DNA from: Siphonodentalium dalli
Lineage: Eukaryota; Mollusca; Scaphopoda; Gadilida; Siphonodentaliidae
Direction: 5' to 3'
DNA: 64,000 bases
NCBI GenBank assembly: GCA_032622095.1
Contig: CP136068.1
Span: forward strand, 131,571,989-131,635,988
The notes beneath the pieces were generated by a model. That model ran no database searches. It saw only the letters and a list, made by a program, of their open reading frames with translations, and was not told where the DNA came from. Position 1 is the first letter of the stretch. The number at the start of each line of letters is the position of its first letter. The translations under genes were made by a program, and so were the position numbers. This document shows positions 1 to 64,000 of the stretch, in pieces.

Positions 1-99
1 TGATGTAGCCAGAGTTTTTATTGGATAATATTAGTTTGAAGCCTGCTTACATTTCAATATGTTGTCAGTTTTGTATTCTCTGCAGCAGCTAGAACTCGG

Positions 100-1010
100 C
101 GCGTTGAAGCAAAAGTTATAAAAGAAAAATGTGTACGTAACGAGACTATAATACAAATGAAAAAATAAATTGAGGGAGGGGTGGGCATTACAGGGAACTA
201 AGGGTTGAACCGATATAAATCTGTAGAGCGATAACGACCAATGTTGACATATTATGCATCTCAACTCTACTGTTGCAACAAGGTTATAAAATAGGGGGGG
301 GGGGGTGTCAGAATTTTAGTCATCTCTATATAGTGCCAGAATAGTAATTTATGGACTTCTATAGTGGTACAATACAAATTAGAATCAAATGATAAAAAAT
401 ATGTATGTAACACAACTATACCGATGAAAGTAAAAATAATAATTTAGGCCGGGATAAGATGTTGGTTTGGTTATATGGACTCGGAGAAAAAGGGGTTCGT
501 ACCGATGAACTGACATAAATTAGTGGAGCGATGTTGCCATGTAATGCATCGCGACTGTACTAAAGCAGCAATGATATAAAATTGGGGGGGCCCGGGGGGG
601 GGTCGGAAATTATCTCTATCTCTATAGATGGCACCAGAATTATATAGAAAGGAATAGCAATTGATATACGTATACGGTATACTATAGTAATACCATAGAC
701 ATATAAGTACAAGTATCACTCAATAAAATATTTCGTAACGTGACTATAGCGATGAAAAAAATAAATAAATTGGACTGGGATTAGAGATTGGGTTGGTTAT
801 ATGTGGATAATTGGATATGGAATTCATACCGATGAAATGATACAAATTAGTGGAGCGATAAAGACCAATGTTGACACTTAGTCAGGCTACGCGGGGGAAA
901 TAGGGGTTGATACGATAGACCGAAATAAATTTGTCGAGTGATAATGACCAATGTTGACGTATAAAGTAACGCGACTGTACTGTTGCACAATTATCATGTA
1001 GAACCAGTCA
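100..1010. repeat. Degenerate direct repeats, about 310 bp unit
   Basis: Three decayed copies of one unit follow each other. Each carries a GTAACG/GTAACA-ACTATA stretch, a GATGAAA-rich stretch, the phrase GTGGAGCGAT or GTAGAGCGAT, then ATGTTGAC/ATGTTGCC and a poly-G run (near 291-305, 584-602 and a weaker third). No open frame or motif is recognisable, so this is non-coding repeat sequence. Unit borders are approximate because they were read by eye. Confidence 0.55.
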
Positions 1011-1071
1011 AATATGGACCCTGGTGCCAATATGGAACAGCTCAGAAAACATTTGAAGGGCCCTAAAATTT

Positions 1072-1436
1072 ATGGGATCTGCCATACAAATCGATTTATG
1101 TTGATAAATCTCTTATTTTTCAAGATTTTAAGCTGAGACTTGGTGTGTTTGAGTGGGATACGTATATATTCCTAAAATGATAGGATACAGCACATAATTA
1201 TGTTTTAGGTGGAAGAAATGAATTTTTTTCGATGATAAAATTTAACAATAAGTTAAATTTTAATAACATGGGATTTGCAAATAAAATCGATTTATGTTGA
1301 CAAAACTGTCATTTTTCAAAATTTTGAGTTGAGAATTCGTGTGTCTGTGTGTAATACTTATATATTCTTAAAATGACAGAGTCCAGCGCGTAATTATCTT
1401 TTAGATGGAAGAAATTGAATTTGTTTTCGATAACCA
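1072..1436. repeat. Diverged direct duplication, about 195 bp
   Basis: Positions 1072-1246 and 1267-1436 share a long ordered set of words (ATCGATTTATGTTGA, TTTTTCAA, TTTTGAG or TTTTAAG, TATATATTC, TAAAATGA, TAATTAT, TTTTAG, TGGAAGAAAT). This marks an old tandem duplication. The short frames running through it look accidental. Confidence 0.6.
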
Positions 1437-1731
1437 TCTACGGCCGTACTACGGCCGGGTTTATCGAGTACGCTATTTTATAAACAAACTTTTGTCAATA
1501 GCCGTTTTGGTCAAACTAAACCTTTTTCGACCGGGAAAGCAGATCCGAATAGTAGCTAAGATGTATTTAGATAGAATTATCAAAAGAATTTGACCGATTA
1601 GGGTGCATTTTAAAAGAATCGAGTGGAGAAATCTTGGTGACATTTTCATAAAACACGCCGATAATTCCAAAGATAAAAGATGGCGGTTACTACAAAAAAA
1701 ACAGACATGCGCACTCCAATTAAAATTACCC

Positions 1732-2245
1732 ATAATTCAGTTCACTACACCAGGGGCTCCCAACAGGTTATACAATATTTTCAGGCTATCAGATTATTTA
1801 TATTTTCGACTTTAAGTTTACAATTTGAGCCTGTCCTCACTCTATCGATACGATTTATCATAAACATATTATACACCAGTGGCGTTAACTTTACAACTTC
1901 GGCATCTACGTGATTATATCGGTACGATTCAGTAAGGTACAAACAATCTCCATAAAATACCCACAATTCAGTTCACTACATGCAGGGGCTCCCAATAGGT
2001 TATTCCCATTTATTATGGGCTCCCAATAGGTTATACAATATTTTCAGGCTATCAGATTATTTATATTTTCAACAAGATATTATTACACCGGTGACTTTAA
2101 GTTTACAATTTGAGCCTGTCCTGACTCTATCGATAGGATTTATCATATTTTCATAAACGTATTATACACCGCTGGCGTTAACTTTACAATTTCGGCATCT
2201 ACGTGATTATATCGGTACGATTGAGTAAGGTACAAACAATCTCCA
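1732..2245. repeat. Recent tandem duplication, about 230-280 bp
   Basis: 1732-1953 is repeated almost unchanged at about 1967-2245. Both copies include GGGGCTCCCAA, TATACAATATTTTCAGGCTA, TTTGAGCCTGTCCT, GTGGCGTTAAC or CTGGCGTTAAC, CGGCATCTACGTGATTATAT and GGTACAAACAATCTCC. The second copy has a small extra internal repeat of the GGGCTCCCAATAGGTTAT stretch. Non-coding. Confidence 0.8.
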
Positions 2246-3093
2246 AGAATACATTCGCCCTGTACTCCATGCGATATAAAAAAAACAAATGCTAGTAACA
2301 CCACACTAGGTGGCGTAACAAACTTTCAATAGACTGTCCCCACAGCAGTCTGATTCAGTCTCTCGCATCACGCGTGGTTAGTGGTTGCAGGAAAAAAGCC
2401 TGCGAATTTGATGACGGAAGAATCATAATATTTTGATACTCGATTCGAGTGGATGGATACAGCAAGGGCCAGAATAATTCGCTTTTTCGCCAATCGTGCG
2501 CCTTTGACAGTTGGTACTGTATCGTATCTCGCTCATAATAAATATCGAGATGACAATATATGCATAAATACAAATATGTTTAAAGTGAGGTCCCCTCTTT
2601 GGGTATGTATTATAGATAAATATCCTTTCTAATGGGGCTGCACGGATTCATTGCTTGACTCGTAGAAATCTGGATATATGCCTCTCCATTCAGGGACGGG
2701 ATTTGGGGATGGCACTGGGGAGTCACTGGCCGTGGTGCGACATCATCGCTATTTCCATAGCCAATGGCTGTATATAAATAAGCACTTGTTCAATTGTTGA
2801 TTTGCATGTACTTCAAGATGTGTATACTTATTCGTATAATTTGTTTTGTTCCACAATTGATATTGACTCGCATATATAATACTCTCTTTCTTCCGCATGT
2901 ATATAATCTCCAATCACGGATACATTTTCTTTGACATAACTCCACCAAAAAAATTGAAATTGAAAGTTAAACTTACATTAATTTATGATATCCATATTAG
3001 TTTCCGTGTATATGTACAGACGTTCAGTACTACGACATAACCAAATGGTCGTAATCAGGGGCCCACATAACAACACCTTAGAAACCCCCCATT
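2246..3093. other. Non-coding stretch upstream of the retrotransposon
   Basis: No coding exon, RNA gene or ordered repeat could be supported here. The right-hand part may include the retrotransposon's 5' UTR, but no element start was found. Confidence 0.4.
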
Positions 3094-6000
3094 ATGTCTG
3101 CAAATAACATAACTTTGAGTGAGGTAAGGGACACGCGTACGCATGACTTCGCGGCGAAATGGTCTCAAATAGAAGGAGACGAATTTGATCCCGACAGCAT
3201 CCAACTCTGGAATCAAAATACCTGCCAATATCTCTCGCCCACAGAGGGTAAAGAATTTCTCTCAAATAACATAAAATTCTCTCTTTTTGGCATAAATTGC
3301 AGAAGCCTTAACGCAAATTATGAAGACCTGAAAAACCTACTCTGTGATTTGAATTCAGAAGAATATATGTTTGATGTTATCGCCCTGACAGAAATATTCA
3401 ATGTGCATAGATCCTCAGACTTCTCACTTCCAGGATATCACCCCTTAGAATTTAATACTCGACCCGATGGCGACGATGGCAGAGGCGGTGTTGGTATCTA
3501 CATCAAGGAAAATATACAATACAAACTAAGACCCGACTTGACAATATTTATACCCCACGTAATAGAAACAATATTTGTAGAAATACACCGAGGAGCGAAC
3601 GATACTTACATAATAGGATGTATTTATAGACCAAATACAGCACCGAAGGCCGACTTGGACAAATTTATGTTGAAATTCGATAATATCTTAGAGAAATTGA
3701 AAAAAGCCAAGTCTTACATAATAGGAGACCTCAACATTAACCTTCTCAATTTCGATACGCATGCAAAAACTAACGATTTCATAAACAATGTTTTACAAGA
3801 GGATTCATGCCCATGATTACGAAACCTACAAGATTAACCGAACACTCTGCCACCATAATTGATCATATCTATACCAACAAAATGCAAGATAGTCACCAAA
3901 CAGGGATAATTACCTGCGATGTTTCCGATCATTTCGGTATATTCATCTCTGAAGCAAACAAGCAGAAACCCTTAAACCCCTCCCATAAAAAAGCTACATA
4001 TAGGAACTATAATATTAATAATGTCCATATATTCAAAAACTTGTTAAAATCGTGTAAATTTGACTCAGTTCTCAGTTGCAACTCATCTGAAAAGGCATAT
4101 GAATGTTTTTTAGACATATACATGACCGCACACGACCTAGCTTTTCCGCTCGTAACACGGAAAGTACCCAAGAAATATATCAAACGCGCACCATGGATGA
4201 CATCTGGACTAATCAAATCATCAATCACGAAACAAGAACTCTACTGTCAATTCGCCATCGGTCACAAATAAAATTGCCTACATAAATTATCGTCAATTAT
4301 ATAATAAACTAATTAGGAAAAGTAAAAATAGTTATTATTCTTACTGTCTAGAACAAAATAAAAATGATATAAAAAACACATGGAAAATTCTTAAAAATGC
4401 CATCAATAAAAATCAAAAATCGTGTAACTATCCTAAGATATTTAATGATAACAATATAGAGATATCTGACCCAAACATAATAGCCAAAACATTTAATGAC
4501 TACTTTTCAAAAATCGGTGAAAACACTAGCAGTTCTATTCATTCTGAAACCCCAGACGCAGACTTTACTGACTACCTTCGAAAAAGACAAGCAAACGAAT
4601 TAGAAATCGAACCCACATCCATTCAGGAAATAATATTAACATGTTATTCTATGAAAGGAAAAAAGAGCAAAGATTACATCGGCATATCGACTGAACTCAT
4701 GAAAGAGACTATCTTCATAATAGCCCCAGCACTTAAGTATATATTTAATCTTTCGTTTGAACAGGGAATAGTCCCAATGAACATGAAAATCTCTAAAGTA
4801 GTTCCCATTCCCAAAATAAACAACGCCAAGGAAATAACACACTATCGTCCAATCAGTATCCTTCCATCGTTCTCTAAACTGCTTGAAAAATTAATGCAAA
4901 AACGACTTGTAGATTTTCTTAAAGACAATGAAATATTATATAAACACCAATATGGATTTAGACCAAACCACTCAACGTTTCATCCTATTATGCATCTTCT
5001 AGATCATTTCGTTAATAATAATGATAAACCGACACGGGATTCCACCCTGGCCCTATTCCTTGATTTATCTAAAGCGTTCGATACAATAGACCACAATATA
5101 CTGCTATCAAAACTTGACCACTATGGTATTAGGGGTGTAGCAAAGTCGTGGTTCCATAGTTATTTATATGACAGGAGACAATATGTTGAATATTGCGGGA
5201 GTGCTTCAAACCTTATGAATACTTCCTGTGGAGTCCCACAAGGCTCAATTCTTGGGCCAATAATATTTTTAATATACGTGAATGATATGGCAAATTCTAC
5301 AACAATGGACTTTTTATCGTATGCCGATGATACCACTCTCTTTACAAGCGGTAAAAATTGGGAATTAGTACAAAGTTATGTCAACAACGAATTAGCCAAT
5401 GTATTCGATTGGTGCTGCTGTAATAAACTTGCAATTAATATTAATAAAAGCAACTATATGCTCATACACCCACCGAATAATGACAAAAAATGGAATACTT
5501 TGAAAATAAAGTTAAATCACAATGAATTGAATCGAATAGGGAATCTTGGGCACGAATCCTCAACAAAATTTTTAGGTATCCATATTGATGAGAACTTGAC
5601 GTTCAAAAAGCACGTATCCATAATCTGCTCTAAAATATCACATGCAATATATTGTATCAATAAGGTGAAACATTTTTTCCCGAGTAAAGCATTGAAAACT
5701 TTGTACTATGCATTGATTCAAAGCCAATTAGTTTACGGTATCCAAATATGGGGACATGTTCCAGAAGTCAAGAAAAATTTTCTATTACAAAAACGAGCAA
5801 TGCGTATAATATGCAATAAGAAGTATAGACGTCACACAGACCCGCTCTTTAAAAAAGAAAATATCTTGAAAATATATGACTTACACACCATCAATTCTAC
5901 AATGTTCGTGCATGACTGGTATTATGACCGTCTGCCGGCTTCTTTTAAAATGATGTACAACAAACGAGCAAAATCAACTCCAAGACACCCTAATCCCCTG

Positions 6001-6228
6001 CTACTAGAAAAACCTAGAACCAAATTTTCTGGAAGATTACCACACCACGCCTTCCCCACAATATGGAACAACCTTGAAGCTGAATACACATGCATACAAA
6101 GCAGGCATATATTGAAGAAACGCTTACAGACAAAAATACTTGGTAATTATCTAAAAAATGTACGCTGTAAAAAACACAGGATGTCCCGACTGTACCGATA
6201 CATAATACGAATACTTATATTAAAATAA
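3094..6228 (+). pseudogene. ORF2 of the non-LTR element: endonuclease plus reverse transcriptase, two frameshifts
   Basis: This gene would encode the nuclease that nicks the target and the polymerase that copies the element RNA. The endonuclease part (3094 to about 4200) shows GINCRSLN, LTEIF, GGVGIYI, CIYRPN, IGDLNIN and, after the first frameshift, SDHFGIF. The reverse transcriptase (from about 4640) shows YRPISILPS, QYGFRPNHST, DLSKAFDTIDH (Asp codon at 5062), GVPQGSILGP and the catalytic YADD at 5320-5331. A C-terminal region follows with KFLGI, LVYGIQIWG and LPHHAFPTIWN. Reading is frame 1 to about 3800, another frame to about 4240, then frame 1 again. It is open between 4261 and 4650 although no ATG lies there. 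Only the two shifts break it, so insertion was fairly recent. Clade placement between CR1, L2 and relatives is from motif style only. Confidence 0.88.
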
Positions 6229-6972
6229 ACACCATGTATACACATAGTTCTATTCGGCAGCACAATCATAGTTCTACTCTACCATTTTTATTTCCACCAC
6301 CGCGTCCTCGGTCATATCAAAGGCTACAATACCAATGCCACGATGACTACAACGCAAGTCATAATATCGACACATTAAAGGTGAACAAGCATATTTGAAG
6401 TAATGGACACTCATGCCGAGTCTGCGCCTCCAATCTATGATGGTATACACACACATAATTATCACATTTAGTTAACATTCTCCCTTAAACCTCACTCAAC
6501 AAAAAGCCCTTCCGGCGAATCATATGAATTCATATTTATTTTTATTGTTACTATAAAAGATGCATAATCTCTCCCCAGAATCCTATGAATCTATGAGTAT
6601 GAAATAATAATTCTGAGTCGGATGAGACATCGTGATGAGCTTGTGTTCTGAGATTTCATCATGAGAACTTCTCTATAATCTGAATACTATTCTCTCAATC
6701 TTCGTTTGAAACTAAGACATGCAGAAACTTCTCATACTTTAGAACATGTGACAAGAACGTAACGTTTCCGGGGAGAGATAAAGCGATATAGTGATCACTC
6801 GTCTGGACTGGCTCACAAACATATAAACACTTTTGTAAAAAAAAAAAATTCCCTGAACATTTTGTCTTATATTATTTGTTATATATACGATTAGTCTGTA
6901 CGTGTACGTGGATACGAATATGAATAATACTCACGCTATCTGATAAATTATTTGTATAATGATATTTGTTAT

Positions 6973-7105
6973 GGGGGAAACAGGAAGACAGCCCGGCAGG
7001 GCTATGTTCCCCCCCAGCAATATACTGAATTATTCTAGTTATATGTTAATTTATTGTACTATTCATATGTGTATTGTAAATAAAAATATCCTATCCTATC
7101 CTAAC
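6973..7105 (+). other. 3' hairpin and TATCC tail of the retrotransposon
   Basis: GGGGGAA (6973-6979) can pair with TTCCCCC (7007-7013). Inside it, AGCCC (6990-6994) pairs with GGGCT (6999-7003) around a GGCA loop. About 75 bp later come three TATCC units (7087-7101) and TAAC. A 3' stem-loop plus short repeats is the usual recognition signal by which the element's own reverse transcriptase finds its RNA. Confidence 0.65.
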
Positions 7106-10100
7106 AAACGTTGATGGTCATTAGCTTTATATATGAATGTATATTGGTCAAGTGACACAGATGCCACATTTATATAATATATCACATGAATGACAGGCTA
7201 TTTTGTACCACGTAAATAAATTAACCACTCCACGCCGTTTACATCATTTATCGTGGCTAGTGTCCGCCACGGGAAACGCTACATTATATAAACATTCACA
7301 TTGTAAATTTCAATCATTGCATCAGTATATTTTACAGTTTAATTTCTAAAATCATTATATCCGGAAGGGTGCATGCATGTGCTAGTAAATTTTGGCTATA
7401 ATTAATATTTGTATAAAACAAATGTTATCAATATGGGAATGGCTATAATATTAATTTAGACGAAATATGTACATATATCACATACATGTACGTGTTAATT
7501 GAGACGGCCCATGTGTCTCTTGACCTCGATTATCATATATTGTGTATTTTTATACCTTTATTGTTTATTTTAAAAAGCAAAATGCCTCATATTTTAGTTA
7601 TCAAATACGTTAATCTCAGATAAGAGCCTTTTTTATACATATATTATATATTTTTAAAAGGAGATTGCCTCATATTTTAGTTATCAAATACGTTTATTAA
7701 TTTTAAATTTAGACAGAGTCTTTATATATATACATTCATTAATTTATATATTTTAAAGGCAAATACCTCATATATAGTTTGTTTCTCTGGTGAAAAGTAG
7801 TTTTCCGTTCTTTTAGACAAGGTGGCCACTAATCGTATTAATGTATATAATGCACAATAGTAGATTATAGTTTTATTGAAATAATTCGCCTGCAGTAATT
7901 GAAAACGTTTGTTATGAACATCGCACAAGAGGATGTAAAGTTATCAATCATCCTTTAGAAAATCCTTCCGAAAAAGTTCGTCTACAGATTTCTCAGAATA
8001 AACATTTAAACTATTAGTGGCCTCTGTGATTTTAATAGTATTTCACATTTATGTTATATGTTCAAATAAATAAAATATGTAATTGCAAAAAGTGTATTAA
8101 TGATACCGATCCACAGCTGTTAATCAAATGTTCAAAAGTATTTTCACGCGATTATTACCAGATATTATAGACCACTCAGCCATCGAGTCAGTCGTTTTTT
8201 CATTACCGATCATGCACGTCAGCATATTCGAAACAGACGCGTGTGGAACATCACTAATTTTGCATCTTTTCAATAAACTTTGTTGTCAAATCCCAATATT
8301 TTATTACTAATTTGCGATTTACACAATAATATAGTGCCCATACATGAAGACGAGCATGCATGTCATTTTGAATGCCACTACTTATTTTTCATGCATTTAA
8401 CCAAATGACTCTTTCGAATCGGGCTTGATTACTACTATCCACATGATTAGCGTTGCGTTTTAGCTTTAAAAAAGGTCTAGTTGTTGAAATTATCCTGAAA
8501 AGCAAATCTGCTACGAGCACATCATTATAAAATCGTTGGTGCTATAGACATGTCATACCATTGCTATAGACATGCCATATTTTCTTGCTATGACCTGCAT
8601 ATATGGTTATTTTTTACTATGGAAAATGTAGATACATGACTGGAAATGTTGTCTATTATATTAAGGGAATATCCGCGGAAATAGCAATGTAAATCGCGCG
8701 CAAATTGGCTTGCGATTTTTCAGCATCCCACCCCATTTGGCATGCGATAGCGTTTGTACTAGGTGGTCTAACCGTGAACGGTGTGCAAATCGCGGGAAAT
8801 GTGCTTATTCCGCTACGAGCATGTCTTCCGCTACGAGCATGTCCGGATGCATGGGGTGACATTTCTAGGGATATATAAGCAGAGTGCCAAGGTTTTTATT
8901 AACATTCATTTTCATAATATATAGTCACATGATCTAGTCACATAATCACATTTGAGTGTTCTACATAATACATGGTACCGGTACAACAAATTTCAGATTA
9001 TTTGATATTTTGATATTTGCTATGTGAAATACAGTAATGCCTTAATTAATCGACTCCATAACCACAGCAGAATAATGGGTAATTTAATTTTAATTTCCGA
9101 CTAAATCCTGAAAAATTACCCATGATATACATGCGTGACTCTTCTTGGGGCATCTCAGAAACCAGAACTGAGGAAACATGTTATAGCGTGTAATGGCAGG
9201 CTGGTAGCCACTGCCTGAAGTAATAGGCTTCGTAATAATTGGGAATAATATGGATGGATAGCCCAATTTCACTTCTTTTTTGCTCACGATATCAGTGACG
9301 ATAAAATCTTCGTTACTGTGATTAACATTACAAGCTGATCCACATTAACATGGAAAACAATGTGAAATTGTTCAAGCTGGCCCGGCTGGACTTCAATTTA
9401 TTTGTTAAGATTTTATGTTTTACGTTGTCAAAAGTCTATTTTATTCCATTATTTATTATATCTTTATTTCCATGTCACATATGGTCAAGTGTGCTTTCAT
9501 TTTATTGCTTATTTTCAGCTGAGTTCTGCACAGTTATTCTTATTTTGTTGTATCAGTAGATGTAATCCTGATTAAATTTTATTTTTCCAATAGCGCAGTG
9601 TCTAGTTCTATCAAGTTGAATTTGGGCTATTGTTGGCCATTGTGCAACTGATCCAACTTCTGATAACCTCTATATGTAGTATATCATTAGTATTAACTAT
9701 ATATGACCTGTTTCTGTTCAAAACACACCAAAATAAGACTCAATAGCAGGAATGGAATTTTTTTTTTGGCATATGGAAAAAACTGTTTTTTGGACTCAAG
9801 AGACACCCACCCACCCCATCATACGTGCCTGGAATTTTTTTCCGACCCCCCCCCCCCGGTTAAGATAGATAATTCTGGTCGTCAGACAAGAAATCCATCC
9901 TACGTAACCCAACAGAAACTCATCTGTCACTCAAAGACAGTCTGTAGCAGTCTGAGCAATGGCAACTCGCACGGTCTCTTTGATTTTGCTGTCCCAGTCC
10001 CACTTAGTCCGGCATATTATCCCACTTTGCCCAGAAACAAGAGGTTTCAAAAGGCACATACCGAGATGTTGTTTGATATCAATGACCACTCAGTTATAGG

Positions 10101-11629
10101 CGTTTTTTCCGGCGAAAACACTATCTAAAATTGCTTGAAAATATTTTTGGTGTCCCGCTTTGCCCGGGTCTCCCCTAAATCATTAGTTTATTCATATAGC
10201 TGTGTGAACATTTGAACGAGGACATTGGAAGTGGTAGAACATGCATAATGGCAGCAGTCGAAACATTTCGCTACAGTGGCCCGATAGGGCGTGATTCTGT
10301 CTTTTAATGTCACAATTTTTGAAACGGCATTCCCAAGATAGCTAAATTCATACGTGCTGTTTCATAAAGTGTCCTTGTGTTGATTATCAGATTCGTTTGT
10401 CCACAATACACTACATGTAGGTATAAGCATATACACGTTTCTAAATTAGCCATGTGGACTTCTTTCTTGAGGTAGGCCAAAATGCGAGTGAGTTAAGTCG
10501 GTTCATGATGATTGCAGGACATTCCTCCAACAACACGGATTACTTCCTGCAGATATACATGTAGTACCCAGGTAAGCATCATAGTTTCAGATTTGCACTT
10601 CATCTAAAACAGCATGGGGTGTAGGCATTCTGTTATATTTCCCTCATTGGCACTATATGGTTTTAGCCCCGTGTTTACATTATCAGAAAGACATAAATTA
10701 TCACTTTCACTTTGAGCCAGGTTCAGTCAGTGTTTCAATAAATGACCAATTGAATATTCATCATTAGAGGAAATGTCTTTTTTTGAAATTCCCTCAATTA
10801 CATTTGGGCTGCATCATGATAATATTAACAGTGCTGGGATTCTTGAGACTGACTCAAATATTTCCATTGATTATGTTTATAGTTCTGGCACAGTTTATGA
10901 TAACACACCCCTAACCTGCATAGTGAGGGTCATTTGGTTTATTTGCTTAAAAATATTAACATCCTTCACCAATCCTGTTGACACAATGTGATAGCTAAAT
11001 ATTTTTCGCATGATCACTCTATAAATAATCACATCTGTGATAATCATGACACATTCTTCACCTGTATAGATTTTGGTATCGATTGAATGGTTTTGAAAAT
11101 ATTAACCATAACTTTAATTATATTTAAACTGTTTACAGACATTGTATCTTTCCAATGATCAGCTTAGAAGAAAATTAACCTTTATATCCAATCATTAGCA
11201 ATCATATTTTATATCCAGGTCTATACATCCCTCACTTGTATAGTTGTTCAGGTATTGATTGTTTTTTTAGTGGTGAAATATTAATAGGTTGCTATGAATT
11301 TTTAATATGCAGCTGACACAAAACATAATAAAAAAAAATAGCAATGATAATAAAAAGAACACAATATGTTATGTCTCATGTTCCAATGTAATAAACAGAT
11401 AAATTGAGTTGCTATGATGTTTATCTACTTAATTTCTTAACTATTTTATATTTAACGGCTATGGTGCTTCTCTCCGACTATGGATTGAGTTTAATTAGCT
11501 TTATCACTCTATAAGACATACATGTATATGTGTTGGAGTGCACTAATAGGTTGAAATCAAACCCACATTTGCGTTAACATTGTGTTTATGTGAGCAAGGT
11601 GCCCAATAAGTGTGATTCTACTTGTGAAC
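7106..11629. other. Non-coding DNA without a recognised gene
   Basis: Apart from a partial MITE at 9032-9124 I see no exon, RNA gene or clear repeat. A 141-codon open frame at 9703-10128 runs through poly-T and poly-C tracts and shows no known domain, so it is not called. A 34-base stretch near 10145-10178 (CCCGCTTTGCCCGGGTCTCC core) resembles, in reverse complement, a phrase near 19895-19945 in the foldback element, hinting at a shared old repeat. Confidence 0.4.
9032..9124 (+). mobile_element. Fragment of the CAGTAATGCC mariner-like MITE
   Basis: The left end CAGTAATGCC, flanked by TA at 9030-9031, runs into ACCACAGCAGAATAATGGGT. It then joins directly to the far-arm sequence CGACTAAATCCTGAAAAATT. 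It matches the family at 32666, 33195 and 44042 with its middle and right end lost. Confidence 0.7.
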
Positions 11630-11633
11630 TTAA

Positions 11634-12152
11634 AGGTGGATTATCTCTTTGTAAACATGTATTATATAGTTACCGGGGTATAAAATATTAGATTTGAATC
11701 GAAGACTCCTGTCCGGAAATGCTTCTATCGATTAATATTAATTTTATTTCGAATATTTTCTGGTCTAAAAAGGTGTGTTTGTTCAGCTAAGGAACAATAG
11801 TGGTTACTGTTAACAGAGACCAGAAATTATATTGTGCAATTTTGTCACAAATAAACGTTAATTATACTCATTATCGCTTATATCTGTGGAACAAAACAAT
11901 ACAAACAACTAATCTGTGACATTTGACATTCGTTGCGTAGCCGTAGGAACAGCCCAGTGCTCTATATCACAATACGGTCTCATCCGAATGGTCGTTCTAA
12001 AAATAGTAACATAAACGGGCCCGATTTAATATTCGAAATAAAATCAATATTAATTGATAGAAGCTTTTCCGGACATAGGTCTTCAGTTCATATCTATTAT
12101 TTTATACCCACGCAACTATTTAAAATTTGTTATTTAAAGAGATAATCCATCT
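11634..12152. mobile_element. MITE with TTAA target duplication (Kolobok/piggyBac-like)
   Basis: TTAA stands at both ends (11630-11633 and 12153-12156). The terminal inverted repeats are AGGTGGATTATCTCTTT and its near-perfect mirror AAAGAGATAATCCATCT. The arms stay mirror-like further in, with GACTCCTGTCCGGAAATGCT facing a matching inverted block near 12055-12090. No transposase frame is present, so it depends on another element. Confidence 0.75.
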
Positions 12153-13017
12153 TTAATAGTAAGGTGTGAATTGTTGATAGTTTTTGCACTCATGAAAGGT
12201 GTAAGGATTTATGAAAATAGCTCATCGCTGTCGCCAAGGTATGGGCTAAACATCTGCCGATCGTGATCGGCCTCTTGTTAAGAAGACAACCATACCACAG
12301 TACTAAGTTCCAAAAATTCCTTTTGCATCCATCTTGAATTTTACAACTGGTACCCGTAGTTCAAGCTCTCAAACTTTTGAAAATTACCAACCTGACATCC
12401 CCCATATTAAAAGTTAAAATTTGTGGCCAATTCGGTCCAACAATTTAACCTGAAGCAGGAACATATGGACTGTTGGTTTAAAAACATACTGGTTGAAAAA
12501 ACAAATCAAACTATGAGAACAATTCTGACCTATTTTTGGTGTGAAAATCTAATCTACAACTAATGTTGTATCAGGCATGAAATTTTCAACTGTTGAAAAA
12601 TTGATCAAAGTAGGGGGGTCAAAACTCCACCCCCTTTACACTCCCTCCCCATTGTCTCAAAAATTGCCCCCTACCCATGCAGCATAGAAATCAATACTAT
12701 TATACCAGTAACAAACATGCATAGATACAGATAGGGAGGGTTAAATCTCTTATCTCTGCCCCAATTTGAACAAATGTGAATCCCCATCTATGAGATACAT
12801 TCATCTAGTAATTTCAAAAGATATATTTAAGAGTTGCAGTGAATTGATTCCCTCAAAACTTTCCTAAAAAATGACCCTATTTGAACAAATCTGAACCCCA
12901 GTCGTCCAAGGACCCTCCATACAGACAGACAAATTAAATCCAATATACCCCCCAATTTTTCTTTGAAAAATCAGGGTATGATTTCAACTGGATAAGTGGA
13001 AAATATTGGAACAGCCA

Positions 13018-13430
13018 AGTCTGAATTGATTATGTCTGACATTTGCAGAATGAGGTCACCAAAAGGTGAATTTATTGATGCTATTCCACAAGGCAGGCTA
13101 GCATCACCGAATCCACCATCTTGGGACCTCATTCTGATTAGGCCTCAACTGCCATGGGAAACCTAGGAACAGATTAAAGTTGGTGATGTGCACCCATTGA
13201 GCACCTCGAGTATGCATTTTATCTTTAGGGGATATAGAAACTGAACAGAAGGGGAAAAGTCAAAAAGTAACTAAAATATGTCAATTTGATACTCTAGATA
13301 CAATGTACTTCCCAGAAGATGAGACCTAAGCAGAATGAGGTCCCCGCTAGCCTGCTGTATGGGGTAGCATCACTGAATTCACCATATGGGGACCTCATTC
13401 TGCAAATGTCAGACACTAAATTCACGCTTG
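13018..13430. mobile_element. GAATGAGG-family palindromic MITE, copy 1
   Basis: The ends read TGTCTGACATTTGCAGAATG and its mirror CATTCTGCAAATGTCAGACA. Each end holds its own small palindrome (GAATGAGGT, GTGAATTT, GCTAGC, then the mirror). The middle contains the family-specific phrase AACTGCCATGGGAAACCTAGG. Sister copies lie in BBS1 introns at 32021, 39142, 40985, 44331, 45440 and 52738. Confidence 0.75.
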
Positions 13431-13810
13431 GGGAAAACAAATTTGTTTTAATTTTATGACAGAAAAAACACCAGTGTTAATGCAGTTTTTTACACAAGCC
13501 TGTCAGATAACATCTGTTATTCTAATCTCAATTAATAGATGACTGTGCCTGTCTCTCTTAAGCTAATACCTGACTGAGTCCTCTGGCAGATATAATATCT
13601 CCGCTTCTGGTGAGTGAGGTAAGTTGTGATATTATAGGAGTGGAGGGGCTGTTGGTTAGGGGCATGGTGGGGATCTGGGTCATGTGGGGGGGGGGGTCTG
13701 ATGGAAAGTTTCCATGATTTCATTAAAGATTAAAGTTTTATAACTCTGCGGATGTTATAATGGTGTTAGTTTTTTTAATTTTTATAACATGTTAAAAAAA
13801 AAAATTGGTT

Positions 13811-14119
13811 TTGACAGGGAACCTTATAAAGTCGAAATAATAAGGGGAATATATTTCTTAGTTATTATAATGTACTTCACTGTAGGTGGAGGTCCCAACT
13901 CGAAATTTCATGATTTAAGTGTCAATGTGAGCGATTTCCCTTACAATTATGGAATTTCTCCAGGGTAAATTTTTTTTTTTTTGCGATGTCGGCTCACAAA
14001 AACATGCAATTTAGAGTTGGGACCTTCACCTATAGTAAATTACATCATGAAGGAACAGATAATAACTAATAAATATATTTCCTAAGTTATTTTTTCGACT
14101 TTATAAGGTTCCCTGTCAA
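13811..14119. mobile_element. MITE with TTGACAGGGAACC ends
   Basis: TTGACAGGGAACCTTATAAA and the mirror TTTATAAGGTTCCCTGTCAA bound a 309 bp segment. A second inner mirror pair (GTGGAGGTCCCAACTC against GAGTTGGGACCTTCAC) makes it nearly palindromic. No coding capacity. The target duplication is not clear. Confidence 0.75.
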
Positions 14120-14699
14120 TACTTCAAAAAGTTCCCAAGTTTTGTACTGGTGGAATATGATCTCTACGGGCGTTAGCCTGAGTAGAGTTTCATGGCATGA
14201 TCTACATGTATTGTAAGTGTGAGTGAACCCAGACTATTGAACAGCTAGCAGCCAACCATAAATCGCGGCAGGATGCAGCCGAAGCCAATCGAAAATAGTT
14301 GCATTGAAGTTACCAGTATACATGTACTAGTATGTGAAACATAATAATCAATTGTTTCAGACTATCCAAGGACTAGCTACATGTAGCTTTCTAACGACTC
14401 AGTCATTCTGATCAAGCCATGCCTTGGTCAGCTGGGGTTCACCTAAATGCAGCATATTGCAACTTTTGCAAGTCCCTAGAAAACTGAAATGCAGCAAGTC
14501 CTTCTAATGGATTAGTGGAGTTGTTGATGAGTGTAATCAGTGTTTTATTATCCATTTCATTTATGATCTGTGGCAGTTGATTGGAAATCTTTATCCCTTT
14601 ATACATGAATTTATTTAAGATGGGTATTTGTAAAATTTTAACAAAACAGTTTTATTAAGTTGCTATTTCTTTTTATTCTACTCATGCAGTATTTAAAGT

Positions 14700-15010
14700 G
14701 ATGTGAAACACTCCGGTAAGGTGATCACATAGACACGGAGAAAAAACTTGTTTAAAATAGTTATTTTTATAAATATTATATCCAAATTGACAACACACAC
14801 CGTCATTCTTATATATTAATTAAATGCAGCAACTGTCAATATCAAAGTGGGTTTCGTTAGTTTATCGCTGATAGATGCATCCCGAATCGAGTAGTAAATA
14901 TTTACAATTGAGTGTATTCAGAAGATTATTTTCCATGGAGTGGTACAGTCGATTTGCTTAAGATTTTCGGCGATCTTAGTAGAATGTTAAATTCCTCCAG
15001 TGGGCATAGC
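14700..15010 (+). repeat. Dispersed repeat shared with 54845-56095
   Basis: Ordered words such as AAACACTCC, GGTGATCA, GTTATTTTTA, TTAGTTTATCGCTGATAG, GTCCCGAATC-type and CAGTCGATTTGCTT recur in the same order downstream of 54845. There they are split by about 0.9 kb of other sequence. Non-coding and of unknown class. Confidence 0.6.
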
Positions 15011-15940
15011 GCCTGAACACTAACTCATCAGTTTCACGCACCCGCACAAGTACATAATATGTCTTTAATATAATTTAATTAATATGATTTATATATTTTT
15101 GAAGGTGTATATACGTATCAGTTACCGGTATACATGTATATATATTGAGATTAATTGTGTTTGTGATATTGATGTTTTCATGACTATATGAACACATGTT
15201 GGTAATTAATTATCAATGGACTGGTGTTTCTGTATGACAAAGGGACTTTGAATCTCATTTGAAGATTTGATTATGTGTTGTTTTCATGACCAGACTATAA
15301 TTACCAAATAGTGTTATTTCAAGATTCAGCTCACTTCTGTGATGGCATGTTGTGTATATAATCAAATGTATATATACATAAGCTGCAACTAAGATTTCAG
15401 AAATCATATCCAATCTTCAACTGAGATTATTCACAATGCGCCTTACTGATCCCCTTACCCTTGCGGTGTGTGTGATATTCAATGTTTTAAAGAAAAGATT
15501 GCATTGAATGTACCGGCTGTAAAAAGTGGACGCATTAGGCCAAAAAAATATATACCTGTGTTTCTGTTGACATGCAAAAACAAAATAGGGGTGGCTTTTC
15601 ATTTTATTTAATTTTTTCATTTTATTTTCAACTTTGCTCGAAATAAATTTGAAAGTAGATTCTATTAGAATATAGTGTAATTTATTGTTTTAGCAAGGAA
15701 ACATTATTTAAACTATATTTGCACACTATAAAATGGTGCTCACAGATAATTGTTTTGACGAATATATTCAGTAACATCGGTGAATTTAAAGAGAGTACAG
15801 AATTGTTTGAGAAGGCCTTTATATTGGTCTAATTTGGGGACATCGGACACGGCGTGCCGACCATGGTTCGTCCAGTCGTGAGAAAAAATATAAATCTAAA
15901 CCCGTGAAATGCAATATCTTGGCTTCTAACAGGACATATA

Positions 15941-16309
15941 CCCTGCTGGACAAAACAAGTGTCCACTTAACCGCGGTGCGGTCAGCGTTGCCACCGCGGC
16001 TGAAATGCAACTACACCGCGGCTCCACCGGCTAACTACAGTTGGGCCGCGGTGTACTTGCCGTTCCGCCATGGTGTAGTTGCCGCGGTGTACGTTAATTA
16101 AACTGAAAAAAGACGATACAAACCATAAATCTAACCATGGTGTACATGCCATTCAGCTGCGGTGTAGTTGCCTTTCGGCTGCAGTGTACTTGCTGTTCGG
16201 CCCGCGGTGTACTTGCCGTTCGGCCCGCGGTGCTCAACTGCAGTTACAAACTCTGACACTGCGGCAAATACACCGCGGTGCCAATGGACACTTGTTTTGT
16301 CCAGTGGGG
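15941..16309 (-). mobile_element. MITE with CCCTGCTGGACAAAACAAGT ends, copy 1
   Basis: A TA dinucleotide flanks both ends (15939-15940 and 16310-16311), as in Tc1/mariner-type insertion. The terminal repeats are CCCTGCTGGACAAAACAAGT and the mirror ACTTGTTTTGTCCAGTGGGG. The interior is a run of variants of CGCGGTGTACTTGCCGTTCG. It is oriented opposite to copies at 28288 and 31182. No transposase. Confidence 0.82.
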
Positions 16310-16535
16310 TATGATAATCTCACAATAGAATGGATATATTTCCATCCTGTACTAGTTTAATTGAAGTTTTATTACATTTTTTTTTGGCCCTACCAATGTG
16401 TTCTGATTACAAAACAAGTTTTCAACATGTCACTGGTCTTGCATGTAAGTAACATCACATTTTATTGTAAATCTTGTTCGTTCGACAACAATGGTGATAT
16501 GATGTGTTAAAAGCATTAAATAGGCTAGTAATTTA

Positions 16536-16590
16536 TACCATATCAGGAATAGGTAATAGCATTCCGTGTTATCCTATTCCTGATATGGTA
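16536..16590. repeat. Perfect 18 bp hairpin
   Basis: TACCATATCAGGAATAGG at 16536-16553 is followed after a 19-base loop by its exact reverse complement at 16573-16590. It could be a tiny MITE or a cruciform. No terminator role is implied in a nuclear genome. Confidence 0.7.
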
Positions 16591-17102
16591 GAAATAAAGA
16601 GCGTTTGTTTCGTTACTGGGATAAAATGTTGTACTCCATTATAACCTAATATTCAGATAGCAGAGCAGTGTTCGGCTACAGGATTCAGAAGGCTAAACGG
16701 ACAATAGATTTAACAGCACCAACATTCGCACGACTACTTTGTGCTCTATTTTTATTTTGTTGCTGTTCTTATATTCTCATGTTACTAGTACATGGTACGG
16801 TACCAATAAAAGAAAATCAAACTCTTTTATCATTCAGTCCCACAATTTAGTCCAATTCCCTTCTATAATATATCTGTATAATGATAAAAATTAAAACCCT
16901 TTTATTAAAGCCCTTTGTAATCAGCACCTCCAAGATTAAACATATCATTGTGTAAACACGCATGACTAATCTGCATAATCATTAAAGGGACTTGCTGCAT
17001 TTCAAGGGACTTGCTGCATTTAGTGTAAACGGTCAGCTGTGGCAGCTACCAGTAGCTTCCACATTCCTGGTACTGTATGAGTTTTCAACTAATCGATCGA
17101 CC

Positions 17103-17798
17103 CACAGTTACTGGACATAAAGTCCCAAAAATAAGGTTTTATTCGAGATTATACATGTAAATCGGTATCGAGTCACTCGTCGCTAATGGTGAAAAATGTT
17201 TTAAACTCGGTTAATTTGGTGTCAGGAATGATTTTATCGCTGCAGAGTTGTACCGGTAGCTTGGTATGTTATTTATATGAAACAGGCGACATATGCCCGG
17301 TAATTTGTGTTTAGTGCTTTTATTTGAGATATGTTTGTCCGGGCACGTGGAAACAGCTTTTTAAGCCTGCATAACTTTTTATCCTTATAGTACCGCTATT
17401 CTCAAAGTAATTGACCAGAAAAACGGGGTGATACCCCGGTCATGACCGCGGTGATACCGGTAATAAACGGTAGCGGTATCGAGACGGTCATGGCGTGGAG
17501 TTACGGTATTGGGCGATAATGATACCGTGGTCTTTTAGCGGGCACCGCATTAATTTTGTTGAATACCGCGGTGATTTTCATGGAACTCTTTTAGGGGAGG
17601 TATTTACTCACACATACTTGTTCGCGTTAACAAGCGGTATCAGTACCGCGGTATTGGAGGATACCATGGTATAGTACCGCCATATTAACGGGGTGACACC
17701 ACGTTATTGGTGGTCAATTACTTTAAGTATAGCGGTAGGATACCGATTTATAAACTTGATTAAAACCTTATTTTTGGGACTTTATGTCCAGTAACTGT
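17103..17798. mobile_element. Non-autonomous DNA transposon with 8 bp target duplication
   Basis: GATCGACC occurs at 17095-17102 and again at 17799-17806. Between them the ends CACAGTTACTGGACATAAAG and CTTTATGTCCAGTAACTGT mirror each other and continue through CCCAAAAATAAGGTTTT. The interior is rich in CGCGGTAT and GATACCG-type words. An 8 bp duplication with CA-type ends suggests hAT, though other superfamilies are possible. It stops 77 bp from the CDC26 stop codon. Confidence 0.78.
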
Positions 17799-17875
17799 GA
17801 TCGACCATAACCCCTTGGAAGAAAGGCAATAATATGTATCATTCTTTTAATTTACAACACTGTGTGTGCTCATTA

Positions 17876-18154
17876 TCACTGTCTTGGAAGTCTGGGAGAG
17901 TGTCCCTGAGGTGAATCCAAACTCTGTGTTGGTAGTGGTCTGGGATCATACCCTATCCTCTCATGGACTGCTTTATCTCTCCTGGCTCTTGACCAGGGTG
18001 GAGTCACATCACTTATACCCTCTTCAAACTCAAAAGACTTTTCCTGCGTTTGGAGTTTCTTCTTCGCTTCATTTTCCTTTTCTCTTTTCATTGCTTCATA
18101 TTCTTCAGCATCATTCACATTAAGTTCTATCCTTGTTGGAGGTCTCCGAAGCAT
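17876..18154 (-). CDS. CDC26: CDC26, anaphase-promoting complex subunit
   Basis: CDC26 is a small non-catalytic subunit of the nuclear/cytosolic anaphase-promoting complex, the ubiquitin ligase that drives mitotic exit. Its N-terminus binds and stabilises the TPR subunit CDC16/APC6. The 92-codon frame begins MLRRPPTRIELNVNDAEEYE, closely matching the conserved animal N-terminus (MLRR-PTR-EL, then an acidic EE-E stretch). A lysine/glutamate-rich helix follows at about residues 18-40. The second conserved block, HERIGYDPRP, sits at about 65-74. The usual family length is 80-90 residues, so this single exon appears complete. The start is the ATG at 18154-18152, fixed by the conserved MLRR. The gene is divergent from BBS1, whose ATG lies 909 bp away. 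A 5' UTR intron is possible but not visible. Confidence 0.9.
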   Translation of the reverse strand: MLRRPPTRIELNVNDAEEYEAMKREKENEAKKKLQTQEKSFEFEEGISDVTPPWSRARRDKAVHERIGYDPRPLPTQSLDSPQGHSPRLPRQ

Positions 18155-19063
18155 ATTTGATGTACAGGTAAATTAAATCTAGTCCTATCGGAATTTAGAA
18201 TGTGTTTTGTTTCACCAGCTACAGTTGTGTACACTACTAGTATTGTGACTGTGAGACGTGGCTGTACTTGAGAATAATGAGACTGTCAGTGTCGAGAGTC
18301 AATCACTTTTCTGTTTGATGGTGCTCCTCCTCATTTAATGTCTAGCGATAAAGAGTTACTTTATGCCAGTACAATATTTTTCTTCTACACTGCCAATCAC
18401 AGAATGAGACACGTGTACCTGCACTGTGGAATATTGTGCACCACTAGCGTCCTGCTGACTGCAGTTTAACTTCAAGTTCAAGGAATTTTCGCAAGAAAGT
18501 TTATTTTATATTTATTTGTCATGTCATTCGAGCATGGTCAATTTCATTACACTCCTATTATACCAGATCAGTAGTTTAATTAGTATATACATTCAATCCA
18601 CAAGCAAACTGTTATTTTCTGCATAAATTGTCATAATATAATACATCCAGAAACAGTGAGAATTTAAGTTTTTAAAATATGAACAGGAACTGAGATTTTT
18701 TTTCGGTTTCTACAAAATTGTAACAGGTCAGATTGATTATACGGAACTATGTTTCGGAAATTATGGCTTCAACAGCTTCAACGCCATTTAATGAAACACA
18801 AATAATCTTTATATTTAAACATAAAACTATACAATACAAGCTTCATTGTCATTCATCGAATATGATGATAATAATGAAGTTATATTTGCACTGGCAACGT
18901 TTGTGTTCCGTTTTAAACATTTTCACGATTCCTAACTTTGAAATAGTTTAGTTTTTCATAGAAACCGAAATTTTTATCGTGTCGTATTTCACTTTAATTG
19001 AGAGAATTTGACGACAAATGCAACGTACTATAGTCAGCCCTGTTTTCTAGATTCAATTTTACG
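18155..19063. promoter_or_regulatory. Divergent CDC26/BBS1 intergenic promoter region
   Basis: The 909 bp between the two divergent start codons must hold the 5' UTRs and core promoters of both genes unless distant 5' exons exist. No TATA box stands out. The region contains a loose inverted pair (CGGTTTCTA near 18705 and TAGAAACCG near 18959), a lone GGCAAC half-site at 18893-18898 and the X-box candidate at 18951. Short open frames here have no coding support. Confidence 0.5.
18951..18965 (+). promoter_or_regulatory. Candidate RFX X-box upstream of BBS1
   Basis: GTTTTTCATAGAAAC fits the imperfect inverted-repeat form RYYNYY, a 3-base spacer, RRNRAC bound by RFX/DAF-19 factors. It ends 99 bp before the BBS1 ATG, the usual place for X-boxes in ciliary genes. 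The half-sites are T-rich compared with the strong GTTGCC-type consensus, so chance occurrence is quite possible. Confidence 0.35.
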
Positions 19064-19101
19064 ATGGGCAGTAACGATGATCATTCTAAAGATCCTTCAA
19101 G
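19064..19101 (+). CDS. BBS1: BBS1 coding exon 1
   Basis: Residues 1-13, beginning [12 protein letters not shown]. The donor is AG|GTGAGA and the exon ends in phase 2, which matches the 1-base start of exon 2 and the phase-2 end of human exon 1 as I recall it. The peptide is poorly conserved in the family, so the call rests on phase, donor quality and the upstream stop-free ATG context. The next exon is 13.4 kb away. Confidence 0.75.
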
Positions 19102-21895
19102 GTGAGAATTTGTTTGTTCAAATTGCTTACTAGTAGTAATACTACCGATTTTCGTTCAACTTCAAGTTGAAATTGAATTGAAAATGAATCTCAAAATCCA
19201 TATTCACTTTCTACAGCTGTTCTATCGGGTCCTACTAAAACCCGACCGGACCCGACCGGACCCGACCGGACCGCCCCCAGGGGTCCGAGCGAGATGGGGT
19301 TTGCACTATCGTGTAGAATGGACCCGAATGTAGGGACACACTATAAAGTGTATGCCGAGGCCGAGGCCGGCTCCAAATAAAAGGTGTAATCGGGGTTTTT
19401 GTGGCGTTTGCTCTGTTGTTTCTCAATGGATATTAATGAAATTTGGTGTATATGTCCGGACTGGGACATGGAATAGAATGACGTTTGAATTGTTTTTAAA
19501 TTCACAAATTTGTTGATTTTATTCAACTTTTTCGTTCTGAAACACACTATAAAGTGTATACGGCCGGCTCCAATTAAAAGGTGTAAGCGACTTATGTGCT
19601 TAGCGATATAGGTAATCGGATTAACTAACTGACGACTCTATAGACTATTAGTATTGGGTGTTTTGTATCACTTGAGGTTTTTGGTGAAATAATAATTTAG
19701 AAAGTGAAATACATGATAAAATAAATTTAATCACAAAAGAATAATATAAAGACATTAAATTCACAGAATAAAACAAACATGCGACATACAATTTCATGTT
19801 CGGTGCCGGATGGCACCTCTCAGAATACGTTCAATTCTCCTCTTATATCGGACGATTCCGATATTCTGATCTTTTTTCTCAGGCTGGTGGAGATGTAGGG
19901 GAGACCCGGGCAAAGCGGATCGCCCGGGCAAAGCCGATCACCTTTATTATTTAAATACTAGCAAGTTTCGCATATAACCTGTATCGTTGAATTTCATGTA
20001 TGTCTCATGTTTGTTATTATATTTTATGTATTTATTATATATGTATTATGATTAAATAAAGTTATCGTTTAAAAATAAAATAAAAGTGTTTAAATTATTA
20101 TTTTGCCAATTTTAAAATTTATTTTATCATGAATTTCACTTTCTAAATTATTATTTCCCCAAAATGCTCAAGTGATACAAAACTTCATGACTAATAGCCT
20201 AGAGTCGTCAAGACAAATAGTCTAGAGTTAATCCGATTACCTATATCGCTAAGCACATAAGCCGCTTACACCTTTTAATTGGAGCCGGCCGTATACACTT
20301 TATAGTGTGTTTCAGAACGAAAAGTTGAATAAAATCAACAAATTTGTGAATTTAAAAACAATTCAAACGTCATTCTATTCCATGTCCCAGTCCGGACATA
20401 TACACCAAATTTCATTAATATCCATTGAGAAACAACAGAGCAAACGCCACAAAACCCCCGATTACACCTTTTATTTGGAGCCGGCCTCGGCCTCGGCATA
20501 CACTTTATAGTGTGTCCCCGAATGTACCAAAGTTATAATCCCCAAGTCGATAGCTCGAGCGAACACGGGCACTGTTAACCCATGGCTTGCGGCCGTTTCC
20601 CGCCAGGTACGGGAAATCCAAAAAGGCCGCCGACCGCACCACCCCTGACTGCCTGACCACGAAAATTTACATCATATCATGAAGGAAATACGGCTATTCA
20701 TCCATGCGCGATCGGACAAGTCGCTAGCTGCAGCGGAAGTGAATAAATTAACCCAGACGCTGCTGCCGAATTCGCTATAAATGTACGCAAAAACGCCGAA
20801 ATTAACACCCGCCGACCGGACCGCCCCCAGGGGTCCGAGGCGAGATGAGGTTTGCACTATCGTGTAGAATGGAACCAAATGTACCAAAGTTCCAATCCCC
20901 AAGTCGATAGCTCGAGCGGACACACGGCACTGTTAACCCCTGACTTGCGGTCGTTTCCGCCAGGTACGGGAGATCCAAAAAGGCGACGACCGCACCTCCC
21001 CTGACTGCCTGAACACGGAAATGTACATTATATCATGAAGTGAATACCAATATGCATCCATGGGCGATCGGACAAGTCGCTAGCTGCAGCGGAAATGAAT
21101 AAATTAACCCATACGCTGCTTGCCGAATTCGCTATAAAATGTACGCAAAAACGGCGAAATTAACACCCGCCGACACATCTATAGGCCGGAGTTATACAGT
21201 GTGTGTGTAATATATTTTAGATGAAAAACATGACTGTTGGAAGGAAACTTGAAACTGATTCTTTGCCTACATGTATCTATATCTAACAGAATGTTTGTTG
21301 GTTATTAAAATTGAAGTTGATTACAACACCGAAAGTGTCAGTGATATGTCCAAACGCAAACAGAGGCAAATGTATAATGACAAAATCGACAAATTATAAT
21401 GCCACGAGAAGCATGGTGTTTCACAAACATAGAAACACTTATGTTGAGATATGATGTTCAAAGTTAGCACATGGAAGCAGGCTTTATTATGATAAGAACG
21501 CATATTTTCTCACGTGATATCCCACAGACCCCTGGCACAATAGACCCCAACCACCCAAATACATATATGTCTTTGAGTGGTTTGGGTGTATTGTGCCAGG
21601 GACCTGTGGGATATCCCTTCGAAACATTGATATTTCTCTCGGTAATTTCCTTGATGAACTCGTACACCTTCTTATCGCGCATTATCATTATTTTTCGATT
21701 TCTGAGATTGGGTGAATCAATATAGCTCCAAAAGTAATTTCCGTTAAACAATGGAAACGAAATCCAGGTTTATGGTCCGAATGTTGACAATTTTCAACAT
21801 CAATCTTGGATGAACAGGAAACTCTTTGCCCGTTTATTCTTTCACATCTTTATGTTGTAGATAACGGTTGTCTGTGCGAAAAAAAATTCATCTGG

Positions 21896-21931
<36 letters not shown>

Positions 21932-24900
21932 ACATACGGACACGCTTCCCAGGCACAATTTACACGAAAACTTTTTCCTACTAAAGATTTCTCACCTAAA
22001 TAGATTGTTGAAAAGTTTCATATTGCAGTTGGGGTTAACAGTGCCGTATCCGCTATCGACTTGGGGGTGGAACTTTGGTATATTCGGGTCCATTCTACTC
22101 GATAGTGCAAACCCCCATCTCGCTCGAACCCCTGGGGGCTGTCCGGTCGGCGGTGGTTAATATTGGCGTTTATGCGTACATTCATAGCTAATTCGACAGC
22201 AGCGTATGGGCTAATTTATTTACTTCCGCTGCAGCTAGCGACTTATCCGACCGCCCATGCATATGGGTATTTTCCTTCATGATATAATGTCCATTTCCGT
22301 GGTCAGCAGGCCTGGCATTCTGAGGCGAGCGATAAAATCGCTCGCCTACCGCCCGCCTGAAAATAATCCAGGCGGACGAAATAACGCCCTCCCAAACGGC
22401 AAAACATCGCTCTCCAGGACCCGGGTGTAAGTAATGATCTATGTACTAACAGAGTCGCAATGAAGTGTTAAACGATGTCGGTATGGGACCTTTGATCTAT
22501 AAGCCGCATTCCGACTGTCCCTGGCGAAATGTACAAAGCGATATTGATTACGTTGTAGCAACATTTCCACCGGAAGCACGTGCCTCTGTGAAATAGACAC
22601 ACCCGTTCAGAGTTATGTCACTTTGAAGTATTGCGTCATGCCTCCCACGCAACTGGACAGTGCTATATAATGTCAGGCATCATTGAGGCATTTTAAAAAT
22701 ACTTAAATGTAAAAAGAATAGTTGTCTGAATTGTTACTAAATACATTACTAGCTAAAGTAACAACATATCTTGTTATTTAATATTAAAATATTTTGTGTA
22801 ATGAAAACAACAAACTCAGCAATTATTGTAATAGTTTAATACTGACATGTACTTTATTTTTATCAATACTGTACATGTGGAGTGGAATATTTACTATGTC
22901 TGATTTTGGCAAACATTTCGCCTCCTGTGCTTGGCACAAATAATAGCCCTCCTAGACCTTTTCAGGAGGGCGATTTTTAGCTCTCCTAGATTTCTGAGAA
23001 TGCCAGGCCTGGGTCAGGCAGTCAGGGGAGGTGCATGCGGTCGGCGCCTTTTTGGATTTCCCGTACCTGGCGGAAACGGCCGTATGTTAGGGGTTAACAG
23101 TGCCGTGTCCGCTCGAGCTATCGACTTGGGGATTGGAACTTTGGTACATTCGGGTCCATTATACACGATAGTGCAGACAGCATTTCGCACGGACCCCTAG
23201 GGGGCGGTCCGGTCGGCGGGTGTTTAATTTCAGCGTTTTTGCGTACATTTATAGCGAATTCGGCAGCAGCGTATGGGTTAAGTTATTCACTTCCGCTGCA
23301 GCTAGCGACTTGTCCCGATCGCGCATGGATGAATATCTGTATTTCCTTCATGATATAATGTCCATTTCCGTGGTCAGAGCAGTCAGGGGAGGTGCGGTCG
23401 GTGCCTTTTTGGATTTCCCGTACCTGGCGGAAACGGCCGCAAGTCAGGGGTTAACAGTGTCATGTTCGCTCGAGCTATCGACTTGGGGATTGGAACTTTG
23501 GTACATTCGGGTCCATTCTATACGATAGTGCAAACCCCATCTCGCTCGGACCCCTGGGGCGGTCCGGTCGGGTGCGGTCGGGTTTTAGTAGGACCGGTTC
23601 TATCTATCTATCTCTATCTATCTACTTGGTACTCCATCGCCCTCAATGTGCTGAGGATTATGTGGAGGTCCGAGGTGCTACCCGCGGCCGAGTAACTTTA
23701 TAACCCTGTGGTGACCCCAGTGGGTCCGTGAAGATTCGGCGGAGGGAAGATTCGGCAGGGAAGATTCGGCGGGTTTTATCGGCCCGAATCTTCCTAGGTT
23801 TATACCAATATATTGAGACGGGAGATTTTATGTTTTAAGTTCTATGAATTATGTGGACATATTTTTTAATAATATAATTGGATGAATAAATTAAATTAAA
23901 TGAAGCTATTACTTTTATGATGTTTTGTTTGTGATTATTTGTATGTTTTATGAGTGAATATTTACAAGAATAAATTACTTTTATTATTACTTTTGTAAAT
24001 ACTTTTATGATGTTTTGTCATTAGTTTGTTTGACATATTTTATGAGATTATTTTAGGTTTATGATAAGGTAAGTTTATTGTGAATATATTGAAGTTATTA
24101 CTTACAAATTACGTGGGTAAATCCAAATATCACGTTCGAACACTATAAGGAATTATGATTAATGAAGATTCAATGAGAAAACGAATAAAACTTTTTGACA
24201 GTTGTTCACACTCTGTTCACGTTGGCGACAAGTGTTTGTATAACAGTCGGTAGAATATACAGAGTCGTCTTTCTGATGCTGATATGATCTCAGTGAGAAC
24301 TATTCGATGTTTGTTTAGATAAGTTTGCTGAGTGCATTTCAGTTAGAACTGATCAGTTGTTTGTTTTACCGCATCAGATCTAACGACTTTTAGGACTATA
24401 TAGTTGGAGATGGAGATGTGGCGTCCGTGCCAAGACCGTCCCAATGTCAGACAACCGTTTTTCAAGTCGGCGACAAGTTCATCATAAATGACATTGAGCA
24501 CAACCATCCAGCCGAACCAGATGTTCAACTAAAGAAAACACATGTCAAGGTAACACTATTCAACAGTTTTCGACTACATTTAAATAAATCTCATCAATCT
24601 CATATTTTAAATTCATCTGGTTTCCCTTTTCGTTCTCTAAATTCATGATTAGGCCTATATTATAGTATAATATATCATTTTATTTTATTTCGTTTCAGGT
24701 CAAAGAAGCGGCTACCAAGAACATGTTCCGTCCAGCTTCAAATATAGTCGAGGAAGTAGTACGAGACAACGTTACAACAGCAACAGCATCCATGAAGCCA
24801 ACAAATTCACTGATGAAGAGAATACTAAACATGTATCGCTCTAAGACGTTACCAGCGGTTCCAAATGACATCGGCTTCGAGATAAACACCGACTTTCTGC

Positions 24901-27900
24901 ACATTGATGATTTCCTTGTACACGATATAAACAAGAACTCCCACCGTCACATCATCTTCGCCACCCCATTTCAACTGGATATACTACGACAGTCAAGACG
25001 TTGGTTCATAGACGGTACATTCAAGATAGTAGGCAAGCCATTTGGAAAGAATGCACAGTTGCTGTCAATCAACTGCTTTCATTTCAGCATGGCACCGAAG
25101 GATTAACAGCAAGTCTGGCCAACGCCTACTCTTGGGCTCCAAATAAACATGCATGCACGTTTATTATTTTCTTGGGAAATTTCCGCCCTGCACAGTGCTT
25201 AATTGGGTCTGCACGTTTATTAATTTTCAGGCTATGAAAATTGAAATCAGCACAAACTCAAGATTTCTATATGACTCTGATACCAAAATGATGAGTTTAT
25301 ATCTTTATGTATGTATATGACACACATGTCAGGGGGGGCCGGAAAAAAAACTGCAGGACACAACGTACCGGGGGGTGGGTACCTAGGCGTCAAAAATTTA
25401 CACGTAAATTTTTCCCCCTTATCCCCTTATTCATTTAGGGGGGGGGGGGGGGGTTGACGGAAAAAATTTGCATGTAATTTTGTTCAAAAAAATTTACACG
25501 TAAAACCGAGTTGGGGTAGATTTGATTTTTCTGGGGGGGGGGGGGGAGCAAATGGTCAGTGGAAAAAAACTGCAGTTTTTGCTGTTTTGGGGGGGGGGGG
25601 GGGGGGGGGGGGTTACCAAAACCGAAGAAAACAGTTTTTTCCACCCTGTGTCTGCAGTTTTTTTCCACCCCCACATTTAAATACTGAATAAAACACCACA
25701 TGACACATACCGTACTATGTTGATTCCTATACTTGACCTACACGAACTGTAAAAATAATATGTTTAACAGTTGATGTTTTGCTGAGAGTTTCCCCTGCAC
25801 TATTATTTGGGTCTGCACTTTTATTAACTTTCAATGAAATTTCCCCCCTGCACTATTATTGGGGCCTGCACTTTTATTTGGAGCCCGAGAGTATCATTCT
25901 ACAAGCTGGTGCCGATTCTTCAACTTGAAGCAGCCCATGTAGAAATTGCCGTTGCAGCCAGGGATCTCGAGACAGACGTGAGGAAGAAATACACAGAAAT
26001 AGATACGAAGAATTCCTGCAAGAAGTGACCAAGATCTACAGAATCGGCAAGGCAAAGAAATAAGAAGACAAGAAGATAACAAGACAAGACTATTAGTTGA
26101 TTTTGTATGTTTCAAATAAAAAATGCCGGTTATAAATGTATTTTAATTTGTTTTGTTTGTATTTCTGTTACACCTTATGTTATATCAGCTTGTGTAAATA
26201 TGTTTCATCCATTCTAATAAGTCTAATAAAATATGTCATTACTAAAAATGAGTTAATCAAGACCCTATAATCCCTCTAATTAGTTATTGTTACAACAAAG
26301 AATAAGTGCGCACACAAGCTTAGTCCCACATAAGCCGTAATCCCCAAGCCGTAATCCCTCCACTAATTAGTTAGATCAAACGACTGGCCGAATCTTCCCT
26401 GCCGAATCTTCCCTCCGCCGAAAAATACATGGCCGAATCTTCCCGTTCCCACCCCAGTAGCGTTCTTTAACGTGCACACACCGAGGAGTGTACACGGGTC
26501 AGCCATTAATGTCCGCGCCCGATCGGACAGCGTACTGCACCCACGACAACATACCAGGACAAGTGTTGTAATGGGGGGAAGTCGGCATTTTTGCATTCAG
26601 ATCTTTATTCAGTGATCTCGAATGAGACTTTTCAGCCTGACAAACTTGGTATCTGACCGAGTTCTGATTTTTATACGCCCTTTTGAAAAAAGTATAGTAT
26701 AGTATAGTATTGGTCTGTCCGTCCGGGCGTCCTAGCGTCCGTCCGTTAACCTGTTGTCCGGATGATAACTTTAGTTAGAGTGAACCAAAATTTGGTATGT
26801 GGGTTTATTAGCCGAAAAGTAAGTTCAAGTTCGAATTTGGGTTCCGCCCGCCAATTTTCACCGGAGTTATGCCCCTTATTTAACGTTTTTTGACTTAGAA
26901 AATCCTTGAAATTTGTTGTCCGGATGATAACTTTAGTATAGTTTATCGGAATGAATCCAAATTTGGTATATTACTTTCTCCCACCAAAACACAGGTCAAG
27001 TTCGAACTTGGGTCCTGTCCGACCATTTTTGGCAGAGTTATGCCCCTTTTTCGACTCTGAAAATTCAGTTTTTCTTATGTTTTTTGGTTTCCGGATGATA
27101 ACTCGATTTTGGAATGTTTATACGCAAAACTCGTTTTTTTGTGGATTACATATATCAAAATACAGCTCAAGTCCGAATTTCGTTTTAATCCGATAATTTT
27201 TGCGAGAGTTATGGCCCCTTTTTTGACGTAATTTGACTTAGAAAATCCCTGAAATTTGTTGTCCGGATGATAACTTTAGTTAGAGTGAACCGATTTCAAT
27301 CAAATTTGGTATGTGGGTTTATTAGGGGAAAAGACAGCTCAAGTTCGAATTTGGGTTCCGTCCGCCAATTTTCACCGGAGTTATGCCCCTTATTTGACGT
27401 AATTTGACTTAGAAAATCCCTGAAATTTGTTGTCCGGATGATAACTTTACTAGAGCTTATCGGATTCAATGATAATTTGGTATATTACTTTCTCCCTCCA
27501 AAACACAGATCAAGTTCAAATTTGAGTTCCGTCCGCCAATTTTTACCAGAGTTATTCCCCTTTTTTACCAGTTTCCGCCGACCCAAGAGAGGGCGTATAT
27601 TGCATGCCCAGCGTAGCTCTTGTTGTCAGAATACCCTGACCAGGTTGCGATCCCCGGTCCGATAGCACGAGAGACCAGTATGCTACCTCTCGGCCACCGA
27701 CTTCCCTTCTATCATCCTATCATATTATTATATATACATGTGTATATAAATTCATTATTAGCTATAACTTCCTTTTTAAAAACTTGATGCCCATCATTTA
27801 TCAGGGCTTTATATAATAATATAACTTATAAGTTTTATACATACATCATTACAATTACATGTAACTTGTAAGCCTTATATTATTATTTATATAAATAAAG

Positions 27901-30900
27901 CCCTGATAAATGATGGGCATCAAGAATTTAAATTTTTAAAATATGAACAGGAACTTATAATAAATATCAGTTTCTCATATTCGCCTTACTCGGAGCGATC
28001 ACTTATAATAAGGCCGACTTTAGTATCAATAGTTTGAACAGAATATTGTGAAATCCAATTTAGACGTCATTTATTATGTCATGGATAGTGACTTTTTTTT
28101 ATTAGTGTAAAGTTTTGGTGTTTGTGATGGTGGCATTGGACCTATACATGTGTTCATGTACTGATCAAGGCAGAAATGCTTTTAAAATAAAAATAACTGG
28201 CAGGTTGATGATGTTTGGTAGAAGATGCTTAATGCTCTGGAAAACAGACTGGTATTAAATCTATTGTGCGTTTTCTTAAAGGATGTACCCCACTGGACAA
28301 AACAAGTGTCCATTGGCACCGGGGTGTATTTGCCGTTCGGCCGGGGTGTCAAGAGTTTGTAACTGCAGTTGAGCACCGCGGCCGAACGGCAAGTACACCA
28401 TGGCCGAACAGCAAGTACACTGCAGCCAAATGGCAAGTACACCACAGCCAAACGACATGTACACCATGGTTAGATTTCTGGTTTGTGTCATCTTTTTTCA
28501 GTTTAATGAACGTACACCGTGGCAACTACTAGTACATGTACACCATGGCCGAACGGCAAGTACACCGCGGTTCAACTGTAGTTAGCCGGTGGAGCCACGG
28601 TGTAGTTGCATTTCAGCCGTGGTGGCAATGCTAACCGCACCACAGTTAAGTGGATACTTGTTTTGTCCAGCAGGGTACGTGCTTGGGATTAATTTTTGTT
28701 GCCGTAATTACTGATGAGTGATCAATGCTTGGATAGAGAAATGTTGGGTAAATGGGTAATTTTGTGGGTTCAGATTTGAAGATGTCATTCCTCACCTTGG
28801 GTTCAAAGTGGCATTTGTTGCTTTTGCTTCTCATGGAACACCCCCACAACAAGTATACCGGTATACATAATTAAATTGGGAGCAGACTTCTCCAGAGCTG
28901 CCTTTGATTTGGGTCGAGTTTGTTTTGGGCGACTTCTCCTGTGTGATATTCCCCCTGTGACTGTGAGTCTGAACCTGTGTTCAAATAGCTGTTAGAGCAT
29001 TCATTGATTCATAAATTCCTGCAGTACCATACCCCCTGGAGACCGGCCACCTTACTCGGAGCGATCACTGTTGCAGATGGGATCATTATCATAATGTTTA
29101 AATACATAAATGCACACCGTGTACATTTCTGCATATATACCGATTCATGATGTCACTTGACACAGTCCTCGAGATTGTCCACAGCAATAAGCAATGCAGT
29201 GGGAAATGCCGTGGCAACATGTGAAATCTAACATGCCACAGCCAAGGCCGTAACCAGCTAGGGTTCGATGGGTTTGGACGAACCCGCCCTCGAGTGAATG
29301 ATGCCCTCATTACCCTGTAATGGATGCCCTGTAATGGATGGCTAATTTTTTTTTGGTGTTCAAATTATCCAAGCGCAATTTATTAATGTGTATATTGTTT
29401 ATAAGTTTGTTGTCTTGAATCGGATATAATTTGACGTCAGAGAATGATGACAAACTATACGGCTGCGCCTCTCACAGGTGAACTTGCCCCATATGCCTTA
29501 CCTAAGATTCCTTAGTCCGAGGGTTCAATTGCAATGGTCCTATCTATGGTTGATTAATCCGAGGGTTCGATAGTTTCAGTCTGAGGATTCAGTTGTGCAA
29601 GGGCCTAATTTGTAGTAACTACAGGTTACTGAACTCTTGACTGGCCTTGAGTCGTTGACCAACTAACTATCACACAATCGCACTATCCCAATTTGGGGCA
29701 TTGTGTTCATCCGGGGGTTCGATAAAGTACGAGGGCGCAGTCCGATAGCCCATCTGTCCGATAGTCCCCTTGTCCGAGGGTTTCGAACCATTCGATGATA
29801 GTACGACAGTTCGAACTTCAGTTAATTAATTGCCTATCATAGTAGTGTGACCAATGACCAAGTTAAAGGATTACCCGGTATAATTTTTCTCAGTCATTAT
29901 CAATGCTTTCTAATCCACTGAGCATGCTGCCGAAAAGATTTTTGTGAAAGGCCGCCCGTAACAGAAGTTACGTGGCATCAGATGTCTTAAAAGGGCACTA
30001 ACAATTAATTCAATTAAATAATGAATTACATGTACATACCCAAAATGGTTGCAATCTGGTCAGTGAAAATTAAAAAAAACATGGATAAATTGATCCGTAG
30101 AGTATAATGAGATAGATGCGGTAGAAAAATTAAAGGAGCAAATATGAGCTATAAAGAGTGTTCCTTATGTAGAAAAATTGGTACATGTGTGTCGCGTGAT
30201 CAGGGGAATGTATTCAATGTAATGGGATAGGCGCATGCTGCCTGAGAATAAAGCATTACTTACTTACCTTTGACCTCAGATGAATTAAACAGGGAATAAT
30301 AAATTATTTGATCAATGAAGAGCATTTATTTTCAGTCAAGAAGATATGTGGAAAATTGGTGGTAAAACAATTGCATGTTAGGAAGAGTATTAGTCAGAGG
30401 TTACATGTACATGTATGTCGCGTAATTTGATACATGTCATAAATGGAATCAGGATAGAGGTGTTAGACTATTATTTAAAATATCGGCCACCTATTTTCCC
30501 CACATATTTTCTGAAATGATAATAAATGCTCTTTATTGGTCATATAGTCTATTAGTCCCACTTTATGTCATCTGAGGTCAAAGGTAAGTATGTAATGTTT
30601 TATTCTCAGCCATTATTAAATTTTCTCCGACCATATTGCATTCATATTGGGTATATAATTGATTATTTAATTAATTATTTAGTGCCCTTTTAAGACATCT
30701 GATGCCAACGGGACTTATATAATAAGATTCCCATGTCAAATTTCCCATATATACACATTTTCATCTCTGATGGTTCAGCTGTTTCTGTATAAGCAATCAG
30801 TAGGTAAAAATTCAAGTTTGACACTGCGTGACGTCACATGAAGAACGGTTAATGATTCAGACTGCATATGGAATATTCAATCGCATGAATCGGCATAACT

Positions 30901-33900
30901 TCAGTTACGGGCCTATCACAAACAATATATTCGGCAACATGCTCAATAGATTAGTGGGCATCGATAATGACTGAGAAAAAATACACCGGTGTACTCCTTT
31001 AAGAGGATGCCCTTGTCGTAATCACCTTCAATTGATGCACCAAGGCCAACAGCTAGCCTCTCCCCCTTACTCAGTCTCACATCACTGTCAGCATATAGTT
31101 ATTAGAGTATGGATATCTGATCCCTAAGGATTTTGAAATGTTCCTGCCACTCATCTGTACATGTAACATGGGATACAGCTACCCTGCTGGACAAAACAAG
31201 TGTCCATTGCCACCGCGGTGTATTTGCCGTTCGGCCGCGATGTCAGAGTTTGTAACTGCAGTTGAGCACCGCGGCCGAACGGCAAGTACACTGCGGCCGA
31301 ACGGCAAGTACACCACGGCGAACGGCAACTACACCACGGCCGGATGGCATGTATACCATCGTTAGATTTCTGGTTTGTATCATCTTTTTTCAGTTTAATG
31401 AACGTACACAGCGGCAACTACACCATGGTCGAACGGCAAGTACACGGCGGCCCAACTGTAGTAGTTAGCCGGTGGAGCCGCGGTGTAGTTGCATTTCAGC
31501 CGCGGTGGCAACGCTGACCGCACCACGATTAAGTGGACACTTTTTTTTGTCCAGCAGGGTATACTTAAAGTAATAGACCACCTCTAACATGTCGCTCCAG
31601 TAATACTGTGATAACCTCTAACACCGTGATAAAGTTATTGCTTCAACACCACGCATACCACGGTCATACCATGATGCATGTGGTCTCAGTTCGCAGCATG
31701 TAAATAAAATGCAGTGATTCTCCTTATACTTTTGGAACTTAACAAGATCCTCATGGACGTATTTTGTTTTCTTTGGTGTGACGACACGCTAATATACATG
31801 TACCGCGGTATCATAACAGCACGGTACCATAACTCCACCGCAGTGACTGTTTCAATACTCCTGTGGATAAAGTGAATACTACCAGTATTACCATGGTCAT
31901 TATGAGGTCTCACCCAGTTTTTCAATTGCTTGGAGGATTGTGGTAGTGCATGAAAATGTTTCAATTCTATATTCCATTGTGGGGGATAAAAATAATCATA
32001 CTACAAGTTTTTCTGTAATCAAGCCTGCAAATAGTGTGTCTGTCATTTGCAGAATGAGGTTCGCAGATGGTGAATTTAGTGACGCTATCCCGCATGGTGG
32101 GCCATCATCACCAAATTCACCCTCTGGGGGACCTCATTCTGCATGGCCTCATCTTCTGGGAAGTATCTATAGGCTCAAATTAACATTGTTTTTAGTTACA
32201 TTTTCCATTCTGGGAAGTTTTTCTATATCCCCTAATTTGCAGAAGATTAAATGCATAATCGAGGTGACTAATGGGGGAACATCACTAACTTCAACTGGGG
32301 AAATCCATTCTGACCCTAGGTCTCCCATAGCAGTTGAGGCCTAATAAGTGGAATGAGGTCCACATAGGGTGAATTTGGTGATGCTAGCCTGCTGAGTGGG
32401 ATAGCATACTAAATTCACCCTCTGGGGGGGACCTCATTCTGCAAATGACAGTCGCACTAAACTCAAGCTTGCCTTATCTTTCATTACAGGAAGGATGACG
32501 ATCGGTGGCTTGATGCATATTATGATCCAGTAGCCTCCCTTTACACATTCACTCAGTGTATATGTATGTCAGATATACAGGCCGATGGAGAATGGAAACT
32601 AGTGGTAGCTGATCTGGGAACTGGCATGTATGACATCAAGCTTAAAGTTTATAAAGGTGAGCATACAGTAATCCCCTAAATAATCGACTCCTTAACCATA
32701 GCAGAATTATGGGTAATTTTTCAGGATTTAGTCGGAAATATGGCTTGTTGCCATTCATCGGAAAGCTCTAACTGAGCAACAAGCCATATTTCCGACTAAA
32801 TCCTGAAAAATTACCCATAATTCTGCTATGGTTAAGGAGTCGATTATTTAGGGCATTACTTTAGGTCTTGGTACCTCAATACTTAACACCAGGGTTTGTT
32901 AAATGTTTTGAAATTTTTTCTTGTCGTAAGTGACAGGTACTGGTGAGAATTATTTCCAGAATTGCTTGTACATACACTTGTGGTATACTGGAAAGCATTG
33001 TATATATCTCATATGAGTAGGCAAATCACATGATTTCATTGTACATCATTGTAATTCAAGTTGAATATTTGTCGCTGAAACACTCATTCTGGTTAGCTGA
33101 GAGCTGCTAACTTTAGTTTTCTATTCACCAATCATCGGTTGTGGATCGCAAGACAAATTTTGAATGGAGCACGATGTCATTGGCAAAGCACGTACAGTAA
33201 TGCCCTAAATAATCGACTCCTTAACCACAACAGAATTATGGGTAACTTTTCAGGATTTAGTCGGAAATATGGCTTGTTGCCATACACCGGATAGCTCTCA
33301 GTGAGAGCTTTCCGATGAATGTCAACAAGCCATATTTCAGACTAAATCCTGAAGAGTTACCCATAATTCTGCTGTGGTGGAGTCGATTATTTAGGGCATT
33401 ACTGTAATATATGTCACAGGAGTTGCATATTCAAGTCAAAGGTAATGTTGTTTTTTATACATGTAGATACGGTTAACAGGAAGTTGTTCTGATGCTGTTA
33501 CAAGTAACCCCATGGATCGCACCCAGAGAATTCACTGCAAAGCATTTCAAAGCATGTAATGTCGATAAAAAGTGTTTTTCGTGAAGTTTCTTTTCAAATT
33601 TTGAAGGATTAAAGTACAATGGGGTTAAACGTACCCAATTTTTAGCTCAACTTTATTTTGTCAAGTTTGAACTATTGCCATGGCTTTGTCGTCCGTCGTC
33701 AGTGTGTGCGTGATCGATCAACAATTTCCTTTAGCACGGGCTACAGGTCGTACCTTTGGTCGGATCATTATGAAATTTGTCATGGCTGTTGACATTGACA
33801 TGTAGATGGGAACGAGTCATTTTGGGGTCATTCGGCAAAAAAACATGGCTGCCAGTGGCCATCTTGGATTTCAAAATTCAATCCATTAGCACGGGCTACA

Positions 33901-36900
33901 GGTCGTACTGTTCGTCTGATCATCATGAAATTTGTCATTGATGTTAATATTGACATGTAGATGGGAACAAGTCATTTTGGGGTCATTCAGCCAAAAAACA
34001 TGGCCGCCAGCAGCCATCTTGGATTTTACTCTTTACATGACTAAATCCTTTGACACAGGCTACAGGTCGTATAGATTTTGTCGATCATCATGAAATTTGT
34101 GATGGATGTTAACAATGACATGTAAATGGGAACGAGTCTTTTTGGGGTCATTCGGCAAAAAAACATGGCTGTCAGCGGCCATCTTGGATTTTACTCTTTG
34201 CATAACTAGTCCTTTCAACTTTCCACATTCCTAATCACTCCATTGACTGTAACACATGAAATTATTCCCTTTCCAAGTTGAGCTACAGTGTCATTGACAC
34301 TTTCATTGTTATTTTCGTGGATTCGAAAATGAAAACAGTTTGTTTGTACTCAACAGACAATGTTATCCCATAAATAATACTACATGTAGCTACTGATACA
34401 AAGTACTGTTGGTATGAATTGGGATAATTCAAAGCTAAATTAATTCATGATAATTTTAAGTTCTATGTGTATTTTGTCAGTCTAGTTAATTCCATGAAAA
34501 ATTATGAAATCTAAATATCAAACTCAGACCAAAGAGACATACAAAATGGATGAAAGTACCAGTAGATATCACTCTAATACTTCATTTTCACTTTCTAGAA
34601 CAATAAGGCTGCATATTAACCCTTTCATGACAGGGGCTGTGCTGGTGCAGCATTAAAGATCATGTGCCAGTGCATTCTCTTATATATCTGAGTCTCTCAT
34701 ACTGTTATGCCCTAAGTAAATGGCCCATCTAACTGAAGTGGCACCCCAGTTTAACTGCGTTCCGTTTTAACCTAACCGCGGTTATAAGATGCGTTTAAAA
34801 CGCAAGAGAACCGAATAAATTGTGCTGCTAAAACGGATACCTCGCGGTTAAACCGGTATATGTCGCTCTTAATGGAACAGATACCATATGTCGTATCATG
34901 TTTTAGTTGCCATCCTCGTTAGACAAGTTAGCACAAATAACATGGCAGTTTTCCTTTCAATATCAATATTTTTGTTGTTGTGGATCTTCTATTTATTTTG
35001 GATAAATAGAACAGACATTCATATACCAATATTTTATGTTTTGGGTAAACGGAAGATTGTGATGTATGGTGTGAAAAAATAAAAGTGTTTTTGTGTGTTT
35101 TATTTATTTTTGGATTTCTTTTTATTATAATATTGTATACTTTATAGTAGCCTTTTGGTGAAAATAACAGTTGGGCTAACCCCGACGGGTAATCGGAATT
35201 CTTACGGCCCATTTTCAACTTTAACCATCGATAAAATAAATATTTATAAAAATATATATTATTCGACAATTTAGCTGACGAGTACCGGTCACTTTCAATG
35301 TAAGGAAAACGCGTTTAAAATGGAACAACCGCAAAACGGAAAAAACGCATTCAAACGGATCAAATGGCCACTGAATTTCAAACGGATTTGAGTGGATAAT
35401 GATATAAAAATATAAAGTGGGGGTTAGAGTCCCACACATGCATCATAAATGTAAAGTGAGGGAAAGAAAAATGCGTTTAAACGGAACAACCGCACTCTTC
35501 AAATGTCGGGCATTATTCGGATATCGGAAACCGATATTTAAGTTTTCCGATCTTGCATTCGTTGCTATATAATCATAATTAACTACAAACGTGACACGCC
35601 AGCTAGATTCGCGAATTGCATATGTACTAGTACTAGTATTAAATTCAGCACTCTACTTTGCTTCAAACATAAGCATGTATTTTTTTTCTCAAGCCGAACA
35701 ACGGACGTATTCTAGAACATATACGTCAAAATTATACAGTTTTCAACAAGTCGGGATTAAAACATAAACTATATCGTGTTGAGTACCGATGGTGATAACA
35801 AAAACATACAATCAACTCCTGGTCGATTATGAAGTTACCACTTTGCCGTGATCGCTAAAACACAAAAACTATAACATACACTAGTAGATGCATGGGTAGT
35901 ACCCCTCTCTTTCCCATTAAATATTCAAATACCGGAAGGTTAACGTTTACGTGCAGTGTAACTGCAGTTAAGGGTTATTAACTGCGGTAACCTAACTGCA
36001 TGTAACTGCGATGCCACCGCAGTTACGGCAAATAACTGTGGTGCGGTTACAGTTTAACCGCAGTTGTAAACGGATTATAACTGCGGTTAATGGGTCATTT
36101 ACTTAGGGCATAACAGTAGGTAACCTCACATAATACAGTATAAGAGAACGCATTGTCTTACAAGGTCAAGGTAAATATTGTTATGCCAATATATTCTCTT
36201 ATATATGTTATGCTCCCTCTTTAACCCTTTCAGTGCCAAGTCCGATTTTTGTATCAACCCATATTTCCTTGATCATTTTTCTAAGAGCTCTTTCCATCAA
36301 TGTATCACATTATTATTATCAATAAATTTGAAAAATGATCAAGGAAATATGGGTTGATACAAAAATCGGACTTGGCACTGAAAGGGGTTTTAAGGCCTGT
36401 CATCAGATTTTAAGCCATGATCTGATAGTAAGGCTATGTCTGCAGGAATTGGCATGGTCTGACATTTTTCTTGGAAATTTTTTTTTTGGCTCAGCTGGAC
36501 AATAGGTTATTTTAAAAGAATTTGGAAATTAACATAAGTTTTTTTTTTTCAGGAACTAATCTCTTGAGTGAACACACAGTGATTGAACTGCCGACTGGTG
36601 TGGTTACATTCTATATGGACCTCAATGAGCCAAGAACACCAGGTATGGGAGGTCAAATCATCTTTATTCTGTTTTGTTTATATTAGAGAATGAGATACCA
36701 TAGCATCTCTTCTGACAGTTCCAACAATTACAGGATAATTTATGCAACTTTACTTGATGACATATTTGTACCACATGTAGTTAATATCTCGAGGCATAAA
36801 CTCATTTTCATTATAATTACCATGTTGTTTGCATCGTTCTTAGAGCACATGAGTGTATTTTACACTAATCCATGGCTCAAATTTATTCATTTGTTCCATA

Positions 36901-39900
36901 TATTCTGTTGATTTAGTATAAAAGGAGAATGTCCCATAAATGGCCGGATTTAGTGTACATTCCCTCTTTAAGTGACATATATCTGAATTAAAAGTACTTA
37001 CCGTTAATAAATTTATTATTAATATTGAAAACCACTCATTTTATTCTATATTAATCTATAAGTAGTAATATTTGCTTGGTCTTTGTGTATGAAAAACTAT
37101 TGAAAGAACAGTTGATTTCTAAAGACAGTGGCTTTTGTTGACTTCTGTCTTTAACTCAGAATTATTATTTTATAGCCCGGATTCTCCACAAAAAGTGCAG
37201 ACAAAAGAGAGCCATCTTTAAAGATGGTCTATCTCTTCCCTGGGTATAAAATAATAAATATGAATTGAAGGCCCCTGTCTGGAAACGTTTATATCAATTA
37301 ATTGTGAATTTATTTCTGGTATAATATACATACAATCAATTTGGACCATTTTAACTCGTTTGGGACATGATTCTTTTTAGAAAACATTACTCACAGACTA
37401 GATTATTTGCAGAAATGCTTACTTTTATATAATTTTATAGAAATTTGTGCGTTTATTCAATGTTGGGTCAGACTATTTGCTATGGCAGAATTCTCCGCGT
37501 GACAACTCATACTATATGGGTGATTATCCGTAGTCTATAAATCTTCTAGAAATATTGGGTAGATACCTCCAAATTGCGACCGGTTGCCATAGCAACATAT
37601 TTTCGGAAATGTGTGCATTTGGAGGCTGTAATTTTGCTATATGACGATATGTTTGCGACATTTTGAATCAAATATAAATGATTTCCAAAGTTAAATGATC
37701 CAGGAATGTTTAGCCAACATCTGGAACTAGCCTTGCTCGAAAATCACCAATCCCCGACAGACGGCGCCATTCAAAATGGCCGCCAAACCCTGTTTTCTAA
37801 CCTTAAAATGCTTACTTTTGTATCATTTTAATGCAATGTATGTGTTAATTAATACTTGTTCAAACCATTTGTCATGACATAATTCTCCACATGACAACTC
37901 ATAATATATGGGTGACCATCCGTAGTCTATAAATCTTCCAAAAATTTTTAGTAGATACCAACAAATTGCAACCGGTTGACATGGCAACCGATTTTTCGGA
38001 AAATCATGCATTTGGGGCTGTAATTTCGCTATACGAGATGTCTGAACGCGACATTTTGAATCAAAAGTAATTAATTTCCAAAGAAATATGATCCAGGAAT
38101 ATACTTAAATTGCTCTCTCTCTCTTGTTCCTTCCACTGAATGGGTCAACAATATTCACCTGCCATGGTGATTGCCAACCGAAAACGTGTCTACGCGTCTA
38201 CGGCTTAGGCCACATGGCCCTGCCATTTTGAAACAATGACGTCACGAATCACGGCACGTGACCCCCCATGTGACACCAAAAATGGGCTACATCTTCCTGG
38301 ACCCCTCACTGGGTGATTGGCCTATATAATATTGATTACATGTTACTGTGAGCAAAACATTAAATTATAAAAGAATCATTCGCTGATAACAAGTGCATGA
38401 TGTGGGAAACGGATATATCCGTTTCCCGTCCTGTAGGTAATGTTTTGGGAAACGGATATATCCGTTTCCCGTCCTAAACGAGTTAAGGCTGTCTATTATT
38501 CAGACCATAGCATGTGGCATAACATAAAAATCCAAAAAATATTAACAAAAAAATTTCCCACTTGATGTCGGATTATATAAGAAGATATCGATATAAAATC
38601 AAAATTAGTTGATAGAAGCATTACAGGACAGGAGTCTGCGACTAATATTTATTATATATAATATACCCAAAACAATATAAAACATGTTTAGAAAGAGTGG
38701 TGTCCGCAAAAATGAGCAAACAGCAGACATACGAAAAGATAATGCAAGTTTTTGTGGACTAATTACCTGAACATTTCCTCGTCAATGAGACTGAATGAGT
38801 ATTTAGTGAAGAAAGGCTTATATTAACATTCATCATGCAATTATCTAAAAAAATAAGATATTGCTTGTGAAACCAAATTTTTTTTTTAGCCTAATATTTT
38901 CGAATTTTTGATTTTGAAGCAATTGCGGTGGCATCTGGGCCTTACATATATGTCTACAAAAATCTGCGACCATATTTCAAGTTTACGCTGCCCACACTGG
39001 ATATAAGCCCTCTGGAGCAAGATCTATGGAACCAAGCTAAGGAGGTGAGAACCAATTTAATCCCCCACCTAAGCGACATGTCATTCTTCTCCAACACCAC
39101 AGGGAATGGATGATTCCACAGCCAGTCATTGGGGCGGAGCCAAGCCTGAATTTAGTGTGTCTGACATTTGCAGAATGAGGTCCCCAGTCGGTGAATTTAG
39201 TCACGCTATCCCTCACAGTGGGCTAGCATCACCAAATTTACATTCTGGGGATCTCATTCTGCTTAGACCTCATTTTCTGAGAAGTATCTATTGTCTCAAA
39301 TTAACATTGCTTTTAGAAAATTAGGCGAGGATGATCCTCCAGGGAGGTACTCAATAACTTGAATATCCTAAAAATGGTCTAGCGCTTTCGATAACAAGTG
39401 TATCCTCATCAGGACCAGGATTGCGTGGGTAGATGCAGATTTTGCCTGTCCTTTTATACTCTATTAGTAGGTTGGTTGAGCGTGGATTTGATTGGTCAAT
39501 GGGTAGATGTCAGGGGGATATGGACACAGAAAAGGTCTCGGGGGTTGAGTGCGGGTATATTGCGGGTATATTTTCCCTTGATTCCCGTTAGTCTATGCAG
39601 GTATATTATTGCTGCCCAGTCACTGTGGTTCAGTGGATACAGTGCTACTAACAACATTGTGTGTCCATGAGTTAAAGTACAAATGGCACTGGTATATGAT
39701 TTATAAACTTGATTGCCAGATGTGGTGTTGCGGGTATGCTCCGAAGTGGTGCAGGTATGTCTCTTGATTCATCATTATTTGTACCAACTGCGGGTATGTA
39801 TCGTGTAGTACCCGCAGTTATGATACTATATTGGTATGCTGGGTACGTCTTGCATTCCTAGGTGGCATACCAGGGGATTGTTGATTGCGATATGTCTTGT

Positions 39901-42900
39901 GCAGAGTGACCCTTGTGCTAGTCGCCTCCCAAATAACATTGCTTTTAGTTACTTTTTCCCCTTCTGTTGAGTTTTTATATCCCCTAATTTACGGAAGATA
40001 AAATGCATAATCAAGGTGATAATCTGGATAAACATCACCAACTTTAACTGTGGAAATTCAATATTATCATAGGTCTCCCATATAGCAGTTGAGGTCTTCC
40101 GTCTAAGCAGAATGAGGTTCCCAGATGGTGATTTTGATGATGCTAGCCCGCTAGGCAGGATATCATAACTAAATTCACCCTCTGGGGACCTCATTCTGCA
40201 AATGACAGACACACTAAATTAAGACTTGGTCGGAACATAACTGTAGCTAGCAGATAGTCATCTGCTTAACCCTTTACCCAACAGAACGGCCCTGTGCCAA
40301 TGCATTCTCTTATATATGCGAGTCGACCATAGGTCGCCTCGCATATATAAGAGAATGCATTGGCTTAACACATTAAAAATTATAAAATTGTTAAAGAATG
40401 TAAGGCCAATGCATTCTCTTATATATGCGAGGCGACCTATGGTCGACTCGCATATATACGAGAATGCGTTGGCACAGGGCATAACTGTAACCATCACAAT
40501 GTGGTAAATGAACCGGTTCCAATGATATCCATATTTGTATGGTTTTATTGAGACAGACCCAAGATAATTTAGGCTGTTGCAGCTTTATTTGGCCGTTTTT
40601 AGCCGGTTTGTTGGGTAAAGGGTTAAATACATTAATTGGTTTTGCGATCTGTCTTCATGCTGGTTTACACTTTCAAAAACACTCGTCTTTAAATGTTTAC
40701 AAAATACAAATATCCCCCAAAACGAAAGATACTGTTATGGTCATGGATAAATTCCCGACATTAGCACACACATCGCAAGTTCAGTGCATTATGATTTGAC
40801 AGCAAACAGTTACTTGAAAATAGCCGATTTAACACTGAAAGGTAAACAAAGACATCATAATTGAAATACAGCAAACAACCACCTCAGTCGCTGATTTGTA
40901 GGATATATCTGGTAATAATTATTGATTGACAGCTATGGAAAACTCCATTAGCTTCATCAACCGAGCCACAAAAATATGGTGCTGGAAATTTGCAGAATGA
41001 GGTTCCCAGAGGGTGAATTTAAGGACATTAACCCACACAGCAGCCTAGCATCACAAAATTCATCCTCCGGAGACCACATTCTGCATGGCCACATTTGCTA
41101 TGGGAGACCTAGACACAGATTTAAGTTTCCAGATGGTGAAGATGGTGATGTCCACCCATTGGGCACCTCGATTATATATTGTGTCATCTGCCAATTGGGG
41201 ATATAGAAAAATTAATCTAAATAAACTTTCTAAAGAAGTTTCTCAAGAAACTTAAAAACTTGTTAATTTGATAATAAAGATACTTTCCAGAGTAGATGAG
41301 TTCTAAGCAGAATGAGGTCCCAGAGGGTGAATTTAGTGACACTAGTCCATTAATTGGAGGGAAAATTTGTTTGTTAAAGGTACTAAATCCGATTAAACAC
41401 CCCTAAACTACTATTTCTTTGGCTTCGGTGGTAAAAAATATTTGATTCGAGTCGAGGAACCTACCCATCAAAGCTCAGAGTGATCAGATATCGATCTTTG
41501 AGGTTTGTTATTTCAATTGTTTGTGGCCCAGAAACACATCGTCAAAAGGATGGACTCTGTCAAAATTGCGGATGAAAATGGATAACTCTGACAGCAAGTG
41601 GTAATATTGCCAAATTTTGTGAATACTCAAGTGATAAAACAGCCATATTTCGTTGAACAAAATGTTGATAAATAACACGTAATGGGAAATTTTATACCAT
41701 AGTTGACAGTGGTTAACATTATTTTGTTGCAATTAATTGATTCTGATAACTAAAGTGTATTTTGAAGAAATGTTGTTGTTGTTGTATCTTGATGATATGG
41801 GGACCCTCTATTCGGATTGAGTACCTTTAAACTTATCATCTGAACATTTGCTAAGGGAAGTACTCATCATTGAGTATTTAGTATAGAAAGGGTTAAAGTC
41901 CTTACAGACAAGAATCTACGAATATCTACAAAATTTGAAATTTCTAACATTTCATGTGTCTTTATTATTATCTATATACATGTACATTGTATGTAAAAGG
42001 GTAGAATCTGTCTATCTGTCTGTCTGTCTGTTCATGATTTTTCTCCCAGACAACTGGACCGATTTAATCCAAATTTGGTGCAGTGACAAGGGGTATCCCG
42101 ACGGATGTTATAACGCCGTTAGTTTTTCAAAATTTTGATTTAAAAAAATAATTGGCCTCTTGAGATAAACAGCACCTACATGTACATGTATTGCATGGTA
42201 CTCTTCGGTATGTTACCCCTATCTTTTAAGCTGATAATAAATATTCTTTATTGCCAACTATTAGTGCCTGTTTAAGCCATCTGATATTATTACCTAATTT
42301 AATTAATTAAATTTTTAAATTGAGCAAGGAGTTCAATCTAAACAAAATTATTTAAAATTAAACTAAAAAAATATTTAATAATTTTTTTTTTAAATCAAAA
42401 TGTTTGAACAATCAAAATGTTTCAAGGCTGTTTCAGCTAGTTTGATATAAAATTAGACTTTTGAGCATTTCAGCAGTTTAACAAGAAATATTTAAATTTT
42501 CTTTGATTAGTTTTATTATATTCTCTCTATAAGTGAAACTTGCTTGCTGAACTCAATGTTGTCTTTAATTTCAGGACAGAATTAATGTGTTTGTGCTGCG
42601 TGAGATGTTAGACGGATTGAGGTAAATATAATATTTAGGAGATAAACTGGATATTCGGGCATTCAAACATGAAAAGCAATCAGAATGCATGTTTTAGCGA
42701 CAAATATTCATTTTTTGTCTAAATCTAAATGATCGAAAAATAAAAAATAAATGGGTAGAAAATTCTATAACAAGATTGTCTCTTTAAAATGAAAATTCTT
42801 GGCTTGAAATGTTATTTATCACATAACTAGCCCCTAAACCCGGCCTCATATTTTATAGTAAGACAAACATGTAATATCGGCAAGCACAGTGACATGTTTA

Positions 42901-45900
42901 TGTCAATGCCGGAACTTTATTATTATGTTAATTAGAATATAATTAACTCCAGCCGTTTTCGAGATAATTTTTCCTTGCTAAAATGTGACTATGTGATAAA
43001 AAGGATGTCAAATTCGTCGCAATTCTATACAAAATTTACTCACATTGAATCAAATTTAGTGCACTTGGTTAATAAATTTTATATAGAATTGCGACTCATT
43101 AGAGATCCTCTATTTATTACACCAGAATTTCAAGGCCATATCAAATCTCCATACACTCGCTACTTCACCATGAAATATTTATTATAACATTGTCTGACAT
43201 TGCAGGGACATACTGAGGACTATTTATGTGCCAAGGATGTCCGTAAATATATTATGGGTGATTTAAATATTCTTAATACCTCATAAATGTGGTTCGTACT
43301 AGTCTCCAAATGCACCCTACATGTAGGTGTATGAATTCGCCATGAATATTGATCAACAATCAATTACATTAAGGAATTCATAGTTTCAGTTTTTAACCAT
43401 TTCTATACTAAATGGATTCTCCCAATCTTCTATAAAAATACACATTAGAATGGTCTATTATTTATCCAAAAAAACAAGCAGATAGCAGATAATACTAGTT
43501 CAGCAGGAGTCTTATTTATTGGAGGGAAATGTTCAGATAATAAACTTCAACAAAGAACCTATTGTCGTTTGTTAAACTTATTAGCTGAGCATTTCCTAAT
43601 GGAACTACTCGTCAATGAGTATTTAGTATAGAAAGGGTTAACGCAGAGTTAATTTGGGCTCCATAATTTGAGCACCCATATGTTATAGGTATGAAAAAAG
43701 TCCGGACAGTCTCTGCATCCTTTTGTAGGGTGAAGGAGAAGATCTCTCGATCTTTTCGACCATCCTGGGGGATTCGCGCCCTACTACAATTTGTAGTGCA
43801 TCCCTTTAGATTGGTAGAAATATGGGCACATCAGGATTTGGGACAGACCACAGACCAGACCTATGATCAGGCTGACCATGGTTTGGCCTGGTGGGAGAAA
43901 ATATTGAAATTAAAAAAAGCTGCCAGTCAATTAAAGCCACCTTGTTCGGGTCTAGTGGCCTTCATTTTTTTTTTGCAAACAAGGCTTAGGTGACACTGTG
44001 TATCTCCAAGAAGATTTTGGTATATTATGGCCTACATCGTGCAGTGATGCCCTAAATAATCGACTCCTTAACCACAGCAGAATTATGGGTAAATTTTCAG
44101 GATTTAGTCGGAAATATGGCTTGTTGCCATTCATCGGAAAGCCCTCAGTGAGAGCTTTCCGATGAATGGCAACAAGCCATATTTCCAACTAAATCCGGAA
44201 AAATTACCCATAATACTGCTGTGGTTAAGGAGTCGATTATTTAGGGCATTACTGTAGCTTGTTTGTTAAATATAAGTATCAATCGCCACAAAGTAGGGAA
44301 TCCATTGCACTTGCATGAGTGTCAACTGTCAAGCCTTGAAATATGGTGTCTGTCATTCGCAGAATGAGGTCCCCAGAGGGTGAATTTAGAGATGCTACCC
44401 CGCATAGCAGGCTATCATCACCAAATTCACCCTCTGGGAACCTCATTCTGCTGAGGTGTAAGCAGAATGAGGTCCCCAGAGGGTGAATTTGGTGATGCTA
44501 GCCCGCTATGCGGGGTAGCATCACTAAATTCACCCTCTGTGGACCTCATTCTGCAAATGACAGACACCCTATATCAAGGCTTGTCAACTGTCACTGGGAT
44601 TATCATCCTTTCTGATAATGTTTTGCTCTTCACTAACACTGGTCTCAGTACTGAATTCCATTTCTATTATTATACCCACTGTTTAAAAAAAAGGGGAGTA
44701 TACTGTTTTGCACCCGTCCGTGCGTCCGTCCGTGGTTCCGTGCGTGGGGCTGTGTGTCCGTCCGTGTGTCCGATGTCTGTTCATATCATAACTTGAACAG
44801 TAGTGCTCGGATCTCAATGAAATTTGGTATGGATGTTAACTACTATGAGGACATTAAATAGAGGGTTCCATCGTTTTGTTCGGATTTTCCATTCTAGAGT
44901 TATTCATCTTTGTTTATCTGGAAATGTTGGATTTTTGGTCCATCTGGTGTCTGTTCATGTCGTAACTTCAACAGTTGTGCTGGGATCTCAATGAAACTCG
45001 GTATGGATGTTCACTACTATGAGGACATTAAAAAGAGGGTTCCATCGTTTTGTTCGGATTTTCCATTCTAGAGTTATACATCTTTGATTATCTGGAAATG
45101 TTGGCTTTTTGGTCTGTCTGGTGTCTGTTCATGTCGTAACTTCAACAGTTGTGCTGGGATCTTAATGAAATTTTGTGTGGAATTCACCACTATGAGGACA
45201 TTTAATGACACATTCAACTGTTTTGTTTTGGTTTTTTGTTCTATAGTTATTCATCTTTGTTTATATGAAAATGCTGATTTTTTGGTCCATCTGTCTGAGT
45301 ATAGCAGTCATAAGTTTTAGATATGCCCACACTAGGCAGTATGCCACAAGGGGGTATGCACCAGACAACAGTCCATCTCTTGTTATGTCAGTGAGGCTTT
45401 ATTATGTGCTTTACCCAATGTTCTAGGGTGGCCATGAACAATGTCTGAATATACATGTAGTTTGTATGACGTTAGCAGAATTAGGTTCCCAAAGGGTGAA
45501 TTTTGTGATGCTATCCCACACAGTCGGCTAGCATTACCAAATTCACCCTCTGATAACCTCATTCTGCTTAGGCCTCAACTGCTGTATGGGAGACCTAGGA
45601 TCAGATTCAAGTTCCAATGTTGAAGTGATTTTCGTCCATTAGTCACCTCAAATTATGTAATTTAACTTCGAAAAATTAGGGGAAATAGAAACCAAACAGA
45701 AGAGAAAAATTAACTAAAAACAATGTTAATTTGAGACTATAGATACTTCCCAGAAGATGAGGCCTAAGCAGAATGAGGTCCCCAGAGGGTGAATTTGGTG
45801 ACGCTGTTTGGTATAGCATTCACCTTCTGGAAACCTCATTCTGCAAATGTCCCTCACACTATATCCAGACTTGACCACAAAGTTTAAATGTATTCTTTTC

Positions 45901-48900
45901 AGGTCTGATGGTACAGTTTTATCTGTCAGGTCACTGAAGTTCCTACAGTTAGAACCGCAAGACCTGGAAGCCTTCGTAAATGTCCATAAAAACGCACCGC
46001 TCAAAAGACAGGTATGTGTTTTTATAATTAAATAATGCTGCTCATTCTTGGTAGTTCATACTTATTCTATACATTTTATCCATTGTTAATGTAAAACTTC
46101 AGGGTAATTTAACAATAAGTACTAGTTTATCTTTAATATGAAGAATAATTCAAAAGACATAAGGTATTGTGTTCTGATAAACTGACAAGCGGGTTCCCAG
46201 ATATTTTGAATATTGAGAGAATGTAGCATTCAACTAATATTGCTGAAAATTCCATTCACACTGTCGATTTGGCATTTCAGAAAACATAACATCTGAACTA
46301 TGCGTGATTGTAAATAATTACTCCTCAATTTGGGACGCATTTAGTGCTGACAACTAAATGCTCACAACAAAACCACACTGTCAGTAAAATGATTAAGTAT
46401 AATTATTTCTTTAATTTGATAATAAAAACCATGATTATATCTCATGGAAAATATGAATATATTGCCACCTGCTAAAGATGATATTATGCTGTCGTTTGTT
46501 TGTTATGAATGCAATCGCCATTTTAAAATATATATGTTTGTTACATCTACTGTTACCTCTGCTAAACTTAACCCTTCCATGATTGGAGCTTCCTGAAATT
46601 TGGCGAAAACCCTGTGCCAAAGCATTCTCTTATATATGCGAGTCTCCCGCATATATAAAAGAATGCATTGGCCTAAAAATATTTATCTTAACCTTTTAAG
46701 CCAGTATATTCTCTTATATATGAGAGACTTGCATATATAAGAGAATGCACTGGCACAGGATCTTTAATGCTGCAGCGCAGCTCCCATCATGAAAGGGTTA
46801 AATTGTCACACATATAAAAAATTCTCTACAGTTTTAATTTTATAAATAAATAAATGTTTGCAGACTGTGATAACCTGTTTAGCGACGTTAAAGAAATCGC
46901 ACGCTGATGAAGACTCTATTAGCTGCTTGATTCTCGGGACGGAAAATAACGCTGTGTATGTCTTGGATCCAGAAGCTTTCACAGTTCTTGCGACGGTAAC
47001 TCCTTTTTAGAGTATGCTTCTACCTGATATAATGGATTATTATCTACTGACAATCACTCTTGCATGGTTCATGTTCAGACCTCTAAACATGGTGCCATGC
47101 ATTTGCCATATATTTATGTCTGTCTGTCTGTCATCTGCTTATATCTCGTGATCATTCCTCCAAATGAATAATAGACCATTCCAATGTATCTTTTATAACA
47201 AGAAGGGAGAATCAGTAAAGAAAGGGTTAAAATTGATGTCTCATATTTACCGACTTTCAAAAATTTTGATAGACTTCTCCCTTCCCATGACAAGTTTTCG
47301 TATAAGCCTGAATTTTGACACACTAAATTCTAGACACACTAAATTCAGGCTTGTTTTCATCTATTTGATCCAGACTGTATACTTCTTTTTAGATGGATTT
47401 ACCGAGTGTACCAGTTTTCCTGAGTGTGAGTGGACTTTATGATGTCGAGTATCGCATTGTTGTTGCCTGCAGGAATGGATGTATTTATACTTTGAAAAGG
47501 TAAATGTTTTGTTTTAAGAAGTCGATAATATTCATCAAATTAATGTTGTTTTAAAACAATTTTAATCTGAAGGAAAAGACAAAATGGGGGAAAAATAAGA
47601 AAACAAAATTAAAACTGGAGTTTTTATATTAAAAATTAGAATGAAAGAAGTCAAGACAGAAAAGTAGAAAAAATGAAGAAAACACTGCAGAAATTCGAAA
47701 AAAAAAGACACCTAATATATTCAATGGTAACTATGAAACAAATAAATTAATTTGAGTTGAGGATGTATGCTAAATGGACACACATATACATTATACCCAA
47801 ATTGGTATTTTCCTGATCTTTTTCCTCACATTTACTAGATAACGTTATCTGAGAAGTTTCTGTATTTGCAACGTAACCACAATTAATTAACGATGTTAAT
47901 TGGGTTACATTTAGCACACATCATGTAAAAACTATGTCCAGAACGGGCATGAACTCAAGACACCTAATAAATTTCTTGGACAAGTTTGCATATAATGTAC
48001 CATTATGTTGATACATTTGCCTGAAAATTGTATGAGAATATCACAACGACGAGGGTTCTATTCATAGCTAGTGATGAGCCGATAATCGGGAACGACAATC
48101 GGAATCGGCCGATTGTGGCCCATCGGATGACAATCGGTACTCGGGTTTCAACATCGGCATTTCCGATTGTCTAAATAAAAATCAGGTGCTTGTTTTTCTT
48201 CAATAAACTGTTTTAAATATGACGATGTTTTGTTGAATAATTGACCAGTAAACATGGGGAAAGTGATTTACCAAACACAAACTTGATATACAGGCATGTC
48301 CTCTTCAATACCCTGGCCGTACCTGGGTCTATGTTTGAACAATATATTACAGTGGGGATCGCCGGGAAGCATGTGACACTTTGGGTTAGAGCCAGGCTGC
48401 GATGATGACGCCGTGATTGCGCATAATAATAAATTATATGATGATGTACATGTACACAAATTACATCTCATGGGACTCATGTACGCCGATACTTAATTTA
48501 TTGTTCGTCAACATGTAGACATTTTGATTTATGTATGTCAGACTATCAAAAATCAAAATGTATGCATACGCAGCACAACAAATCTATCTATATAGTACAC
48601 ACAGTGTAAAACAGGTATAAACTGTAGAAACCGAAAGTGCATGTCATGTGATATTTAATTGCGCAGCTGACTTCACTGTTTGTTCAATTAAATTGAGCAT
48701 GTTATAACATGTGTATCAGTTGTCAGGACGGAAGAATAAAAACTGTACAAGCATTAATAGTCAGATATTAAAAAGAATTAAAGAAATTTATTTATTTATT
48801 TTACTATCTGTAATTAATCTTTTCAAAGTCTTTCACCCAACACAACTTTCCATTAATGATTAACTTTAAATAGTCGAAGACATTGTCATTCCATCCGGTC

Positions 48901-51900
48901 AGCCTCGTGTGACGTCACATATAGGTCACCACCAATGATTATTTTGATGACCATGCCGAAATCGACAATCAAATCGTGTCTGCGAAATTGACATGAACAT
49001 GGTGTAACTTGCAACTAGTTCAGTCGGCTCATTTCCTTTGATGTGATGTCTTTGAATTGGGTTCAAAGAAAAATGCCGTTTGATGACTTGGGGTCAAAAA
49101 CGGACCGTGGATATGTTGTCATGCACTTGGCTACATCAAACTTTCAAACAATTTGTTGTGGAATAGCCTAGAATACATGGGTAAGTTAATGCATTGCATC
49201 GTCGATTCGTCGATACAATACATTACAATAAATACACCGAGGCCCCGTACCACAGCCTCTGCAGGAAATGTGCCTGTATTCGATCACAAGTCCGCCCATA
49301 TCTACCTATATACTTAACCAAACATATACTTATGTATACTGTGTACTGGCATATTACTACGGTTGTTGCTTGCTTCTATTTCTAAGTATTATATAACACA
49401 TATAACATATTCTGGTATAATTATTACAATAATCGGAATCGTTCACTTGAATCGGCCGATTGTGATCTCAAATAATCGGCAATTGGCGCAAGGCTCTATT
49501 TGACAATCGGCTCATCACCATTCATAGCATTCCGGTTTGGCTGCTCCTTAAATTTTTAGTCGAGTTTTTTTTTCCGGACGGGCGGGCGGGCGACGTGTTT
49601 TGCTTATAACTCAACCGTTTATTGATGGATTTTTTTTGGTGTGTGAGTACATATCCATGCACGTAAGCTGCAGACAAAAAATCGGGTTCGTCCGCTCATT
49701 TATTACAGAGTTATGGCCCTTTGCCATTTTTCACTGATTTTAGGCTCGTTAGCGCAACAACTTCAACAAACGTTATCTGATTCGATTGAAATTTGGTATA
49801 TAGGTGTCTCCCAAGAATATCTCGGACGAGTTCGAAAACCGGCCTGGTCCGATAAAATTTGATAGAGTTATGGCCCTTAATTAGTCATTTTTCACGAATT
49901 TTCAGCTCGTTAGCGCGATAACTTCAACACACGTTATCCGATTTGATTGAAATTTGGTATATAGGTGTCTCCCAAGAATATCTCGAATGAGTTCGAAAAC
50001 CGGCCTGGTCCGATAAAATTTGATAGTTATGGCCCTTAATTAGTCATTTTTCACGAATTTTCAGCTCGTTAGGGCGATAACTTCAACAAACGTTATCTGA
50101 TTTGATTGAAATTTGGTATATAGGTGTCTCCCAAGAATATCTCGGATAAGTTCGAAAACCGGCCTGGTCCGATAAAATTTGATAGAGTTATGGCCCTTAA
50201 TTAGTCATTTTTCACGAATTTTCAGCTCGTTAGCGCGATAACTTCAACAAACGTTATCCGATTTGATTGAAATTTGGTATATAGGTGTCTCCCAAGAATA
50301 TCTCGGATGATTTCGAAAACCGGCCTGGTCCGATAAAATTTGATAGAGTTATGGCCCTTAATTAGTCATTTTTCACGAATTTTCAGCTCGTCAGCACGAT
50401 AACTTCAACAAACGTTATCCGATTTGATTGAAATTTGGTATATAGGTGTCTCCCAAGAATATCTCGGATGAGTTCGAAAACCGGCCTGGTCCGATAAAAT
50501 TTGATAGAGTTATGGCCCTTAATTAGTCATTTTTCACAAATTTTCAGCTCGTTAGCGCGATAACTTCAATAAACTTTATCCGATTAGATTGAAATTTGGT
50601 ATATAGGTGTCTCCCAAGAATAACTCGGTCGAGTTCGAAAACCGGCCAGGTCCGATAAAATTTGATAGAGTTATGGCCCTTAATTAGTCATTTTTTTTCA
50701 CGAATTTTCAGCTCGTTAGCACGATAACTTCAACAAACGTTATCCAATTTGATTGAAATTTGGTATATAGGTGTCTCCCAAGAATATCTCGGACGAGTTC
50801 GAAAACCGGCCTGGTCCGATAAAATTTGATAGAGTTATGGCCCTTAATTAGTCATTTTTCATGAATTTTCAGCTCGTTAGCGCGATAACTTCAACAAACG
50901 TTATCCGATTTGATTGAAATTTGGTATATAGGTGTCTCCCAAGAATATCTCGGTCGAGTTCGAAAACCGGCCAGGTCCGATAAAATTTGATAGAGTTATG
51001 GCCCTTAATTAGTCATTTTTTCACAAATTTTCAGCTCGTTAGCGCGATAATTTAACAAACATCATCCTATTTGATTGAAATTTTGATATATAGGTGGCTC
51101 CCAAGAATACCTCGGACGAGTTAGAAAACCGGCCCGGTCCGATAAAATTTGATAGAGTTATGGTCCTTAAGTAGTCATTTTGTACGAATTTTGAGCTCGT
51201 TAGCGCGATAACTTCAACAAACGTCATCCGATTCAACTAAAATTTGGTATATAAGTGTCTTCCAATAATATCCTGGACGAGTTCGAAAACCAGCCTGGCC
51301 CAATAAAATTTGATAGAGTTATGGCCCTTAATTAGTCATTTTTCGTGAATTTTTAGCTCGTTAGCGCGATAACTTCAACAAACGTCCTCCGATTTGTTTA
51401 AAATTTGGAATAGACATACTTGCCAAGGATATTTCGGATGAGTTCGAAAACCAGCCTGGCCCGATAAAATTTGATGGAGTTATGGCCCTTAATTAGTCAT
51501 TTTTCGAATTTACCTATTAATTAGTCTACCGATACTGATGCACACCAATTGGCGGTAGCCACCGGCGGTAAGCCACCGAAAACGAGACACAGGATCTCTG
51601 ATGCCACCTCTTGTTTTTATTCCCGTCAGTTCATACTCAGATAGTGAAAGTTAGCAGACTTTGGTTGACTAACATGTTTTATTCCAGAGGAATGTCCATT
51701 TCCATTGGTACTCACACTTGCGGCGTATTGGTAAAATTCTTGTTGTTACTTCAGGCAAAACAAATCACTCAAATAATGAAAATTTGAGTATTGTCCCCCT
51801 TCGACGAATAATAAGCGAGGCTGGTTTGGTCGGATTATTCGTTTAGAACTGTTTGGGAACATCCATTAGGAGCGAATTTGTTAATTATCATTCTTGATGG

Positions 51901-54900
51901 ATCGTGGTTAAAATGAAATAATGGTTTGTCCGTCGTTTGTAGATATGGCATGAAATGACCGTAACGAAACAGAATGTTTTGTCGACTAATATACTCGCCT
52001 GTGATATCAGAATCAATCATTTTCTCAAGCAAATTTGTTTTTGATATATTTGGCAATATTGCTAATCTGTTTTAATACGGGTAGACAAATGCACAATAGC
52101 TAAATTTTGAGAATGAACATCACACTTTTGGAAATGACTGACAAAATTGAAAGTGAAAGTCGCAGGTGAGATTTTTGTAGGCTCGCGTCAGTTCAAGTGA
52201 CAGCAGTCGAACATAGTCCAAGTGCGACTGCCGTAATATTAGTAGTTGTATAAATACAGCAAAAAACATATTTAACGCTTCAAAATGGCTTAATATCGAT
52301 AAAATATAACTTGCTGAAAATCTCCGGATGATTGAGATAATACAAATTATTGAGCTGACTTGGATAAAAAAGTTTAGGGCTGACATAAAACTGGCCGCTA
52401 GATTGTGCGTGTAACAGCTGTACCAAGGTGTACCAGTGATAAGCCAAGGTACAGCAAATGTATATATAGTTTTCGATGCTCACGTTTTGTGTGATATATG
52501 TATTTTTGTCTTCTTATACATTGACCTGCGAATTAATATAAAATTATTTCCTTTCAGGGGAACAGAGAGTGCTAAGTATTCAATAGAGCTGAACTCACAG
52601 CCCGTCGGTCTCGAGAGGATTAATAAAAATATCATTATTGGCTGCATGGATGAGATGCTGTACTGTTATTCAACCAAGGTAAAAAGTACAACTTGGTTAG
52701 CCTCTGTCTGATATGGAACATGTTACTGCTCTGCAAATCTGCAAATAGTGTGTCTGTCATTTGCAGAATGAGGTCCCCAGAGGATGAATTTAGTGATGCT
52801 ATCCCACACTATGGTCTAGCATTACCAAATTCACCCTCTGGGGACCTCATTCTGCTTAAGCCTCAACTGCTATGGGAGACTTGGGATTAGACTAAGTTCC
52901 CCAATTGAAGTTGGCGATGTTCACCCATTAGTCACCTTGATTATGCATTAATATCTTCTGCAAATTATGAGAAAAAGAAACTTCCCAGAAGGGAAAAAGT
53001 AACTGAGAACAATGTTAATTTAAGACTATAGATACTTCCCAGAAGATGAAGCCTAAGCAGAATGAGGTCCCCAGGGGGTGAGTTTGGTAATGCTAGCCTG
53101 CTGTGCGGGATAGCGTCTCTCTAAATTCACCCTCTGGGGACCTCTTTCTGCAAATGACAAGACACACTATTTGCAGGCATGCTGCTCCGTAACATCCTCA
53201 CGTAAATAGGCTGGTACAGATCATCCTCCGGAATTGATAATTAAAGATACCCTGTCCAATTTAACCCCCCAAAATTGCTATTTCTTGGTTTTTATGGGTC
53301 AAAAATATTTTATTCGATTTAAGGAACCCACCCTTCAAACCTCAGAGCTATTAGCTTTAAAATTTTTAAATTTATTTATTTTCTACACCTCAAATTCCAA
53401 ATATGTGACTATGGTTCGATCTGAATGTGTCATCACAAATGTGAACAAACATCTTCTTTCACATGAGATCAGCATGTATTATAACTTGTCTATCTTCATG
53501 CATAAAACATGATTACTGAAAAAATCGGGAATAAGTATACTTATGTATCTGCATGCTAACTATCGCAAGATACTGTCAATATTGTTTCTGGCGATATATA
53601 ATTTTGTCATCTTTTATTCCGAGAATCATTTTTTATCAACACTAAACACGACGAGTTATAGGAGGTATATAGGAAACAGCTTGTCCATTCATCTGCGCAT
53701 CTGTCTGTCCGTCTTTCGATGCAACTTTGTCAGAGATTGTATTCCTATATTTTCAGTAATTGCTTTTGAAACTTGGCACATATATTTACCACTATGCGAA
53801 CCTGTGCACCTGTGATTGTGACATCGATCCAACTTTTTTTTAATGTAGTTATCCTCCTTTTTCGACTTAGAAAGTTCACCGCATGCATAATTCTGTATGA
53901 GTTTGTATTCCTTGTGTTTTGTTTTGAAAAACAAATATGTTAATATGGCTACCCTTAACCCTTTACCCAACAAACCGGCCAAATAAAGCTTCAACAGCCT
54001 AAAATATCTTCGGTCTGTCTCAATAGAACCATACAAATATGGATATCATTGGAACCGGCTCCTTGACCACATTGTGATAGTTAAAGTTATGACCTGTGCT
54101 AATGCATTCTCTTATATATGCGAGTCGACCATAGGTCGCCTCGCATATATAAGATAATGCATTGGCCTAAAAAAAATCCTTTTTTAACACTTTTTACCAT
54201 TTTTTCTTACATTCTTTAACAATTTTATAATTTTTAATGTGTTAAGCCAATGCATTCTCTTATATATGCGAGGCGACCTATAAGAGAATGCATTGGCACA
54301 GGGCCGTTCTGTTGGGTAAAGGGTTAAACAGGTCAGGCACACCCTGAATTCCACTATTATAGTGATATTCCACTATTATAGTGATATTTGACTATAACAT
54401 ATTCATGTTTCCTTTATTTGCATCGCGAATAGAAGACGGCGCATACCAGCGCACAGCCAAATGTCACTCTTAACAATATCGCAGCAAATGAACAGTCTTC
54501 CGACAAAATTCGTTGTGCGATCTTTTGCGCCAGCTTTGATATTCAATAATATTATAATATTACTAATATATCCCTATGTAGATGACAATAACAGGATGAC
54601 TCAATCACTCCTTCATACACTATTTCAAATAATTGCATGCTAATTAAGTTGCTTATTGTGTGACGTAATGATCAATCATTCTCCTGGACAAACTATATGG
54701 ATGATGCGGTATTAGTGCGACCTGATTTTGAATAATATTTGTGTGAAATATGATTTTGGATTATCCCTCTTTTATCAAATCAACAAAACGGTAATGGTCA
54801 TATACCGCTATAATAGTGGAATTCAGGATGTGCCTGACCTGTTAAAGTGAAGTTAAAACACTCCTGCAGGGTGATCAAATAGAAATGGAGAATAATCTTG

Positions 54901-57900
54901 CTCAAAGTAGTTATTTTTACAAATAGTACAGTTAATCCCGCTTTATCACATAGCCTCGGTGCAAGAGGAATTTATGTTAATAAGCGTGTATGTTTATGTG
55001 CGGGATTCCGATATTTGGCCCATTTCGTGTGTACTTGTATGGACATTTGACCACGTTTTCCGTCGCCATCATCAATCATTGAATATGGCGGTTGTTTTAT
55101 TTATTTTTCTACTATTCTTCTTTTTATGTCACCAAAATAAACTTGACACAACATAACTTTGATGAATGATTGGAGAATCAATCTTGATGCATGTATTATG
55201 CATGAAAAAGAACCAGAAACAAGTGAATTTAAGCGCCGCGAGTCGGTTTCCATTTTCACTAAATTCAACATCCGGTTACAAGTCAGGAGGAGTAACTCTA
55301 TCTGTAGAAGTTGGAGTGAATAGGGGATTTCCCACTGGGAATTCCACAAAATAAAACAAGCTTTACTTTCATTTTTCGTATTTAACTCCGAGTGACAAAT
55401 CGTCACGATTACGTTTAGACATTTTGGATGGTTATGATGAGAGAAAGTATGGCTTGAGTTTTATATGATATGAATCAGACAGCGTGGGACTATGTCACCG
55501 GGTTTAAGTAAACATGCAATGTCGAGATATTCGAACGTTTCGGACATGGAATTCGAAGCTCTGTCAAAGTTCATTAAAGTCCCATTGTAAATGGATTAAA
55601 AAGAGCACACATGCCGGATTGTAAGTGATAAAAACCAATTAGCTGACAGGCCTATCAGTATCTTAAGCGCCCATGTGGTTGTTCACAGCTTGTTTCTCTT
55701 TGTTTGCCGTCTTTGCATTGATTGAATTACATAATTAACTGTAATGGCCTCTCGATTAACTGGCATGTATGCATAGTTTCACCGGCGTGGTTAACATGTT
55801 ATTGCATATTTCTATGTTTATAACCGGTGGTCTTATATATGTTTTTATCCATTATGTTAATAAGTGGGATCGTCACACACCATCATTCTTATATATTCAT
55901 TAAATGCAGTGACTCTCGATGGCGAAATCATTTTCGTTAGTTTATCGCTGATAGTTGTGTCCCGAATCAAGAAGTAAATATTACAATTGATCATAGACAA
56001 TGTTTTCTATGGAGTGGCACAGTCGATTTGCTTCTAATTTTCACATATGTTAGTAGAATTCTACATTTCTCCAGTTGACATAGCATGGGTATCCTTGTTC
56101 TCTTTGGGACAGTCCCACCTCTAGTCAATGCTTAACCCTTCCATGACCATTGCTTCCTGAAATTTAGCGAAAACCCTGTGCCAATGCATTCTCTTATATA
56201 TGCGAGACTCCCATAGGGAGCCTCGCATATATAAGAGAATACATTGGCCTAAAATATTTTTCTTGATCTTGTAAGCCAGTGCATACTCTTATATATGCAA
56301 GGCTCCCTATGGGAGACTCGCATATATATATAATAATGTACTGGCACAGGGTATTTAATGCTGCACCAGCGCAGCTCCCATCATGAAAGGGTTAATAACA
56401 TTCATGCAAATCAAAGTTAAATAAGAATCCAATATCAAATGGAACGAAATAAGATCATGGAGGTGGACACCCTCCCTGCCTGCCTACCAAAAAACATGCC
56501 CCCTATAATTAACTATGGAACTGGGCTAAATGTGTGATAACACTTATTTGATTCCAGGGAAAGAAACTGTGGACAATAAAACTGCCAGCTGGAATCACCA
56601 CCATGGAAGCGGTGGATTACAAACCGAAAGCGTTCAAGGCCGTTCTCGTGGCGCTCAACAACTGTGAAGTGCATATGTTTAAAGATAAATACTTAGTCAA
56701 CATAATCAAGACCAAGGATGTCGTCACAGGGATGAGGTTCGGTCGTTACGGCCGAGAGGATGGAACTCTTATAATGACACTCAGAAGTTAGTATAAATTA
56801 TCTTAGGCCAATATAAATAAATTAAACAATTCTCATCCAACTTTTTTCGAAAATTGGGGCTGTCGGGCGAATTTTATATTTTACTCTTGCTAACATAAAT
56901 GTGACCCGCCATATCAAATCCAGTCGTAAGTCGGGATTTTTTTACCCTGTGCCAATGCATTCTCTTATATATGCGAGTCGACCATAGGTCGCCTCGCATA
57001 TATAAGAGAATGCATTGGCCTAACAATTTTTTATCATTTTTAGCTCAACTTTACTTTGTAAAGTTTGAGCTATTGCCATGGCTTTGTCGTCCGTGTGTTC
57101 GTGTGTACGTGTGTACGTAAGGCGTCAACAATGCAGGCTACAGGTCGTATCTTTGGTCGGATCATTACCGTACTGACCCGCGTTTAGGCCCAGGGGGCCT
57201 TTGTTTTATTTGAGCTCAAAAATCCAAGTGGGCTTAAACTCGGATATGGCCCTTTGCAAACCAAAAATCCTAAGAAATCGGGACAGTAAAACTGATGAAA
57301 GCCGATCTAACGCCGATTATTTTGGAATTTTTTCAATTAAATGTGAATATTAAAATATTATAATAACACTTTAAGTCTTGTAGTTTTATTGGCCAACATT
57401 CCCATGTTAAAATGACACTATTATGTAAGTAGTCTTGACTGACAGCCGTCTTGTTCCCAAAGTGTATGCTTGGAGTCAGGAATGCCCTGGTTATTATGTA
57501 AGCGGCAGTGTGGGTTATCTATAGTCTATAGTTTATATCGATGTTCAGATTTAATCCGATTAGGAAAACAATAAGCCCGGCGCTTTATTCGTGATCCATT
57601 GTCTACATAGAGGATGTTACAATAGCGACTAATTGCATGTTTAACAAAAGCCAGTGAGTGTAATTATTTAACAGCACTGACAAGGCAGTTGTATTTCTAC
57701 TAAAACGGCATTCTGAACTCCTCGACCTGTGACCTCTGGGGGCAAACGGTGACGGAATCTGACGAGGTTTGCCGAATGCTAAAACGTATACAAAAGCACG
57801 TGTTTGAATATTTTGGTTTCGAGTGAATAAAGTTGACGAAGTTTGGAAGACATTGTTGTTAAATGACAAGTCCCCCCCTTCTGCTCCATTATGATACCCA

Positions 57901-60900
57901 CTGTGTGTTTACATAACCAAGAGGCCAGTTCTTTGTGTTTGGCCACATGTAGGAACATACAGGTCTACGTTGTCACTGAACACGAAAAATATGTTTTTAC
58001 AGTACCGGTACTGTAGTTGGAACAGGTGCGCTTTGATTAAACTTAAAAGTATTGCACGCATAACCGCACATGGCTTTTAAATCAAGTGGGTTCTATTGTA
58101 TTTTATGTCTGTTAACGTTTTGGAAGTATAATTGAATAAACAAATGAGAATTTAAGATTCACTTTATTTTATTTCATTTAATATTATCACTTACCTACAA
58201 ATTATAACTTTCCATTTTTCGTGGCATTCTCGCCGTCACCGATCGTTTGTGAATATACTTCTTGGAATTATTTATTTATTTGGGGAGTATCATAGAGTAT
58301 TCTATAGCAAATACTTACTTACCACTGCTGAAATTGAACAACATTTGGGGTGGGCTTAAACACGAATATACCCCTGTGCATGGAATTTGGCCAAAATATA
58401 TGGGTGGGCTTAAACACGGGCATGGGCTTTGAACCGGGTCAGTACGGTATGAAATTTGTCATGGCATCACCACTAGATTTACTGTCGTGCAAAACTGTCA
58501 TGGCAGCTTTGTTAAACAGATAGTATGCCCTGCCATCTGGCAAAATTTCATGCCTGAGGCTGTGTCTGATGTTGTATCATAATGTTTCGATATTTAAATT
58601 GACTTATGGTTGCTTTACATTGCTATTAAAAAAAAAATTATTTTTATTTTCTTTTAATTTTGGTAAATATTTATTATAAATTGCCAAATTCTGCATGAAA
58701 AGGGTTTAAAATTGGACAATATATCCCTCTCAAAATGTATATTAACATTTCCTCTTCAATTTAGTAATATTATGGTATATAAGGACATACTTCAGTTATA
58801 CAAGATGCATCAGCTAGTAAAATTTAAAAGAAAGCTAATTTTTTGGCTTTATTTTGAGGATTGACACTAATTTTCAGGATACCTGATATTGGAAAAATAA
58901 ACCACTACTGCTCGGTATAATCCATTTTTGATTTCAGTAAGGTCTATATTTAGATAAAATACAATAAGAAACGCTGTGTTTCACACATATACATATATAT
59001 AGGAATCAGGGAGCTAAATGTGTTCTAGAGCGGGAAATGTATTTAACTAGCTGCTGTAGATCTGGGTTTTTCCAGATCAAATTTGACTGTGGGATAGCCC
59101 TGTTGTACACTTGGGGATTTATTTTAAAAAGTAAACACATGACCTATGATTTTTCTTGCATTTTCGTGATCAACTGGTGTCAATCTAGCTGGGTAAACAT
59201 CACCGGTATGGCCTGCAGGCTTCAGTTCAGTGAATTTGGCCGAAACGTTAACACTTGTCGCCTATGGGAAACCATTTAGTTCAGTGATTCCTTTAGCACG
59301 GGCTACAGGTCGTACTTTTAGTCTGATCATCATAAAATTTGTCAAGAATGTTAATAATGACATGTAGATGGGAACGAGTCATTTTGGGGTCATTCGGCCA
59401 AAAAACATGGCCGCCAGCAGCCATCTTGGATTTTACTCTTTGTATGACTAAATTCTTTAGCACGGGCTACAGGTCGTACCTTTAGTCTGATCATCATAAA
59501 ATTTGTTATGGATGTTGACAATGACATGTAGATGGGAACGAGTAATTTTGGGGTCATTCGGCCAAAAAACATGGTTGCCAGCAGCCATCTTGGATTTTAC
59601 TCTTTGTTTGACTTGGATTTTACTCTTGGATTTCAAAATTTAATCAATTAGCATGGGCCACAGGTCGTACTGTTCGTCTGATCATCATGAAATTTGTCAT
59701 GGATGTTAATATTGACATGTAGATGGGAACGAGTAATTTTTGGGTCATTTGGCCAAAAAACATGGCCGCCAGCAGCCATCTTGGATTTTACTCTTTGTAT
59801 GACTAAATTCTTTAGCACGGGCTGCAGGTCGTACCTTTAGTCTGATCGTCATAAAATTTGTCATGGATGTTAACGATGACATGTAGATGGGAACGAGTCA
59901 TTTTGGTGTCATTCGGCCGAAAACATGGCCGCCAGCAGCCATCTTGGATTTTACTCTTTGTATGACTAAATTCTTTAGCACGGGCTACATGTCGTACCTT
60001 TAGTCTGATCATCATAAAATTTGTCATGAATGTTAATAATGACATGTAGATGGGAACGAGTCATTTTGGGGTCTCTTCATGTCTATAAACTAGTATTAGA
60101 CATTCAACTTTCCACATTCCTAATCGCTCCATTGACTGTAATACATTAAATTATTCCCTTTCCAAGTTGAGCTACAGTGTCATTGACACTTTCATTTTTA
60201 AATAAATGTACAATTTTTAGGACATAAAATAAAAAACATCCATTACCCTGCAGGGAGCCCCACACATATATAGAAGCATATAGAAGAGTGTTGTCTGCTC
60301 ATGTTTGTCTGGGGCTCTGTATGGGTGAAATTATAAAATTGTTAAAGAATACAAGAAAAAATTATTAAAATTGTAAAAAATTGTTAGGCCAATGCATTCT
60401 CTTATATATGCGAGGCGACCTATGGTCGACTCGCATATATAAGAGAATGCATTGGCACAGGGTACAAAAATCCCGACTTACGACTGGATTTGATATGGCG
60501 GGTCACAAATGGTCATGGTCATTTCTAGAAATTGAAGTAGTATTCTGCCGTATATAAATAAAGGTGAGTTACATTGCCCAATTTGATAAAAATAGACTGA
60601 TTAATTGGTCATTGCAATGCACTTTGAAGGTTATGGTAAGGGCTGTGAAAACACAAGGTGTTGCAATAAAGATGGAATAATTCTGGCTGTTAGTTCTGTA
60701 GCTTATTCATTCTAGTTTCATGATTCGGTTGTTGTATATGGAATTTCTGGGGCAAAATATGAAATTTTGTCATTTTTCCTCACTTACCCTACGTAATTTT
60801 TGGATAACTTTATGCCGTTGTTCTCACATGGAAACTCACATATTACACTGTAATTATGACACCATTGTGTCGGTTGTCAATTTTTCCAGATGTTAGTACA

Positions 60901-63900
60901 ATATTGTTTAAAATAACGAGAACATAATGCACATGAATCGCGTGACATCATCAGGTGGCGTCTTCTTACGCGACACGTAAATTCTCTCATTGAATCAGCT
61001 AAGTACATCTCTTTCGTTTAAGTTTATTTGTACATCCTACATCCTATTCGAATATATCAATATGACCAGTGGGATATGTGCTACAAGAATATGCCGATGG
61101 TCGAGCACATTTGAATTTTTTCACATTTACCCTCTGTAAGCACCTTATGTCTCTTCAACCCTGATGTGGTTATAGGGTTTGGTTTGTTCTATGATATATA
61201 CATATTATCATGCCAACTTGAGAAGATGAGATTCCAGAGGCTGCGAGTCTGATCCAGTATCTCACCTTCTCAACGAGACGTGATGTGGAGACCAATATCA
61301 CCTTACTGCAGTGATATTAAATGTGTTTATTATATTAGATAGAGGAAATGACTTTCGCTGACAAATTCACACAATTACCCAGAAATATCAGGAAATATCC
61401 CATAATAATAGATTGTAACTAGTACTTGGGACCATATTTTTTCACAAATTGTTGATGGGGAATTTCCCTTGGTATCCATGGGAGGAAGGATATCACACAT
61501 ACCACATATGAATCGAATACATAATCGAGTCATTGCTATATTTAGATTTAAATTAGGTCTGTCGACCAGCCTCGTTCTCATTCAGAGTTGCATGATATGA
61601 AATCGGAAAAGCAGTGTCGTTTCCGATGATCTGGAAAACTTGACCAAAATATGCCATATTTTGAAAAGAAAAATCAGTCATGTAATAAAATATTCATTTT
61701 TTTTTTCTTCAGATGGTGGCCTTCTCATTAAAATCTTGAAAAGGAATGCCACATTTCAAGAGAAAGACATGAACATCGGTCCACCAGCAGCTCAGAATAT
61801 TAAACTGAACATACCGAAGAAAACAAAACTATTTGTGGACCAGACAATGAGGGAGCGAGAGAATGGAGTCAGTACGTAGTGACTAGACAATGAGGGAGCA
61901 AGAGGATAATGAGGGAATGAGAGAATGTAGTCAACAAGTAGTGACTAGAGCAAGAGAGAGTGGGAGGATAATGAGAGAGTGGGAGAATAATGAGTGAGTG
62001 GTAGGATAATGAGAGTGGAGGATAATTAGGGAGTGGGAGGATATGGGAGAGTGGGAGGATAATGAGAGAGTGGGAGGATAATGAGAGAGTGGCATGATAA
62101 TGAGAGAGTGGGATGATAATGAGAGTGGGAGGATAATTAGATAGTGGGAGGATAACAAGAGAGTGAGAGGATAATTAGAGAGTGGGAGGATGAGAGAGTG
62201 GGGGATAATTAGAGAGTGGGAGGATGAGAGAGTGGGGGGATAATGAGAGAGTGGGAGGATAATGAGGGAGTGGGAGAATAATTAGAGGGTGAGCGGTGAG
62301 AGTGGGGGGATAATGAGCGTGGGAGGTTATTTAGAGAGTGGGCGGATAATGAGAGAGTGGGAGGATAATGAGAGAGTGGGAGGATAATGAGCGAGTGGGA
62401 GGATGAGAGAATGGGAGGATAATGAGAGTTGGATGATAATTAGAGAGTGGGAGGATAATGAGAGTTGGATGATAATTAGGGAGTGGGGGGATAATGAGGG
62501 GAGTGGGAAGATACTGAGGGAATGGGAGGATGAGGGAGTGGGATGATAGTGAGAGGATAATGAGAGTGGGAGGATAATGAGGGAGTGGGAGGATAATGAG
62601 AGAGTGGGAGGATAATTAGAGAGTGGGAGGATAATTAGAGAGTGGGAGGATAATTAGAGAGTGGGAGAATAATTAAGAGAGTGGGAGGATAATTAGAGAG
62701 TGGGAGAATAATTAGAGAGTGAGAGGATAATGAGAGAGTGTGAGGATAATTAGAGAGTGGGAGAATAATTAGAGAGTGAGAGGATAATGAGAGTGGGAGG
62801 ATGAGAGAGTGGTATGATAATGAGGGAGTGGGAGGATGGAGAGAGTGGGATTATAGTGAGAGGATAATGGGCGTGCAGGATAATGGAGTTAGTAAGTGGA
62901 GACCCGACCCGAGAGTGAGGATGAGAGGGTCAGTAAGTAGTGATTAGACAATGAGAGAGTGAGAGGATAATGAGAGAGTGGTAGGATAATGAGCGAGTGG
63001 GAGGATACTGAAGTCAGCAATTATTGACTAGAGCATGAGAGAGGGGGGATAATGAGAGTGGGAGGATAATGAGAGAGTGGGAGGATGAGAGAGTGGGAGA
63101 ATATTGAGAGTGGGAGGATAATGAGCGAGTGGGAGGATATTGAAGTCAGCAATTATTGACTAGAGCATAGAGAGGGGGGGTAATGAGAGAGTGGAAGGAT
63201 AATGAGAGAGTGGGATGATGAGAGATTGGGATAATGAGCGAGCAGGAGATTGGAGTTAGCGAGTAGTGACTAGAACATGCGAGCAGTAGGATGAGAGAGT
63301 GGGAGGATAATGAGAGAGTGGGATGATAATGAGGGAGCAGAAGCCAAACCATAATATTGAGGCCTATGCACATTATTTTGTTAGTTGAAATGTTTAAGAT
63401 AGGGAGGGTTGATTTTAAAGAGTTGGCAGTATTTTCCATGTCTTGGTGTGCGTGGTACAGATTGAAGATTAGAGGTGTTCATCGTGCTTTTAAAACTTAA
63501 AAGGAGGAAACCTTCCATAATATTTTACACTGCTGTCCGTCCATGTAGATTTCTCAGTCATGGTTTTATCAGACCTTAATGAAATTTATATGGAGTGCTT
63601 TCAAAATAGTACCCAATGACATTGTTTGCATTTTCCATTTTAGAATTATCCTTCTTTATTTATCTGGAAATAAAAAAAATTTGTCTGTCCACCTGAGTAC
63701 CTCAGTGTAACCTCCTGTTTGCTATAAAAGGCCCTCTGCTTTACCAGAAATTTGTCTGAATGATCATGAGTATCAAAGCTTCTAATATTTCCATTTCAGT
63801 GATGCACAGAACATTCCAGAGAGACTTATATCTCCTGAGACTCCATGCAGCCAGGGCATACGTCAAGGCTCTACAGAACAGCATGAATCCAATATCCTCA

Positions 63901-63933
63901 GATCCATCAGAACCCATCAAATTCTCTGCACAG
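19064..63933 (+). CDS. BBS1: BBS1, BBSome subunit 1 (12 coding exons, 3' end beyond window)
   Basis: BBS1 is a core subunit of the BBSome, the coat-like complex that carries membrane proteins into and out of cilia; its beta-propeller binds the GTPase ARL6/BBS3. Twelve exons join with matching phases into 486 codons: 19064-19101, 32490-32656, 36553-36642, 38920-39044, 42575-42621, 45903-46011, 46864-46995, 47393-47499, 52558-52678, 56558-56786, 61713-61871 and 63800-63933. Landmarks seen: WLDAYYDP (residues 19-26), [76 protein letters not shown] and DLYLLRL. The final roughly 100 residues (the C-terminal GAE-type region) lie past 64000. All introns are GT-AG. They contain most of the transposons in this window, and none breaks an exon. 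Confidence 0.95.
19333..20518. mobile_element. Nested 1.2 kb palindromic transposon
   Basis: It sits in the left arm of the foldback with an 8 bp duplication, CGAATGTA, at 19325-19332 and 20519-20526. The ends are GGGACACACTATAAAGTG and the exact mirror CACTTTATAGTGTGTCCC. The arms mirror each other for about 400 bp, so a 68-codon frame appears on the minus strand at 19341-19547 and again, nearly identical, on the plus strand at 20307-20510. These frames look like by-products of the palindrome. Each arm also repeats the CACTATAAAGTGTAT...GGCCGGCTCCAA motif about 210 bp further in. Confidence 0.88.
21516..21615. repeat. Hairpin in the centre of the foldback
   Basis: GATATCCCACAG-CCC-TGGCACAATA from 21516 is mirrored by TATTGTGCCAGGGACCTGTGGGATATC ending at 21615, with a loop of about 30 bases. 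It may be a further small insertion. Short frames on both strands follow from the symmetry. Confidence 0.7.
21897..21931. repeat. Poly-C tract, 35 bases
   Basis: An uninterrupted run of C inside the foldback centre. Its length in the assembly may be uncertain. Confidence 0.9.
22307..23011. mobile_element. Non-autonomous hAT-like transposon nested in the foldback
   Basis: The ends CAGGCCTGGCATTCTGAG and mirror CTGAGAATGCCAGGCCTG are flanked by GGTCAG at 22301-22306 and 23012-23017. Removing it restores the foldback unit (CGTGGTCAG joined to GCAGTCAGGGG). The CAGG ends resemble hAT elements. The duplication visible is 6 bp rather than the usual 8. No transposase frame. Confidence 0.72.
24394..26028 (+). 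pseudogene. FLYWCH zinc finger plus MULE transposase remnant
   Basis: A MULE transposase cuts and moves its own element. The first part (to 24549) ends in [12 protein letters not shown] and [10 protein letters not shown], the Cys and His-x-His half of a FLYWCH zinc finger. A GT-AG intron (24550-24698) leads to [12 protein letters not shown] and then [16 protein letters not shown] and [10 protein letters not shown], whose Asp (codon 25011-25013) is the expected first catalytic residue of the DDE fold. The frame breaks at about 25100 and a TA-flanked transposon interrupts it at 25129-25891. [10 protein letters not shown] resumes at about 25895, and the frame ends at 26028 with later catalytic residues missing. 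It is not functional. Confidence 0.75.
25129..25891. mobile_element. TA-flanked MITE inside the MULE gene
   Basis: TA at 25127-25128 and 25892-25893 flanks ends CTCTTGGGCTCCAAATAAA and mirror TTTATTTGGAGCCCGAGAG (one mismatch). Near each end are repeats of CTGCACTTTTATT or its variant. The centre holds several long poly-G runs (25438-25454, 25532-25547, 25590-25612). TA duplication points to the Tc1/mariner group. No transposase. Confidence 0.82.
26672..27606. mobile_element. Tandem-repeat element bounded by TACGCCC/GGGCGTA, period about 171 bp
   Basis: Five modules begin at about 26752, 26914, 27086, 27257 and 27428 with GTCCGGATGATAACTTTA or a variant. Each continues AAATTTGGTAT, GTTCGAATTTGGGT, a GTCCGCCAATTTT stretch and GAGTTATGCCCC. 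TACGCCCTTTTGAAA at the left and GAGAGGGCGTATA at the right form imperfect inverted ends. Such elements are widespread in mollusc-type genomes; no coding capacity. Confidence 0.7.
27783..27924. repeat. Long hairpin in intron 1
   Basis: CTTGATGCCCATCATTTATC followed by AGGGCTTTATATAATAATAT at 27783 is mirrored by the sequence ending GATAAATGATGGGCATCAAG at 27924. The loop is AT-rich and itself partly symmetric. Probably a small MITE. Confidence 0.75.
28288..28675 (+). mobile_element. MITE with CCCTGCTGGACAAAACAAGT ends, copy 2
   Basis: TA (28286-28287) and TA (28676-28677) flank CCCCACTGGACAAAACAAGT and the mirror ending TTGTTTTGTCCAGCAGGG. The interior repeats GGCCGAACGGCAAGTACACC and relatives. 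The frames through it come from that repeat. Confidence 0.82.
29867..30998. mobile_element. 1.1 kb palindromic transposon with TTAA ends
   Basis: TTAA at 29863-29866 and 30999-31002 flanks AGGATTACCCGGTATAATTT and the mirror ending CACCGGTGTACTCCT. Further mirror blocks include TTTTTCTCAGTCATTATC, GGCATCAGATGTCTTAAAAG facing CTTTTAAGACATCTGATGCC, and GCATTTATT-type blocks near the centre. No transposase. A fragment of similar sequence lies near 42180-42310. Confidence 0.8.
31182..31559 (+). mobile_element. MITE with CCCTGCTGGACAAAACAAGT ends, copy 3
   Basis: Same family and orientation as 28288-28675, with TA flanks at 31180-31181 and 31560-31561. Ends are CCCTGCTGGACAAAACAAGT and TTTTGTCCAGCAGGG, with interior GCGGCCGAACGGCAAGTACA repeats. 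Confidence 0.83.
32021..32470. mobile_element. GAATGAGG-family palindromic MITE, copy 2
   Basis: It begins AAGCCTGCAAATAGTGTGTC and ends with the mirror GCACTAAACTCAAGCTT. The two small terminal palindromes (GCAGAATGAGGTTCGCAGAT... and ...GACCTCATTCTGCAAATGAC) and the central CTAGGTCTCCCATAGCAGTT phrase identify the family. It ends about 20 bp before BBS1 exon 2. Confidence 0.8.
32490..32656 (+). CDS. BBS1: BBS1 coding exon 2
   Basis: Residues 13-69. The first propeller blade region shows [16 protein letters not shown] and [11 protein letters not shown], close to the vertebrate WLDAHYDP and GEYKLVVGDLG motifs. Acceptor CATTACAG, donor G|GTGAGC, phase 1 at the end. A MITE ends about 20 bp before the exon and another begins 10 bp after it. 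Confidence 0.95.
32666..32861. mobile_element. CAGTAATGCC mariner-like MITE, copy 1
   Basis: TA flanks (32664-32665, 32862-32863) surround ends CAGTAATCCCCTAAATAATC and the mirror GATTATTTAGGGCATTACT. The arms are near-perfect inverted repeats meeting at AAGCTCTAACTGAGC. It starts 10 bp after the exon 2 donor. Confidence 0.85.
33195..33404. mobile_element. CAGTAATGCC mariner-like MITE, copy 2
   Basis: TA on both sides (33193-33194, 33405-33406). Ends CAGTAATGCCCTAAATAATC and GATTATTTAGGGCATTACTG, arms mirrored throughout, centre GAGAGCTTTCCGATGAATG. Confidence 0.87.
33643..34285. mobile_element. TAGCTCAAC-bounded tandem-repeat element, short copy
   Basis: TAGCTCAACTTTATTTTG at the left is mirrored by CCAAGTTGAGCTA at the right. 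Between them are three modules of about 160 bp starting CACGGGCTACAGGTCGTA or close variants, each with ATCATGAAATTTGTCATGG, GACATGTAGATGGGAACGAG and GCCATCTTGGAT. A longer copy of the family lies at 57041-60174. Confidence 0.78.
34616..36234. mobile_element. CCCTTTCATGA piggyBac-like MITE split by a later insertion
   Basis: TTAACCCTTTCATGACAGGG at 34616 and GTGCCAGTGCATTCTCTTAT match the family at 46572 and 56136. The copy is interrupted at 34702-36116 by a TA-flanked element. It resumes with TATAAGAGAACGCATTG and CCAATATATTCTCTTATATA, but its right end is degraded. Confidence 0.6.
34702..36116. mobile_element. TA-flanked 1.4 kb transposon nested in a MITE
   Basis: TA at 34700-34701 and 36117-36118 flanks CTGTTATGCCCTAAGTAAAT and the mirror ATTTACTTAGGGCATAACAG. 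Subterminal zones are packed with AACCGCGGTTA, AACTGCGGTTA and GCGTTTAAA-type words, perhaps transposase-binding sites. No transposase motif is seen in the AT-rich centre. Confidence 0.82.
36235..36387. mobile_element. Short piggyBac-like MITE
   Basis: TTAA (36231-36234) precedes CCCTTTCAGTGCCAAGTCCG. The mirror CGGACTTGGCACTGAAAGGG closes it, with TTTTAA just beyond. The arms pair over nearly the whole length (AAATATGGGTTGATACAAAA facing its reverse complement). Confidence 0.8.
36553..36642 (+). CDS. BBS1: BBS1 coding exon 3
   Basis: Residues 69-99, including [10 protein letters not shown] and NEPRTP, matching the vertebrate EPRTP motif. Acceptor follows a long T tract and CAG; donor is CAG|GTATGG. 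Phase 1 at both ends. Confidence 0.93.
37412..38104. repeat. Direct duplication, about 390 bp spacing, in intron 3
   Basis: 37412-37715 and 37806-38104 share AATGCTTACTTTT, ATAATTCTCC or AGAATTCTCC, GACAACTCATA, ATATGGGTGA, CCGTAGTCTATAAATCTTC, ACCGGTTG, GCGACATTTTGAATCAAA and ATGATCCAGGAAT in order. The surrounding sequence (37160-38680) also resembles the ends of the TTAA element at 11634. Confidence 0.7.
38404..38470. repeat. Two copies of a perfect 24 bp palindrome
   Basis: A 24 bp perfect palindrome centred on GGATATATCC with arms GGGAAAC and GTTTCCC occurs at 38404-38427 and again at 38447-38470, each followed by GTCCT. It lies in intron 3. Function unknown. Confidence 0.85.
38920..39044 (+). 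CDS. BBS1: BBS1 coding exon 4
   Basis: Residues 99-140, with [19 protein letters not shown] and [12 protein letters not shown], among the most conserved stretches of BBS1. The acceptor is TTTTGAAG, weaker than its neighbours. The nearer T-rich TTTTTAG at 38888 would create an immediate stop. The donor is GAG|GTGAGA, phase 0. Confidence 0.94.
39142..40228. mobile_element. GAATGAGG-family MITE, copy 3, split by an insertion
   Basis: It starts AAGCCTGAATTTAGTGTGTC and ends AAATGACAGACACACTAAAT then AAGACTT. Family palindromes are visible at both ends. It is interrupted at 39317-39933 and resumes in register. Confidence 0.75.
39317..39933. mobile_element. 617 bp insertion with 15 bp target duplication
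   Basis: TAACATTGCTTTTAG at 39302-39316 is repeated exactly at 39934-39948, and removing the insert restores the host MITE. A 15 bp duplication suits a retroposed sequence. Inside, GTGGTTCAGTGGATACAGTG (from 39627) resembles the A box of a tRNA promoter, but the following B-box-like part (GTCCATGAGTTAAAG) is poor and there is no long A tail. GCGGGTAT words recur through it. SINE nature is therefore only a suggestion. Confidence 0.6.
40270..40622. mobile_element. piggyBac-like MITE (CCCTTTACCCAACA ends), copy 1
   Basis: TTAA at 40266-40269 and 40623-40626 flanks CCCTTTACCCAACA and TGTTGGGTAAAGGG. The interior contains two palindromes of about 72 bp built from GCCAATGCATTCTCTTATAT, GCGAGTCGACCATAGGTCGC and their mirrors. 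TTAA targets and CCC ends are typical of piggyBac. Confidence 0.85.
40985..41345. mobile_element. GAATGAGG-family MITE, copy 4, right end truncated
   Basis: GCAGAATGAGGTTCCCAGAG at the left and AGCAGAATGAGGTCCCAGAG near 41308 are the two family palindrome starts. The last mirror half is missing and TTAATTGGAGGG-type sequence follows. Confidence 0.65.
41378..41826. mobile_element. TTAA-flanked MITE (AGGTACT ends)
   Basis: TTAA at 41374-41377 and 41827-41830 flanks AGGTACTAAATCCGAT and mirror ATTCGGATTGAGTACCT. A related partial copy (CCAATTTAACCCCCCAAAA, TTTGATTCGA or TTTATTCGAT, AACCTCAGAGC) lies at about 53240-53360. Confidence 0.72.
42575..42621 (+). CDS. BBS1: BBS1 coding exon 5
   Basis: A 47-base exon encoding residues 141-156 ([15 protein letters not shown]). 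It corresponds to the vertebrate DRIDP...LKEMLE segment. Acceptor ATTTCAG, donor AG|GTAAAT, end phase 2. Confidence 0.9.
43397..43637. mobile_element. TTAA-flanked MITE (CCATTTCTATACTAAAT ends)
   Basis: TTAA at 43393-43396 and 43638-43641 flanks CCATTTCTATACTAAAT and mirror ATTTAGTATAGAAAGGG. Half-copies of the right end occur at about 38790-38820 and 41865-41897. Confidence 0.72.
44042..44254. mobile_element. CAGTAATGCC mariner-like MITE, copy 3
   Basis: Ends CAGTGATGCCCTAAATAATC and GATTATTTAGGGCATTACTG, arms mirrored throughout. The left flank has TG where TA is expected (44040-44041); the right flank is TA (44255-44256). Confidence 0.85.
44331..44582. mobile_element. GAATGAGG-family MITE, copy 5, with 10 bp target duplication
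   Basis: GTCAACTGTC at 44321-44330 is repeated at 44583-44592. The ends are AAGCCTTGAAATATGGTGTC and the mirror GACACCCTATATCAAGGCTT. This short copy (252 bp) lacks the long central spacer and shows the family's cleanest borders. A 9-10 bp duplication suggests Mutator-type mobilisation. Confidence 0.85.
44670..45380. mobile_element. Tandem-repeat element, period 174 bp
   Basis: TATACCCACTGTTTAAAAAA and a GTCCGTCCGTG stretch lead into three modules. Their TAACTT starts lie at 44789, 44963 and 45137, exactly 174 bp apart. Each contains GGGATCTCAATGAAA or a variant, TTGGTATGGATGTT, ACTATGAGGACATT, TTTTCCATTCTAGAGTTAT and ATCTGGAAATGTTGG. It ends near GGGGGTATGCACC. No coding support. Confidence 0.72.
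45440..45882. mobile_element. GAATGAGG-family MITE, copy 6
   Basis: Left palindrome AGCAGAATTAGGTTCCCAAA, right end CCTCATTCTGCAAATGTCCC, central TGTATGGGAGACCTAGGATC. It ends just upstream of BBS1 exon 6. Confidence 0.75.
45903..46011 (+). CDS. BBS1: BBS1 coding exon 6
   Basis: Residues 156-192, with [16 protein letters not shown] and LKRQ, matching the vertebrate LRFLQLE...MEAFVNQHK...IKRQ pattern. Acceptor TTTTCAG, donor CAG|GTATGT, phase 0 end. A GAATGAGG-family MITE finishes about 20 bp before it. Confidence 0.94.
46572..46797. mobile_element. piggyBac-like MITE (CCCTTCCATGA ends), copy 1
   Basis: TTAA at 46568-46571 and 46798-46801 flanks CCCTTCCATGATTGGAGC and GCTCCCATCATGAAAGGG. The interior holds two GCATTCTCTTATATATG-type palindromes. 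It lies 66 bp before exon 7. Confidence 0.84.
46864..46995 (+). CDS. BBS1: BBS1 coding exon 7
   Basis: Residues 193-236, with [25 protein letters not shown] and [12 protein letters not shown]. These are propeller-blade strands matching [21 protein letters not shown] of vertebrates. Acceptor TTTGCAG, donor ACG|GTAACT, phase 0. Confidence 0.95.
47393..47499 (+). CDS. BBS1: BBS1 coding exon 8
   Basis: Residues 237-272, with [12 protein letters not shown] and [18 protein letters not shown]. Acceptor TTTTTAG, donor AG|GTAAAT, phase 2. The following intron (5.1 kb) holds a hAT relic and the 160 bp tandem array. Confidence 0.95.
48069..49520. mobile_element. Non-autonomous hAT transposon in intron 8
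   Basis: TTCATAGC at 48061-48068 and 49521-49528 is a perfect 8 bp duplication. The ends TAGTGATGAGCCGATAATCG and the mirror CAATCGGCTCATCACCA are of the hAT type. Inside both ends are repeats of AATCGGCCGATTGTG. No transposase reading frame remains in its 1452 bp. Confidence 0.88.
49560..51530. repeat. Tandem array, about 12 units of 160 bp
   Basis: Each unit reads AGCTCGTTAGCGCGATAACT, TCAACAAACGTTATCCGATT, GAAATTTGGTATATAGGTGT, CTCCCAAGAATATCTCGG, GTTCGAAAACCGGCCTGGTC and GATAGAGTTATGGCCCTTAA. The central units are nearly identical and the first and last are diverged. This suggests expansion or homogenisation by unequal exchange. A leader with GGACGGGCGGGCGGGCG (about 49573) and a tail near 51530-51610 look like the ends of a mobile element. 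Confidence 0.88.
52558..52678 (+). CDS. BBS1: BBS1 coding exon 9
   Basis: Residues 272-312, with [16 protein letters not shown] and [15 protein letters not shown], matching vertebrate CIELSAQPVGL. Acceptor TTTCAG, donor AAG|GTAAAA, phase 0. Confidence 0.94.
52738..53180. mobile_element. GAATGAGG-family MITE, copy 7
   Basis: CTGCAAATAGTGTGTCTGTC starts it and GACACACTATTTGCAG ends it. Both terminal palindromes and the central TGCTATGGGAGACTTGGGAT phrase are present. It lies 60 bp after exon 9. Confidence 0.82.
53959..54323. mobile_element. piggyBac-like MITE (CCCTTTACCCAACA ends), copy 2
   Basis: Same family as 40270-40622 in the opposite orientation, with TTAA at 53955-53958 and 54324-54327. 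The right TTAA is also the left TTAA of the next element. Confidence 0.85.
54328..54841. mobile_element. TTAA-flanked MITE (ACAGGTCAGGC ends)
   Basis: TTAA (54324-54327 and 54842-54845) surrounds ACAGGTCAGGCACACCCTGA and the mirror TCAGGATGTGCCTGACCTG. The ends also share GAATTCCACTATTATAG and its mirror. It abuts the previous element directly. No transposase. Confidence 0.78.
54845..56095 (+). repeat. Second copy of the 14700 dispersed repeat, split by about 0.9 kb
   Basis: 54845-54940 and 55865-56095 carry the same ordered words as 14700-15010. The intervening sequence (about 54940-55865) has no recognised gene or clear inverted ends. Confidence 0.6.
56136..56391. mobile_element. piggyBac-like MITE (CCCTTCCATGA ends), copy 2
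   Basis: TTAA at 56132-56135 and 56392-56395. Ends CCCTTCCATGACCATTGC and GCTCCCATCATGAAAGGG. Two inner palindromes of the GCATTCTCTTATATATGCGA type. Confidence 0.85.
56558..56786 (+). CDS. BBS1: BBS1 coding exon 10
   Basis: Residues 313-389, with [26 protein letters not shown] and [16 protein letters not shown]. Met385 here appears to correspond to human Met390, the residue changed in the common M390R Bardet-Biedl allele (correspondence by motif, from memory). Acceptor ATTCCAG, donor A|GTTAGT, phase 1. Confidence 0.95.
57041..60174. mobile_element. TAGCTCAAC-bounded tandem-repeat element, long copy
   Basis: TAGCTCAACTTTACTTTG at the left and CCAAGTTGAGCTA at the right bound it. Five modules of about 163 bp start near 59297, 59461, 59655, 59817 and 59980 with CACGGGCTACAGGTCGTA or variants. 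A 1280 bp insertion at 57168-58447 splits its left part. Confidence 0.75.
57168..58447. mobile_element. Mariner-like non-autonomous transposon, TA target
   Basis: TA at 57166-57167 and 58448-58449 flanks CCGTACTGACCCGCGTTTA and the end GAACCGGGTCAGTACGG. Excising it restores the host phrase GGATCATTATGAAATTTGTC. Subterminal GTGGGCTTAAAC words recur at both ends. No transposase. Confidence 0.88.
61713..61871 (+). CDS. BBS1: BBS1 coding exon 11
   Basis: Residues 389-442, with [31 protein letters not shown] and [12 protein letters not shown]. The donor is A|GTACGT. Choosing this donor rather than GTAGTG four bases later keeps the frame into the exon 12 [14 protein letters not shown] motif. The exon's 3' end is echoed in the minisatellite that follows. 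Confidence 0.93.
61872..63345. repeat. Minisatellite filling intron 11, about 19 bp unit
   Basis: The basic unit is GAGAGTGGGAGGATAATGA with many small variants (TTAGAGAGTGGGAGGATAA, GATGAGAGAGTGGG), repeated for about 1.45 kb. At intervals it contains longer words similar to the end of exon 11 and the start of intron 11, such as GTCAGTAAGTAGTGATTAGA (62930) and GGAGTTAGCGAGTAGTGACT (63251). The long minus-strand frames rich in SLIILPLS are by-products of the repeat. Confidence 0.92.
63515..63735. repeat. Single relic module of the 174 bp tandem-repeat family
   Basis: GTCCGTCCATG, CAGACCTTAATGAAATTTAT, AATGACATTGTTTGCATTTTCC, TTTTAGAATTAT and TATCTGGAAAT follow the same order as the modules at 44789-45300. 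It ends 65 bp before BBS1 exon 12. Confidence 0.6.
63800..63933 (+). CDS. BBS1: BBS1 coding exon 12
   Basis: Residues 442-486, with [20 protein letters not shown] and EPIKFSAQ, matching vertebrate [20 protein letters not shown]. Acceptor ATTTCAG, donor CAG|GTACCC, phase 0. The remaining exons fall outside the window. Confidence 0.94.
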
Positions 63934-64000
63934 GTACCCTCACAGTTTTCTTGATCGATATAATGCACCAAATGACCAATACACTTGGAATTTTGACAGC

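Follow-up and report, generated by a model that had tools for sequence, protein, structure and literature searches.

A minisatellite in intron 11 of a scaphopod BBS1 gene that appears to have grown from the exon 11 splice junction

Results and discussion

The BBS1 gene and its exon 11 donor

The stretch of DNA analyzed here (hereafter the window) comprises 64,000 nucleotides of Siphonodentalium dalli and lies on contig 8 of a 2.2-Gb assembly of nine contigs. Eleven collinear tblastn matches to human BBS1, beginning at human residue 20, run along the forward strand from 32497 to 63930; two of the eleven matches are weak (E 0.014 and 2.5). Exon 11 (61713–61871, + strand) and exon 12 (63800–63933, + strand) were placed by tblastn and by their joined peptide, for which two solved BBS1 structures' sequences were matched, 6vbu (E 2.7e-34) and 6xt9 (E 3.9e-34). 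Exon 11 ends in phase 1, its last 11 residues (letters not given here) being followed by a single A, and exon 12 is preceded by the acceptor TTTCAG and followed by the donor GTACCC at 63934. Because the A at 61871 and the TG at 63800 complete an ATG codon and keep the frame, we place the exon 11 donor at GTACGT, position 61872. The first-pass annotation of this DNA had set it 4 nt further downstream, at 61876, which disagrees with the frame and the exon 12 acceptor; donors at 61868 or 61876 were both rejected, as either breaks the BBS1 reading frame. The exon number given there is right, provided that one more first exon lies upstream. The exon 11 boundary is intact beside the array described below, frame and phase joining exon 12.

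The end of exon 11 encodes the residues DQTxREREx(G), which are common to human and bovine BBS1, and the seed of the array is in this sense conserved coding sequence. A protein search of the 2.2-Gb genome with exon 11, run for a second BBS1 copy, returned one locus only. With the exon peptides no Pfam family passed the cut-off, one PLD-like match (E 0.096) falling below it. Elsewhere in the window, a 161-bp satellite (49707–51505; 11.2 copies, 91% matches) is flanked by the BBS1 exons matched at 47393 and 52556, and there are homopolymer runs of 35 C (21897–21931) and 24 G (25589–25612). An inverted-repeat stretch, CCAGAGGGTGAATTTAG...AAATTCACCCTCTGG, is similar at 44359–44554 of the window and at about 1870–1960 of locus L035, and is possibly a small mobile element.

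Layout of the intron 11 array

Directly 3' of exon 11 lies a 1.5-kb minisatellite in which the exon end and its donor occur together six times in diverged form. The seed, delimited by a profile of these six intronic copies, consists of the last 29 nt of exon 11 and the first 14 nt of intron 11 (61843–61885, + strand); in the alignment of the seven copies, exon 11 bases 5' of 61843 are unmatched in the array. The first repeat unit after the donor (61886–61904, + strand) is identical to the exon block 61843–61861 at 18 of 19 positions. The recurring words that had been pointed out earlier were all found in place or within about one base, with GACAATGAGGGAGC occurring again at 61886. Tandem Repeats Finder reported a 19-bp minisatellite at 61954–63219 (+ strand; 66.8 copies, consensus GAGAGAGTGGGAGGATAAT, 72% matches), as well as a 62-bp repeat at 61846–61988 and short arrays up to 63337 (one row being 63291–63337). 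The sense strand of the array is strongly purine, with a GC skew of 0.71–0.98 in seven 200-bp intervals across 61900–63299.

All six junction copies are on the + strand. Copy J1 (61904–61953) has ACAAGT at the donor position. J2 (62862–62911) and J3 (62908–62953), the latter a partial copy with the least significant profile match of the six (E 3.4e-6), have GTAAGT donors at 62892 and 62933; donor-like GTAAGT had been noted in some array copies before, the second at 62932. J4 (62984–63036) and J5 (63116–63168) share the same 23-nt core and have GCAATT, and J6 (63229–63278) has GCGAGT. The GT is kept in two of the six intronic copies, with GC in three and AC in one. At donor position +4, all six have A and the exon donor has C. 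The exon part of the composite copies is as long as 29 nt and the intron part at least 14 nt, i.e., the repeat unit lies across the exon–intron boundary. At the distal end of the array (63291–63340, + strand), the last unit ends in the exon-like bases AATGAGGGAGCAG (63328–63340). The array terminates in exon-like rather than intron-like bases, an end not expected from one simple tandem duplication.

Junction copies compared with chance

Within the array, matches to the 23-nt junction core lie at 61927, 62885, 62926, 63010, 63142, and 63252, each with 17–19 of 23 positions equal to the exon; on the + strand of window positions 1–61829, the best match to this core is 15/23. When the 43-nt exon-plus-donor query was aligned with the array it scored 51, compared with maxima of 34 for shuffled queries (0/1000 as good) and 33 for shuffled arrays (0/200). 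Shorter queries were weaker, the 23-nt junction part being equalled by 1/1000 shuffles and the 14 intron bases by 29/1000. We also built a profile from the six intronic copies, leaving the exon out. With the array cut away, this profile found 61844–61887 at E 1.1e-8 (the last two bases of the match come from the flank joined on after removal of the array), and the next match in the window had E 6.8; against the whole window, the exon junction was found at E 7.9e-10. Our results show that the copies are homologous to the junction, and this profile match, the two sets of shuffles, and the copy alignment lend good support to the view that the array is an expansion of the junction between exon 11 and intron 11.

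Local repeats are common in the window, where 85 of 1227 43-mers score equally high against their next 1460 bp, and the adjacency of similar DNA is therefore not unusual by itself. With regard to an origin from a dispersed satellite, a search of the 2.2-Gb genome with a 149-base query of seed and first units, by a method that skips very common words, gave 12 matches, all within the BBS1 array.

The 19-bp unit

The 19-bp consensus agrees with the exon block 61843–61861 at 15 of 19 positions, and scores as high were reached by 121/5000 shuffled consensus units and by 7/1110 purine-matched 20-mers of the window. Against the pure 19-bp section, the 27-nt exon tail was equalled by 96/5000 synonymous codings and 38/1000 purine-matched codings, and against the whole array by 17/5000 and 11/1000, respectively. 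Identity to the exon block is 18/19 in the first unit after the donor and 16/19 in the second, and averages 12.1/19 over 77 mechanically phased units. By these identities, the first two units bridge the exon and the array consensus. Tested by itself, the earlier derivation of the 19-bp unit from the words of the exon end is only suggestive.

If a purine-rich satellite came by accident to adjoin an exon end that is itself rich in purines, the two could look similar by chance or by composition, and the bare 19-bp unit, which fits the exon only at the ~0.6–4% level of several nulls, leaves some room for this: for the 19-mer alone, chance similarity was not fully rejected. It was rejected, however, for the composite copies, by the shuffles and the leave-exon-out profile, since these copies include the donor stretch, which is not purine-only, and far outscore both the shuffled sequences and the remainder of the window; the near-identity of the first unit to the exon block also speaks against it. 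We consider a chance or compositional likeness to be exceedingly improbable. Our argument for a junction origin rests on the composite copies together with that first unit, the 19-mer alone being weaker.

Junction copies at other exons of the genome

Similar events have occurred at other exons. We sampled 145 exon loci of kinesins, myosins, and SNF2 proteins in this genome and found local copies that span a splice junction at 19 of them (~1/8), with splice points read by eye from the edges of Pfam matches. For kinesins, the best 30 among 123 matches were taken, and 60 of the remaining 93 were added, with likely paralogue copies and the weakest matches left out; the myosin loci were the 30 best of 85 matches; and the 25 SNF2 loci, of 73, were the first 28 rows minus three long matches with many stops. 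At the 120 kinesin and myosin exon loci, taken with 400 bp on each side, we counted as an echo any exon-edge or exon 43-mer that recurred nearby with a score of at least 36. Echoes were present at 21/120 loci and at 0/120 shuffled loci. Read by eye, 17 of the 21 echoing loci span a junction, 14 on the donor side (including L110, a near-whole exon copy) and three on the acceptor side; the other four are exon fragments (L025, L026, L105) or intron only (L111). Among the 17, L015 and L115 are weak, with four and six exon bases in the copy, L114 depends wholly on the by-eye reading, and L042 and L044 are paralogues at each of which one of two alignment rows lies inside the exon. All 14 donor-side loci have a copy spanning the splice point, and 13 have GT in at least one copy; the corresponding acceptor-side figure is 2/3. 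In the SNF2 sample, 2/25 loci have junction copies, both on the acceptor side. The excess of donor over acceptor copies (14 vs. 3 in kinesins and myosins, but 0 vs. 2 in SNF2) is suggestive only. An earlier, looser scan of 60 loci had found an echo of some central 43-mer in 23, reduced to 6 of the 23 once overlap with the coding match was required.

Within BBS1 itself, 2/11 donors (exons 6 and 11) and 0/11 acceptors stand out in a junction scan, for which junctions were taken from tblastn ends that are in several cases 1–2 bases off and more so for the exon 6 acceptor; the exon 4 acceptor has no AG, neither it nor the exon 6 acceptor is placed with certainty, and the exon 12 donor has almost no intron in the window. 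The exon 6 donor region (46001–46027, + strand; exon end at 46011) is echoed once in intron 6, at 46150–46180 (+ strand), with 25 of 31 aligned columns identical and the GT kept (score 30, 0/300 shuffles).

Some kinesin arrays are far more regular. At L086 (G000:C2:63734958-63735973; also L152), the exon end encoding ...MNLVDLAG, with CAG|GTAACT at the splice point, recurs as a 34-bp unit in 39 copies including that of the exon, 38 of them with GT. At L084, the exon tail TTACTCAAA plus GTATGT forms a 30-bp unit, with 15 copies including the exon and GT in 13. Both counts come from short motif searches, and degenerate copies may therefore be missed. Three paralogous kinesin genes on contig 7 of the assembly (G000; loci L084, L151, L153, L154) share the 30-bp array with 15, 12, and 15 copies, which suggests that copy number changes. 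These kinesin arrays look like young versions of the old and diverged state that BBS1 appears to represent.

Several further features were observed at the sampled loci. All three contig 7 arrays end alike, in an exon-like tail and then ACCTTG. At L068, L092, L100, L112, and L148, junction copies are repeated two or three times, many of them near-identical; the acceptor copies of L148 are identical at 78/78, 74/78, and 69/76 positions. Many closely similar myosin head exons occur on contig 4 of G000 at 172–291 Mb, as if from a large muscle myosin family.

Background rate of local duplication

Duplication in the flanks offers a baseline for these counts. Echoes of 43-mers were more frequent in flanking sequence (1669/18000) than at exon edges or in exons (294/5976), with 167/4296 for wholly coding 43-mers, and pseudo-exons placed in the flanks echoed about as often (46/234) as did exons (21/120). 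Since duplication is about as frequent in the flanks, exon edges seem to be caught up in a general process of tandem duplication that acts locally. On these counts, exon edges do not look like special targets of duplication, and exons may be partly protected from it. Tentatively, and with somewhat more doubt than belief, we suggest that junction-spanning local duplications are pervasive in the genes of this animal, that some have become arrays of dozens of near-identical donors, and that expression relies on a positional first-donor rule; in the same tentative reading, donor-side copies are perhaps tolerated more than acceptor-side ones, because it is the acceptor copies that would be encountered first.

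Decoy donors and splicing

The authentic exon 11 donor is likely to be the one in use, because it is the 5'-most and terminates the conserved exon. We infer that this first donor is used and that the array is neutral. An in-frame TAG lies just past the donor, at 61877–61879, so that reading on into the decoy donors would truncate the protein.

It is also possible that the array is functional, with the copies at 62892 and 62933 used as alternative donors and the longer exon 11 forms degraded or regulating the BBS1 level, much as in human IFI6. The authentic donor is indeed weak: with a splice-site matrix, it scores 63.3, and at least 21 of 114 scored downstream GT/GC sites rank higher, as counted among the top 22 of these 114. 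Human IFI6 isoforms, according to passages of one report (PMC4526556), take downstream repeat units as donors. Retained use would not be expected, however, to leave GT in only two of six junction copies, and the TAG would cut the protein short in any extension of exon 11. Amphioxus mirages, in the passages of PMC3087553 that concern them, are also said to leave splicing undisturbed. We therefore regard a function in alternative splicing as unlikely. The BBS1 copies may also be a fossil record of the donor, given the A at +4 in 6/6; since the exon has C there, a change must have come about either in one founder copy or, at a later time, in the donor of the exon.

Origin and direction of the array

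Exon 11 is the likely source of the array, given that the residues encoded at its end are also found in human and bovine BBS1, and, as far as this conservation can tell, the seed very likely predates the array. The reverse polarity, in which the array is the older part and exon 11 captured its end from it, draws on the same likeness and adjacency of exon and array, which by themselves carry no direction. The coding conservation with mammalian BBS1 argues against it, as does the sharp stop of the similarity inside the exon at 61843, and we hold it to be very improbable.

Our preferred reading is that the array is very probably a minisatellite of the mirage type that grew, inside intron 11, from the end of exon 11 and its donor. 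The order of events that we infer would begin with a tandem duplication around the exon 11 donor, by which ~29 nt from the exon side and 14 nt from the intron side were copied into the beginning of intron 11. The purine block that came from the exon, with its imperfect internal repeat (AATGAGG...AATGGAG), would then have expanded to the 19-bp units, and whole junction blocks would have been copied a few further times. Lying within intron 11, the array is probably spliced out with it, and the downstream junction copies would behave as fossil or decoy donors. On this reading, the BBS1 array is an old example of the general local duplication in which exon edges, too, are caught.

Comparison with known systems

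The BBS1 array belongs to a known kind, the mirage; what this genome adds is how widely the kind has spread and how regular some of its donor arrays are. A conserved exon followed by as many as 39 near-identical donors amounts to a natural experiment on the choice among equal splice sites, a choice that regular donor arrays make testable. If such arrays are common outside amphioxus, junction duplication would be a wider source of intron lengthening, of decoy sites, and possibly of new introns. In the literature searched, mostly papers outside subscription, we found no clear further junction-spanning minisatellite beyond the systems discussed here, and the term "mirage(s)" for minisatellites occurred only in lancelet work, a pine paper having the word just in a reference title.

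A human minisatellite with multiple splice donors, that of IFI6 (6-16), was reportedly the subject of Turri et al. 1995, going by the cited title. It is like BBS1 in being an array with repeated donors, as passages of a report describe (PMC4526556). Its downstream repeats serve as donors, whereas the BBS1 donor copies are putative, being read from the genome. Passages on an earthworm metallothionein gene (PMC12783039) describe intronic minisatellites and fourth-exon duplications absent from the transcript; spanning of a junction is not stated in those passages (PMC12783039), and we take this case as a lead rather than a match. What a paper on chicken MUC2 says of repeats (PMC3549977) has no bearing on such arrays.

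Amphioxus mirages are reported to be (PMC3087553) minisatellite-like tandem duplications across an exon–intron boundary, found in the globins BflGb6 and BflGb9 and in Adh3, to which parts of a further paper add troponin C and PGBD5 (PMC3902484). They vary in length and retain some splice signals, reportedly without disturbance of splicing (PMC3087553). The same report proposes that amphioxus globins gained introns from mirages by tandem duplication of splice sites (PMC3087553). The BBS1 case is like that model in having splice signals within the duplicated stretch, but unlike it in that an existing intron was lengthened and no new one arose. The BBS1 array resembles the mirages, as there described, in its boundary-spanning units and in that many but not all copies carry GT or AG. 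It differs from them in being more diverged, in the dominance of a 19-bp exon-derived sub-unit, and in being known from sequence alone; it also comes from a different animal, with a 2.2-Gb assembly in which up to 39 units lie at a kinesin exon.
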